Positions 1 through 40,423 of a DNA stretch of 40,423 nt are shown one piece after another. A program made the position numbers and the translations under genes. Position 1 is the stretch's first letter; each line of letters opens with the position of its first letter. The DNA is from a virus. The stretch covers positions 1-40,423 of the IMG/VR virus record IMGVR_UViG_3300036785_000578. One strand, given 5' to 3'. A model generated the notes under the pieces. It saw only the letters and a list, made by a program, of their open reading frames with translations, was not told where the DNA came from and did not search any database.

Positions 1-218
1 AAATTACAATCTGGATGGCATAGTAGTCAAGGACGGGCTCCCCTACCCCAACCTTGTTTCAGATTTCTTTGGCGTTTCACTTTGTTTTATAGTGGATTCG
101 CAGGGGATTTCATCCAACGCACATTCGTGGGGCACAACACTCTGGCGGCGCATTCGCCGGTGATCTGCAGCCCATTCGCCGGTTGATCCGAGTTGATCCG
201 AATTCTAAAAGGCGCATC

Positions 219-250
219 TTAATTAAAATTGCGACTGTTGCAAATTTATT
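219..250. repeat. AT-rich imperfect inverted repeat, also present at the right end
   Basis: Arms resembling AATTGC and GCAAATTT are separated by a 7-nt centre, directly upstream of the -35 box at 252. A closely related copy lies at 40245-40274: both read as TAATTAAA, then TTGC, a 7-nt centre, then GCAAATT. Position and symmetry suggest an operator or a replication-related site. The binding protein is unknown. Confidence 0.5.
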
Positions 251-251
251 A

Positions 252-280
252 TTGACACTTAAAAATTACCCCTATATAAC
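252..280 (+). promoter_or_regulatory. sigma70-like promoter of the rightward early block
   Basis: TTGACA (252-257), a 17-nt spacer, then TATAAC (275-280). This matches the bacterial housekeeping consensus at 6/6 and 5/6 positions with ideal spacing. The expected start of transcription is near 286-288, only 2-4 nt before the ATG at 290, and no Shine-Dalgarno sequence is present. The transcript is therefore predicted to be leaderless. Confidence 0.75.
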
Positions 281-289
281 TTTCAACAA

Positions 290-763
290 ATGCCTCCGAC
301 CGAAAAACAGCAAGAATACAGCCGCCGCTATTACCGGGAACACGCGCAGAGCATTCGTCAGAAAGCACGTGCGTGGTATCAGGAAAACAAAAAGAACGGC
401 ACCACGCGCAAAGACTACATGCGTGCATACATGACGGCGAAACGCCTTCGCCAATATGGCATAACGCCGCAACAAGTTCAGGATCTGTTAGCCAGCCAGA
501 ACCATCAATGCGCCATTTGTGGGCTCACAGACACGACCAACCCGCGAGTATTCCCGATCATTGACCACTGTCACACGAAAAACTATGTCCGTGGGCTGCT
601 GTGCTGCAACTGCAATCAAGCGATCGGCAAGATGAAAGATGATCCCAAATTATTTCGCAAAGCTGCTAAATATCTGGAGAATTTCAACCGCGCGGCTCGG
701 CGCGTCAATCCGGCCAAGGAGAAACCAAATGGACCAACTGACTCTGATTCAAGCGTTAGATGA
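290..763 (+). CDS. endonuclease VII-like HNH nuclease (Holliday junction resolvase family)
   Basis: 157 aa. The C-terminal half carries the recombination endonuclease VII signature: zinc ligands C74, C77, C105 and C108, with a DHCH motif at 92-95 and N109 following the last CxxC. The T4 gp49 family cleaves branched DNA such as Holliday junctions and helps debranch DNA before packaging. The N-terminal 70 residues are basic and helical (KQQEYSRRYYREHAQ), as usual for the phage members. The ATG at 290 is chosen because the family's N-terminal helix starts there. It has no Shine-Dalgarno and lies 9 nt after the -10 box. The gene overlaps the next one by 35 nt. A role as a packaging or general HNH nuclease is the alternative. 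A second, unrelated resolvase (RusA-like) is encoded at 38061-38591. Confidence 0.88.
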   Translation: MPPTEKQQEYSRRYYREHAQSIRQKARAWYQENKKNGTTRKDYMRAYMTAKRLRQYGITPQQVQDLLASQNHQCAICGLTDTTNPRVFPIIDHCHTKNYVRGLLCCNCNQAIGKMKDDPKLFRKAAKYLENFNRAARRVNPAKEKPNGPTDSDSSVR

Positions 764-920
764 GGCAATTCGCATCATCTCAACCGCACGCACCGCTGGC
801 CACCTAGCTGCGGGCTCCACTGCTATCTGGCGCATTTCTGATCATGCCGCGAATCATCTTGATAAGCAAATCAATGCACTCCTGGCGCCCTCTGAAACCA
901 TAGCACCGGCATCGTTTTAA
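729..920 (+). CDS. small hypothetical protein
   Basis: 63 aa with no recognised domain. The ATG at 729 is preceded by AAGGAG at good spacing, inside the 3' end of the endonuclease gene; an upstream in-frame ATG at 639 lacks such a site. The sequence is alanine-rich and probably helical (LTLIQALDEAIRIISTARTA). It is likely translated from the same early transcript as its neighbours. Function unknown. Confidence 0.6.
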   Translation: MDQLTLIQALDEAIRIISTARTAGHLAAGSTAIWRISDHAANHLDKQINALLAPSETIAPASF

Positions 921-970
921 CTTTTCAAACCGTGCGGGCGTTGGTCCCGTTCCACTGTCGAGGTGAGTAA

Positions 971-1108
971 ATGAAAGTCCCATCCTACGTTTTTTCAACC
1001 ATACTCAAACCTGGCCGTAATCGTTCACATCGGCGCCGGAACTGGGCGCGGCGTATGCTCATCGTCATTCTTCGCGCTGCTCTGGCCATCGCGGAAGGCA
1101 CGCTATGA
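971..1108 (+). CDS. very small basic hypothetical protein
   Basis: 45 aa, read directly from the sequence. The N-terminal half is strongly basic (GRNRSHRRRNWARR), followed by a short hydrophobic helix (MLIVILRAALAIA). The ATG at 971 has a GAGGTGAG-type ribosome site. Its TGA overlaps the next ATG in an ATGA junction at 1105-1108. It could be a small membrane-associated peptide. Function unknown. Confidence 0.45.
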   Translation: MKVPSYVFSTILKPGRNRSHRRRNWARRMLIVILRAALAIAEGTL

Positions 1109-1164
1109 AAATGCGCTCCGCTTTTTGGGTTCTGCTGTTCTGGCTGATATCTCTATTTCTCTAA
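1105..1164 (+). CDS. 19-aa hydrophobic peptide
   Basis: The frame opens at the ATGA junction with the preceding small gene and encodes MKMRSAFWVLLFWLISLFL, essentially one membrane helix with a basic N-terminus. Translational coupling makes it plausible, but a peptide this short cannot be proved from sequence. If real, it would be a single-span membrane micropeptide. Confidence 0.3.
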   Translation: MKMRSAFWVLLFWLISLFL

Positions 1165-1208
1165 AACCCGCGCGGGCCCGGCGCGTTCAATCCGGGCCAT
1201 GGGGGACT

Positions 1209-1502
1209 ATGAACTGCTCTCGATGCGGTCACCATCAAGATGCTCACGGTCATGTTTCTAATATTTGCCCTGACCATCGCGGCTTCTTCTCTGCTGCTGT
1301 GACCGATCCGCTTGCGGTGCCTGCGCCGCCGGCGCCAGGCTCACCGGATGAGCCTACTGAACCGCTCTTTGTCGCCATCAAAAGCGCAGTCATGGCCGGC
1401 AAAGATCACGTTGCAACCGCTTGCTCTAAAACCATGGCCAAACGAATTGCGGCCGCGCTCAACAAAGCCAGAAGGGAAAACCTAAAAGATGGGTCCGTTT
1501 AA
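1209..1502 (+). CDS. small zinc-finger-like hypothetical protein
   Basis: 97 aa from the ATG at 1209, which follows a GGGGG ribosome site; an upstream in-frame ATG at 1125 lacks one. The N-terminus has CSRCGHHQDAHGH followed by ICPDH, a pattern that could bind one zinc ion. A proline-rich linker (PAPPAPGSPDEPTEP, about residues 38-52) precedes an alanine-rich C-terminal helix. It overlaps the next gene by 14 nt. No function can be assigned. Confidence 0.6.
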   Translation: MNCSRCGHHQDAHGHVSNICPDHRGFFSAAVTDPLAVPAPPAPGSPDEPTEPLFVAIKSAVMAGKDHVATACSKTMAKRIAAALNKARRENLKDGSV

Positions 1503-1716
1503 CGTCACATTCAACGATTTTTTCTGGTACGTAGTTTATTTGGTCACAATCCCGCTTATAGTGAAATTCCTTGGGAAGATGCTTTTTCGCGTGGGGGGCT
1601 GGTTCTTCAAGATGGAAGAGGTTTTCAAATCCATCGAAGGTAAAGACAATCCGATTGAAGCCAGGCTGCTGCGGGCCACGCGGCCGATTGAAAGATTGCT
1701 GCGCCGGCGGAGCTGA
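1489..1716 (+). CDS. small membrane protein
   Basis: 75 aa. A strongly hydrophobic segment at about residues 10-38 (FFWYVVYLVTIPLIVKFLGKMLF) suggests one or two membrane helices, followed by a charged, arginine-rich C-terminus (RLLRATRPIERLLRRRS). It overlaps the preceding zinc-finger-like gene by 14 nt. The first regulatory array lies just downstream. A holin-like or superinfection-related role is possible but unsupported. Confidence 0.5.
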   Translation: MGPFNVTFNDFFWYVVYLVTIPLIVKFLGKMLFRVGGWFFKMEEVFKSIEGKDNPIEARLLRATRPIERLLRRRS

Positions 1717-1733
1717 ACCACACTTGTACATAA

Positions 1734-1764
1734 CCTAGGCGGCGCATAGGTCTTACCTATGCGC
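1734..1764. promoter_or_regulatory. regulatory array 1: hexamers at 11-bp spacing
   Basis: CCTAGG at 1734-1739, CATAGG at 1745-1750 and CCTATG at 1756-1761 start exactly 11 bp apart. The last two sit within a perfect 10-bp inverted repeat (GCGCATAGGT, CTT, ACCTATGCGC; 1742-1764). The array ends 12 bp before the ATG at 1777. The same architecture recurs at 7455-7482 and 26389-26427. It is probably an operator for a DNA-binding protein that contacts one face of the helix. A hairpin in RNA is possible here too, but no U-tract follows and the other two sites form poorer hairpins. Confidence 0.7.
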
Positions 1765-1776
1765 TAATCTAGCTCA

Positions 1777-2163
1777 ATGACAATCACCAGACGTTCGCTT
1801 CTAGCCTCCGCGCCACTGCTCGCCGGCGCGGCCGCCTTCCCTCAAGCCCGGCCGTTGATTATCGGCGGGCCGCCTCCGCCCACTCCGCCAGAGATTGTCA
1901 ATAACTGCGGGAATGTGTTCGTATCCCTGGCGCCCAAGTTTGCCGCCCGCACCTACACCTGGGCGGATATTCAGAGTTTCCTGGCCACCCTGGCCACCTT
2001 CAACCTGCAAATGGGACCCTTCGCCTTCGATAACAGCGTGCGGGCGATGGCCGCCACGATTAACCCTTACACCATCAGCACCCTCAATCGGGAAACGAAT
2101 GAGGGAATTAATGAGAGAACGAATGAACGAGATAAACACTCGAAAGGTTTTGGACAAAACTGA
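1777..2163 (+). CDS. probable exported protein with Tat-like signal
   Basis: 128 aa. The N-terminus TRRSLLASAPLLAGAAAF has a twin-arginine motif, a hydrophobic stretch and an alanine-rich end, so export by the Tat pathway is likely. The mature part opens with a proline-rich segment (GGPPPPTPPE) and contains one cysteine. The C-terminus is polar and repetitive (NRETNEGINERTNERDKHSK). No ribosome site precedes the ATG. The 11-bp-spaced array lies immediately upstream, so the gene is probably directly controlled by that element. Function unknown; an extracytoplasmic or superinfection role is only a guess. Confidence 0.55.
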   Translation: MTITRRSLLASAPLLAGAAAFPQARPLIIGGPPPPTPPEIVNNCGNVFVSLAPKFAARTYTWADIQSFLATLATFNLQMGPFAFDNSVRAMAATINPYTISTLNRETNEGINERTNERDKHSKGFGQN

Positions 2164-2204
2164 ACCTGGTCACAACCATAGCCAACGTCAAAGGGGGAAG
2201 CGTG

Positions 2205-2867
2205 ATGATAACCATCGGCAACTGCAAAGGGGGCTGCGGCAAAACAACCCTGGCCGTCAATCTCGCGATCGCCTTGTCTATGTCGGGCCACGATTCGGAT
2301 GTGCTTCTGATCGATGGTGACGAACAAGGTACAGCTCTGGCTTTCACAGAGCTTCGCTCCAAGCGCCGGCCGGCCGGACCTGGTTATACCGCGGTGGCGC
2401 TCCACGGCGCCGCTATTCGCACGCAGGGGCGCCAGCTCGGGCGTGTCTATCCCTACATCGTTGTCGACGTGGGCGGCCGTGATTCGGGCTCTCTGCGGGC
2501 CGCGCTCACCATTTCTAACCTGGTCCTGGTACCGGCGGCGCCGCGGTCATTCGATTTATGGGGCGCGGATCAAACCGCGAATCTCATTCAAGAGGCGCGC
2601 GAAATCAACGCGGATCTGCGCGCGATCGCGGTTTTGAATGGCGCGGATCCCGCCGGCCGCGACAATGACGAAGCCCTGGCCGCGCTCGGGGACCTGGCCG
2701 GGCTCGAAGTGGCGCCTTGTCGCATCGGCCGGCGCAAAGCCTTCCCTGATGCGGCCGCGGAAGGGTACAGCGTGCTTGAGTATCGCGATAGCAGCGGGCT
2801 CAAGGCGCGCCAGGAATTCACGCAGTTATTTACTTTCCTCTTTCCCGAAAAGGAGCTGTCTCTATGA
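2205..2867 (+). CDS. parA: ParA-family partition ATPase
   Basis: 220 aa, a short ParA without an N-terminal HTH (type Ib-like). The deviant Walker A motif KGGCGKTT is at residues 8-15 with its signature lysine (K8). LLIDGDEQGT (34-43) is the Walker A' region, and IVVDVGGRD (85-93) the Walker B region. Such ATPases bind DNA non-specifically when ATP-loaded and move a partner-centromere complex, keeping low-copy replicons in dividing cells. The ATG at 2205 is preferred over the adjacent GTG (2202) because GGGGGAAG lies at better spacing. The stop overlaps the RHH gene in an ATGA junction. A ParA in a virus without an integrase supports a plasmid-like prophage state. Confidence 0.88.
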   Translation: MITIGNCKGGCGKTTLAVNLAIALSMSGHDSDVLLIDGDEQGTALAFTELRSKRRPAGPGYTAVALHGAAIRTQGRQLGRVYPYIVVDVGGRDSGSLRAALTISNLVLVPAAPRSFDLWGADQTANLIQEAREINADLRAIAVLNGADPAGRDNDEALAALGDLAGLEVAPCRIGRRKAFPDAAAEGYSVLEYRDSSGLKARQEFTQLFTFLFPEKELSL

Positions 2868-3097
2868 CTATCGCGCGCAATCCGAAAAAGGACGTCGACG
2901 CTGCCCGCTTCATCCGCGGCGCCCGCAAGACAGACGGCGCCGGCGCCAGGCGCAAGCTGGTGCCTGTCTGGGTCAATCTCGATCAAGAGCTGCTGGACCG
3001 CGTGAATGAGATGGCCAAAGCCATGGGCCTGAACCGTTCCGCTTTCATCGTCAACGCAGTAGCGGAAAAGCTGCGCCAGTTGGAGCAAAAACAATGA
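2864..3097 (+). CDS. ribbon-helix-helix protein, probable ParA partner
   Basis: 77 aa. A basic, probably disordered N-terminus (residues 1-30) leads into a ribbon-helix-helix core: strand KLVPVWVNL, helix QELLDRVNEMAKAMG, then helix NRSAFIVNAVAEKLRQLEQ. RHH dimers insert a beta-ribbon into short DNA repeats. In ParA-RHH modules (ParG, omega type) the RHH protein is the centromere-binding partner and represses promoters, while its flexible N-terminus contacts ParA. The 4-nt overlap with parA argues for balanced co-expression. It is the leading candidate to bind the 11-bp-spaced arrays; that link is inference. Confidence 0.8.
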   Translation: MTIARNPKKDVDAARFIRGARKTDGAGARRKLVPVWVNLDQELLDRVNEMAKAMGLNRSAFIVNAVAEKLRQLEQKQ

Positions 3098-3321
3098 ACC
3101 TGCTCTATGCTCTGCTGGGCTGGGTCGCGTTCGGATTTTTCGTAGCTTGGATGGTTCGGCGCCTCACCGAACCGCCAGGCCGCAAACCGGAAGCGCGAAC
3201 CTATCGCATCTCGGCCGATGGAAAATCCATAACCTGCCTACGCTGCGGGCTCACATCTTGGCATCCCGAAGACGTGCGCCAGGTCTTTTGCGGGAACTGC
3301 CATATCTTCCACGTCAGGTAA
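3094..3321 (+). CDS. membrane-anchored zinc-ribbon protein
   Basis: 75 aa. A single N-terminal membrane helix (LLYALLGWVAFGFFVAWMV) is followed by a short linker and a zinc ribbon, ITCLRCGLTSWHP ... VFCGNCHIFH, with two CxxC pairs. The ribbon, including the DV and CHxFH elements, matches a small conserved motif seen in many phage and bacterial hypothetical proteins; its function is not known to me. The gene overlaps the RHH gene by 4 nt (ATGA), so it is co-translated with the partition module. Confidence 0.65.
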   Translation: MNLLYALLGWVAFGFFVAWMVRRLTEPPGRKPEARTYRISADGKSITCLRCGLTSWHPEDVRQVFCGNCHIFHVR

Positions 3322-3327
3322 AAGTGA

Positions 3328-3636
3328 ATGCAATGTGATTTCTGTAGCAATCGAGGACCGCTGCAATGCTACCGCTGCCGGAGTTTCGAATCAGATTCCA
3401 GAAATATCGGAGTAAGCCTGGAGGGCTGGACGATCGGACTCCAGAGCCTCAATGAATGGTATGCGTGCTCTGAGTGCTGCAGCTTGATCGACAAGATGGA
3501 CATCGGGGGCCTGGTCGACCGAGTAACCGGAATCCACTTCGCCGGCCGTACAGAGTCGCCCGCGGCGAAGGCTTTTCGGGCGCACATCAGCTACACTTAC
3601 CAACTCTTTTTTACGAATCGGATCAACGCGCGTTAA
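3328..3636 (+). CDS. zinc-binding hypothetical protein
   Basis: 102 aa with three cysteine pairs: CDFC (residues 3-6), CYRC (14-17) and CSEC (47-50, preceded by WYA). The layout resembles a small conserved family in which an N-terminal CxxC and a WxACxxC pair precede LIDxxDxxGLVxR. It sits 6 bp after the preceding zinc-ribbon gene, so it is probably in the same operon. Function unknown. Confidence 0.6.
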   Translation: MQCDFCSNRGPLQCYRCRSFESDSRNIGVSLEGWTIGLQSLNEWYACSECCSLIDKMDIGGLVDRVTGIHFAGRTESPAAKAFRAHISYTYQLFFTNRINAR

Positions 3637-3710
3637 CTGATTGGATTCATTGCGGAGGGTTTCCCGGCTGGGGAGCGGGGCGGGAGGTTATCTTTCGATA
3701 GCCCTGAAAA

Positions 3711-3757
3711 GGTGAAGGGCCAGAGGTTAGCAGCCTCTGACCCCTCGGAATTTCACC
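3711..3757 (+). promoter_or_regulatory. long hairpin in front of the winged-helix-like gene
   Basis: GGGCCAGAGG (3717-3726) pairs with CCTCTGACCC (3734-3743) around the loop TTAGCAG, with one mismatch. An outer stem GGTGAA (3711-3716) pairs with TTCACC (3752-3757) across an 8-nt bulge. AGGAG (3758-3762) directly abuts the outer stem but lies 16 nt from the next ATG (3779). No T-tract follows, so this is more likely a translational control element or attenuator than a simple terminator. Confidence 0.5.
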
Positions 3758-3778
3758 AGGAGTCCAACCCTCCCGGCA

Positions 3779-4387
3779 ATGACAAATCTAGCACAGATCG
3801 CCCGCGGTTCCGCAATAGATTCCTCCAAACTCCATCCCACAACTGCGGCGCTCCTGGCTGCCGTCATTGATTGCAAGCTCACCGGCCTGCATGATCCGGC
3901 TATGGGCAAACTTGCAAAAATGATTCATCGCAAGGTCCGCTGCACCCAGATGCACAAGAAAGCCCTCATCGCCGGCGGGTATCTAGTCATCACGCGGCGC
4001 CGCATCGGTCCCAAGCTGTGTCTAACGGATGTGTATGAAGTACCGGGATTTATCCCACCCCCCCCTGGTGCAAAAATGCACCGAGATGCTTTAAGAACAA
4101 AGACAAAGACAAGGGCATCGTCTCCGCCGCCGGCTGCGACCAGGCCGGCGCCCGATATAAACCGGGTTTTGACCGTCAAACTGGCCGCGGCGGAGGAACA
4201 AATAGCGTTTTTGAGGGCCAGAATGCTGCGCGAGGGGGATCAAAGTAGGAAACAGATTGAATTTTTCCGCTCTTACATCCGCCGCGGAGAGCACCAGGCT
4301 AACGGGCGCCTGTGGGCGTGGGCGAAGATCGTAGAACAGCAGCGTATGCGGCAAAGGGCGTGTGTCGGGATGCCGTTAACCCGGTGA
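3779..4387 (+). CDS. putative winged-helix replication or regulatory protein
   Basis: 202 aa. Residues about 18-90 look like a winged helix: TAALLAAVIDCKL, then helix KLAKMIHRKVRCTQMHKKALIAGGYLVITRRR as recognition helix and wing, then DVYEVPGF. That order resembles the N-terminal domains of phage replication initiators. A proline-rich linker with PPPP leads to a C-terminal coiled-coil region (residues 135-190) rich in charged residues. The only good ribosome site is 16 nt upstream behind a strong hairpin. The gene converges on the XRE gene. Replication initiation is the favoured guess; a transcription factor is possible. Confidence 0.5.
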   Translation: MTNLAQIARGSAIDSSKLHPTTAALLAAVIDCKLTGLHDPAMGKLAKMIHRKVRCTQMHKKALIAGGYLVITRRRIGPKLCLTDVYEVPGFIPPPPGAKMHRDALRTKTKTRASSPPPAATRPAPDINRVLTVKLAAAEEQIAFLRARMLREGDQSRKQIEFFRSYIRRGEHQANGRLWAWAKIVEQQRMRQRACVGMPLTR

Positions 4388-4419
4388 ACCGTTTGGCCTG
4401 CTCTATGCTTGTAGCGTCT

Positions 4420-4659
4420 TCACTTTTCGACAATCGAGGCCGATCTATCGAGCACATCCTTGCCGTGACTTCCCAGCGCCGTGCACATCCGCAGAAAGAC
4501 CATCACCGGGATGTCGTCTCCAGTTTCATAGCGGGCCACGGTGTTGCGGTGGATCCCCACCTTGGCGCCTAACCGTTCCTGGCTCCATCCCTTCGTTTCT
4601 CTCAGCCGGCGGATTTCGGCGCCAAGCTGGTTCTGGAATTCCTCTGCCGTGATCGTCAT
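4420..4659 (-). CDS. XRE-family helix-turn-helix regulator
   Basis: 79 aa, essentially one HTH_3 domain. Helix IRRLRETKGWSQERLGAKVGIHRNTVARYETGDDIP (residues 16-51) contains the classic SQERLG / HRNTVARYE turn. Such small Cro/CI-like proteins repress or modulate phage promoters. The ATG (4659) overlaps the TAA of the DnaC-like gene as TAATG, so it is the last, translationally coupled gene of the early leftward operon. That is an unusual place for a lysogeny repressor and better suits a Cro-like delayed regulator. The 18-bp palindrome over the leftward promoter near 7401 is a possible target. Confidence 0.85.
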   Translation of the reverse strand: MTITAEEFQNQLGAEIRRLRETKGWSQERLGAKVGIHRNTVARYETGDDIPVMVFLRMCTALGSHGKDVLDRSASIVEK

Positions 4660-5390
4660 TACTTCGTTCTCCAATCGGATCCGTGGATCTGTACCGCGGT
4701 GCACATCTGCTGCAGCCGGCTCCACATGCGCGCTCCAATGCGGTCGCCCAGCGTCTCCGGCCGCGCTGCCCTGGCATAAGGGTTTTCGTTCTGCACCTGG
4801 CCGGCGCCGGGCGCCAGGTTCTGAAAGTTGGTGGTCACAATCACCGCGGCCGTTTTGTTGTAAAGCCTGCTGATAAGCAACTCCACAGTGTCGAAAACCC
4901 AATCGGTCGGCCGCGAGGCGCCCAGCTCATCGATTACCACCAGGTCGGCCGAAAGAATCGGCTTCAGAATCTGCGTTTCCGTCTCCGTCGCATCGGGGCC
5001 ATAACTGGCCCGCAGCTTTTCAAGGAGTTCCGCCACGGTGATGAACTGCCCTTGGATCCCTTTGTCTTCGATCAGAGCGCGAACGATGCCGGCCGCCAGG
5101 TGGGTTTTGCCAGCTCCTACGTTGCCCGTAAACAGGATCCCGCGGCCGGCGCCAGGCAAAAAATCGGTGACATACCGGCGCGCGGCAGCCAGTGCCCAGC
5201 TTGTGTGTGCCTCCGGCGTGAAGTTTTCGAGCGCGCAACCCTGGAATTTGGGCGGAATTCCCGCTTTGGTGAGCCGCATTCTGGCCTGCTGGTCGATCTG
5301 GCAGGCGCATGGCCGGGATCCGCGCTCAGTTGGAATGAGCCCGACATCACGGCATATGTTGCAATTAAATGGCTGCTGTGCAAGCTCCAT
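4659..5390 (-). CDS. dnaC: DnaC/IstB-like AAA+ helicase loader
   Basis: 243 aa. An N-terminal zinc-finger-like segment (C10, C13, C28, C30) is followed by an AAA+ core: Walker A GNVGAGKT (89-96), Walker B LVVIDELG (150-157) and sensor 1 VTTNF (185-189). DnaC-type loaders place the replicative helicase on origin DNA; no helicase is visible here, so the host DnaB is presumably recruited. The ATG at 5390 is chosen because AGGA lies upstream at workable spacing. A longer frame opens at a TTG (5438) without a good ribosome site. About 100 bp separate it from the upstream gene, the largest gap in this operon. Confidence 0.83.
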   Translation of the reverse strand: MELAQQPFNCNICRDVGLIPTERGSRPCACQIDQQARMRLTKAGIPPKFQGCALENFTPEAHTSWALAAARRYVTDFLPGAGRGILFTGNVGAGKTHLAAGIVRALIEDKGIQGQFITVAELLEKLRASYGPDATETETQILKPILSADLVVIDELGASRPTDWVFDTVELLISRLYNKTAAVIVTTNFQNLAPGAGQVQNENPYARAARPETLGDRIGARMWSRLQQMCTAVQIHGSDWRTK

Positions 5391-5487
5391 AAGCCCGTCC
5401 TGACCTTCCTGGGGGTTTGGTGGTAGGGGTATAGCCAAAAATGCCGCCGGCGCGTCCTAGGGCCGTCTGCGGGCCGGCAACGGGCAT

Positions 5488-5658
5488 TTAGATGATGCCT
5501 TCCAGATCCAACGGCGCCGGCTCGGCTTCATCCTGCATCAGCTCGGTTTCTACCTCGTAAAAAACCGTCTCGTCGTCCCTGAAACGGTCGTGGGCTTCGT
5601 CGGCATCATCGGCCTCGATGATCCGCTCTGCGATCAAACTAACTCTGAATTTCGGCAT
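5488..5658 (-). CDS. small acidic hypothetical protein
   Basis: 56 aa, starting MPKFRVSLIAERIIEADDADEAHDRF and ending in a highly acidic tail (ETELMQDEAEPAPLDLEGII). The ATG at 5658 has AAGGAAG upstream; the longer frame to 5757 overlaps the neighbouring gene too far. The opening, a beta-strand followed by E-A-x-(D/E)-A, recalls small phage proteins of unknown role. It overlaps the preceding gene by 20 nt. Function unknown. Confidence 0.55.
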   Translation of the reverse strand: MPKFRVSLIAERIIEADDADEAHDRFRDDETVFYEVETELMQDEAEPAPLDLEGII

Positions 5659-5851
5659 TGTCTTCCTTTGCTGGTGGCAGTTCGTAAGACTGCCAATTCG
5701 GGGTGTTTTTGTTGATTTCGTTTGCCAGCCGGAGAAGGCCGATAAACAATTTTTCATTGCCCTGGCCGTGGGCGGCGCCGGCCGCCAGGCCCAGCGCCAG
5801 CAACAGGGTTTCGTACTGATCCCCCGTGAGCGTGAACGTGTATTCGTTCAT
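5639..5851 (-). CDS. small hypothetical protein of the recombination operon
   Basis: 70 aa, MNEYTFTLTGDQYETLLLALGLAAGAA..., a predicted strand and long helix followed by a second helix (NEKLFIGLLRLANEINKN). The ATG overlaps the stop of the ATPase gene (ATGA, 5848-5851), so it is translationally coupled to it. The N-terminal pattern (YTFTLTGDQYETLLLALG) is seen in small phage proteins next to recombination genes, but I know no function for it. Confidence 0.6.
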   Translation of the reverse strand: MNEYTFTLTGDQYETLLLALGLAAGAAHGQGNEKLFIGLLRLANEINKNTPNWQSYELPPAKEDNAEIQS

Positions 5852-7398
5852 TCCTTCTCCGCCATTTCGTTTTCGGCCACCACTTCGCCGTCTTCGAGCA
5901 CGATTCCCACGCGGCCGGATGTGTCGACGCGCGCCATCCAGATCTGGAAATTGTTCTCTACCGCCATGTCATAGAGGATCTTCATGCCGGCGTCGTCCAG
6001 TGCTTCGCCGTGGCGAATGCAGAGCACGCGCAGCTTGGGGTTGGCGGCCATGGCAATGCGGGTTGACAGGCGGATCTGCTCGCCTTCCCCGAGGTTTTCG
6101 AGCGGCAAACCGTTGAAGCGTACTTCCGTCATCGCGTCGTTGAAAGTCAAACCCTCAACCGGAATCTTGGCCTTGGCCACCGCCTTGCGCTTCTTTTCCT
6201 CCCGCACCGTCATGCGCGCGTCGATGGTCTGCCATTCCTTGTCTTTGCCGGCCAGCTCCTTCCTCAGTTGCTCTTTGGCCCGCCAGTCATCGATCGCGCG
6301 GTTGGTGCGCTGCGCGCTCTGCAGCTCGGCCGTCAATGCCATCACGTCGATGGGATCGCCCGCCGGCGCCGCTTCATAGGCCACCTGCGCTTCGCCCGCG
6401 GCCGTGGCCAGGGATGACCGCGTGTTCTCGGCCGCCTTCAGAACCTTGCGCGCCTGCTTCAACTGTTCTTCCAGTTCCTCTACCTTTTTCGCCTGGCTGT
6501 TAATCAGCCGTTCGTTGTCTTCAATGGCGGTGCGCGCGCTGGCTGCCCTGGCGCCCAGATCCTGCTTAGCCTTGAATGTTTGCTGCGCTTTGCGGTTGGC
6601 TTCTCCCGCTTCATTCAACTTCACCAGGATGGCGCCCTCGTCCAGCTTTTCGACGGGCAATCCTTCGAGCGTCCGCATGGCGTCGATGCGCGAGCTGATC
6701 GATTTGCGCTCTGCGTTCACCGCGGCGCGCGCCTTGTAATCGCTCTCATGTTCCGCGGCCAGGGCATCGAAGTCCAGATCTACATGAGCGGTTTCTCTCA
6801 GCTTGGCCACCTGTGCTTTGGCGTCCATGCGGATGAATTCGAGCGGATCAAAAGTCAGAATGTCGAAAATCTGATCCAGAAAATCCTGCGGCGTCGTCTC
6901 CCGCTTGCCCTTAATCATCTTGATGTCGAGGGTGGGATTCTGGCTTTCGGCGGCCAGGGTGCGGGTTACGGTGAATTCCAGATCTTTGTTGCCGATGCGC
7001 CCGCTCACCCGCATCTGTTCGGCGCCCATGCGCACCGCCTTCAGCGGCAGGCCCTTGATGCCTTTGAGCAAAAACCAGATCGCGTCGACGGCGCTCGTCT
7101 TCCCTGCCCCATTAGGTCCCGTGATCTGCATTACCGGCCCGTGGGGCGTGACCCTGAACAGGCGCAGCTTTTTGAAGTTTTCGGCCACGAATTCGTAAAG
7201 TTTCAAATCCGCATAAACGTCATTCTTTGTCATCTCGATTGTCCCTTTCTCGCTTCTTCCTAGTAGCAGCCTGGCGGCTTCATCTCCGCAGTTGGCTATC
7301 TGGCCGGCCGCGCGTTCTGTCACGTGCGAAGCCTGGTCAGACGTCAAGCCGAAACGTTCGCGCAGATTCGCCCGCGCCCGTAGCGGTGTGCCTACCAT
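5848..7398 (-). CDS. RecF/SbcC-like ATP-binding coiled-coil protein
   Basis: 516 aa. Walker A GPNGAGKT (94-101) follows a YEFVAENFKKLRLF strand typical of RecF/SbcC N-termini. A long charged coiled coil fills the middle (about 250-390). The C-terminus has an ABC-like signature (LGEGEQIRLSTRIAMA) and an atypical Walker B (LRVLCIRHGEALDD), in which the usual Asp-Glu pair is replaced by RHGE. A similar replacement is, as I recall, usual in phage members of this family. It probably handles DNA ends or recombination. The ATG at 7398 lies 9 nt after a -10 box (leaderless). An alternative ATG at 7233 has AAAGGGA upstream and gives 461 aa with the complete ATPase. Confidence 0.78.
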   Translation of the reverse strand: MVGTPLRARANLRERFGLTSDQASHVTERAAGQIANCGDEAARLLLGRSEKGTIEMTKNDVYADLKLYEFVAENFKKLRLFRVTPHGPVMQITGPNGAGKTSAVDAIWFLLKGIKGLPLKAVRMGAEQMRVSGRIGNKDLEFTVTRTLAAESQNPTLDIKMIKGKRETTPQDFLDQIFDILTFDPLEFIRMDAKAQVAKLRETAHVDLDFDALAAEHESDYKARAAVNAERKSISSRIDAMRTLEGLPVEKLDEGAILVKLNEAGEANRKAQQTFKAKQDLGARAASARTAIEDNERLINSQAKKVEELEEQLKQARKVLKAAENTRSSLATAAGEAQVAYEAAPAGDPIDVMALTAELQSAQRTNRAIDDWRAKEQLRKELAGKDKEWQTIDARMTVREEKKRKAVAKAKIPVEGLTFNDAMTEVRFNGLPLENLGEGEQIRLSTRIAMAANPKLRVLCIRHGEALDDAGMKILYDMAVENNFQIWMARVDTSGRVGIVLEDGEVVAENEMAEKE

Positions 7399-7400
7399 GG

Positions 7401-7436
7401 TGCATTAAATTTAGTGCATGAGTGGGAAAATTTCAA
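7401..7436 (-). promoter_or_regulatory. leftward early promoter with an 18-bp operator-like palindrome
   Basis: On the minus strand, TTGAAA (7436-7431), a 17-nt spacer and TAAATT (7413-7408) form a good sigma70-like promoter. TGCACTAAATTTAATGCA (7418-7401) is a palindrome matching at 16 of 18 positions and covers the -10 box, as a repressor site would. Nine nt separate the -10 box from the ATG at 7398, identical to the promoter at 252-280. Confidence 0.65.
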
Positions 7437-7454
7437 GGATTTTCTTGGGTATTA

Positions 7455-7482
7455 CATAGGTGATGCATAGGTGTTGCCTATG
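7455..7482. promoter_or_regulatory. regulatory array 2: hexamers at 11-bp spacing
   Basis: CATAGG at 7455-7460, CATAGG at 7466-7471 and CCTATG at 7477-7482 start exactly 11 bp apart: two direct copies and one inverted. The array lies about 55-80 bp upstream of the predicted start of the leftward early promoter, an activator-like position. It sits between the end of the late operon (7584) and the early operon. See arrays at 1734 and 26389. Confidence 0.7.
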
Positions 7483-7494
7483 TTTTGGCGGGAG

Positions 7495-7573
7495 GGGCGG
7501 AAGACTGGTTTACCAACAGGACAATTAGACAGATTCCCCTGGTGGGCACCCCCATTTGAAACACCTTCCGCCC
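7495..7573. repeat. 9-bp inverted repeat enclosing a structured spacer
   Basis: GGGCGGAAG (7495-7503) and CTTCCGCCC (7565-7573) are perfect complements separated by 61 bp. The space lies just after the stop of the last late gene (7584). On the minus strand it would fold into a closed RNA element with smaller internal pairings. It may be a processing or termination structure at the end of the late transcript. The closing stem recalls a tRNA acceptor stem, but the T-loop and anticodon signals are absent. Confidence 0.4.
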
Positions 7574-7583
7574 GGTTAAGATT

Positions 7584-7865
7584 TTAGATCTTGGAATTGG
7601 CCTTGAGCTTTTCAATCGTCGCCTTATCTTCCTCTGTCTGCCTCTTGGCATCCGCGAGGGCTTTGGCTAACGACGATCCCAGGGGAGAGCGAACGAAAAG
7701 CGCCGCCAGGCCCACTAGTGCTCCCTGCAATGCGATCAGGGCCTCATCCTTGAGCCCGTTCGACAAATTGAACTTGTTGGGATCCATGATTATTGCCGAG
7801 ATAGAAGCCGCGGCCCCGCCGCCGATGGCAACCGCAGCCGATTTCAACCATTCCTTCATATGCAT
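7584..7865 (-). CDS. putative holin (two membrane segments)
   Basis: 93 aa from the ATG at 7865. Two hydrophobic segments (SAAVAIGGGAAASISAIIM at about 9-27 and ALIALQGALVGLAALFV at about 42-58) are followed by a charged helical tail ending in lysine-rich sequence. This size and topology fit a class II holin, which forms the membrane lesion that ends the lytic cycle. The start follows GGGGA and lies just after the preceding gene's stop; a longer frame to 7931 lacks a ribosome site. It is the last gene of the late operon. Another small membrane protein is the alternative. Confidence 0.55.
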   Translation of the reverse strand: MHMKEWLKSAAVAIGGGAAASISAIIMDPNKFNLSNGLKDEALIALQGALVGLAALFVRSPLGSSLAKALADAKRQTEEDKATIEKLKANSKI

Positions 7866-7869
7866 AGAC

Positions 7870-8751
7870 TCATCCCCGCCTTTGCCTGGTGTCGGCTGCG
7901 CTTTCTCTTCTGGCCTCGCAGTCTGAGTCATTGCCGAATGGATCGAATGTGCCTCCCAGCAGTTCCTGCTTTCCCTTCAAATCCCGCGGCCACCAGTATT
8001 CTCGGTCCCCATCTCTGCGCAGGGCCTCGGGCGGGATCATGGTTATTCGCTGATCGCTCCACGCGATTATTCCGTCGCAGTATTCAATCGCCGTTGTTGA
8101 TCTGGCTTCGTAAACCTCGTTCTGATTTTGTGCGGAAGCTACCTCTTCCCAATTCGTGTTTTGCATCGGAACGTTCTGTAAGTGCTCGGGGATCATATAG
8201 AGCTGATCGTCATACTGGATCGAGAGCACAGAGAAGGTCAGAGCCACATCATCGAACCAGAAACGATACTCGATGGTATGCCACACATCGGGTGTAATCT
8301 CAGGCACAATAAAGCCGCTATCGACCCAGGCCGGCGGGTCTAAATCGATTTGGAACTGGCCGGTGTCCGCGTTCCACTGCGTCGAAAAATTGGCCACGTT
8401 GCGAATCTTTGTGTTGGCGTTCGGCCGCGTCTTAACGCAGATTTTCCAGTCCAGCTCATGCCGGGCCACGTTCTTGGCGGTCGAGGCAGGGAAGCGGAAT
8501 TTCAGGCGATAGGCTATCCAGTTGAGCAGCTTTCCATTGTTCGAGGGCACGCCTCGCTTGCGGCTCACCAGAGCCCCGCCCCACGCCTGCAAGGATCCAT
8601 TGGTGATCAGCATCGGGCCGGCCGGCGTCATCGAGGCTTCGAAATAATCGCTGGGCGGCTTGTTGATGCTATCGCTCTTGTTGCTGATCCAATCGGCACT
8701 GTTCGAAAACAAATCGCGTTCGATGTAGAAGACTGGCGCCGTCATTGCCAT
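7870..8751 (-). CDS. putative virion protein with lectin-like beta fold
   Basis: 293 aa. The ATG at 8751 follows GGAGGA; the frame extends further upstream without a site. The sequence is rich in beta-strands and aromatic residues. Segments such as YRLKFRFPASTAKN, HTIEYRFWFDDVALTFSVLSIQYDD and EYCDGIIAWSDQRI recall concanavalin A-like jelly-roll proteins. It lies next to the large secreted SGNH-like protein, so a role in receptor or glycan binding is plausible. The family is not recognised with certainty. Confidence 0.5.
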   Translation of the reverse strand: MAMTAPVFYIERDLFSNSADWISNKSDSINKPPSDYFEASMTPAGPMLITNGSLQAWGGALVSRKRGVPSNNGKLLNWIAYRLKFRFPASTAKNVARHELDWKICVKTRPNANTKIRNVANFSTQWNADTGQFQIDLDPPAWVDSGFIVPEITPDVWHTIEYRFWFDDVALTFSVLSIQYDDQLYMIPEHLQNVPMQNTNWEEVASAQNQNEVYEARSTTAIEYCDGIIAWSDQRITMIPPEALRRDGDREYWWPRDLKGKQELLGGTFDPFGNDSDCEARRESAADTRQRRG

Positions 8752-8779
8752 GATTCCTCCAGATTTTCCGTCAGAATTT

Positions 8780-11700
8780 TTAAGGGAACTGCTTGAGCAC
8801 CTGTGGAGTCGCCCACGGCAGCGAATTGATATAACGCGCCAACACAAAATGTCCGTAAGCGGTAGGGTGCAAGTTGTCATTGCCAAAGCATTGCTGCGAA
8901 GTGGCGTAACACTGATTGGCCGTGGTCGAAAGAGTCGGCGGCAGAGTACCGTCGCTGTTGGCAACCGCGCCGGGTCCTAGCTCGACATAGGTACAATTCG
9001 TCGTTGAAGCACAAACATCGGCCTCGATTGCCCGATAAACCCAAACCGCCGCCGTACCGCTCAAAACCGTACCCGCACCAATCGGCGTCGACGTCCATAC
9101 CCCACCTGAATACTCATAAGCGGAAATGTTGTTTATCACCGTGTAGCTGTTAGAAGCACAACCGTCAGCGGTCGGTTCTCCCGCATAACTCCCTATGTTC
9201 AACGGACTGAACACGTAGTGCTTGATGGACGAGTTATAAGCTGCCATCGCTGCTAGTTCGTTCTTCAGAGCAAAAGCAAAAATCGCCGTACAATTAGCTG
9301 AGTTACCGAACACGCCCTTACCGTGAGTCACATCGTTGATACCTCTAGCTACAATGTTCACGGCGGCATTGGCAGGTGTGCCCCCGGTAAGCACGGGAAG
9401 ATTATTGTTCACCCAGGTCGTCGCCTCGGCAGTCGGAACTGTCCCGCTGATTGCCCCGGCGGTATTAAAGTCGTTGCTTAATAACATGCCGCCCACGCCG
9501 AGCCCTGCAATGTTCGCAGTGTTGAAACTAGTAGTCCCGGTCGAGTATCTCTCGATAGGGAGAAATGATCCCGTCGAATCCAAACTCGCCGCATTTCCCA
9601 ATAGCGCATTGAATCCAGTACAGAGGATTGAATCTGTAACACAGAGAGCCACTGTGCCCGACTCGGAAATGAACGACATGCTATAGGGATTTGGAACAGA
9701 GACGGTATCTAAGAATGCTCCTGAAAAACCGCTATACACCTGAGGAGTCGAGTAGCCTATCCCGACATTGCCACCTACTAGGCCGATGTTCACATCGTAA
9801 GTATGGCTGACGTTGGTAGTGCTGGGAATCCCTGTAATGTACCAAATGTTTGAGCCGGTTTGCAGGGTTTCGGTTTCTGCCACCACTCCATCAATGCGAA
9901 GCGTGACGCTCCCGACAGAAGAAGGAATACCGCTTCTCAGGCCAACGCGCACCACGGGCGCGGAGGAAGTGAACTTAGTATGGCACTGAGAATAAGTAGC
10001 GTGGTAAGGCTGGTTCCCGATAACCCCAGCCGAATTGCCACCATTGTTAAGGAGATTAAAGTAAGAACAATCCTGAAGATCAGAAGCTACTAGAGTATGC
10101 ACATTCCACTGTACGGCAGGCGAGGAAGTGAACGTTGGCCCTCGATTGGGGGAAATAGCATAGGGATTGGCAGGCGCCGCCGTCGTGAAACCGTGATAGA
10201 GTCCCGACACCTGCGCTTGCGTTAATTGCGTGCCGGGAAGATACAGCAACGCCTCGTCCATCCACCCCGTATTTAAAAGGCCGGGCGCATAAATACTGGT
10301 CCCCACTGCGCCATTCATCAAAATCTGGCCACTCGTGAACAAGGGACTGCTACCGTCGTTCATGTAGACAGTGAAAGCGCCAAAGCTGCCCACGGAAGGG
10401 TTGAACACAACGCACATCTGGTAGGCGGCCTGCGGTTGCACATAATGATTCACGCCATTAGTGCCGAACCAAAAAGCGGCATTGGCTGTGGTCGTAGTGG
10501 GAAAGGTAAAAGGTTGATTGGCAGTCGTCGAAGATACCGCACCGTAACCCGGACCTATCGACCATTCCGCCGCTTTGCTAACTGCAAAATTGTATACCGG
10601 GCCGACGCTAGAATTACTTGGATTCACCTCGGGATCGGATGAACCCCACCAACAAATTGATACCCCGCCTGCTGCTGCTATCGTCAAATGACTAGCAACC
10701 GTGTCCGCATAAGCCGGGTAGACAATCTGGGTAAGTGAACCGCCTCCCTGTACCTGTGAAGAGTTAGTAATCGTAGCCACGCAGTTCGACATGGTTACAG
10801 TTCCCGGCACAGAGGAGAGTACTGGGCCAGATGGAGTAAGATTAGGTCCCGTACCGCAACGTCCCTGCTTAACCCATCCACCTTGCATTTCCCCCTTGCC
10901 TCCTGAGACAAAGTTTGGGTATCCCGCAGCAGGTACGGCGGTCCAAGTATCGGCAGCGGTTAGCACATTGGATACTGACAACGGTGGGAGCGCGGCTCCA
11001 GTAGCGTTGAACAGAATGAAAACCGCACCCGTGGTGCTGGAGATTACTTGACTGAGACTATTAGGAAAGTAAATCCCGGCCTGCTCAAGCGCATTTTGTA
11101 AACTCAACAGGGCCGTGTTGGTTGCCGTAAGCGCAGTCTTAGCATTGGCGTCGGTTACAGAGGAGATTACCCCGCTCTGACTGGCGTACTCCGGCCCCTG
11201 CTGCTGCAAAGCGTCGGGCGTGATTCGAGAAGCGGTGGGGAATCCCGCTACCGGGCCGTTGATCGAATATACCGGAGATTGGCCTGTATTTAGCAGGTTC
11301 ACGCTGGAGCCAAGACCATCCCATGAAGTTCCGTTCCAGCGGCAATCGACTTTTTGACTGCCTCCGCCTAAACTACAGTTGCCTTGAGAATCCGTAACCA
11401 GGACTATTGTGCCCACGGCGGGAGCAGCGGGTAAAGTTGCCACTGTGACAGCGTTAGGCGAACGGCTGTTGGATTGAACATTCCCGGCTATCTGAAGACC
11501 GTTGTTGCCATCCGTAAGTACCCCTGGATAACTTGTCGAGCCGCCCTGCACGCCGGCGGGGATGCCGAAGTTAAAACCGTAGTGGGGATAAGATCCAGTT
11601 ACTGTAACGGTGGCATTCGATCCTGGGGGCAATGTAGTCGTGCTTCCCGCCGTGAACGTCTGGGCTGCAAGGTCGACGCATGCATTGAGCGTGAGGTTGT

Positions 11701-12037
11701 AAACCTGAGTGGCTGTGGTGCAGCTCCCCGGCCACGAAATCTCTGCACTAGGGTCAACCTTCGGCCCTACGACCGAAACAAAGCAGCTGTTGCTCGCAAA
11801 GTTGTACACGGCGCCGGCGATGTTGCAATTGGATGGCCAGTTGATAATCTGGCTGGGGTCAATCTGCGGACCCACCACGGCATTGATGCAGGTATTTGCC
11901 GAATCGGTGTAGACCATATTGGCGGTGTTGCAGTTGGTTGGCCAGCGGATCTGCGTATGCGGGTTGGTTTGCGCCTCGATCCGCAGGGTTGCCAGGACGA
12001 AGAAACAGAGCAAAAATTTAACCAAATGTGAACGCAT
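8780..12037 (-). CDS. large exported or tail protein with Cys repeats and SGNH-hydrolase-like C-terminus
   Basis: 1085 aa. An N-terminal Sec signal (KFLLCFFVLATLRIEAQ) precedes three tandem repeats (residues about 28-125) of the form WPxxCN-xA-xVYN-xxN-xC, each with two cysteines, separated by VVGPxxDPS. The central part is Gly/Ser/Thr-rich and fibre-like. The C-terminal 300 residues have SGNH esterase landmarks: TDSI (S803), GIND (899-902) and DNLHP (1054-1058). SGNH enzymes deacetylate or de-esterify sugars, and such domains occur in phage tail spikes. GGGGGA precedes the ATG. A signal peptide on a tail spike is odd; it could be a secreted depolymerase instead. Confidence 0.72.
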   Translation of the reverse strand: MRSHLVKFLLCFFVLATLRIEAQTNPHTQIRWPTNCNTANMVYTDSANTCINAVVGPQIDPSQIINWPSNCNIAGAVYNFASNSCFVSVVGPKVDPSAEISWPGSCTTATQVYNLTLNACVDLAAQTFTAGSTTTLPPGSNATVTVTGSYPHYGFNFGIPAGVQGGSTSYPGVLTDGNNGLQIAGNVQSNSRSPNAVTVATLPAAPAVGTIVLVTDSQGNCSLGGGSQKVDCRWNGTSWDGLGSSVNLLNTGQSPVYSINGPVAGFPTASRITPDALQQQGPEYASQSGVISSVTDANAKTALTATNTALLSLQNALEQAGIYFPNSLSQVISSTTGAVFILFNATGAALPPLSVSNVLTAADTWTAVPAAGYPNFVSGGKGEMQGGWVKQGRCGTGPNLTPSGPVLSSVPGTVTMSNCVATITNSSQVQGGGSLTQIVYPAYADTVASHLTIAAAGGVSICWWGSSDPEVNPSNSSVGPVYNFAVSKAAEWSIGPGYGAVSSTTANQPFTFPTTTTANAAFWFGTNGVNHYVQPQAAYQMCVVFNPSVGSFGAFTVYMNDGSSPLFTSGQILMNGAVGTSIYAPGLLNTGWMDEALLYLPGTQLTQAQVSGLYHGFTTAAPANPYAISPNRGPTFTSSPAVQWNVHTLVASDLQDCSYFNLLNNGGNSAGVIGNQPYHATYSQCHTKFTSSAPVVRVGLRSGIPSSVGSVTLRIDGVVAETETLQTGSNIWYITGIPSTTNVSHTYDVNIGLVGGNVGIGYSTPQVYSGFSGAFLDTVSVPNPYSMSFISESGTVALCVTDSILCTGFNALLGNAASLDSTGSFLPIERYSTGTTSFNTANIAGLGVGGMLLSNDFNTAGAISGTVPTAEATTWVNNNLPVLTGGTPANAAVNIVARGINDVTHGKGVFGNSANCTAIFAFALKNELAAMAAYNSSIKHYVFSPLNIGSYAGEPTADGCASNSYTVINNISAYEYSGGVWTSTPIGAGTVLSGTAAVWVYRAIEADVCASTTNCTYVELGPGAVANSDGTLPPTLSTTANQCYATSQQCFGNDNLHPTAYGHFVLARYINSLPWATPQVLKQFP

Positions 12038-12245
12038 CGATTCGATCCCCCAATTGGGTTTGAAAATTGAGTGTGATTACGTTGCCAACCGTGGTGTAGC
12101 TGTTGACTGGCTGCGCCAGGCCGCGAGGCATGAGGATACCGTTATAGGCCACTGTCAGCACGAGAGCCCCAGGCGCAACATAGAGATTACCCAGCACACG
12201 GGAGCAGGGAGCATAGCGCAGAGATTTAGACAACGCAGAAGGCAT
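12018..12245 (-). CDS. short paralogue of the neighbouring tail-associated protein
   Basis: About 75 aa. Its last 52 residues (APGALVLTVAYNGILMPRG ... ITLNFQ ... DRIDAFTFG) align with the C-terminus of the adjacent 195-aa protein (APGQVIAAAYNGVLLPEG ... ITLNFD ... ERIDAFCVV), so the two share a duplicated domain. The N-terminus overlaps the end of the upstream gene and its start is uncertain. It is probably a virion or receptor-binding accessory subunit. Confidence 0.55.
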   Translation of the reverse strand: MPSALSKSLRYAPCSRVLGNLYVAPGALVLTVAYNGILMPRGLAQPVNSYTTVGNVITLNFQTQLGDRIDAFTFG

Positions 12246-12813
12246 CTATTCGCTCCCACGTCGGGTCTATGTCGAAATTGAGGGTGATTTTCGTGCCTGT
12301 TGAATCGAGCGTGTAACTCAGGGTGGGCGTGCTCTGACCTTCGGGCAGGAGTACTCCGTTGTACGCCGCTGCAATCACCTGCCCCGGCGCGGTGAAGGAA
12401 TGATTATTTACGCCCAGCGCGCAGAGCAGATAAGCCAGCGCAGCCAGGGGAAAGCCGTACGGAGGAATAATCTGCGCCAGGTTGCTCAAGTCCTGGGATC
12501 CGGTTCCTGTCAGCTCATAGGCGCCACACTGAACGACGTTATCTTCGCCATCCAGAATTTCAATCGAATAGTAAGTGCCCGACGGCGAAATCTGATCATT
12601 ACCCCAGATGAGCGTAGAGATTGCCGCGCCGCTCGAATAGACCGCAAACGGTCCCGTCTTGGCCAGCATGGCAGTGCCTTGGATTAAGGGAAGGGAAGCC
12701 CCGAAGCTGCATAACGTAATTCGCAGCTTGGCCGGATTGGCGGTTGAGCCGGCCGCGGCGCCGGTCAGATCATCCAGCGTTGCGGTGAGCGTGATGTTCG
12801 GAGTTGCCGGCAT
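12226..12813 (-). CDS. tail-associated structural protein
   Basis: 195 aa. The N-terminal 100 residues look like a small beta-sandwich (ITLTATLDDLTGAAAG ... GTYYSIEILDGEDNVVQCGAYELTGTGSQDLSNL), a style common in fibre-attached phage proteins. The C-terminal 55 residues form the domain repeated in the next gene (YNGVLLPEGQ ... ITLNFDIDPTWERIDAF). Its position between the hydrolase-like gene and the secreted SGNH protein suggests a role in the adsorption apparatus. Exact role unknown. Confidence 0.55.
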   Translation of the reverse strand: MPATPNITLTATLDDLTGAAAGSTANPAKLRITLCSFGASLPLIQGTAMLAKTGPFAVYSSGAAISTLIWGNDQISPSGTYYSIEILDGEDNVVQCGAYELTGTGSQDLSNLAQIIPPYGFPLAALAYLLCALGVNNHSFTAPGQVIAAAYNGVLLPEGQSTPTLSYTLDSTGTKITLNFDIDPTWERIDAFCVV

Positions 12814-12824
12814 CGCTTGGCCCT

Positions 12825-13307
12825 CTACTCAAAAAACGCCATCATTCCCATCTGCGCCCGGTTGGGGTGATTGTGTGACTGCTCCAGAACGTTTTCGCGA
12901 AACCAGGTCGTAAACGGCCGATTCAGCCAGGCCCAATAGACGCTCTTGCCTATCGCTTCTTCAAGGTCGGTACTTTCGGCCGCGTATCTTTGCGCCACCA
13001 TGGGTGCCTGTTCCACGCGCGCCCCCGCCGCCGGCCGGCCGCCGTAATAAATTTCATCGATATCTGCTACCAGGCGCTGCAGAGCGCGGTTGTTGAGGTC
13101 TAGATACCAGGGCTCGTCTAGTTCATTGGCCTCTATCTCGCCGGCGTGCTCCATCACCGTCAACCATTGCCCGTCCCACCATCCCGCCTTCACCCGGTTG
13201 CGGATGCAGTAGGCAATGGCCTTCATCTGTTCCAGGCTGGCGCCATGCCCCGCAGCTCGGGCGGCGAACAAAGCCAGTTGCGCGCGTTGTACGTCGTTCA
13301 AGGTCAA
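12825..13307 (-). CDS. putative cell-wall hydrolase (SleB-like)
   Basis: 160 aa, starting at a TTG (13307) whose last two bases overlap the upstream TGA (TTGA), with AAGGA upstream. The segment LEQMKAIAYCIRNRVKAGWWDGQWLTVMEHA (about 26-56) resembles the SleB/cell-wall hydrolase pattern, in which a helix ending in NRV precedes a WxxxxxVM element. The rest is acidic and helical. As part of the late operon upstream of a holin-like gene, it could be the endolysin or a virion-bound lytic protein. The match is partial and the catalytic residue cannot be fixed by eye. Confidence 0.45.
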   Translation of the reverse strand: MTLNDVQRAQLALFAARAAGHGASLEQMKAIAYCIRNRVKAGWWDGQWLTVMEHAGEIEANELDEPWYLDLNNRALQRLVADIDEIYYGGRPAAGARVEQAPMVAQRYAAESTDLEEAIGKSVYWAWLNRPFTTWFRENVLEQSHNHPNRAQMGMMAFFE

Positions 13308-13600
13308 TTCGTTTCCTTCTCCAGCCGGCAAGCCATGTAATGCAGGACCTCGGGCTGGCTCGTTCCCGTAAAGATCGTCTGGACGCTTGTTTTCTTGTCT
13401 CGAATGCACCGAATCGCCGCGATTACGTCTGTCACTTCTCCGTGTTTCCCGCTCTCGATTTCATGCACCAGTTTGCGCAGTTTGCCGGTCACATCGTAGA
13501 CCGTAGCTTTGTTGATCGGCCGCAATTTGGATCCCCGCCGCAGTCTGGTTTTCTTCTCCACTTCGGTATCGCACAACCGTGCTGTCGGTATTGTGGTCAA
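13304..13600 (-). CDS. hypothetical late protein
   Basis: 98 aa, basic N-terminus (EKKTRLRRGSKLRP), mostly helical. It starts at TTG 13600 inside a TTGA junction with the GroES-like gene, with AGGAG 7 nt upstream, and ends in another TTGA junction with the hydrolase-like gene. The order and coupling suggest a small structural or lysis-associated protein. No family recognised. Confidence 0.55.
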   Translation of the reverse strand: MTTIPTARLCDTEVEKKTRLRRGSKLRPINKATVYDVTGKLRKLVHEIESGKHGEVTDVIAAIRCIRDKKTSVQTIFTGTSQPEVLHYMACRLEKETN

Positions 13601-14001
13601 CGGATCACTCCTAGAATTTCCTCTTCGCGCATCAGCCTGCAGGTTTTCCCCCGCAATACAATTTCTGTTCCTGCATACTTCCCGAATAGAACACGGTCGC
13701 CGGCCTCGACTTCCGTAGGGACGAAAATGTTGTTGGCGTCCATGCGCCCGCGGCCGGCGGCGATAACGATGCCTTCGCTCTGCCTCTCCTGCGCCGTCGA
13801 GGGCACAAAGAGAATTCCCGAATCCGTCATCTCGTCTTTATCCACGGGCAAAACTAAAACCTGGTCGCGGATGCAATGAAAAGCTCGGGCTTCGCGGCGC
13901 GCGCTTTTCAATTTGTCGATCGCCAGCGCGCTTTCAAGACTCGAATAGAAAATCCGCGCCGCCGGTTCCTGTATCACCACAGCTTTGCTGTCATCGCTCA
14001 A
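13597..14001 (-). CDS. GroES-like co-chaperonin
   Basis: 134 aa from a TTG start (14001) overlapping the upstream TGA. Residues about 42-134 follow the Cpn10 pattern closely: IRDQVLVLPVDKDEMTDSGILFVPSTAQER, then GIVIAAGRGR, then VEAGDRVLFGKYAGTEIVLRGKTCRLMREEEILGVI, including the mobile-loop region and the GDRVLFxKYAGTE core. GroES caps GroEL during protein folding. Phages such as T4 (gp31) replace host GroES so that their capsid protein folds. The N-terminal extension of about 40 residues is not part of the fold. It lies among the internal virion genes, so it probably assists virion assembly with host GroEL. Confidence 0.85.
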   Translation of the reverse strand: MSDDSKAVVIQEPAARIFYSSLESALAIDKLKSARREARAFHCIRDQVLVLPVDKDEMTDSGILFVPSTAQERQSEGIVIAAGRGRMDANNIFVPTEVEAGDRVLFGKYAGTEIVLRGKTCRLMREEEILGVIR

Positions 14002-14987
14002 TGAATCACTCCCCCTTGCAAATTGAAGTCGAAAATTTGCTGCAGATACCATGCGGATGCTTCGCCAGATCCCACCGGAAAAGCCTTGTGTGCCTCGATC
14101 GGCGTGATCGCCCCGCAACGCATCATGGTTAAAAGTGCCGTGCGCCAGCCATAAAACTTCGGCTTCCAGATCGTTCCCCACTCCGTGAATTCAAGAATCA
14201 TCCACTCCGTCGATAGTGGCCATTGGATCGTGGCCACGCGCGAAAATTCCGGCTCTGCAATCGATGAACCTCTGGCCGCCTGGTCGTACTTCTCGCGGGC
14301 TTCGGCTACCATCGCCGCCACATCCCGCAGTTTCTTTTCCGCCTCCTGCTTGCGCCCCAGCCTTTCGAGCGCCTGCACCTGGTTAAATTGCTTTTGCGCT
14401 TCGTCGGCCATGCGTAAGCACTCTTCGCGTTCGCCTTCGCGGCGCATCTCCGCGGCACCATCCCATAACTGATTGCGCATGTAGATGCCGCTTAGGCCGC
14501 TACGCGCGCCCTCGAAGGGAAACATTACATGCTCACTCAGTTTCAGTTTGCCTTTGCCGGTCACCTTGCCCAGCTGGTCGTAGAACTGTTGCGGGGTCAG
14601 AATTTTTCCGTACCGCATCTCTTCGTTCTCGTGCCCCATCCATCGGCCTTGCCCATCCCAGCGGTTTTTGTGCTCCGCGGCTTCGGTCAATTCGCGCAGC
14701 GCACAATTTTTCTCGATCAGCTCATGGCCCTTGGTTTCCTCTACTTCATGGCGCATTCGTTCCATGGCTTCGATCACCCGCGGGTGGTTGGCAATCATCT
14801 GGTCATGGGTGGCGCGGAAGTCTTCAAGCGCCGGCTTTTCTCCCACCGCGGCGCCGCTTGTTCCGAGCCCCAGCGCCAGGCCCAGCCCGGCCATCTGTTC
14901 GGCGCCTTCCGGCTGCGGCGGGGTATAGCCCTTGTCGATTTCTTCCGCCGCCTGGCGGATGGCTTTGTCTGCATAGTGTTCAGTCAT
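13998..14987 (-). CDS. putative internal or structural virion protein
   Basis: 329 aa, with no standard domain recognised. The N-terminal part contains a Gly/Ala-rich patch (GLGLALGLGTSGAAVG). The centre is a charged helical region with probable coiled coil (about 175-240, rich in E, R, Q, A). The C-terminus has aromatic elements (TEWMILEFTEWGTIWKPKFYGWRTALL). It is joined by ATGA to the large protein before it and by TTGA to the GroES-like gene. Presumed virion component by position. Confidence 0.5.
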   Translation of the reverse strand: MTEHYADKAIRQAAEEIDKGYTPPQPEGAEQMAGLGLALGLGTSGAAVGEKPALEDFRATHDQMIANHPRVIEAMERMRHEVEETKGHELIEKNCALRELTEAAEHKNRWDGQGRWMGHENEEMRYGKILTPQQFYDQLGKVTGKGKLKLSEHVMFPFEGARSGLSGIYMRNQLWDGAAEMRREGEREECLRMADEAQKQFNQVQALERLGRKQEAEKKLRDVAAMVAEAREKYDQAARGSSIAEPEFSRVATIQWPLSTEWMILEFTEWGTIWKPKFYGWRTALLTMMRCGAITPIEAHKAFPVGSGEASAWYLQQIFDFNLQGGVIH

Positions 14988-17317
14988 CGTTGCCGCTCCT
15001 GTTGTTGCCGCTGCAGGCTGCTGTCAGTCATGGCTTTTTGAATCATGGTGGCGATAAACGGGCCGTACCGCTCCGCGGTCGCGCCCGACTGCAGCGCGAA
15101 AAGAAAATTCTGCGCAATCTTGGGGTTGGTCTTGATGGCGTTGAGCACATAGCGCGAAGTTTCGTAAGTCGTCTCACCAGCTACCCCGCCGGCAAATCCG
15201 CCGAATCCGGTCATATGCCCCAGGGTGGCGCCAACCGTAAACGCCGCGCCGCGCTTCGCCCAGGGAGAAAGTCTCTCTGCTGCCGGCGCCGGCGGTTTAC
15301 CTTTGGCCGCTTCCTCTTCCAGCCGCTGCACTTCTGCAGCGTGGGCTTTGGCCTGGTCAAACGGGGGCGCGGGTTCATTTCCTTTCAGCCGCTTAATCTC
15401 TTTTGCAACGGCATCCTCGGGATTCTCGTTCAATATCTTCTGAACCTCTTTGGTTACGGTTTGCAGACCGTTGTTAAATACCGCGCGGCCTTTGTCGGTC
15501 ACGTTTTGCTGCGCAATCTCTTCCAGACTTTCCAGTCGCCCAGTTCCGAGCGAGGCTTCTATCTGCGGCCGGCCGTAGAGTTTCACCGCGCGCTGCAGAT
15601 CCGTCATCAATCCCCTGCCGTTGATCCCGCGCTGCGTCAATGAGACTTTCGATGCACCTGGCACACCGTTAAGATTGCGGTCCCAGAGATTCCCGAAGTC
15701 GCGCAGCATATAGCTCTGGCGGAATCCGGCTTTGGCTGCAGCCTTCATCTCCGGCGTCATTTCGCCGGCGGTTGAATCCATCAACTGATCCATCTCCCCC
15801 AGCTTCTGCTTGTAGATCGCCGCGGCGCCCTGTTCGCCTTTGCGCATCGCATTCTGAGCCGCGGCCACTTCGCCATTGATCTGGCGGAAGCGCCCGCCCG
15901 TCGCGGCGTCGAACTGGTTATAGGCATCGTCGTTGATCGCCGTCAGATGATCGGCGGCGCCGGTGAAATCGCTAATCTGCCCGAGTATTTCTGGTGTATT
16001 GATTTGCGCCGGCACTGGCTTACCGGTGGCCGTGGCTACCATGCGGCCCGTGGGTGCTGCAGGTTCGCCGCCCGGCTGGTTCATCATTACTTCCTGCTGA
16101 GGCACGTTGCGCGCAAGGTTGGTGCGCGCAGCGTTGGTCTGTTCAAGTGCCGGCTCCACAGCCGCGCGGGCGTGGCCAGCATAAGCAGCGCGGGAGGTCA
16201 GTTCCTGCCTTCGCGCCGCTGTTTCGGCTTCCGCTGCCTGCTGCTCCGCAGCCGTCAGCCTGCCGGCTGCCTGTTGGCGGGTTGTCGCTACATTCTGTCT
16301 TGCCTGGGCTTCTCTCGCTGCGGTTTGCTGGGCCGTCTCCTGTTGCGCCGCGGCTACATTTTGCGCCGCCGTTGTCTCCCTGGCCGCGGCCGCCGCGGCT
16401 TCCGCGGCCGCTGCTTCGCCTGGTGCGTTGACCATCGTTCGGACGCCGCTTGCGACCGCGCCGGCGCCTTGCAGGACAGGAACGGCCGCGGCGCCCAAGG
16501 CCGCGGCTGTGAGCGAGGCACGCACATCTCCGCCCGTTTTGACGAAGGTTTGGGCGCCTGCGATGGTGCCATTTTTAGCGGCCGATGCGCCGATTTTCAG
16601 CACTTTGCCAATCATGGGAACTTCTTCAATGAGTTGCGCCAGGCGGGTAACGGTCTTAAACTTATCGGCCGCCTTCATCGTCGTTCCCGCCCGCCCCAGC
16701 ATCCCCAGCAATTCGCTTTCCTTAAACATTTCACCCGCAGCGCCCAGAGGTCCGGTCGCATATATTTCGCCCAGACCTTCGGTTGCTTCGCCCAGACCTT
16801 CCTGCAGATTGCGCGCCGGCGTGGCTGCAAACATTTGCGCTTCCGTCTCCGCTCGGGTTGTCGGCCGCCGGTCAAAAGCGGTGGCGGTCTTCACCAAACC
16901 CCTGGCGCCGCCGATGATGCCCCGCAGCGGGCCACTCATAATTGGGTGCCTGTCTATCCACTGGTCAACGCGGTTTTCGTCCAGCGGATCCGCGGCATGG
17001 TCGCGCGCGTAAGTCTGCAGAGTCGGCTTGTCGGCAAATAGAAAACCATCATCCAGCGCCTTGTGTACCTGGTGATAACCGACGCTGCGAACGATGCCGG
17101 CGGGATCGTGCATCTGGTAGGCACCTTCTCCGCCCTGCGGCGCGTAGCTGCCGGTGATCGCATCCTGCGCCGGCTGCGGCCGCTGTGGCGCCGTCGCCGC
17201 CGCGGAGATGGGATTTCCCTGCGCGTCCCATCCCTGGGGCGAGGGCGGGGGCGCTGCGGGCTGGGAAACAGGGTTTCCCTGCGCGTCCCATCCGGCGGTT
17301 GCGGTTACGGGATCCAC
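14984..17317 (-). CDS. large internal virion protein with Ala/Gln/Glu coiled coil
   Basis: 777 aa, starting at GTG 17317 behind GGAAAGGG. The first 40 residues contain GWDAQGNPVSQP and GWDAQGNPISAA, a direct repeat also visible in DNA (17211-17233 and 17271-17293). About 290-400 is an extreme alanine, glutamine and glutamate coiled coil. The C-terminus has glycine-rich hydrophobic segments. Podoviruses pack such large helical proteins inside the capsid and eject them to form a DNA conduit across the envelope. It overlaps the preceding gene by 13 nt. Confidence 0.55.
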   Translation of the reverse strand: MDPVTATAGWDAQGNPVSQPAAPPPSPQGWDAQGNPISAAATAPQRPQPAQDAITGSYAPQGGEGAYQMHDPAGIVRSVGYHQVHKALDDGFLFADKPTLQTYARDHAADPLDENRVDQWIDRHPIMSGPLRGIIGGARGLVKTATAFDRRPTTRAETEAQMFAATPARNLQEGLGEATEGLGEIYATGPLGAAGEMFKESELLGMLGRAGTTMKAADKFKTVTRLAQLIEEVPMIGKVLKIGASAAKNGTIAGAQTFVKTGGDVRASLTAAALGAAAVPVLQGAGAVASGVRTMVNAPGEAAAAEAAAAAARETTAAQNVAAAQQETAQQTAAREAQARQNVATTRQQAAGRLTAAEQQAAEAETAARRQELTSRAAYAGHARAAVEPALEQTNAARTNLARNVPQQEVMMNQPGGEPAAPTGRMVATATGKPVPAQINTPEILGQISDFTGAADHLTAINDDAYNQFDAATGGRFRQINGEVAAAQNAMRKGEQGAAAIYKQKLGEMDQLMDSTAGEMTPEMKAAAKAGFRQSYMLRDFGNLWDRNLNGVPGASKVSLTQRGINGRGLMTDLQRAVKLYGRPQIEASLGTGRLESLEEIAQQNVTDKGRAVFNNGLQTVTKEVQKILNENPEDAVAKEIKRLKGNEPAPPFDQAKAHAAEVQRLEEEAAKGKPPAPAAERLSPWAKRGAAFTVGATLGHMTGFGGFAGGVAGETTYETSRYVLNAIKTNPKIAQNFLFALQSGATAERYGPFIATMIQKAMTDSSLQRQQQERQR

Positions 17318-19251
17318 ATGCCCTTTCCGTTATTCGCGTTCCAGTCCCAATGTGCGGTTGCAGGTACGCTCGGCGGCCGCGCCGGCGCCGGCCGCGTGGA
17401 GGGTGCAGCCTGCGGGCCGCCAGGTTGCCCGACCCCAACAGTTCCATACCGTTTAAGCAGAAATCGATTGTTCTGCACGAGTGAGTTTCGCTGTGTTCTC
17501 AATGCTTGACTCAGAATGTCGGCGGCGCCTTGTAGGTTTGCGACTGTCGGCCGCTGGCCCAGCATTTCATCGGCTTGCTGCAGTTTTTTATCTGTATCGC
17601 TGCCGCCTAGCAGCGGATTCCCGATAAGTCCAGCGATTGAGCGCCGGGTTTCCGCAATCGATGTGTTGAGGTTTTTGGCCGCGTTGTCGCCCATGTTTCT
17701 TTGCGTCCAGAGCATGACATCGTTAGCCAATCCTGCGCCGGGGAGGTTTGAGTCGATAAGGCCGGCTTGCTTGGAAAGGTTCAACATCTGATCCATATAG
17801 CCCGGCGCGCCTGGCGTGCCAAGTATGCGGTCAATTCCGTCGAGTGCTGCCTGCGTCTTAGGGCTCGCAGCAAATTTATTTTCCTGTTTGATGATCGATT
17901 CACTGAAAGGCCGGCCGGCGGCCTGCCCAAGTTCTATAGCTCTGCCCAGTACCATATTCGGATCGAGCTGTGCGCCCTTGGCTTCACGTTTGAGGTCTTC
18001 GGGCAGAATGTCGCCGTTGTACAGTGCCTGCGCCATAGCTTCAAATCGTGGGTTCGGTGTGCCGTCGTCGGTAATCATGCCGGCCTTGACTTGCTTGGTT
18101 TTCTGCTCGGCCAGATCCGCCTGAGCCCCTTTCTCGCGGGTGCCGGCCTTAGTTTCACCTATTTGCGCCTGCGTCAGAGCTATCTTGCCGGGCAGTTCTT
18201 GGGTGCGCGCCGTTGTCTCCCCTTCGAGATTCTTCTGCTGCGCTGCCTTTGTTTCCATGTCTTGCTTTTTGTTCTTGAATTCCAGTGCAGCCTTGCCCGC
18301 GGCGTTCCAGTAATCGTCAATCTCTCCTTGCGAAGTCGGCGCGGTCGCTTTGTGCCAGTCATATTGCCCTGTCACGCTGTTAAAAGTGGGGAATTCTGAC
18401 CCGGTTGGAAGCAGGGTATCGCGATACCCTTGGGGAGTCTTATAAACCGCGAAGCCTTTGGTTTTGCCATCCTCGCCAACCTGAGGAACGAATTCCAGCG
18501 CATGATTGTGAACCAGATCCTTCATTACATCTGGATTTTTCCCCTGAATCTCGCTGATGTCGCCAGGATGCGCCGCCGTTCCCAGCAATTCCGCATGGGC
18601 CGTCTTCAGCCTGTCTTCCTGGCCTTGCCAGAATGCAATATCATGCTGGGTAGCGTCGATCTTCCGCCGCGTGGCCCCCCATGTTTCCTCGGCCATCTTC
18701 ATGCGCAGCATTTGATTGTTGGCGTTGTCTAACACTTTCTGGCGCACATCTGCCTGTTCCTTGTCGCTGGCCTTCTGCTGCGCCTCGATGCCCGCCTCAG
18801 CGGCTTTGCCCATGTTGCCCGCACCTTTGCCCGCGGCCAGGCCCGCGGCCCCCCCGCGCATGGCTTCGCCTGCTATCCGCATCCACTGCTGGCCGCGCGT
18901 CATCGTGTGTTGTTTTACGTAAGCATTGCCCTGCGCATCGGTGCCCACTTCCGGCCGCGTCTTGCCTACCAGTGCATCGGTAACCGAGTCCATCACCCCC
19001 AGCAACCCACCGCGTTTGGTCGACGTCACCACGGGCGCGGTGGGGGGCGGCTTCGGCGCCGCCGGCTGCTGTTGTCCAGGGGCAGCAACCGGCGGCTGCT
19101 GCGTGCCAGCCCCTGCTGCCGGCGCCGCAGCTTTCGGGGCCGTATTCATCCACTGATCGCGCGCAGCCCCATTGTCGGCCGGCGGTGGCGTGATTGTGCT
19201 TACATTGCCGCCGTCCGGTGGGTTTAAGACGCCTTCGTATCCGTTAGGCAT
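17305..19251 (-). CDS. large internal virion or ejection-like protein
   Basis: 648 aa. The N-terminal 75 residues are proline- and glutamine-rich (QQPPVAAPGQQQPAAPKPPPTAP). A glycine/alanine stretch (GEAMRGGAAGLAAGKGAGNMG) and long polar helices follow, with heptad-like regions at about 330-390. The C-terminal third (KTQAALDGIDRILGTPGAPGYMDQML ...) is helical. It ends in HWDWNANNGKGMWIP, echoing the GWDAQGNP repeat at the start of the next protein. Composition and neighbourhood fit a DNA-ejection protein. No enzymatic motif seen. Confidence 0.5.
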   Translation of the reverse strand: MPNGYEGVLNPPDGGNVSTITPPPADNGAARDQWMNTAPKAAAPAAGAGTQQPPVAAPGQQQPAAPKPPPTAPVVTSTKRGGLLGVMDSVTDALVGKTRPEVGTDAQGNAYVKQHTMTRGQQWMRIAGEAMRGGAAGLAAGKGAGNMGKAAEAGIEAQQKASDKEQADVRQKVLDNANNQMLRMKMAEETWGATRRKIDATQHDIAFWQGQEDRLKTAHAELLGTAAHPGDISEIQGKNPDVMKDLVHNHALEFVPQVGEDGKTKGFAVYKTPQGYRDTLLPTGSEFPTFNSVTGQYDWHKATAPTSQGEIDDYWNAAGKAALEFKNKKQDMETKAAQQKNLEGETTARTQELPGKIALTQAQIGETKAGTREKGAQADLAEQKTKQVKAGMITDDGTPNPRFEAMAQALYNGDILPEDLKREAKGAQLDPNMVLGRAIELGQAAGRPFSESIIKQENKFAASPKTQAALDGIDRILGTPGAPGYMDQMLNLSKQAGLIDSNLPGAGLANDVMLWTQRNMGDNAAKNLNTSIAETRRSIAGLIGNPLLGGSDTDKKLQQADEMLGQRPTVANLQGAADILSQALRTQRNSLVQNNRFLLKRYGTVGVGQPGGPQAAPSTRPAPARPPSVPATAHWDWNANNGKGMWIP

Positions 19252-19263
19252 GATGTTCCCTCT

Positions 19264-19941
19264 TTATGCCCACCCTGTAGGCAATGCCCCGCCGCTGCCA
19301 ACGGGACCGCCAGCGCCGCCGCCCTTGCCGCCAAAGGACATTCCTCCGCTTAGGAGCCCTCCCCCGATGGTCCCGGCGGCGCCGATGGCTGCATTGATCC
19401 AGCTGTTTTGTTCTTCCGCTATCTGGTTGGCTGTAGTCCCTGCAGCCCCGCCGGCGCTCGTGGCGGCGCCTTCATATCCCAGCGGATTTTCGCCTGCGGC
19501 AATGCTTTCGAGGCCCGCGCCCGCGCCCAGCCATTGCTTGTACCCCTGCTCGTAATCGGCTTCCTTGATCTGGGTTTGTTCCCGGCTCAATTCGCCGGCC
19601 GCGCTCTGCGCCGTCTCCGCTCTGAGCTGTTCCGCCCCGCCGCTTCCGATAAGTTCATCCCCCCCGCCTCTCGCTGCGATACTTTCGCCCACTGCCCGCG
19701 ATGCGTTGGCGTAGTTGGTCGCCGTGCCCGCTACAGCCGTAGCATTCAAGACATTCGCTTCATCCGTCGAGAATCCTTCCTGCGACGGTCCCAACGCGAA
19801 AATCGACTGAAACTGTTTCGCCATTGGCGCATAAATCGCCTGCTGATCTGCATACTGTTTGGCGGTCATCTCCTGCGCCTGCTTGTAAGCATCCAGCTGC
19901 TCCTGTTGCAAAAGATTTTGACTGCTAGTTGCACCGCACAC
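19264..19941 (-). CDS. internal virion-like protein
   Basis: 225 aa from GTG 19941, which follows GGAGG at 6 nt; the longer frame to 20007 overlaps the upstream gene without a site. The N-terminus is a polar helix (SQNLLQQEQLDAYKQAQEMTAKQYADQQAIYAPMAKQF). The middle has Gly-rich loops (ESIAARGGGDELIGSGGAEQL), and the C-terminus is strongly glycine-rich (GGGLLSGGMSFGGKGGGAGGPVGSGG). That glycine-rich tail is common in small podovirus internal proteins. It is the first of three consecutive proteins of this type. Confidence 0.55.
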   Translation of the reverse strand: MCGATSSQNLLQQEQLDAYKQAQEMTAKQYADQQAIYAPMAKQFQSIFALGPSQEGFSTDEANVLNATAVAGTATNYANASRAVGESIAARGGGDELIGSGGAEQLRAETAQSAAGELSREQTQIKEADYEQGYKQWLGAGAGLESIAAGENPLGYEGAATSAGGAAGTTANQIAEEQNSWINAAIGAAGTIGGGLLSGGMSFGGKGGGAGGPVGSGGALPTGWA

Positions 19942-20398
19942 TGGCCGCCTCCAGACGTTTCGAGAGCCGCCCGCCCTCGTTCGAAAATCCCAGATGGTTT
20001 TCTGCAAACCGGATCAGTTTCGGATTCCGGCTTTCGAAGCGAATTTCTCTCACGCTTTTCGCATTCCGTTCCAGCCATCGCATGCCTTCGACAAGAGCCA
20101 TAGACAAGCGGTTGCGATGGTGGATCTGTGAGGCAATCGCCGCTACAGCCGGATAGGGCGGGAATTGAATATGTACCTCAATGTCGGGGTCGTAGCGAAC
20201 CGCCTTGAAAAAGTACACTGGCCCTTCCTCATCGGTCAGCAGCCAGGCTTCCCATCGTTCTCCTTGCTCGATCCAGAATTCCGGGCGCACACGCTGCGCG
20301 GCATGGTCGGGATCGGCAAGAGTCCAGGCGCGCGCCAGGTCTAAATGCTTCTGGTCGGCCGGGATCAGCAGATAGCGCGAAAATTGGTGAGTGATCAT
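19925..20398 (-). CDS. GNAT-like protein of the virion operon
   Basis: 157 aa. HQFSRYLLIPADQKHLDLARAWTLADPDH, ERWEAWLLTDEEGPVYFFKAVRYDPDIEVHIQF, and GMRWLERNAKSVREIRFESRNPKLIRFAENHLGFSNEGG follow the strand/helix order of the GNAT acyltransferase fold, including a late NPKLIRFAExxLGF element typical of its C-terminus. Proteins of this size and fold recur between tail and internal protein genes in podoviruses. An acetyltransferase activity is not demonstrated. It starts in an ATGA overlap with the upstream gene. Confidence 0.55.
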   Translation of the reverse strand: MITHQFSRYLLIPADQKHLDLARAWTLADPDHAAQRVRPEFWIEQGERWEAWLLTDEEGPVYFFKAVRYDPDIEVHIQFPPYPAVAAIASQIHHRNRLSMALVEGMRWLERNAKSVREIRFESRNPKLIRFAENHLGFSNEGGRLSKRLEAASVRCN

Positions 20399-20754
20399 GA
20401 TGCTTTCTTCCGCCGCCCCCGCGGTGCCTCTGATTGCTGCGAGTGGTATGCGGCAAGTTCGCGGGGGCCGGATTTTGCCGGCTGGTCTTGAATTTCAAAG
20501 CTGAGTGCGCCTCCGCACAGAACGCACCTTCCCATAGGGGAGCGGTCGGCTGGCTGGTACACGTACATCATTGAATCGCCGCAGATAATCTCTCCAATCC
20601 GGCGGGCAAAATACAGTTTCAATTCGTTATCTTCCTTGATCTGGATTCCGAGATCCGGCGCCATGTCTAGAAAAGATTGAATCGGCAAAATCTTGGCGTG
20701 GTCATAAACGTTGGCGCACTGGATCCGCAGCCGAATATCTGGAATGCCTTTCAC
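20395..20754 (-). CDS. hypothetical late protein with one CxxC
   Basis: 119 aa, starting at GTG 20754 in a GTGA overlap with the preceding large gene. A single CVLC (residues 77-80) lies near the middle; the C-terminus is basic (PRGRRKKAS). The N-terminus (PDIRLRIQCANVYDHAKILPIQSFLDMAPDLGIQIKEDNELKLYFARRIGEI) looks folded. Structural or assembly role by position only. Confidence 0.5.
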   Translation of the reverse strand: MKGIPDIRLRIQCANVYDHAKILPIQSFLDMAPDLGIQIKEDNELKLYFARRIGEIICGDSMMYVYQPADRSPMGRCVLCGGALSFEIQDQPAKSGPRELAAYHSQQSEAPRGRRKKAS

Positions 20755-23597
20755 TTCTGCGCTTCCTCCTTGCGTTCGTCTTCCGTGGTGGCGAAGATGC
20801 CCCAGTCGAGCAGTTCATCTCCAAAAGCCTGCATCCCGTAATCAAACTTAGTCAGAATGCAATCGCCTTCGTCGGCCACTCCGTTTTGCGCCAGGGCATA
20901 ACGATCGCTGAAAACACTTTTGCTCCGCGGGGTCGAGGGCGGATCGGGGCTCGTTACTTCAAGCACATTCCACGGCCGCTCTGTCGACGGGTTGATTTCT
21001 CCCAGCAATACGCTCACCGCGGGTCTGGCGCCCACGGCCATGCTCTTGGCCGATATGTGCGCCACTTCGCTCCACTGCCCCGTGGCACACAAGAGATTTA
21101 CTCCCTTGGCGTCCCACGATGGATAGGGCGTCCCCACGTCGGTCCACACTGTTCCGGTGGAGTCGCGCATACGGATAGGCCCCGCCGTGGCCGGCCCCAT
21201 GAGCAGGTTGAAGACTCCAGGGCTGGTTTCGACCGATTGCACGGCGCTGGTGCCATTTGTTATCGCCGCGAACGGGGTCCATATCCACCCACTCTCAGGC
21301 GGATTGACCGCCGATAAGCGGAACCATCCCACGTTGCCATCGGCCACGTACATGGCGGTTTCTTTCGTGCTTTGAATGTTCCAGCTTAGAAAAGTGCCGG
21401 CCGCGCTGAACAGCGGCGCCGAGTATCCGCCCGTAGTCACTTTCAGGAATTGATCGCCAATCGGGAAACCTATTTCGGCGTAACCGCTTTGCGGATCAAA
21501 GGGGTATTCGATTCGCAGGGTGCTGACTTTCAAATTCGATTCCATGAGAAAGATTTCAGTGCCTAACACATCCATGGCGTTGTAGTTTGCCAGGTTGATT
21601 TTTTCTACGAAAGAAGTGGCATAAAACGGATTGTTTAGGGTTCCCGTGCCCAGAATGATTTTTATTCCGCTGGTGGTGAAAACCAGCAGGGCACCATTCT
21701 GCACGGTAATAGGCAACAGTCTGACGACAAGCGCCTGAAAAGTGAAGGAGTTTAATGGTGGCCATGCAGTGTTGCCGTTGCCCGTAACTGTGTCTGGCCC
21801 ACCTGACCAACTAACCGTGTTCCCGCGGAATCCCCAGATGCGTTGCAGGTGATACGCAAACCCGGTCATATTCGCGGGCGGGGCATCGTTTGAGTGCGCG
21901 ACGGGCGCGCTAATGAAGGGATTCAGCGCGCCACTGCCGTTACTCGATATGTCAGGGACTCCAAATTCTTTATAGGCGAGAAACCCGCCATCTATCGGGA
22001 TCGCATCTTCAAAAACAAGTTGGCTCTGGCCTTGCGGGGTTCGCCAGATCCAATACTGATCTAGTTGCTGCAGGCCGGTGGCAAAGCCTCCCAACTGCAA
22101 ATATGGCCCGGTCGGTTTGCCCAGGATAGGCCCTTGAATGGTGGCTGTTGGCGAAGCCGAACTGACGCTGCCATCGACCGCATGAGTCGAAAATGCATAC
22201 TGCACGCTGGCTGTGGTGATAGTCACGCCTGGCCCGATACATACCCAGGTGACCCCGCCGTCTGTCGTAGAGCTGCCCGTCGCCGTCGCCCAACTGGCCG
22301 GCGGGGTGGCCCCGGATGTGCCTCCTGAGTTGGTCATTTGCAGGTTCTGGTTTGTGTCGATGATGCAGTTATAAAGCTGGTACGAAGTCGATGGCAGCCA
22401 ATGCAGCGGCTTGCCAGAATTCATCCAGATAATGTTTCCATCCGCGGTTGTGGGGTAAAGATTGGTCGCCGTGGGCGCGCCCGCGAACTTGGGATAACCG
22501 CGGCCGGTAACATAGGCGCCTCCGCCGATGCCGCTATAGACCCATTCGACATTTTGGTTAGCGTCAAGAATCCCGTAGTAGGCGAAAAGCGCGGTGACTG
22601 GCTGCCAATACTGCGTGCCGTTCAGGGGGGTAATCGTCGGCGCGGCCGGGGGAGTTGGTAGCCCCATCGCTTGGACTGCGGATCCGTAGCACTTCCACTG
22701 CTGGCCGGCGTCGGGAGTGATCGCATACTGAGTTGAAGACCATGCGGGTGCTGTCCCTCCCGTAATGCCGCTGCCTGTTGTGGTGCTGCCGGTGTCGTTG
22801 GTTATTGCATAGGCTGCGTGGGCCAGGCTGATGGTGGCGATTCCCAGCGTGGATGAAACCATCGTCAAGGTGTAACTATTCCCATTCAGATAAGTGCCCG
22901 CCGCGGTCAATCCGCTGAAAGTGAGTGAAACCCCTTGCAGGTTCGCGAACTGGTTGGTAACGGTCTGGGGATCAAAATAGATTGTGACCACGCTTCCATT
23001 CGAAGCCGTGGCCTGAATATTCATGGTGATCCCGCCCAGTGCCATCTGCATATTGTGATTGGGGTCAATAACGATGAGCGTGCCCGGTGTTACCACCGTG
23101 GAAGCAACCCAGCCGGTAGATCCTGCTATCCACTTTTTCGTTTCCACTCCGTCGCTCATGTAGAGCGTCGATCCCAGCGCGAGGAATCGCATTTTCCCCG
23201 CGCCGGCCAGCTTGTTCAAAAGCGTTATCTGCCCGCCCGCGGTGCCGTCCTGCACCTGGGTAGCGGTATCCACCATCACGCGCACAATCTCATTGCCGTT
23301 TGAAATGTACTTGAAGCTGTAAAAACCTAGAACCGGATTGAAAGTGTTTGTGTTGTAGACCGCAGAGCCAGGGCGGCGAATGTCTGTGAGCCTGCAGCTT
23401 ATTTCGCGGTTGATTCCATCCCAGATCGAGTCAAAGCGGCTGCCCTGATAAAACTTCTTCATTAGGTACGCGGTCGCCGCATCACGATAAGGGCTGCGCT
23501 GCGTCCACAGGCCGGTGAACTGTTCGCCGCCCATGGTGAGCGCCCCGTACCTGGTCGGGTTGGAGATGGCGCCCGTTGCTGCGATCGGCCCGGCCAT
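20751..23597 (-). CDS. large tail nozzle/propeller-like structural protein
   Basis: 948 aa of mainly beta structure. The N-terminus (LWTQRSPYRDAATAYLMKKFYQGSRFDSIWDGIN) and the later series of strand motifs (NGALLVFTTSGIKIILGTG, YNAMDVLGTEIFLMESNLKVSTLRIEY, ESGWIWTPF) suggest a beta-propeller-type tail component like the podovirus tail tubular B/nozzle protein. Inserted in the first half are repeats of the type DxNxNxxx, TGxTAPxW, TDGxVTWxCxGP, also found once in the 337-aa neighbour. These resemble small carbohydrate- or decoration-type modules of phage tails. Assignment by fold impression, not a match. Confidence 0.6.
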   Translation of the reverse strand: MAGPIAATGAISNPTRYGALTMGGEQFTGLWTQRSPYRDAATAYLMKKFYQGSRFDSIWDGINREISCRLTDIRRPGSAVYNTNTFNPVLGFYSFKYISNGNEIVRVMVDTATQVQDGTAGGQITLLNKLAGAGKMRFLALGSTLYMSDGVETKKWIAGSTGWVASTVVTPGTLIVIDPNHNMQMALGGITMNIQATASNGSVVTIYFDPQTVTNQFANLQGVSLTFSGLTAAGTYLNGNSYTLTMVSSTLGIATISLAHAAYAITNDTGSTTTGSGITGGTAPAWSSTQYAITPDAGQQWKCYGSAVQAMGLPTPPAAPTITPLNGTQYWQPVTALFAYYGILDANQNVEWVYSGIGGGAYVTGRGYPKFAGAPTATNLYPTTADGNIIWMNSGKPLHWLPSTSYQLYNCIIDTNQNLQMTNSGGTSGATPPASWATATGSSTTDGGVTWVCIGPGVTITTASVQYAFSTHAVDGSVSSASPTATIQGPILGKPTGPYLQLGGFATGLQQLDQYWIWRTPQGQSQLVFEDAIPIDGGFLAYKEFGVPDISSNGSGALNPFISAPVAHSNDAPPANMTGFAYHLQRIWGFRGNTVSWSGGPDTVTGNGNTAWPPLNSFTFQALVVRLLPITVQNGALLVFTTSGIKIILGTGTLNNPFYATSFVEKINLANYNAMDVLGTEIFLMESNLKVSTLRIEYPFDPQSGYAEIGFPIGDQFLKVTTGGYSAPLFSAAGTFLSWNIQSTKETAMYVADGNVGWFRLSAVNPPESGWIWTPFAAITNGTSAVQSVETSPGVFNLLMGPATAGPIRMRDSTGTVWTDVGTPYPSWDAKGVNLLCATGQWSEVAHISAKSMAVGARPAVSVLLGEINPSTERPWNVLEVTSPDPPSTPRSKSVFSDRYALAQNGVADEGDCILTKFDYGMQAFGDELLDWGIFATTEDERKEEAQK

Positions 23598-24308
23598 TTA
23601 CTGCCCCCGCCCTGCCACGCCGGCTTGTACAGATCCCTGGCTGCGGATCACGCTGCGCGAATCAGACAACCAATTACCTAAGAAAATAGCTTTCGCTTGC
23701 TCGTCCAGACCATCCTGCGCGCCCAAGAGAGAAGCCACAAAGTCGCGTTCCCAGATCGAGAAGCGCGCGTCGTTGACAAGCAGCGCCCCAAGGGAGAGAA
23801 AACCTTTGTTGTAGATGTAGCCGCATTCGTCTGGAATCACGCCCCAGGGGTTCGCCCAGCTCGTAATCAGCGGCGCTTTCTGCTGGTAATCGAAAAATGC
23901 TGTGTACGCCTTGTCGGGAATGGCATTGAATCGGAACGTGATGTTCCCTAGGTTGTCATCGTACTGCGGTGCCACTTGCGTGGGCCTCTGCTGGGAACTG
24001 ACTCTCGCCAGGGCCACAGCGCCGCTCAGCTCCATGTTTTTACCGCTGGCGGGGTCATTGAGCCATTGTGTTTCGATCCGCCCCAGGTTAGGCACATTCA
24101 CCACATAGTCGGTCCCGCCGGCCGTGGTGATCGGAACCGGCAACGTAGCGCGATTCTGGCGCCAGATGAAGGGCGGTCCCAGAATGCGCTGAAGAACTAG
24201 GTTTGACATGGTTAAGGCTGGCTCTTGCCCATTGACATTCAGGCGCTGATTCTTGATGAGCGTCTGAACGAAGGTGACCGAATTCATTACGTTCTGCGTG
24301 CTTGCCAT
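23598..24308 (-). CDS. head-tail or tail structural protein
   Basis: 236 aa. After a helical N-terminus (NVMNSVTFVQTLIKNQRLNVNG), beta-rich segments (TDYVVNVPNLGRIETQWLN, NITFRFNAIPDKAYTAFFDYQQKAP) and a helical end (FLSLGALLVNDARFSIWERDFVASLLGAQ) follow. The order suits a podovirus adaptor or tail-tube-like protein. It sits directly upstream of the large tail protein, whose ATG follows its stop immediately. No exact family known to me. Confidence 0.5.
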   Translation of the reverse strand: MASTQNVMNSVTFVQTLIKNQRLNVNGQEPALTMSNLVLQRILGPPFIWRQNRATLPVPITTAGGTDYVVNVPNLGRIETQWLNDPASGKNMELSGAVALARVSSQQRPTQVAPQYDDNLGNITFRFNAIPDKAYTAFFDYQQKAPLITSWANPWGVIPDECGYIYNKGFLSLGALLVNDARFSIWERDFVASLLGAQDGLDEQAKAIFLGNWLSDSRSVIRSQGSVQAGVAGRGQ

Positions 24309-24314
24309 CGGTTT

Positions 24315-24506
24315 TCACCAACCCGCAAAGTCTGGGACTTCGCTGATTTCTTCGGCTGTCATTTCTCCCAACATCACGCTGATTGTGTCCCCGATTTCCG
24401 CACCATCGAATTCAGCTTCGACGCTTTGCCAGTCAAAAAATACACATGACGCGCCGGGGTGCGTTACAGGGCGCCTCACAATAAAGACTTTCTTTTTATC
24501 TGCCAT
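24315..24506 (-). CDS. small hypothetical late protein
   Basis: 63 aa: MADKKKVFIVRRPVTHPGASCVFFDWQSVEAEFDGAEIGDTISVMLGEMTAEEISEVPDFAGW. Basic start, acidic end, predicted mixed strand/helix. It lies 6 and 9 bp from its neighbours within the structural operon, so it is probably a minor virion or assembly protein. Function unknown. Confidence 0.5.
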   Translation of the reverse strand: MADKKKVFIVRRPVTHPGASCVFFDWQSVEAEFDGAEIGDTISVMLGEMTAEEISEVPDFAGW

Positions 24507-24515
24507 TTGTCGGCC

Positions 24516-25529
24516 TCAAACGGGATGATCCGCGGTATAAGGTGCATCGTTTTGCCAGCGCCTTTCAACTGCCTGGTTCATGGGCACGAGTGAAAAAGCA
24601 TCGGGCTCTTTGTTGCCCTGGCCGGTCATCACAAGCAATGCAGCCAGCCAGTCGACGCGCGCCCGCTCCCCGCGTTTTACGTCGCCAGGGTTGGGCGAAG
24701 CCTTGTACATGGCCGCTTCTAGACCATTGAAAAAATGCCGGCTGAAGCTGTCGGGAATCGGATCAAGAGTCTGCCCCAGCTTGGCGAATGTCGGGGGCTC
24801 GATCTGGAAGTAGGGAATCAACTGGTAGTTGGGTGATGTGGCATTGGGCAACCAGTCGACGCGAAAGCCTTGGCTGGTTGGCGATACAACCGTCCAAGTT
24901 ACAGATCCATCCGTCACGGTTGCGCCTTCCGTGCTGTTGACGGGTAAGCTCGGCGCCGCGCTGCCTGTCACTCCAAAACCGGTGACGATCAGCAGATTGC
25001 GGTTGGCGTCGATCATGCTCATGACTGGGTTGCTTTTCTGGTTACTCCCGTCGAGCGGGTAAAATCTCACGCCGGCGCCGGGCCAGGTGCCAAAGCTCAG
25101 CGTCTGGTTATACATCCAGCAGACTTGCGTCGGCCGCCATCGGCTGAGGCTGGTTCGCGCCAGTTGTTTTTTCCACGTTACGGCGCCATCCCAATTCAGC
25201 GGCTTGGGCATAGTGGAGTTATTCACGTCCACAATGTCGCAGTCTTCGCCCCAGCCGATGATGCCCGCGGCCTGCGCCGGCTGCGGATAGTCTTGCTGCC
25301 ACGAGTTGAGCTGGAAGGGCCGCGCGATAGCGCGATTGAATTTCCAGTTGAACCTGGTTATGTCTCCGCGCACATTGACGGCGCCGCCCAGCAGATCCGC
25401 CATCACTTCGTTACCCAATTCAAGGCTCAGGGTATCGCTATAACCAGAAGGCAAAGCCCGCGGATCCGGCACGCCCTTGGCTGCAACGGCATCATAGACC
25501 GCTTCGAGCGTAATGGTGGAATTTCCCAA
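24516..25529 (-). CDS. putative tail adaptor-type structural protein
   Basis: 337 aa from TTG 25529 with AGGAG 7 nt upstream. The N-terminus (ITLEAVYDAVAAKGVPDPRALPSGYSDTLSLELGNEVMADLLGG) is helical. The middle has a module of the type DANRNLLIVTGFG ... EGATVTDGSVTWTVVSP, the same repeat found in the 948-aa protein. The C-terminal part contains helical and aromatic segments (KLGQTLDPIPDSFSRHFFNGLEAAMYKAS). It may be an adaptor or tail connector; assigned by position. Confidence 0.5.
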   Translation of the reverse strand: MGNSTITLEAVYDAVAAKGVPDPRALPSGYSDTLSLELGNEVMADLLGGAVNVRGDITRFNWKFNRAIARPFQLNSWQQDYPQPAQAAGIIGWGEDCDIVDVNNSTMPKPLNWDGAVTWKKQLARTSLSRWRPTQVCWMYNQTLSFGTWPGAGVRFYPLDGSNQKSNPVMSMIDANRNLLIVTGFGVTGSAAPSLPVNSTEGATVTDGSVTWTVVSPTSQGFRVDWLPNATSPNYQLIPYFQIEPPTFAKLGQTLDPIPDSFSRHFFNGLEAAMYKASPNPGDVKRGERARVDWLAALLVMTGQGNKEPDAFSLVPMNQAVERRWQNDAPYTADHPV

Positions 25530-25544
25530 GGGCTTACTCCTGCT

Positions 25545-25730
25545 TCAAAATAAGTTCTGTTGTTTCGGCGGTTCCTTTTTCGGCCGCGCGGCCGCCTCGC
25601 GCTCCTGTCTTTCCCCGCATTTCATGCACGCCTGCAGCCGTCGATCATGGACACGATGCATCGTCTCGGCACGGCAAACCTTGCACCATGCCGAAGCCTG
25701 CACCGTCGTCCGCGGGTAGTGTTCCGCCAT
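25545..25730 (-). CDS. small zinc-ribbon protein
   Basis: 61 aa with two CxxC pairs, CKVC (16-19) and CMKC (35-38), and a basic, proline-containing tail (RPKKEPPKQQNLF). It lies in a short gap between two structural genes. Function unknown. Confidence 0.55.
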   Translation of the reverse strand: MAEHYPRTTVQASAWCKVCRAETMHRVHDRRLQACMKCGERQEREAAARPKKEPPKQQNLF

Positions 25731-25738
25731 CGATACCT

Positions 25739-26368
25739 CTACGAAAGAATGTCAATGCTGCCTGAAAGCAGTTGCGCGCTCGGGACCGCGGCCGAAGCTG
25801 CGATGGTGACGGCCAGGGTTTCGGGCACGGTCAGATCTACAGGCCCCTGCGCCGCAACGTTGGTGTCGAGGTAAATGGCCGTATTGGGCGCGGCCACGGT
25901 GCCGATATTGGCTGTGACTGACCCGTGCGCGTTAATCATGCCGGCGCTTCCGGCGGTGACCACGGTCAGCAGGAATTCAAATTGAATCGGTAAATTGCTC
26001 GAAGCCGCGGTGTTGGTGGCCCCGGTGGTGATGGTGCACAAGGTCACGCTGCCCAGCTTGACGGCGATGGTGATAGTGGCCACGTTTGTGCTTGTGGTCG
26101 AATAAATCACCGTGCCTCTCACCCGCAGCGTGCGCCCTACCAGGTTCAACGCTCCCGCGGCCATCACCTGAGTAAAGAGGTTTTGGGCCGTAGTGATGGC
26201 GGTCAACGCGGTTTGTTGCGGTATGTTGGCCGCGCGCGCAGATCCCACCACAATGCCCGTGGTCGTTACTATTCCCAGCAGGCCGGTGATCTGATCCGCG
26301 ATGAGTGCTCCTGGCGAGTTGTACTGACTTTTCGGCATTCCGCCCGATACGATTTGGTCTGCGCCCAC
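25739..26368 (-). CDS. decoration- or fibre-like structural protein
   Basis: 209 aa, starting at GTG 26368 behind a very strong AAGGAGG. The longer frame to 26446 runs through the regulatory array and has no site. After a helical N-terminus (GALIADQITGLLGIVTTTGIVVGSA), the rest is beta-rich with a LVGRTLRVRGTVIYSTTSTNVATITIAVKLGSVTLCTITT core. It resembles phage head-fibre or decoration proteins with a jelly-roll fold. A similar protein is encoded at 35963-36559. The upstream array suggests it, or the operon from here, is separately controlled. Confidence 0.55.
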   Translation of the reverse strand: MGADQIVSGGMPKSQYNSPGALIADQITGLLGIVTTTGIVVGSARAANIPQQTALTAITTAQNLFTQVMAAGALNLVGRTLRVRGTVIYSTTSTNVATITIAVKLGSVTLCTITTGATNTAASSNLPIQFEFLLTVVTAGSAGMINAHGSVTANIGTVAAPNTAIYLDTNVAAQGPVDLTVPETLAVTIAASAAVPSAQLLSGSIDILS

Positions 26369-26388
26369 GTTGATCCTCCTTGATCTTG

Positions 26389-26427
26389 CATAGGTAAAAC
26401 CTAGGTATTGCCTATGCATTGTATAGG
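26389..26427. promoter_or_regulatory. regulatory array 3: four hexamers at 11-bp spacing
   Basis: CATAGG (26389-26394), CCTAGG (26400-26405), CCTATG (26411-26416) and TATAGG (26422-26427) start exactly 11 bp apart. The array fills the 64-bp gap between the upstream stop (26433) and the GTG at 26368, directly behind a strong ribosome site. It is the longest of the three arrays. A promoter near it is not obvious by eye. It is unexpected inside a late structural operon. Confidence 0.7.
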
Positions 26428-26432
26428 TTCTA

Positions 26433-26897
26433 CTACTGTTGGACAAATTGAAGCGCGCCTGAAGTCTGGCCCGTCCCGCTCAGCAGCAAACATACATTCC
26501 GGCCCGCGGTAGCGGTGGCCATGATCCAAGCATTGCCATTGCCCAGCGCCAGGCTTTGATTGGTGGCGCCAAAGTTCCAGCCGGTTGCGGCCGTGGCGCC
26601 GCCGGCCATGCCCGCGGTGCTGGTAGCGCATACCGCTCCCGTGCCTTCGACAAGGGCGATATTCTGCGCCGTGGCGCTTACCAGGTGCAGGCTGCAGATG
26701 TAGGTTGTTTTGTTGGCTACGCCGGTGATGAGCTGCCCGCCGGCGGCCAGGTTGATAGGCACAACCACACGCATATTGATGCTGCAAGGGTCGCCACTTT
26801 TAGGGTTATAAGTGGGCGCGGCCTCCACCATTGCCAGCTTGAACGTGAAAAAGAGGGCCAGCAGGATGCCGGCCCTTATCATGGATGACCCTTTCAT
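26433..26897 (-). CDS. secreted, cysteine-containing virion-associated protein
   Basis: 154 aa. A Sec signal peptide (RAGILLALFFTFKLAMVEAAP) with a likely cleavage after VEA precedes a Gly/Ala/Thr-rich beta domain with four well-spaced cysteines (C38, C68, C90, C136). The core (TYICSLHLVSATAQNIALVEGTG ... WIMATATAGRNVCLLLSGTGQ) has the look of a small beta-sandwich stabilised by disulfides. The pattern recurs in proteins I recall from other phage genomes. The ATG has AAGGAG upstream and overlaps the upstream TGA. A periplasmic or cell-surface role is implied. Confidence 0.6.
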   Translation of the reverse strand: MKGSSMIRAGILLALFFTFKLAMVEAAPTYNPKSGDPCSINMRVVVPINLAAGGQLITGVANKTTYICSLHLVSATAQNIALVEGTGAVCATSTAGMAGGATAATGWNFGATNQSLALGNGNAWIMATATAGRNVCLLLSGTGQTSGALQFVQQ

Positions 26898-27496
26898 AAT
26901 GCTCCTTCTACCTGGCGGTTGTCGCGCCCTTGCGCGTAGCTATCACAAGGGGCGGGCATGATGATCTGGTTTCCATCGCGGCCTGCAAAAGCGAATGTCT
27001 TGCCGCAGTGCATGGGGGCGCCGGCTTCGGGTGTCAGTTGCTGCCTGGCTAGATCCTCCAGATTCCCAAACTCCTGCATTTCGCGCTCGTATTTCTCCAC
27101 GCGCGCCTTGGCATCGGCCGCGGATTCTCCCCGCCGGCGCTCTGGGTTCTTGTTGGTGGGCAGGGGACTGAAGACGCGCAGCGGGCAGTTGGCGCACATA
27201 ATCAGACTGCGATTGTCGGGCAGGATGACGACGCGTAGCGCGCTCGGGCCTTCGCCTTTGCGTTCCCTGCCAGGGGATCCGCCTTGACGGTGGGTGCACC
27301 CCCTGATGACAGTTGCCCGCTCGATCAGATCGGTATGCAACTGTTTCTGGCGCTGCCGATTCTGCCGGCTGCGAACTTCTTTCTGAGACTTGTATTGCTC
27401 GATTTCATCCGTCGCTTTTTCCAGTTGAATCTGCGCCGTTGCTAGTTGAACGCGCTTGATTTCGGCTTCTACTTGCGCCAGTGTTTGCTCGGCCAT
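26894..27496 (-). CDS. coiled-coil protein with a Cys-rich C-terminal part
   Basis: 200 aa. Residues 1-55 form a charged coiled coil (LAQVEAEIKRVQLATAQIQLEKATDEIEQYKSQKEVRSRQNRQRQKQL). The remainder has cysteines at about 67, 100, 103, 163 and 184. C100/C103 form a CxxC (CANC), and the C-terminus reads FAGRDGNQIIMPAPCDSYAQGRDNRQ. The mix of basic coiled coil and cysteines suggests nucleic-acid or protein binding. Overlaps the following gene by ATGA. Function unknown. Confidence 0.5.
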   Translation of the reverse strand: MAEQTLAQVEAEIKRVQLATAQIQLEKATDEIEQYKSQKEVRSRQNRQRQKQLHTDLIERATVIRGCTHRQGGSPGRERKGEGPSALRVVILPDNRSLIMCANCPLRVFSPLPTNKNPERRRGESAADAKARVEKYEREMQEFGNLEDLARQQLTPEAGAPMHCGKTFAFAGRDGNQIIMPAPCDSYAQGRDNRQVEGAL

Positions 27497-27654
27497 GATG
27501 ATTCACTCCCGTAAATTTGTTTGCCTTCGATCAGAAAGCGAATGTGGTAGAGATGTGTGAATCGCCGCCCTGGCGACTTGCGCCTGCGCGTGCCGATCCC
27601 CCAACCGGCCAGCGCGACCAGGGCGGCCATCACGACAATACAGAACCGGATCAT
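27469..27654 (-). CDS. small membrane protein
   Basis: 61 aa with a single N-terminal membrane segment (FCIVVMAALVALAGWGIG) and a basic patch (TRRRKSPGRRF) immediately after it, giving an inside-positive orientation. It is coupled to its upstream neighbour by ATGA and overlaps the next gene by 28 nt. Might be a minor membrane-associated protein near the head genes. Function unknown. Confidence 0.5.
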   Translation of the reverse strand: MIRFCIVVMAALVALAGWGIGTRRRKSPGRRFTHLYHIRFLIEGKQIYGSESSWPSKHWRK

Positions 27655-27965
27655 TTCTTTTTCGGCATCGTGCCTATTTTGTGCGCCGGCGGTTGCAATC
27701 GACGAAGCGCCGCCGGCGCCCTCGCTCTGGCTTCAGGCTTTGCATCCTCCTTTTCTCCGCTTTCTTCCTCCTGCCCGCTTTCTTTCTCCTGCTCCGTATC
27801 GGGCTCGGGCGGAGCTGCAGCGGTCTGCGTTTCCGGCGGAGTTTCAGGAAGCGCGGCCTGGTAGACAATTCCGTGCTGAGCCGGGCAGCGCCAGATTTCC
27901 TCTGTCGCGCTGTCGCCTCTGACCGCGGGCCTGGCGCATCGCGGGCAAAAATATTGTTCCGGCAT
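27651..27965 (-). CDS. zinc-ribbon protein with long charged tail
   Basis: 104 aa from the ATG at 27965, behind AAGGAGGG. CPRC (residues 7-10) and C27 lie in a compact N-terminal ribbon (YFCPRCARPAVRGDSATEEIWRCPAQHG). Residues 40-85 are a Pro/Glu-rich disordered region, followed by a basic end (LRRLQPPAHKIGTMPKKK). It lies directly after the capsid gene. Role unknown; possibly a head-associated protein. Confidence 0.55.
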   Translation of the reverse strand: MPEQYFCPRCARPAVRGDSATEEIWRCPAQHGIVYQAALPETPPETQTAAAPPEPDTEQEKESGQEEESGEKEDAKPEARARAPAALRRLQPPAHKIGTMPKKK

Positions 27966-27978
27966 GGCTGCCCTCCTT

Positions 27979-29160
27979 TTAAGTGGTTTGCGGTACAGCA
28001 ACCGCGATACGTGCGCGGCTGGTGCCGGCCGGATCTGGCGGAAGTCCTATACCTAGCACGCAGTTATACCCGCTGCCGCCGATAATTAAACCATTCGGAT
28101 CGAACGCGGTTTTTGCAACATATTCGCCGGCCCACAAATTCATGTTTTCCCAGCGCGGATCAATCTTGGTGTGGCGCTTGTTGGGGAAGTTCACGAATAT
28201 GATGGCCAGCTCTCCGGCCAGGTAGGTGCTTAGGCCGGTTGTGCTGCCGCCCTGCCAGGCCGCATATTGCGTCTGGTTGGTCGACTGGCGCCAGCGCGCC
28301 CCGAATAGTTCGAGGATCCTGGTGTCTCCCTGGCCTTCGTCGGCCATGGTCAACCCTTCCAGCCTCAGTTGCCCGGCATCGGTATGCTTCCAAATGTCGA
28401 CGACTGAGTTGTTGGAGTTGTCGAGCTGCAGATCGCCAACGAAAAACGGATGAATGCTTCCGTTGTAAGTCCCCGATTTCATCGGTGGCACGGTCGCCCC
28501 GCTCAAGCTGGCCGGCATCTGCTCGATGATGTTTTTCCCAAAAGGATAGGGCGCGCTCAGAGAATCCTGATTCGTGGTGCGCGTATCGAAGGTGCGCAGG
28601 TAGTCGAACATGTACATCACCAGGTCATCGACCGTCTGCCCCAGCTGGTAAGCCATGATCCGCCGATTCTCTTCCAAATCGTTGCTAATCGACGTCATAA
28701 ACGCCAGATCTGAAATGTTGTTGTAGTTAGCCCACTGCCCAACAACAATATCCCTGAAATTGACGCTGATCTGCTCTGGCGGTCCAATCGTGCCCTCGGT
28801 CTGCTGCTGCAGATCGGCGCCCAACGGGATCGACATGAAATTGCGGAAGGTCTGGCCGGATTTCTCGGGCAGATCCATATGGGTGCAGAGAAGTAGTTTG
28901 TTTAGAAACATATACAACCATTGGCAAAAAACCCGGTTGTAGTGGATGGTTAGCCGCGCCTGGGGCATGTTGGCGCTGGTCTGCGCCGCCGGACTCGGTC
29001 CATCGGTCAAGGTTGGATTCTGCGCCGCCATGGCCGCGGCCTGCATGGTCAGCGATGCGGTTACCGCAATCGCCCCGCCAATGGCGCCAATGAGCTGCAC
29101 AAGTGGCCAGAGCACGCGCACTAAGGCCATGCTGATTTTTATCTGCGTATCCTGCTTCAT
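27979..29160 (-). CDS. major capsid protein, N4-gp56-like family
   Basis: 393 aa. The middle matches the N4-gp56 major capsid signature: LPEKSGQTFRNFMSIPLGADLQQQTEGTIGPPEQISVNFRDIVVGQWANYNNISDLAFMTSISNDLEENRRIMAYQLGQTVDDLVMYMFD. The HK97 fold of this family assembles the icosahedral head. Unusual is a hydrophobic N-terminal extension of about 44 residues (MALVRVLWPLVQLIGAIGGAIAVTASL). The ATG at 29160 is supported by GAGGAG at 9 nt and by the compact operon. A start at the later ATG (29031) would remove that segment but leaves a 157-nt gap and a weak site. Confidence 0.75.
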   Translation of the reverse strand: MKQDTQIKISMALVRVLWPLVQLIGAIGGAIAVTASLTMQAAAMAAQNPTLTDGPSPAAQTSANMPQARLTIHYNRVFCQWLYMFLNKLLLCTHMDLPEKSGQTFRNFMSIPLGADLQQQTEGTIGPPEQISVNFRDIVVGQWANYNNISDLAFMTSISNDLEENRRIMAYQLGQTVDDLVMYMFDYLRTFDTRTTNQDSLSAPYPFGKNIIEQMPASLSGATVPPMKSGTYNGSIHPFFVGDLQLDNSNNSVVDIWKHTDAGQLRLEGLTMADEGQGDTRILELFGARWRQSTNQTQYAAWQGGSTTGLSTYLAGELAIIFVNFPNKRHTKIDPRWENMNLWAGEYVAKTAFDPNGLIIGGSGYNCVLGIGLPPDPAGTSRARIAVAVPQTT

Positions 29161-29188
29161 CGCCCGCATCTCCTCGGGCGCCAGCGTT

Positions 29189-30004
29189 TTAGGCCCGCGC
29201 CCCGCCGGAGAAATAGAAGTCGCATGCCGCGATGTAATCGGGATCGTTGAAGACTTTCAGCCGCTCACGTTCTGGCATGGTCCGAATCTGTTCCTCCGTA
29301 TATTTCAAAGCCCTTGTCTGCGCGGTTTGCGGCGCGCTGAAGGTGGAGCTTCGCGCGCCGGTCGAAAACCGCGTACCTCTGGGCCTCTCGAAGGGCTGAA
29401 CCGGGCTCTCACCAGGAAGGGTCGGGAGGGTAGCGGGTGGAGTGTGATCGGAGGGCGCTCCTGGTCTCTCGAACAGTAAGCCTTCCGCCTGCAGTTGTTG
29501 AAACGCACGAGTCAGAATTTCGCGCGTTACCAGGCCGGGCTTGTTGCCCGCCATCCTGATTGCCTTTTCGCCCACGAGCTGGCGGTTGCCAGGGTGGGGA
29601 TAAAACTCCGGGTTTTCGTTCTCCCACTCCATCGCCAGCGCACCGTAGGCATGGCGGGCCTGTTCCACGGGGTCTATGCCCGTGTGGGCCTCGTAGAGTG
29701 TCGCCACGGCCGCGCCGGCCTTGGCGGGGTTCTGCAGGTCCGCAGTGGCCTGCATCACTTCATCTGCAGAGACGGTGCGGGGAGGGGTGGCCGGCGTCGC
29801 GGGTGGCGTCCCATTGGCGGCGCGGCGAGCCAGGGCCAGTTGCGCATTGGCGTTCTGCATGGCCAGCTTTTCGAGCACTTCTTCCTGGTTCTTGCCGTAG
29901 GTGTAAATCGGGTGCGTGCCGTCTTCAAGGTCCGTGACAAAGCAGACCGTTCCCGCCTGCAGCGGCTGCCCGTTCGCGCGCGTGTCTGACCAAAAGCCTC
30001 GCAA
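29189..30004 (-). CDS. putative scaffolding protein
   Basis: 271 aa from TTG 30004 with AGGGAGA upstream. The N-terminus (TYGKNQEEVLEKLAMQNANAQLALARRAANG) and long helical, proline-rich remainder fit scaffolding proteins placed just before the capsid gene in podoviruses. The C-terminus is helical and charged (KYTEEQIRTMPERERLKVFNDPDYIAACDFYFSGG). It directs capsid assembly and leaves the mature head. No protease gene is visible nearby. Confidence 0.6.
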   Translation of the reverse strand: MRGFWSDTRANGQPLQAGTVCFVTDLEDGTHPIYTYGKNQEEVLEKLAMQNANAQLALARRAANGTPPATPATPPRTVSADEVMQATADLQNPAKAGAAVATLYEAHTGIDPVEQARHAYGALAMEWENENPEFYPHPGNRQLVGEKAIRMAGNKPGLVTREILTRAFQQLQAEGLLFERPGAPSDHTPPATLPTLPGESPVQPFERPRGTRFSTGARSSTFSAPQTAQTRALKYTEEQIRTMPERERLKVFNDPDYIAACDFYFSGGARA

Positions 30005-30015
30005 TTTGCGTCTCC

Positions 30016-30300
30016 CTAAAGTTCGCAGCCCTTTTGTGCGGTGATCGCGTCGTGGCCTTCGTGAGCTCCGAAGTGGATCCCCGATTTGCCTACATGCGCC
30101 TTGGGTCCATTGTGTTCGCCTTTGTGGGCCTTCAGCGCATTCTGATAAGCCCCGATAGCTGCAGCCTTGCCGCGGGCGGCCTCGATCTTGGCAAAGTTGC
30201 CCGTGGTCTTGGTGCGTCCCAGCGCGCGCACCGCGGCCCGGCCGTGGGCGCCTTCTGGCTTATGGCCTTTGGATGGGGGATTGAGTTTCAATTCCGCCAT
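30016..30300 (-). CDS. small basic protein of the head operon
   Basis: 94 aa from the ATG at 30300 (GGAGG upstream). Rich in lysine, histidine and alanine: SKGHKPEGAHGRAAVRALGRTKTTGNFAKIEAARGKAAAIGAYQNALKAHKGEHNG, then HVGKSGIHFGAHEGHDAI. Strongly basic, probably nucleic-acid binding or partly disordered. It overlaps the preceding gene by 41 nt. Function unknown. Confidence 0.5.
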   Translation of the reverse strand: MAELKLNPPSKGHKPEGAHGRAAVRALGRTKTTGNFAKIEAARGKAAAIGAYQNALKAHKGEHNGPKAHVGKSGIHFGAHEGHDAITAQKGCEL

Positions 30301-30703
30301 GGGGATCCTCCAGCGATTCAATCGCAATAGTGATTAACCAGGTAAGTTGTGCCGTAAGCTGTTTCCAAACCTTCACTTCAAGCCAGGCATTTGCTAATTC
30401 TCTCCCTGCCCCTAACGGATCCTGCTCTGAAATCAGCATGGCCGCTTTTTTCTGGGCAAGTGTAGTCTTCCGAATCAATTTTTGCATCACTGGCCAGCCG
30501 GCAGAGGTTCGCATCTCGCGCAGCGCAACACATTCATCCCTGGTGAGCGGCTTTTCATCATCTTCGAACGATTGACTTCCAGTCGCTTGCGCAAGCATCG
30601 CATTGTCCCGCAACTCGAATTCTGGCAGCCGCCCAGCCTTCAGCGCCGCCAATTCTTCGTTGAGCGGTTCGTTGGCCAGATACTTTTCAAAATTCGTTGC
30701 CAT
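30260..30703 (-). CDS. hypothetical protein between portal and scaffold genes
   Basis: 147 aa, predominantly helical: NFEKYLANEPLNEELAALKAGRLPEFELRDNAMLAQ, then LREMRTSAGWPVMQKLIRKTTLAQKKAAMLISEQDPLGAGRELANAWLEVKVWKQL. The position suggests a minor head or assembly protein. It starts in a TGATG junction with the preceding gene. No family recognised. Confidence 0.5.
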   Translation of the reverse strand: MATNFEKYLANEPLNEELAALKAGRLPEFELRDNAMLAQATGSQSFEDDEKPLTRDECVALREMRTSAGWPVMQKLIRKTTLAQKKAAMLISEQDPLGAGRELANAWLEVKVWKQLTAQLTWLITIAIESLEDPHGGIETQSPIQRP

Positions 30704-30996
30704 CAGCTCACTTTACCTTCAACGGCTATCGAAAATGGTTCGTCAATCACGAACACATGCGGCGCGAATTCACCTGGCAAGCCAGCGATTGAAACCATGC
30801 CCCCAGAGGTCAGTGCATAGCAGTCATAGCCTGAACCTTCGGGCATATGGACGAATCTGATTCGATGGCCAAGCAGTTTGCGCCCTGCTTCCCATTGGGC
30901 CTGCATCTCAGGCGGTTTCAGCCGGTCATGCGGGCAGATGGTCGAACGTTCCCCATCGTCGTACTCTGCGCCGCATTTGCTGCATTCTCTTTTCAT
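30703..30996 (-). CDS. zinc-ribbon protein next to portal
   Basis: 97 aa. CSKC (residues 5-8) and C21 with H23 form an N-terminal ribbon (KRECSKCGAEYDDGERSTICPHD). The remainder (FVHMPEGSGYDCYALTSGGMVSIAGLPGEFAPHVFVIDE) looks like a small beta domain. The ribbon resembles short proteins seen beside phage portal genes. It overlaps the portal gene by ATGA. Function unknown. Confidence 0.6.
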   Translation of the reverse strand: MKRECSKCGAEYDDGERSTICPHDRLKPPEMQAQWEAGRKLLGHRIRFVHMPEGSGYDCYALTSGGMVSIAGLPGEFAPHVFVIDEPFSIAVEGKVS

Positions 30997-33179
30997 GCCC
31001 CTATTCCTGTTTGCAGCTCCTGCATATCCTGGTTGCGCGCCAGCCGGCCTTCCGCCTGCGCCAGTTCCGTGGGTCCAATTTTCTCGATCGCCTTTTCCAC
31101 GATTGTGTTTTGCAGATCTTGCTGGCCTTTCGCGGCAACCTGCTCCAGCTTGTTCTGGCCACGAACCTTTTCAACTGCCACGGCGCCCTGCAGCTTCTGC
31201 GCGCCCCCGCTCATCTGTTGTACGCTCTGCATCTCCTGCGGGGTGAGAGGCACAAAAATATCCTGCCAGCTCTGCAATTCGCTCATGCGCTGGAAAATGT
31301 CTTCGATGGCTTTGAAATTGATCGTCCATCCCTTTTCGTGCAGCCATTGCATAAGCTGGGGTTGTTGAACGATCTGGAGAAGGAAGGGAATCAGTTGCAG
31401 GATGGCCGCGCGCGCGGCTAGTTTCTGGCCGGCCAGGATCTTGATTTCGAATCGCGCATCTAGAAAATCTTCGGCGTCGATCTGATCGATAATCGCCTGA
31501 CCGAATTTGTCTGAGAGTATAGCGCGAATCTCCGCGATGGGCATATCTTCGAGAACCCGATCCCAGAGAAACATGAGCCAGCGTTTCATCACGACTTCAA
31601 GGTGCCCGATGGGATCGCTCACGTTCTCATCTGCCTTACCGCCGGCGCGGTTGACTCCGGTCGCGGTGCGCATGGCGCTTGAGCCGGGCGTGTTCACGTT
31701 GCCCTGCATGGCGATTGAATCGGCGCCCACCAGGTTTTCGCCGCCTCGATGCGCCATGTCAAGCAGCTTCCAGACTTCGGGCGGAATCTCCGGCATCTTC
31801 ATAAAGCCCAGCGCCTTGTTAATGTCGTGGCTGGGGCCGGTATCGACGCCTAAGAATGTTCCCAAGCCTGTAATCAGGTTTTGGGTGGGCGCATTGCCGG
31901 CGCCGCGGTCATAAATGATCGGGGCACTGAGCGGGAAGGCTATCATCCGTAATGCCTCATTATAGGTTGCCTGCTCCACGCGCTGATCGCCCGCATTCAG
32001 CCTTCCCTGGCCCAGTCCATAGCCCGAGTTGTCGATGTTCCACCAGGTCGCGGAATACCCCAGCATCTGGTCGCCCATGCCGTGTTTTTCATTGCGGATG
32101 GTCTTTCTGCGCCCCTGATAGCAGAGAATTTCGCACACGTAGTCTTTCGTCCAGCGCGCAATCTTCATGAGCGGCTTGAGGCTCGGATCCTGGCTCACCA
32201 TGCGGTTTTCCCCGGCCGCGTGCAGCACAACAGTCGATTGCGAATTCATGCTCTGCGCGGTCGCGGTCCCAACCGGCGCATCGCCGCGGGGGCTGGTTTC
32301 AAAGAAGAATGTTTTCAGGTCCGCATTCGCAGGGATCGATTTATAGCAGTCCAGCTCGCGCATCTGCTGCAGATCCTGCAGGGTCACAAAATCAATATCG
32401 ATGCGATAGCAGCCGGTCAGATCGGGACGGTTGGGAGTACGCCAGGTGTCGGCATAGAGGGTTGTGCCCAGGCGCCGGTATTCAAACGATGGCCAGGATT
32501 CTTTTACCGTTTCCTCGCGCACCTTAAAGTTGTCGCTCTCCCAGGTGTCCACTTTCTTGGCTGGTCCCACGGGCATTTCGATATTCACGGGCGGCTTTTT
32601 GCGGTGGCGAGTCTTGCGGATCACGTCTTTTTGTTCCCAGCCAGGAATACAGATCATGGTGCCCTGCAGCACCTGGCATTCGATGGCCAGGGACATTTGA
32701 TACTCGAAGTCCGCGCGGTCATTCAGAACGTTGAACATTTCCGTCCATGCGTTGAGAATCGTTTCCGCGTTGGGATTGGCGGCCAGCTTGCCGCGCGGTT
32801 CAAGCACGAAGGGGTTAGAGTCACCAAACAGGCCGCGACGTACCTGGTTGGACATGGTGTTGCGGTTCTTCGCCACCAGAAAGCGCGAGATACGTGCCGG
32901 CCGGTTCGAGACGCGCCAGTCACGGTCGTAATTCGGTGATTGATAGAGATAATCAACGTACTGCCATTCTGCCAGCCAGGAGTTTGTATCGACCCACTGC
33001 ATCGCCGTCTGATAGTCCATCCAGGCCACGGTGCCCGCGGCGTCATCGTCCATCTCGGGCGAAGTAGTACCATCCTTGCTCAGCTCAACCTGTTCTTTGC
33101 GAATAGGGAGACTGAGGTCATTGCCGATGGGCATTCCATCGCCGCCGGGCTTTTCCGCGATTTCGAGGCTAGTCGCCAT
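30993..33179 (-). CDS. portal protein (podovirus-type, large)
   Basis: 728 aa from the ATG at 33179, behind GAGGCG. The pattern is that of large podovirus portal proteins: N-terminal helical region with aromatic residues (MDYQTAMQWVDTNSWLAEWQYVDYLYQSPNYDRDWRVSNRPARISRFLVAKNRNTMSNQVRRGLF), a long stem and crown with GWEQKDV, YEVP-type strands, and a C-terminal helical coiled region (ILQLIPFLLQIVQQPQLMQWLHEKGW ... KAIEDIFQRMSELQSWQDIF). The portal is the dodecameric ring through which DNA is packaged and ejected. It lies just after terminase and a small zinc-binding gene, as is typical. Confidence 0.8.
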   Translation of the reverse strand: MATSLEIAEKPGGDGMPIGNDLSLPIRKEQVELSKDGTTSPEMDDDAAGTVAWMDYQTAMQWVDTNSWLAEWQYVDYLYQSPNYDRDWRVSNRPARISRFLVAKNRNTMSNQVRRGLFGDSNPFVLEPRGKLAANPNAETILNAWTEMFNVLNDRADFEYQMSLAIECQVLQGTMICIPGWEQKDVIRKTRHRKKPPVNIEMPVGPAKKVDTWESDNFKVREETVKESWPSFEYRRLGTTLYADTWRTPNRPDLTGCYRIDIDFVTLQDLQQMRELDCYKSIPANADLKTFFFETSPRGDAPVGTATAQSMNSQSTVVLHAAGENRMVSQDPSLKPLMKIARWTKDYVCEILCYQGRRKTIRNEKHGMGDQMLGYSATWWNIDNSGYGLGQGRLNAGDQRVEQATYNEALRMIAFPLSAPIIYDRGAGNAPTQNLITGLGTFLGVDTGPSHDINKALGFMKMPEIPPEVWKLLDMAHRGGENLVGADSIAMQGNVNTPGSSAMRTATGVNRAGGKADENVSDPIGHLEVVMKRWLMFLWDRVLEDMPIAEIRAILSDKFGQAIIDQIDAEDFLDARFEIKILAGQKLAARAAILQLIPFLLQIVQQPQLMQWLHEKGWTINFKAIEDIFQRMSELQSWQDIFVPLTPQEMQSVQQMSGGAQKLQGAVAVEKVRGQNKLEQVAAKGQQDLQNTIVEKAIEKIGPTELAQAEGRLARNQDMQELQTGIGA

Positions 33180-33429
33180 TTTTCGCCTCGCAGGGCATAT
33201 AGAAGCTGACTGGATCATCAGGCCGGCCGGCAGCGGTGACTAATACTGTGCTCTGGCACTTTTCGCAATGCACTTCCCACATGCCACATTCCGGGGCAGG
33301 ATAGGGAAGCTCGATGAAGCAGGTTATTGCATGGGCCTGGGGCATGGCTTTGCCGTGGGGATAGTCCAGGTCGGGCGCGCACCGGGCCTTGCCACGTCCA
33401 GAGGGGATGAAGTTTATGCTGTGGTTCAT
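33169..33429 (-). CDS. conserved small zinc-binding phage protein
   Basis: 86 aa from the ATG at 33429 in an ATGA overlap with terminase. Cysteines are in FIELPYPAPECGMWEVHCEKCQSTVLVTAAGRPDDPVSFYMPC. The order C-G-x-W-x-(V/I)-x-C-x-x-C, then TAAGRxDDPxS, matches a small family I recall from many tailed phages, next to portal and terminase. Function unknown, but the conservation suggests a packaging or head role. Confidence 0.7.
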   Translation of the reverse strand: MNHSINFIPSGRGKARCAPDLDYPHGKAMPQAHAITCFIELPYPAPECGMWEVHCEKCQSTVLVTAAGRPDDPVSFYMPCEAKNGD

Positions 33430-35117
33430 CCGTCGAGCCCCCCTGGCAGCGGTGGGATCCCGTAATAACTGGCTGCGCTCATAGCCTGCAGGTGGGCTGC
33501 TGCCTGTTGCCGCGCCTGCTCGTCGACCGCCGGCATTCCCTGCTGATCGAGAAACGCGGTCACCAGGGCATCTTCGCGGCGCCGGCGCTGCCACTCTAGT
33601 TCTTCTTCCGACATTGATGCGCGCAGTAGGGAGAGCGGAACCAGGCCCGCGAATTTAGAGATGGCTTCAATGATGCCGTTCTCTTCCATGAGCCCGAAAT
33701 GAACAAACTGGCTCTGGCATTCGGAGGCTTTCGACATGGCGGTAGAGAACCAGACGCGCCCCACTTTCATCAAGGGTTCCAGTTGTTCGATGGATCCCGA
33801 GCGGCGCGCATCGTCTTCCTCGTATTCGGTCCACTGCATTCTGAAACTGCGATTGCGCCGCGCGGCTTCGTTGCGAACGTGCGTCATCACATAGTCTGAG
33901 CCAGGCACGCATACGATCATCAGCGCATCGATCTGGTGCACTTTGGCCTGGTGCACGATCTTTTCCGCTTCGCCGCTGGGGCTGTACGTTCCCTGCCAGG
34001 TGTCGAGCACATAAATTTTTCCGTCGAACAGTTTTGCAACCGCACCCTCACTGTATTTCGCCATCGATGGTTTGCCGCCATACCGCGGGCGCCAGCACAT
34101 ATATGTGTCGCCGCCCAGGGGGATCCGCTCCGGCGCAATCAGGCAGCTCTTGTATAGCTTCTCGTCAAAGCGGACCACGGCGCCGCCCTGCGGGTCATTC
34201 TGCTGCTGCGCCATGAAACTGACATAGTTCTGATAAAACTTTTCTCGCAGCGCGGTGTAACTCAGATTTTGGAATTCGGGAAACTGTAATTCCAGTTCGT
34301 CTTCGCGCGGGAATTCACCCGCTAACAATCGGGCGCCACTCTTGACGATCACAGAGCTGCGCACGAGCACTTCCCAGTTGTCGGGATTTTCCTCCGCCAA
34401 TCGCAGGCATTTCCCGTGCCAATCGAGCGGATGATAGCGCGTCCCGCCGATGAAGATGAATCCGCCATCCCGCAGCGTATTTTCATTCTGATCGCAAACG
34501 TCGGTCACATTCTGGCGCACTTCATGACTGGCGGTGATGCCGCTGTTGTCGGTGTCTTCCACATCGTCGTAGTCGATGATGAGCGGATGCCAGCCGGATT
34601 GCGAAGTCTGCGGGGAAGTGTAATCGAGCGTGTAATCCAGATCGCCAGAGCCCCAGAGTTTGCGGTTGGGAGTGTTCCAGCATCCTGTCGGTTTTTTGTC
34701 TACCACCAATTCAGGAAACATCACCTGAATGGGGCGGAGCCCTGAGCCCTTCGGCCGCCAGAATTGGAGCGCCGTTTTGAACGCCACTTCGTCGGCCAGG
34801 GGCTGAGTGGCGGAATTATTCAGGATGGTAATGTCTTCGGGGAAAGCGCAGATCCATTGCAGCCGGTCAACGCGCTTGAGTGACGTTTTGAACGTGTGCC
34901 GCGGATCGAGATGCAGCCGCTTGTGTTTGCGGTGCTGGTCGCGAATGGGGAGCTGGGGATTTTTGGGAAAGTAGAGATTGACCGCCGGCCGGTGGGCGCG
35001 TTCGCTGAAGTCGTGATAGCCGATCACTTCCGCGGCAAAGAAATGGTCAGTGATGAAGCGATGGCGCGCGTCCTGGCGATACTCTTCATCATCGGCCAAC
35101 CTGGCGACGTCGATCAC
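33426..35117 (-). CDS. terL: terminase large subunit
   Basis: 563 aa from GTG 35117, whose last bases overlap the upstream endonuclease stop (GTGA); CAGGAG lies 9 nt upstream. A longer frame to 35264 runs inside the endonuclease gene and is not used. A Walker A-like segment DPRHTFKTS is at 71-79 and a Walker B-like LIIDYDD at 179-185. The C-terminal half has the RNase H-type nuclease region (YMCWRPRYGG ... KIYVLDTWQGTYSP ... DALMIVCVPGSDY). It pumps DNA into the procapsid and cuts it. No small terminase subunit is recognised. Confidence 0.83.
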   Translation of the reverse strand: MIDVARLADDEEYRQDARHRFITDHFFAAEVIGYHDFSERAHRPAVNLYFPKNPQLPIRDQHRKHKRLHLDPRHTFKTSLKRVDRLQWICAFPEDITILNNSATQPLADEVAFKTALQFWRPKGSGLRPIQVMFPELVVDKKPTGCWNTPNRKLWGSGDLDYTLDYTSPQTSQSGWHPLIIDYDDVEDTDNSGITASHEVRQNVTDVCDQNENTLRDGGFIFIGGTRYHPLDWHGKCLRLAEENPDNWEVLVRSSVIVKSGARLLAGEFPREDELELQFPEFQNLSYTALREKFYQNYVSFMAQQQNDPQGGAVVRFDEKLYKSCLIAPERIPLGGDTYMCWRPRYGGKPSMAKYSEGAVAKLFDGKIYVLDTWQGTYSPSGEAEKIVHQAKVHQIDALMIVCVPGSDYVMTHVRNEAARRNRSFRMQWTEYEEDDARRSGSIEQLEPLMKVGRVWFSTAMSKASECQSQFVHFGLMEENGIIEAISKFAGLVPLSLLRASMSEEELEWQRRRREDALVTAFLDQQGMPAVDEQARQQAAAHLQAMSAASYYGIPPLPGGLDG

Positions 35118-35629
35118 GGCGCTAAACTCCTGGGAAGATTGAGTCTTGCAAATTCCCCAAAATGAAGGATCGCAGCTTGATCGTAGGCTCGCGCAGCATC
35201 TTCCTTTTGGCTGAATAACCCTAGGTGTATTTGTTTCCTGTTGACCTTGATGAAAGCGCGCCATTTAGATCGCGGCTTATGCCATGAAACGCCCTTAAAG
35301 CCGCTTCTGTTGTGGACCGGAATACCTCGGTTTGCGCCGTTTTCAGAAGCCGTCGCGCGCCTCAAGTTGGATCTTCTGTTGTCTAAAGTATTTTCCGGCC
35401 GAATGTGATCTATGCGCATGCCTTTGATTGACCCGAGTACTTGCGCATGCATGGGAATCTGAAGTCGCGCGCACCCTGGCTCTCTCTCATGTTTTCTTGC
35501 CCAGCGCGCAGCATAATGGCGCTTCGTCGTCGAGCAACGGAAGACATGCCAACGGAATTGCATCAAGCGGTCGTAATCCCGGCGGTCGACAAGGGCTGCT
35601 CTGCCTTTTGTGAGCTGTATCTTGGGCAA
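35114..35629 (-). CDS. HNH homing endonuclease with AP2 DNA-binding domain
   Basis: 171 aa. The N-terminus IQLTKGRAALVDRRDYDRLMQFRWHVF is typical of HNH/AP2 enzymes. IPMHAQVLG and RIDHIRPENTLDNRRSNLR (about 58-92) form the HNH nuclease, and SGFKGVSWHKPRSKWRAFIKVNRKQIHLGLFSQKEDAARAYDQAA (about 109-153) the AP2 domain. Such free-standing homing enzymes spread by cutting alleles that lack them. It starts at TTG 35629, next to the upstream TAG, and ends in a GTGA overlap with terminase. The insertion is seamless: no reading frame is disrupted. Confidence 0.85.
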   Translation of the reverse strand: MPKIQLTKGRAALVDRRDYDRLMQFRWHVFRCSTTKRHYAARWARKHEREPGCARLQIPMHAQVLGSIKGMRIDHIRPENTLDNRRSNLRRATASENGANRGIPVHNRSGFKGVSWHKPRSKWRAFIKVNRKQIHLGLFSQKEDAARAYDQAAILHFGEFARLNLPRSLAP

Positions 35630-35630
35630 T

Positions 35631-35948
35631 CTAACCCCCTACCTGCCCTGCTTCCGGCGGACCGCCTTCTGGGGTAGCCTCTTGTTCTGGTGCGCCGCCC
35701 TGTCCATTCATGGCGAATTGCTCAGCGACATGCTGGCCGGCTTCTTCGGGGCTCGCACTGGTCGCCATGGGGCCGCGCTCTGGCATGGTAAAGGGATGGT
35801 CTGGATGCTCTTTGTAGGAATGACTGTGGACGATGGACCCATCCCGCGCCTGGGTGCTGCGGATTTCATGAAGGTGCAGCTTCTTCTTTTTGCCGCCTTC
35901 TTTGCGCTCACCCTCCGGCTTTTTTGTTTCCTCTTTTTCCTTGGCCAT
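35631..35948 (-). CDS. charged small protein next to terminase
   Basis: 105 aa from the ATG at 35948 (GGAG upstream). A lysine- and glutamate-rich start (KEKEETKKPEGERKEGGKKKKLHLHEIRSTQARDGSIVHSHSYKEHPDHPF) contains an LHLHEIRST ... GSxVHxHxY element, followed by MATSASPEEAGQHVAEQFAMNG and a Gly/Pro/Glu-rich tail. A similar element is recalled from proteins near phage packaging genes. Could be a packaging or scaffolding accessory. Function not known. Confidence 0.55.
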   Translation of the reverse strand: MAKEKEETKKPEGERKEGGKKKKLHLHEIRSTQARDGSIVHSHSYKEHPDHPFTMPERGPMATSASPEEAGQHVAEQFAMNGQGGAPEQEATPEGGPPEAGQVGG

Positions 35949-35962
35949 GGGGTTCGCTCCGA

Positions 35963-36559
35963 TCAGCCGGCGGTGAATTTCTGTACGTTGATGGTGGTGG
36001 GCGTGCCAGATGCGCCGCCGGTCGAGGTGATGCTGAGTGAGAATGTGACCACGGGATTGGCTAGGTTGCTTATGCCGCTGGGCACATTCGTAATCGCAAT
36101 CTCGGGATCGAGAACATTGTTGATTGTGCCTCCGCATTTGCCCTGCAGCTTGCCGCTCACTGAGTCATAGATCAGTTGGGCACGGATCCACCAGGGCGCC
36201 GTGGTGGTGTTCTGAGTGACCGCAGCGGCGGTTTTATGCAGCAGGCTGCCGGCGACCACGGTTGCACTCGCGCCCACATAGAGCCCCAGCGCGATGGTGC
36301 CCGCGGCTCTGGTGGTGATGTAGCCGGACGCAATGACATCGAAGACGGTCTGTTCGAGCGCCGTAAAGGGACCGAGCGCCGTAGTAAGCGCGCCGGCGGG
36401 GTTCGATGGGCTAAGGATGATGCTTTCCGTGGCCACGGTGATGTTTTGCGTGGCCGGTAGCGCGGAAGGTGTTGCAAGCTGCGTACTTAGGGGCGGCATA
36501 GTTACTGAATTGGCCGCGGGGCTCACAGGCCCATTTGGTCGATCCCAAAGAGATGGCAT
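35963..36559 (-). CDS. decoration- or fibre-like structural protein
   Basis: 198 aa from the ATG at 36559 (AAGGAG upstream); a longer frame to 36610 lacks a site. Beta-rich: QTVFDVIASGYITTRAAGTIALGLYVGASATVVAGSLLHKTAAAVTQN ... WWIRAQLIYDSVSGKLQGKCGGTINN ... NPVVTFSLSITSTGG. The fold impression matches jelly-roll or head-fibre proteins and resembles the 209-aa protein at 25739-26368. It is the first gene of the long late operon as seen here. Probably a virion surface protein. Confidence 0.5.
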   Translation of the reverse strand: MPSLWDRPNGPVSPAANSVTMPPLSTQLATPSALPATQNITVATESIILSPSNPAGALTTALGPFTALEQTVFDVIASGYITTRAAGTIALGLYVGASATVVAGSLLHKTAAAVTQNTTTAPWWIRAQLIYDSVSGKLQGKCGGTINNVLDPEIAITNVPSGISNLANPVVTFSLSITSTGGASGTPTTINVQKFTAG

Positions 36560-36675
36560 AACCTTCGTTCTCCTTTGGCGGCGGATCCGCAAATGTCCAG
36601 TAGAGAACAAGATTCCGCCTTTTAAGTCATTCGTGCAAGAGGTTTGCTTCGGGGCAGAGAATGAAAAGCGAAAGT

Positions 36676-36713
36676 TGCTTCAAGCACCCTGCTTCAAGCA
36701 CCTGCTTCAAGCA
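36676..36713. repeat. three copies of the palindrome TGCTTCAAGCA
   Basis: Copies at 36676-36686, 36690-36700 and 36703-36713, with starts 14 and 13 bp apart, in the gap between the divergent genes starting at 36559 (leftward) and 36749 (rightward). A single copy lies at 36933-36943. The 11-mer is an odd palindrome with only its centre base unmatched. Related TGCTCCAAGCA copies are at 39134-39565. Candidate operator cluster for a small DNA-binding protein. Confidence 0.65.
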
Positions 36714-36748
36714 GAAAGGGGCATCGTATCTTTCAGGAGGGCCGTCTT

Positions 36749-36925
36749 ATGCCACTGGGAATTCTTTTCTGGACCATCTATGTGATCGCCGTGATCTTCG
36801 GCGTCTGGGTCAACTATGAGCCCGCGCAGCCGCTTTGGGCTCGCCGTGCCGGCGCCTACTTGGTCCTATGGATCCTTCTCGGAATAGTTGGATGGGAAGT
36901 GTTTGGCCCTGTCGTCAGGCGATAG
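36749..36925 (+). CDS. small two-helix membrane protein
   Basis: 58 aa, read directly from the sequence: LGILFWTIYVIAVIFGVWV and YLVLWILLGIVGWEVFG form two membrane segments with a basic and charged connection (NYEPAQPLWARRAG) and a basic end (VVRR). A strong AGGAGG precedes the ATG. It is the only rightward gene between leftward blocks and follows the TGCTTCAAGCA cluster, so it may be regulated by it. Size and topology suit a holin-like or superinfection membrane protein. Conserved look, function unproven. Confidence 0.6.
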   Translation: MPLGILFWTIYVIAVIFGVWVNYEPAQPLWARRAGAYLVLWILLGIVGWEVFGPVVRR

Positions 36926-36936
36926 TTCTCCCTGCT

Positions 36937-37161
36937 TCAAGCACTGGCGTTTCGCTGGCGGAATGCTGCGCATTTGCATTCATACTCGGGGAATCGATTG
37001 GAGATTACGAGCAGGGCCGGGCGCAGGGCTGCGTAGGATTCATCATCGGCCCGCGCCGCAGCTTCTGCCAGGTGCTTGAGAAAATCACCAGACCGATTAG
37101 GTTCATGGTGCAGGATGCCGAAGACCCACCCCAGCAGCTCATTGTCATTTTGCAGAATCAT
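36937..37161 (-). CDS. small hypothetical protein
   Basis: 74 aa: ILQNDNELLGWVFGILHHEPNRSGDFLKHLAEAAARADDESYAALRPALLVISNRFPEYECKCAAFRQRNASA. GGGGGAAAG precedes the ATG. Helical, with two cysteines. Its stop codon lies inside a TGCTTCAAGCA palindrome (36933-36943). Overlaps the upstream gene by 17 nt. Function unknown. Confidence 0.5.
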   Translation of the reverse strand: MILQNDNELLGWVFGILHHEPNRSGDFLKHLAEAAARADDESYAALRPALLVISNRFPEYECKCAAFRQRNASA

Positions 37162-37351
37162 CTTTCCCCCGATTGCGGAACCAGCTCTGAGCCATCATTT
37201 CAACTGACTCGCTTAGGGCCTCGTGGCGCGCTGTCAAGGCTTCGTGACGGGCGACCAGCGCCGCGATACGCTTGTCAAAAACTTCATCGCGCTGAGCTAA
37301 ACTTTCGAGAATTGCCTCGATGCGGTCCAAACGTTCATTCTTTTCGGTCAC
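37145..37351 (-). CDS. small coiled-coil protein
   Basis: 68 aa from GTG 37351. Nearly all heptad-like helix: NERLDRIEAILESLAQRDEVFDKRIAALVARHEALTARHEALSESVEMMAQSWF, followed by a basic end. ALxARHEAL is repeated (residues 31-37 and 38-45). Probably a self-associating helical protein. Two TGCTTCAAGCA palindromes lie just upstream (37364-37387). Function unknown. Confidence 0.55.
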   Translation of the reverse strand: MTEKNERLDRIEAILESLAQRDEVFDKRIAALVARHEALTARHEALSESVEMMAQSWFRNRGKDDSAK

Positions 37352-37363
37352 TATCTACCCCTG

Positions 37364-37387
37364 TGCTTCAAGCATCTGCTTCAAGCA
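37364..37387. repeat. two copies of the palindrome TGCTTCAAGCA
   Basis: Copies at 37364-37374 and 37377-37387, 13 bp apart, in the 29-bp gap between genes 37381-37671 and 37145-37351; the second copy overlaps the upstream stop. The same sequence occurs at 36676-36713 and 36933-36943. Confidence 0.6.
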
Positions 37388-37671
37388 GCTTTCAACTTTG
37401 GTTTAGGCCCGCGTTTCTTGCCTGCTTTGGGCAGACTCTTGCGCCAGGCGGCGAACAGCCGGCGTTCCTCGGGCGTGTTGGGACGGTTGCAGAATCGGCA
37501 GCGGGTCAGATCGCGCAGCCGGCGCCGTTCAAGATTGAGGACCTTGGCGTGCTCGGGTGTACAAGTTACAGACTTGCGCACCACGCGGTCGGCGGGGATC
37601 TGATCGCCGCAAATGAGGCAATGGAAATATTCAACTGGCGCGCGCCGGTCTGCGGCTTTCACATTCGGCAT
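37381..37671 (-). CDS. zinc-finger-like small protein
   Basis: 96 aa with two metal-binding-looking clusters: CLIC (18-21) with a following CTPEH (37-41), and CRFC (58-61). The C-terminus is lysine-rich (SLPKAGKKRGPKPKLKAA). A similar arrangement is found in small phage HNH-less zinc proteins, but no nuclease motif is seen. Probably nucleic-acid binding. Its stop overlaps a TGCTTCAAGCA palindrome. Confidence 0.55.
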   Translation of the reverse strand: MPNVKAADRRAPVEYFHCLICGDQIPADRVVRKSVTCTPEHAKVLNLERRRLRDLTRCRFCNRPNTPEERRLFAAWRKSLPKAGKKRGPKPKLKAA

Positions 37672-37672
37672 T

Positions 37673-37891
37673 TTAGGAACCTTCCCCGCTGTCCTGTCGG
37701 TGTTCGGCGTCGATTTCCTTCATCAATTCGAGATAAGCTCCGATGCTTATAAGCATCATGAGGCCACAATTTGGGCAGCTGATTTCGACTCCGCCGAAAG
37801 CAGCGGCAACCACTGGCGTATGCTTCTCGCAGAGTGGAGCCGGCATCTTCCCGTTAAGGGATTGGGGTGTTGGCAATTTTAGTTCTGTCAT
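37673..37891 (-). CDS. small zinc-binding protein
   Basis: 72 aa from the ATG at 37891, in an ATGA overlap with the upstream membrane gene; GGGGGA lies upstream. C21-E-K-H, then CPNC (38-41) in EISCPNCGLMMLISIGAYLELMKEID. A short acidic tail follows. Looks like a small zinc ribbon with a helical end. Function unknown. Confidence 0.55.
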   Translation of the reverse strand: MTELKLPTPQSLNGKMPAPLCEKHTPVVAAAFGGVEISCPNCGLMMLISIGAYLELMKEIDAEHRQDSGEGS

Positions 37892-38064
37892 TTTGAGTGA
37901 TCCCCCATCAATTCGTAGACTTTTCCGGTGAGCAGTTTCATGTCTGGTCGCAGCTCCCGAATATCCTCGCGCATTCCTGAAATCTGCACGAGGCTGATTA
38001 CAAGGCTGGTGAGAATCACGATGATGGGCAAGCCCACTGCAATCCAAAGTTGTAGGTTGGTCAA
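37888..38064 (-). CDS. small membrane protein with helical tail
   Basis: 58 aa, read directly from the sequence, starting at TTG 38064 inside a TTGA overlap with the RusA-like gene; GGAGGG lies 4-5 nt upstream. One membrane helix (LWIAVGLPIIVILTSLVISLV) precedes a charged helical tail (GMREDIRELRPDMKLLTGKVYELMGD). Ends in an ATGA junction with the next gene. It is likely a real, coupled micro-gene. Function unknown. Confidence 0.55.
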   Translation of the reverse strand: MTNLQLWIAVGLPIIVILTSLVISLVQISGMREDIRELRPDMKLLTGKVYELMGDHSK

Positions 38065-38591
38065 TTTCCCTCCAGTAGTTCAACAGTGATCTGGACATGC
38101 GCCGGCGCCCCATAGATCTTGTGGAGCTCAGCATCGACAACCTGCGCATCGTCTACCCAGAGAATGCCTGTCATTGCATCGGTTGTACTTCGAGCAAGTT
38201 TGTCGTAATCGGGTTTGACGATTGGGCGCGTTCTTGAAGCAGGCACCGATTTCGGCCGTTCGAATACGAAGGTGAGAGCTACGCGCACGGGGACCGCGGC
38301 CGCGGCGAATACTCCATGTATGCCGGCCGCGGCGCGCGCCTGGAGAGCAGCGAAGCCAACCTGGTTCCTGTAGCCGTGGGTACGCGGGTTGTCTGCTTTA
38401 AGCACGGTCACGGGCGTACCATCCGGCTTTGTGGTGCAGATCCCGCCCATGCTTCCCTGCGGGATCGGTTCGCATTCGACGGAGAAAGAAATTTCAGTTA
38501 CGCGGCTGGTAGTTTTGCCAGTTGCGCATTCCGCGGCTTCGACAAATGCTGTCCAAGCTCTGCGTTCTGCGGTGCGGTTCATGCGTGGCAT
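38061..38591 (-). CDS. rusA: RusA-like Holliday junction resolvase
   Basis: 176 aa. FSVECEPIPQGSMGG (about 36-50) opens the domain. The catalytic region reads VKPDYDKLARSTTDAMTGILWVDDAQVVDAELHKIYG (125-161), with acidic residues D128, D130 and D147/D148 in the RusA arrangement. RusA homodimers cut four-way junctions at specific dinucleotides. The gene is the first of the leftward block, divergent from the RHH gene at 38644. The N-terminal 30 residues are an extension; the ATG at 38591 or 38582 is equally possible. The genome also carries an endonuclease VII-type resolvase at 290-763. Confidence 0.85.
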   Translation of the reverse strand: MPRMNRTAERRAWTAFVEAAECATGKTTSRVTEISFSVECEPIPQGSMGGICTTKPDGTPVTVLKADNPRTHGYRNQVGFAALQARAAAGIHGVFAAAAVPVRVALTFVFERPKSVPASRTRPIVKPDYDKLARSTTDAMTGILWVDDAQVVDAELHKIYGAPAHVQITVELLEGN

Positions 38592-38643
38592 CGGGATTTT
38601 TCTCTTGACTTAGGCAATATATATTATGTATCAGTGTATGGCT
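38592..38643. promoter_or_regulatory. divergent promoter region between resolvase and RHH gene
   Basis: This AT-rich 52 bp separates the RusA-like gene (leftward) from the RHH gene (rightward). Rightward: TTGACT (38605-38610) with TATCAG (38629-38634) at 18 nt, then 9 nt to the ATG at 38644, a weak but similar layout to the two early promoters. Leftward: TTGCCA followed by 18 nt and TAATAT on the minus strand. The -10 boxes are not strong by eye; opposing promoters would overlap here. Confidence 0.4.
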
Positions 38644-38886
38644 ATGGCAAAAAAGAAGCGCCCGCGTAGTACCGCATCTGGTCATCCGGCCCCTGAAAAT
38701 CGTCACAGTGTCCTAATCCATTTCAGCGCCGAAGAACATGAGCGGATTCGAATTGCTGCAGCTCGGCGCGGTTGTGGTTTCAATTTATTCGTCCGTTTAG
38801 CCTCTTCCCAGGCTGCGAAAAACGCAATGGAGATCCCGCCCGATAAAGTTCTCGGCCGGGATGTTGTACTTGAAGCACAAGCGTAG
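38644..38886 (+). CDS. second ribbon-helix-helix (RHH) type DNA-binding protein
   Basis: 80 aa from the ATG at 38644; in-frame ATGs also lie at 38626 and 38638, without ribosome sites. Basic N-terminus (KKKRPRSTASGHPAPENR), then strand HSVLIHFS, helix EEHERIRIAAARRG, and helix GFNLFVRLASSQAAKN: a ribbon-helix-helix arrangement. Such proteins bind short repeats and repress transcription. It sits midway between the two TGCTYCAAGCA clusters, so it is a candidate to bind them. A terminator follows at 38897. An antitoxin-like role is possible, but no toxin gene is seen beside it. Confidence 0.6.
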   Translation: MAKKKRPRSTASGHPAPENRHSVLIHFSAEEHERIRIAAARRGCGFNLFVRLASSQAAKNAMEIPPDKVLGRDVVLEAQA

Positions 38887-38896
38887 GATCCCCACT

Positions 38897-38930
38897 CCCG
38901 CCGGGCTCAACCTGGCGGGTTTGCTGCTTT
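38897..38930 (+). terminator. rho-independent terminator after the RHH gene
   Basis: CCCGCCGGG (38897-38905) pairs with CCTGGCGGG (38911-38919) around CTCAA, with one G-U pair, and is followed by TTTGCTGCTTT. The stem begins 11 bp after the RHH stop. The tail is only partly U-rich, but stem and loop are strong. Confidence 0.65.
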
Positions 38931-39070
38931 ATGCAGTTTCGTAGGATCCAACCTGGTCAATAGGACTGGGCCTCTCGTGTGCTTTGAGCGTCCGCGGCCG
39001 CCAGGGCTCTGAAAAAATGCCTGGCGTTCCAAAAATCCTCTTCTAAAGACCCCATTTTCCTTGCTGCTTT

Positions 39071-39103
39071 GATACTCCAAGCATTTCCTATGCTCGGAGT
39101 ATC
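39071..39103. promoter_or_regulatory. inverted repeat upstream of the DUF1376 gene
   Basis: GATACTCCAAGCA (39071-39083) and TGCTCGGAGTATC (39091-39103) are complementary at 12 of 13 positions around TTTCCTA. The arms contain diverged copies of the TGCTCCAAGCA element. The site lies about 65-95 bp before the ATG at 39166. It may be an operator, part of a replication site, or a hairpin terminator for upstream transcripts; no T-tract follows. Confidence 0.55.
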
Positions 39104-39133
39104 ACCAGCCTGGTTATTCCTTTGGGCGGCGGA

Positions 39134-39565
39134 TGCTCCAAGCATTCGCCATTGTGGAGACTTCCATGTCTGGCGAACAATCTTCCGAGTTGAAAATTAA
39201 CCTCTGGATGCCTTTTGATATTGGCCCTTTCCTACAAGACACAGCTCACCTAAGTACAGAAGAAATAGGGGCTTACACTCTCCTGCTTCTTTATTATTGG
39301 GCGCACGGCCCGCTTCTAAACGATCCCAAACGGTTGCAGAATATCGCGAAAATGCCGCTCGATGCTTGGAGCATTGCTTATGCATCGCTAAGCATGTTCT
39401 TTTTTGTGGGCTCTGATGGGCTCCTGCACCAGAAGGGCGCGGATCGCCGGCGGGCTAAATGGCTTGATAAACGATTGAAAGCACGGGAGAAAGCGATAAA
39501 AGCTGCTAATGCAAGGTGGAGCAAAAGGAAAGCGAAACCAGATTCTCCAAGTAATGCTCCAAGCA
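39134..39565. repeat. TGCTCCAAGCA repeats in and before the replication gene
   Basis: Exact copies at 39134-39144, 39363-39373 (reverse complement, TGCTTGGAGCA) and 39555-39565, with degenerate copies at 39073, 39091, 39543 and 39590 (TGCTTGAGCA). They differ from the 36.7-37.4 kb palindromes at one base. The first copy lies 21 bp before the replication gene's ATG; the others lie inside the gene. Origins within the initiator gene, as in lambda O, are a known pattern. Confidence 0.6.
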
Positions 39566-40239
39566 TGCCCGAAGCAATGCATGAAGAAATGCTTGAGCAA
39601 TGCCCTACATCGGTAGTACTAAGTACAAAAGCCTCCCTTACCCCAACCCCATCCCTCAAAACGAGGGATGGGGACGGATCGAAAAACTCTCCTACTCGCC
39701 GTAGATCTCCGCGGCAGCTCGGGACTTCGCCGCGGCAACTCGGCATCTCTAAAAGGAAAATAAAAGCGAAACAGGCTCAAACGGCCCGCCAGGGCGTCGG
39801 AACCCCCCTTCGCGATGGAAACGCACACGCGAGTCCTGAAAAACGCAGCACGGGGCCTGGCGAGGGCGGGGCGGAGGCTTTTAATTCTGGATCTGAACTG
39901 AAAAATGCAGGGTCGGCGGCGGAGAATCCTGAAAGCGTAAATCGAGCGAAGTTTTCAGGTGAGTCGAAAACTGAGGTTTTGCGATTCTGGGCCGGGGCTG
40001 GCGTCGAGGAATTCGAGTGCCCATGGTCAGATCTGGAAGATCGCGCTTTGAAGGATTTTGTTAATGCGAATCCGAAAGTGGATTTGTTGCGCTTCAAGCA
40101 GCTCCTGCGCAACCGCGCGGCCTCGGAGGGAATCAATCGGGCGGATCCGCCTCATAAATGGCTGCGCAGCCTGGTGAAATATGCCGATGGTCCGCTCGAT
40201 CGCTACGGCAAACCACTGCGGCCGGCGCGTATTCACTGA
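39166..40239 (+). CDS. DUF1376/YdaU-type phage replication protein
   Basis: 357 aa from the ATG at 39166, chosen for GGAG at 7 nt; the frame is open to an ATG at 39133 inside a TGCTCCAAGCA repeat. Residues about 11-105 (LWMPFDIGPFLQDTAHLSTEEIGAYTLLLLYYWAHGPLLNDPKRLQNIAKMPLDAWSIAYASLSMFF ... RRRAKWLDKRLKAREKAIKAANARWSKRKA) match the DUF1376 family found in phage replication regions. A long, basic, disordered middle leads to a C-terminal helical domain (EFECPWSDLEDRALKDFVNANPKVDLLRFKQLLRNR ... HKWLRSLVKYADGPLDRYGKP). It probably helps start replication together with the DnaC-like loader. Confidence 0.75.
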   Translation: MSGEQSSELKINLWMPFDIGPFLQDTAHLSTEEIGAYTLLLLYYWAHGPLLNDPKRLQNIAKMPLDAWSIAYASLSMFFFVGSDGLLHQKGADRRRAKWLDKRLKAREKAIKAANARWSKRKAKPDSPSNAPSMPEAMHEEMLEQCPTSVVLSTKASLTPTPSLKTRDGDGSKNSPTRRRSPRQLGTSPRQLGISKRKIKAKQAQTARQGVGTPLRDGNAHASPEKRSTGPGEGGAEAFNSGSELKNAGSAAENPESVNRAKFSGESKTEVLRFWAGAGVEEFECPWSDLEDRALKDFVNANPKVDLLRFKQLLRNRAASEGINRADPPHKWLRSLVKYADGPLDRYGKPLRPARIH

Positions 40240-40423
40240 TCCTGTAATTAAATTGCAATGGTAGCAAATTAAATAGAGAAGCCGCGGCCGCCCCTGCGCC
40301 CGGTGCGCCTCCTAACTAAAACAAAGTGAAACAACGAATGCAATCAAGACAGGGGAAGTGGACAGGGATGCCATGTATATGCTATTTACCAAAGTAAAAC
40401 TATTTTACTTAAAATAATTTTAC
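40240..40423. promoter_or_regulatory. right-end AT-rich non-coding region
   Basis: No gene is seen. It contains an imperfect inverted repeat related to 219-250 (40245-40274), TAAAACAAAGTGAAAC (40317-40332) complementary to 74-89, and a perfect 8-bp inverted repeat AAGTAAAA, CTA, TTTTACTT at 40392-40410. The last 50 bp are very AT-rich, as at origins or strong control regions. Confidence 0.55.

Follow-up and report, generated by a model that had tools for sequence, protein, structure and literature searches.

Palindromes in and around a DUF1376 gene as candidate binding sites of a lambda-O-like initiator in a probable phage-plasmid

Toward the right end of a 40,423-bp viral record, analyzed here in full and called the window, short palindromes of the form TGCT-N3-AGCA lie in two clusters that differ by one base, raising the question of which protein, if any, reads them. 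The original prediction proposed that they serve a small ribbon-helix-helix (RHH) protein or the adjacent replication gene. The palindromes are real: a motif search of the whole record recovered all six exact copies of TGCTTCAAGCA (36676, 36690, 36703, 36933, 37364, and 37377) and all three of TGCTCCAAGCA (39134 and 39555 on the plus strand, 39363 on the minus strand). The same count refuted an even density of the motif along the genome: no exact copy was found outside 36.6 to 39.6 kb. With up to one mismatch allowed there were 23 matches versus 1.92 expected, the maximum among 100 shuffles being 5; each of the six TGCTTCAAGCA sites is counted on both strands in this number because the motif is palindromic. 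The reversed (read-backwards) pattern, searched as a control, did not occur anywhere in the record.

The TGCTCCAAGCA sites are found at a plus-strand gene for a putative DUF1376 replication initiator (39166..40239), the longest open reading frame of which begins at 39133 but for which the ATG at 39166 is the likely start. The protein matched PF07120 (DUF1376) at 58.7 bits versus a cut-off of 30.1 (E = 7.6e-16) and the PHROG family “primosomal protein” (E = 2.2e-21), and its AF2 model has a winged-helix layout with a pLDDT of about 90 across residues 20 to 120, the predicted recognition helix spanning about residues 65 to 78. Foldseek comparison of the model with the PDB gave no significant match, the best (E = 0.11) being to winged-helix regulators. 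One site (39134..39144, plus strand) precedes the likely start by 32 bp, at a conserved position. Two lie within the gene, where several had been predicted: an in-domain site on the minus strand (39363..39373, +197 from the start) in the codons GAT GCT TGG AGC ATT (DAWSI), and a plus-strand linker site (39555..39565, +389; NAPSM), past which degenerate copies continue to about 39605. Upstream of the gene is a degenerate inverted pair, TGATACTCCAAGCAT / ATGCTCGGAGTATCA (39070..39104). Further into the gene, a perfect inverted repeat with 11-bp arms, CCCCATCCCTC-AAAAC-GAGGGATGGGG (39647..39673), has a core identical to lambda ori iteron 1 at 18/18 bases, and no DNA similarity to phage records was found around this hairpin. 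GC content is about 43 to 48% around most in-gene sites versus 57% for the genome, with no marked AT-rich block beside them.

A direct search with the whole DUF1376 protein found no relatives, which were gathered instead through terminase, motif, and ParA searches. We compared nine initiator genes: those of the window, G422, G424, G425, L003, L007, L010, L024, and L009. In all nine, TGCT-N3-AGCA occurs within the sequence for the predicted winged helix (+173 to +212) and again within that for the linker (+332 to +440); six phages (the window, G422, G424, G425, L003, and L007) have a further site at −32 to −64. The peptides encoded at conserved sites vary (DAWSI, SASSS, GASST, MLEAC, MLQAM), as do sometimes the reading frames, suggesting that the DNA rather than the peptide is conserved. 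The domain-site codons are identical in the window, G422, G424, and G425, and the N-terminal domains of the latter three initiators are 43 to 61% identical to that of the window. Common ancestry could partly account for the shared DAWSI codons. G422 and G424 also have three sites, spaced 68 to 80 bp apart, downstream of the initiator.

The TGCTTCAAGCA sites are intergenic or at gene ends. Three form an array with a period of 13 to 14 bp (36676..36713) flanked on one side by the start of a leftward operon, whose first gene (35963-36610) probably begins near 36559, and on the other by a small membrane-protein ORF running rightward (36749-36925); this array is kept in L003, with three exact copies, and in L001, with three exact copies and one single-mismatch copy. 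The minus-strand ORF 36937-37161 ends at a TGA contained in a lone site (36933..36943), and the minus-strand ORF 37381-37671 at one contained in the second copy of a pair (37364..37387), bearing out the prediction that two copies overlap stop codons. Neither the lone site nor the pair is present at the homologous places in L001. The copies had also been described as flanking promoters, which holds for their position only: consensus promoter scans were barely above chance, with 5 hits versus 2.4 expected.

Comparison with the sister phage L003 suggests why the clusters differ by one base. A segment of 867 bp (38999..39865) that contains every TGCTCCAAGCA site has no blastn similarity to L003, whereas its flanks are 87% (38061-38998) and 85% (39866-40407) identical; all TGCTTCAAGCA sites lie outside the segment. 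Set against L003, the window offers a natural experiment: initiator and sites were exchanged together. By importing an initiator with its own variant, the exchange accounts for the one-base difference more simply than graded affinity, which the original prediction raised and which may instead be a consequence. The variant follows initiator type, not either RHH protein encoded by the window. Initiators of the window, G422, G424, and G425 group together (89/94) and have the in-gene variant TGCTCCAAGCA; those of L003 and L007 form another group (100/99) with TGCTTCAAGCA. In ParA, by contrast, the window groups with L003 (100/100).

We propose, as a reading that we consider fairly probable on the sequence evidence, that the TGCT-N3-AGCA palindromes are binding sites of a lambda-O-like DUF1376 initiator with an in-gene origin, that this initiator and the TGCTCCAAGCA sites were acquired by recombination, and that the further copies are satellites. 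The product of the DUF1376 gene would be a winged-helix initiator of replication acting in the manner of lambda O, with the palindromes as its iterons. The site upstream of the start codon would probably mediate autoregulation, and its combination with sites in the winged-helix coding sequence and the linker suggests that the gene holds its own origin. The predicted clustering of palindromes with a replication gene is supported, and 39.1 to 39.6 kb is a good origin candidate. Copies outside the gene may act as satellites in titration, origin pairing, or promoter control. Recombination at 38,999-39,865 would have brought an initiator and origin of the TGCTCCAAGCA type into the window, leaving intergenic arrays with the TGCTTCAAGCA variant of an L003-type initiator. 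We read these arrays as extra sites of the previous initiator type that are now relics, weaker sites, or sites of another factor. Several observations count against this explanation. The in-gene sites have no clear AT-rich unwinding stretch beside them, the Foldseek comparison was not significant, and the family survey described below gave few positives. The intergenic variant of the window also differs from its present in-gene variant, and L001 has kept three exact copies of the array even though its initiator belongs to another family and has no such site. The mismatched arrays of the window and the array of L001 would have to be relics, be cross-recognized, or be read by a second binder.

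A candidate second binder is encoded at the other end of the record. A ParA-type partition ATPase (2202..2867, plus strand; Pfam AAA_31/CbiA) matched PHROG 164, “ParA-like partition protein” (E = 8.9e-40), and NCBIfam NF041546 at 149.5 bits, under the cut-off of 180 for that model. It overlaps a small RHH gene directly downstream (RHH1, 2864..3097, plus strand; Pfam RHH_1, E = 9e-7), an arrangement like that of type Ib partition systems in which RHH1 is the candidate centromere-binding partner. RHH1 is kept next to ParA in L079, L080, L081, L083, L084, L085, and L087; no match to RHH1 was found in plasmid records. The window also encodes a terminase, a protein with a weak major-head match, the initiator, and a DnaC/IstB-like ATPase that is a candidate helicase loader (4659..5438, minus strand), and no integrase match was found among the subset of ORFs scanned. 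On this gene content, and the ParA-RHH pair in particular, the window genome is probably a phage-plasmid.

The intergenic TGCTTCAAGCA arrays could accordingly be dispersed centromere sites for RHH1, like those of phage N15, with the in-gene initiator sites merely similar. The window, L001, L003, and G422 all encode ParA and RHH1, and all have sites beyond the initiator gene; neither protein occurs in L002, which lacks the motif, or in unrelated viruses whose DUF1376 sites are confined to the gene. L001, moreover, retains its array despite a non-DUF1376 initiator. These carriers all belong to one clade, however, so that the co-occurrence is confounded with ancestry, and in L003, L007, and G422 the sites inside and outside the gene have the same sequence, so that a single binder suffices. 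Contact residues of the RHH strand, three per protein, were predicted by alignment according to the Arc repressor rule; those of RHH1 are the same (P-L-N) in G423 and G422, yet G423 has no TGCT-N3-AGCA at all. The par operon of the window has no copy of the motif in or beside it; on the linear record, over 30 kb separate it from the nearest one. We retain RHH1 as a rival binder, although an unlikely one. If the genome were closed into a circle, the nearest palindrome would be about 3 kb from the par operon.

The RHH protein of the original prediction, RHH2, is encoded between RusA and the initiator (38626..38886, plus strand, with 38644 as an alternative start; its Pfam RHH_10 match, E = 4.3e-5, does not reach the curated cut-off). 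Its gene does lie between the clusters, an RHH gene adjoins the initiator in the window, L003, L001, L007, and G422, and the start of RHH2 in L003 carries TGCTATTAGCA, so that the sites might be its operators. Its predicted contact residues do not track the motif, however: they differ between the window (S-L-H) and L003 (N-V-R), which share the intergenic motif, and are the same (S-R-R) in L007 and G422, the motif variants of which differ. The promoter of RHH2 in the window has no palindrome, and the cassette swap altered the motif variant while RHH2 stayed in place. On the contact residues and the logic of the cassette, we rejected RHH2 as the binder and consider this reading very unlikely. 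We also weighed explanations without a DNA-binding protein. The repeat has a TGA at its center in the leftward sense, which ends two genes in the window and one in L003, and the intergenic copies all have one orientation, as might RNA or stop-codon elements acting in translation coupling or termination. But some copies are noncoding and others lie antisense in the initiator gene, one copy in L007 is read through in frame, and a lone copy gives only a 4-bp stem; with no T-run and no Rfam match, an RNA element or terminator is without support and hardly credible. A repetitive peptide linker (NASSNASS, DAPSI) might also have produced the in-gene copies incidentally, with no selection for DNA sites; this is highly improbable, although most of the copies share a reading frame and similar peptides. 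Coding repeats alone are rejected by sites upstream of the gene and downstream in noncoding DNA, by the reverse orientation of one site (DAWSI versus NAPSM), and by other frames (MLEAC, MLQAM); the in-gene arrays of the window and L003 also exceeded synonymous shuffles, 0/100 of which reached them.

A documented precedent for the initiator reading is the lambda origin, whose four iterons lie midway through gene O (PMC7466680). Like it, the window has repeated dyad-symmetric sites in an initiator gene past the DNA-binding domain (the linker site and its degenerate copies), a candidate helicase loader encoded elsewhere, and the hairpin that matches iteron 1. Unlike lambda O, the initiator is a DUF1376/primosomal protein with no O-family match by Pfam or PHROG; its sites are 11 bp long and spaced 12 to 230 bp apart rather than four close 18-bp iterons, they also occur upstream and far outside the gene, and there is no clear AT-rich region. 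Also similar is the E. coli Rac prophage, which carries oriJ; its DUF1376 gene, ydaU, has its own in-gene palindrome array (TGTT-NN-AACA) and precedes ydaV, which encodes an ATP-binding protein. We infer that oriJ is located in ydaU. Its motif differs from that of the window, and no copies lie outside the gene within the 5 kb read. In the phage-plasmid P1 and in iteron plasmids, the RepA initiator is accompanied by the incA control iterons. The window resembles these systems in its initiator, candidate origin iterons, second distant set of such sites, and ParA partition, but its origin iterons would be in-gene and are 11-bp palindromes rather than 19-bp direct iterons. The stoperators of mycobacteriophage L5 are likewise short sites for protein binding scattered close to the ends of genes; they are asymmetric and genome-wide, whereas the palindromes of the window all fall within about 3 kb. 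The N15 centromere comprises four IR sites (IR1-IR4) bound by SopB (PMC7205306). N15 shares with the window separate palindromic sites and a phage-plasmid nature with a ParA-type system, but SopB is of the ParB type, whereas the ParA partner here is an RHH protein and the evidence favors the initiator as binder.

We also surveyed in-gene sites within DUF1376, a family annotated as of unknown function in Pfam although recurrent in prophages. At six other loci, including Rac ydaU (5 to 20 kb read each), all copies of the palindrome of each locus are inside the gene, and motifs differ among loci (AACG-NN-CGTT, TGCG-NN-CGCA, TGTT-NN-AACA, TCCC-NN-GGGA). In an unbiased sample, 5/29 PF07120 genes passed a strict in-gene palindrome test versus 1/21 control segments of window genes, which does not establish such arrays for the whole family. 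We set aside a general 10-mer repeat test (20/29 DUF1376 genes) as nonspecific, since 5/21 control segments also passed. Motif pairs in bacterial genomes were few and scattered, except in one Methylophilaceae DUF1376 gene.

These findings lead to a testable proposal, that DUF1376 proteins are lambda-O-like initiators recognizing palindromes within their own genes, in which case specificity would be readable from the initiator gene itself. We also raise a possible but doubtful extension: that initiator and origin travel between phage-plasmids as a self-contained specificity cassette, and that leftover satellites constitute a second specificity still used by RHH1 or a host protein, so that replication and partition or copy control would read palindromes one base apart. 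The proposal points to an uncharacterized set of phage-plasmid origins and raises the question of what role unmatched satellite sites may play.

The six exact TGCTTCAAGCA copies (36676, 36690, 36703, 36933, 37364 and 37377) and three exact TGCTCCAAGCA copies (within 39073-39600) of the original prediction all lie where it placed them, and a count over all 40,423 bp of the window, an entire IMG/VR virus record, found no further exact copy of either. One-mismatch matches numbered 23, against 1.92 expected from shuffles (each palindrome counted on both strands). Two copies overlap stop codons, as had also been claimed; each holds the TGA that ends a minus-strand ORF. A 16-bp perfect palindrome, GATGCTTATAAGCATC, which could be due to chance, lies within a small leftward gene (37742-37757).

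The proposed replication initiator (39166-40239, +) matches DUF1376 (PF07120; E=7.6e-16) and a PHROG annotated “primosomal protein.” Counted from the start codon, TGCT-N3-AGCA sites occur in the domain (+173 to +212) and linker (+332 to +440) in 9/9 genes, and upstream (-32 to -64) in this group's six phages. Three of the loci (L009, L010, and L024), outside the clade, were found by motif search, so that site placement, but not motif presence, is independent evidence there. The encoded peptides vary, and frames 0, 1, and 2 all occur. In the four genes whose domain site encodes DAWSI, the codons GAT GCT TGG AGC ATT are identical; the N-terminal domains of the other three are only 43 to 61% identical to that of the window. 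Unrelated viruses and one bacterial genome have tandem ATGCTTCAAGCA arrays, read as NASSNASS, that fall within the linkers of proteins that are DUF1376-like or otherwise resemble phage initiators. An AlphaFold2 model built from eight sequences places helices at residues 31-47, 54-61, and 65-78, followed by a wing that extends to residue 88 and then a long helix at 90-123, with mean pLDDT near 90 over the winged-helix part. Foldseek gave no significant match, the top ones being mostly MarR-type winged helices, and the winged-helix reading draws mainly on the predicted layout.

Terminase searches retrieved the relatives L003 (92% identical), L001 (89%), L002 (79%), and the more distant L004 and L005; L007 and others came from motif scans. 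The same palindrome, in arrays of 12- to 14-bp period, is common to L001, L003, and L007, and no copy was found in L002, L004, or L005. By whole-record counts, all copies in L001 and L003 fall within the first 4 kb, the replication end. The window, L001, and L003 contigs end no more than about 16 bp apart, past the initiator (40240-40423 and 1-300), in an AT-rich region with the palindrome AAGTAAAATAGTTTTACTT; read inward, both window ends share GTTTCACTTTGTTTTA and an AT-rich motif centered on TTGCAA. Such ends may be true genome termini, form a telomere-like hairpin, or reflect a break in the assembly.

Identity between the window and L003 is 87.3% over 38061-38998 and 85.1% over 39866-40407; in the stretch separating these two blocks, no similarity was found. 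This 867-bp cassette holds the DUF1376 N-terminal domain, the linker, and every TGCTCCAAGCA site; all TGCTTCAAGCA arrays lie outside it. N-terminal domains group the window with the phages G422, G424, and G425 (support, 89/94), all TGCTCCAAGCA carriers, and L003 with L007 (100/99), both TGCTTCAAGCA carriers, whereas ParA instead joins the window and L003 (100/100). The one-base difference therefore follows the initiator. Also within the cassette is a 27-bp hairpin, CCCCATCCCTCAAAACGAGGGATGGGG (39647-39673), whose core agrees with iteron 1 of lambda ori at 18/18 bases, a match noticed after the fact that may be a chance event; its 21-base extension was absent from all other viral contigs searched, and no phage records resembling the region were found.

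Predicted DNA-contact residues of RHH2 (38626-38886, +), the ribbon-helix-helix protein that the original prediction offered as a binder, do not track the variant, which speaks against it. The dispersed arrays might instead be bound by RHH1, which is present in the window, L001, L003, and G422 and is encoded beside ParA (2202-3097) as its candidate partition partner. The window ParA is ~60% identical to ParA-like ATPases on Sphingobium and Roseomonas plasmids, and together these suggest a phage-plasmid lifestyle; an XRE-type repressor-like ORF (4423-4662, -) directly downstream of the DnaC-like gene is consistent with a temperate phage. Searching with ParA relatives yielded further phages of about 43 kb, of which G422, G424, and G425 have TGCTCCAAGCA-type sites; none was found in G423. 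The DUF1376-like gene of G423 belongs to a third type and has a TACGGTCGTA site inside and more beyond it. G423 and G422 share the same inferred RHH1 contact residues, yet their motifs differ, which favors the initiator as the candidate binder. Partition nevertheless stays alive as an explanation, because G423 has a second palindrome, TATG-N5-CATA, solely outside that gene, in 11-bp tandem steps adjoining TACGGTCGTA sites (3771-3867 and 7102-7170 of L092, which is G423 36000-43879), showing that a distinct family of dispersed sites can occur within this clade. The L001 initiator is of a different kind and lacks TGCT-N3-AGCA sites; three exact copies are kept in the L001 array, in DNA 81% identical overall to the window. 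Either L001 and the window underwent recent swaps, or another factor uses the arrays, or these are cross-recognized by initiators of different type.

In the literature searched, DUF1376 is mentioned in five papers, in none of them in the title or abstract. Among 29 unselected PF07120 genes, all from the phylum of a Methylophilaceae genome, five carry in-gene palindrome arrays that exceed what synonymous shuffles predict, mostly with a motif specific to the gene, versus 1/21 control gene segments from the window. Where the arrays are clear, at six loci of which Rac ydaU of Escherichia coli is one, every copy found within 5 to 20 kb falls inside the gene. Such arrays thus recur among DUF1376 genes, though not established for every member. 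The ydaU repeats (TGTTCAAACA / AAGCAGATGTTCAA; L034 3972-4078; spacing 33, 33, and 12 bp) are a candidate location for oriJ. Phage lambda has its origin, with four iterons, in the central part of gene O (PMC7466680). Although the window initiator is from another family and its sites are differently arranged, the window system appears to work like the lambda origin, with a candidate initiator that carries sites in its own gene.
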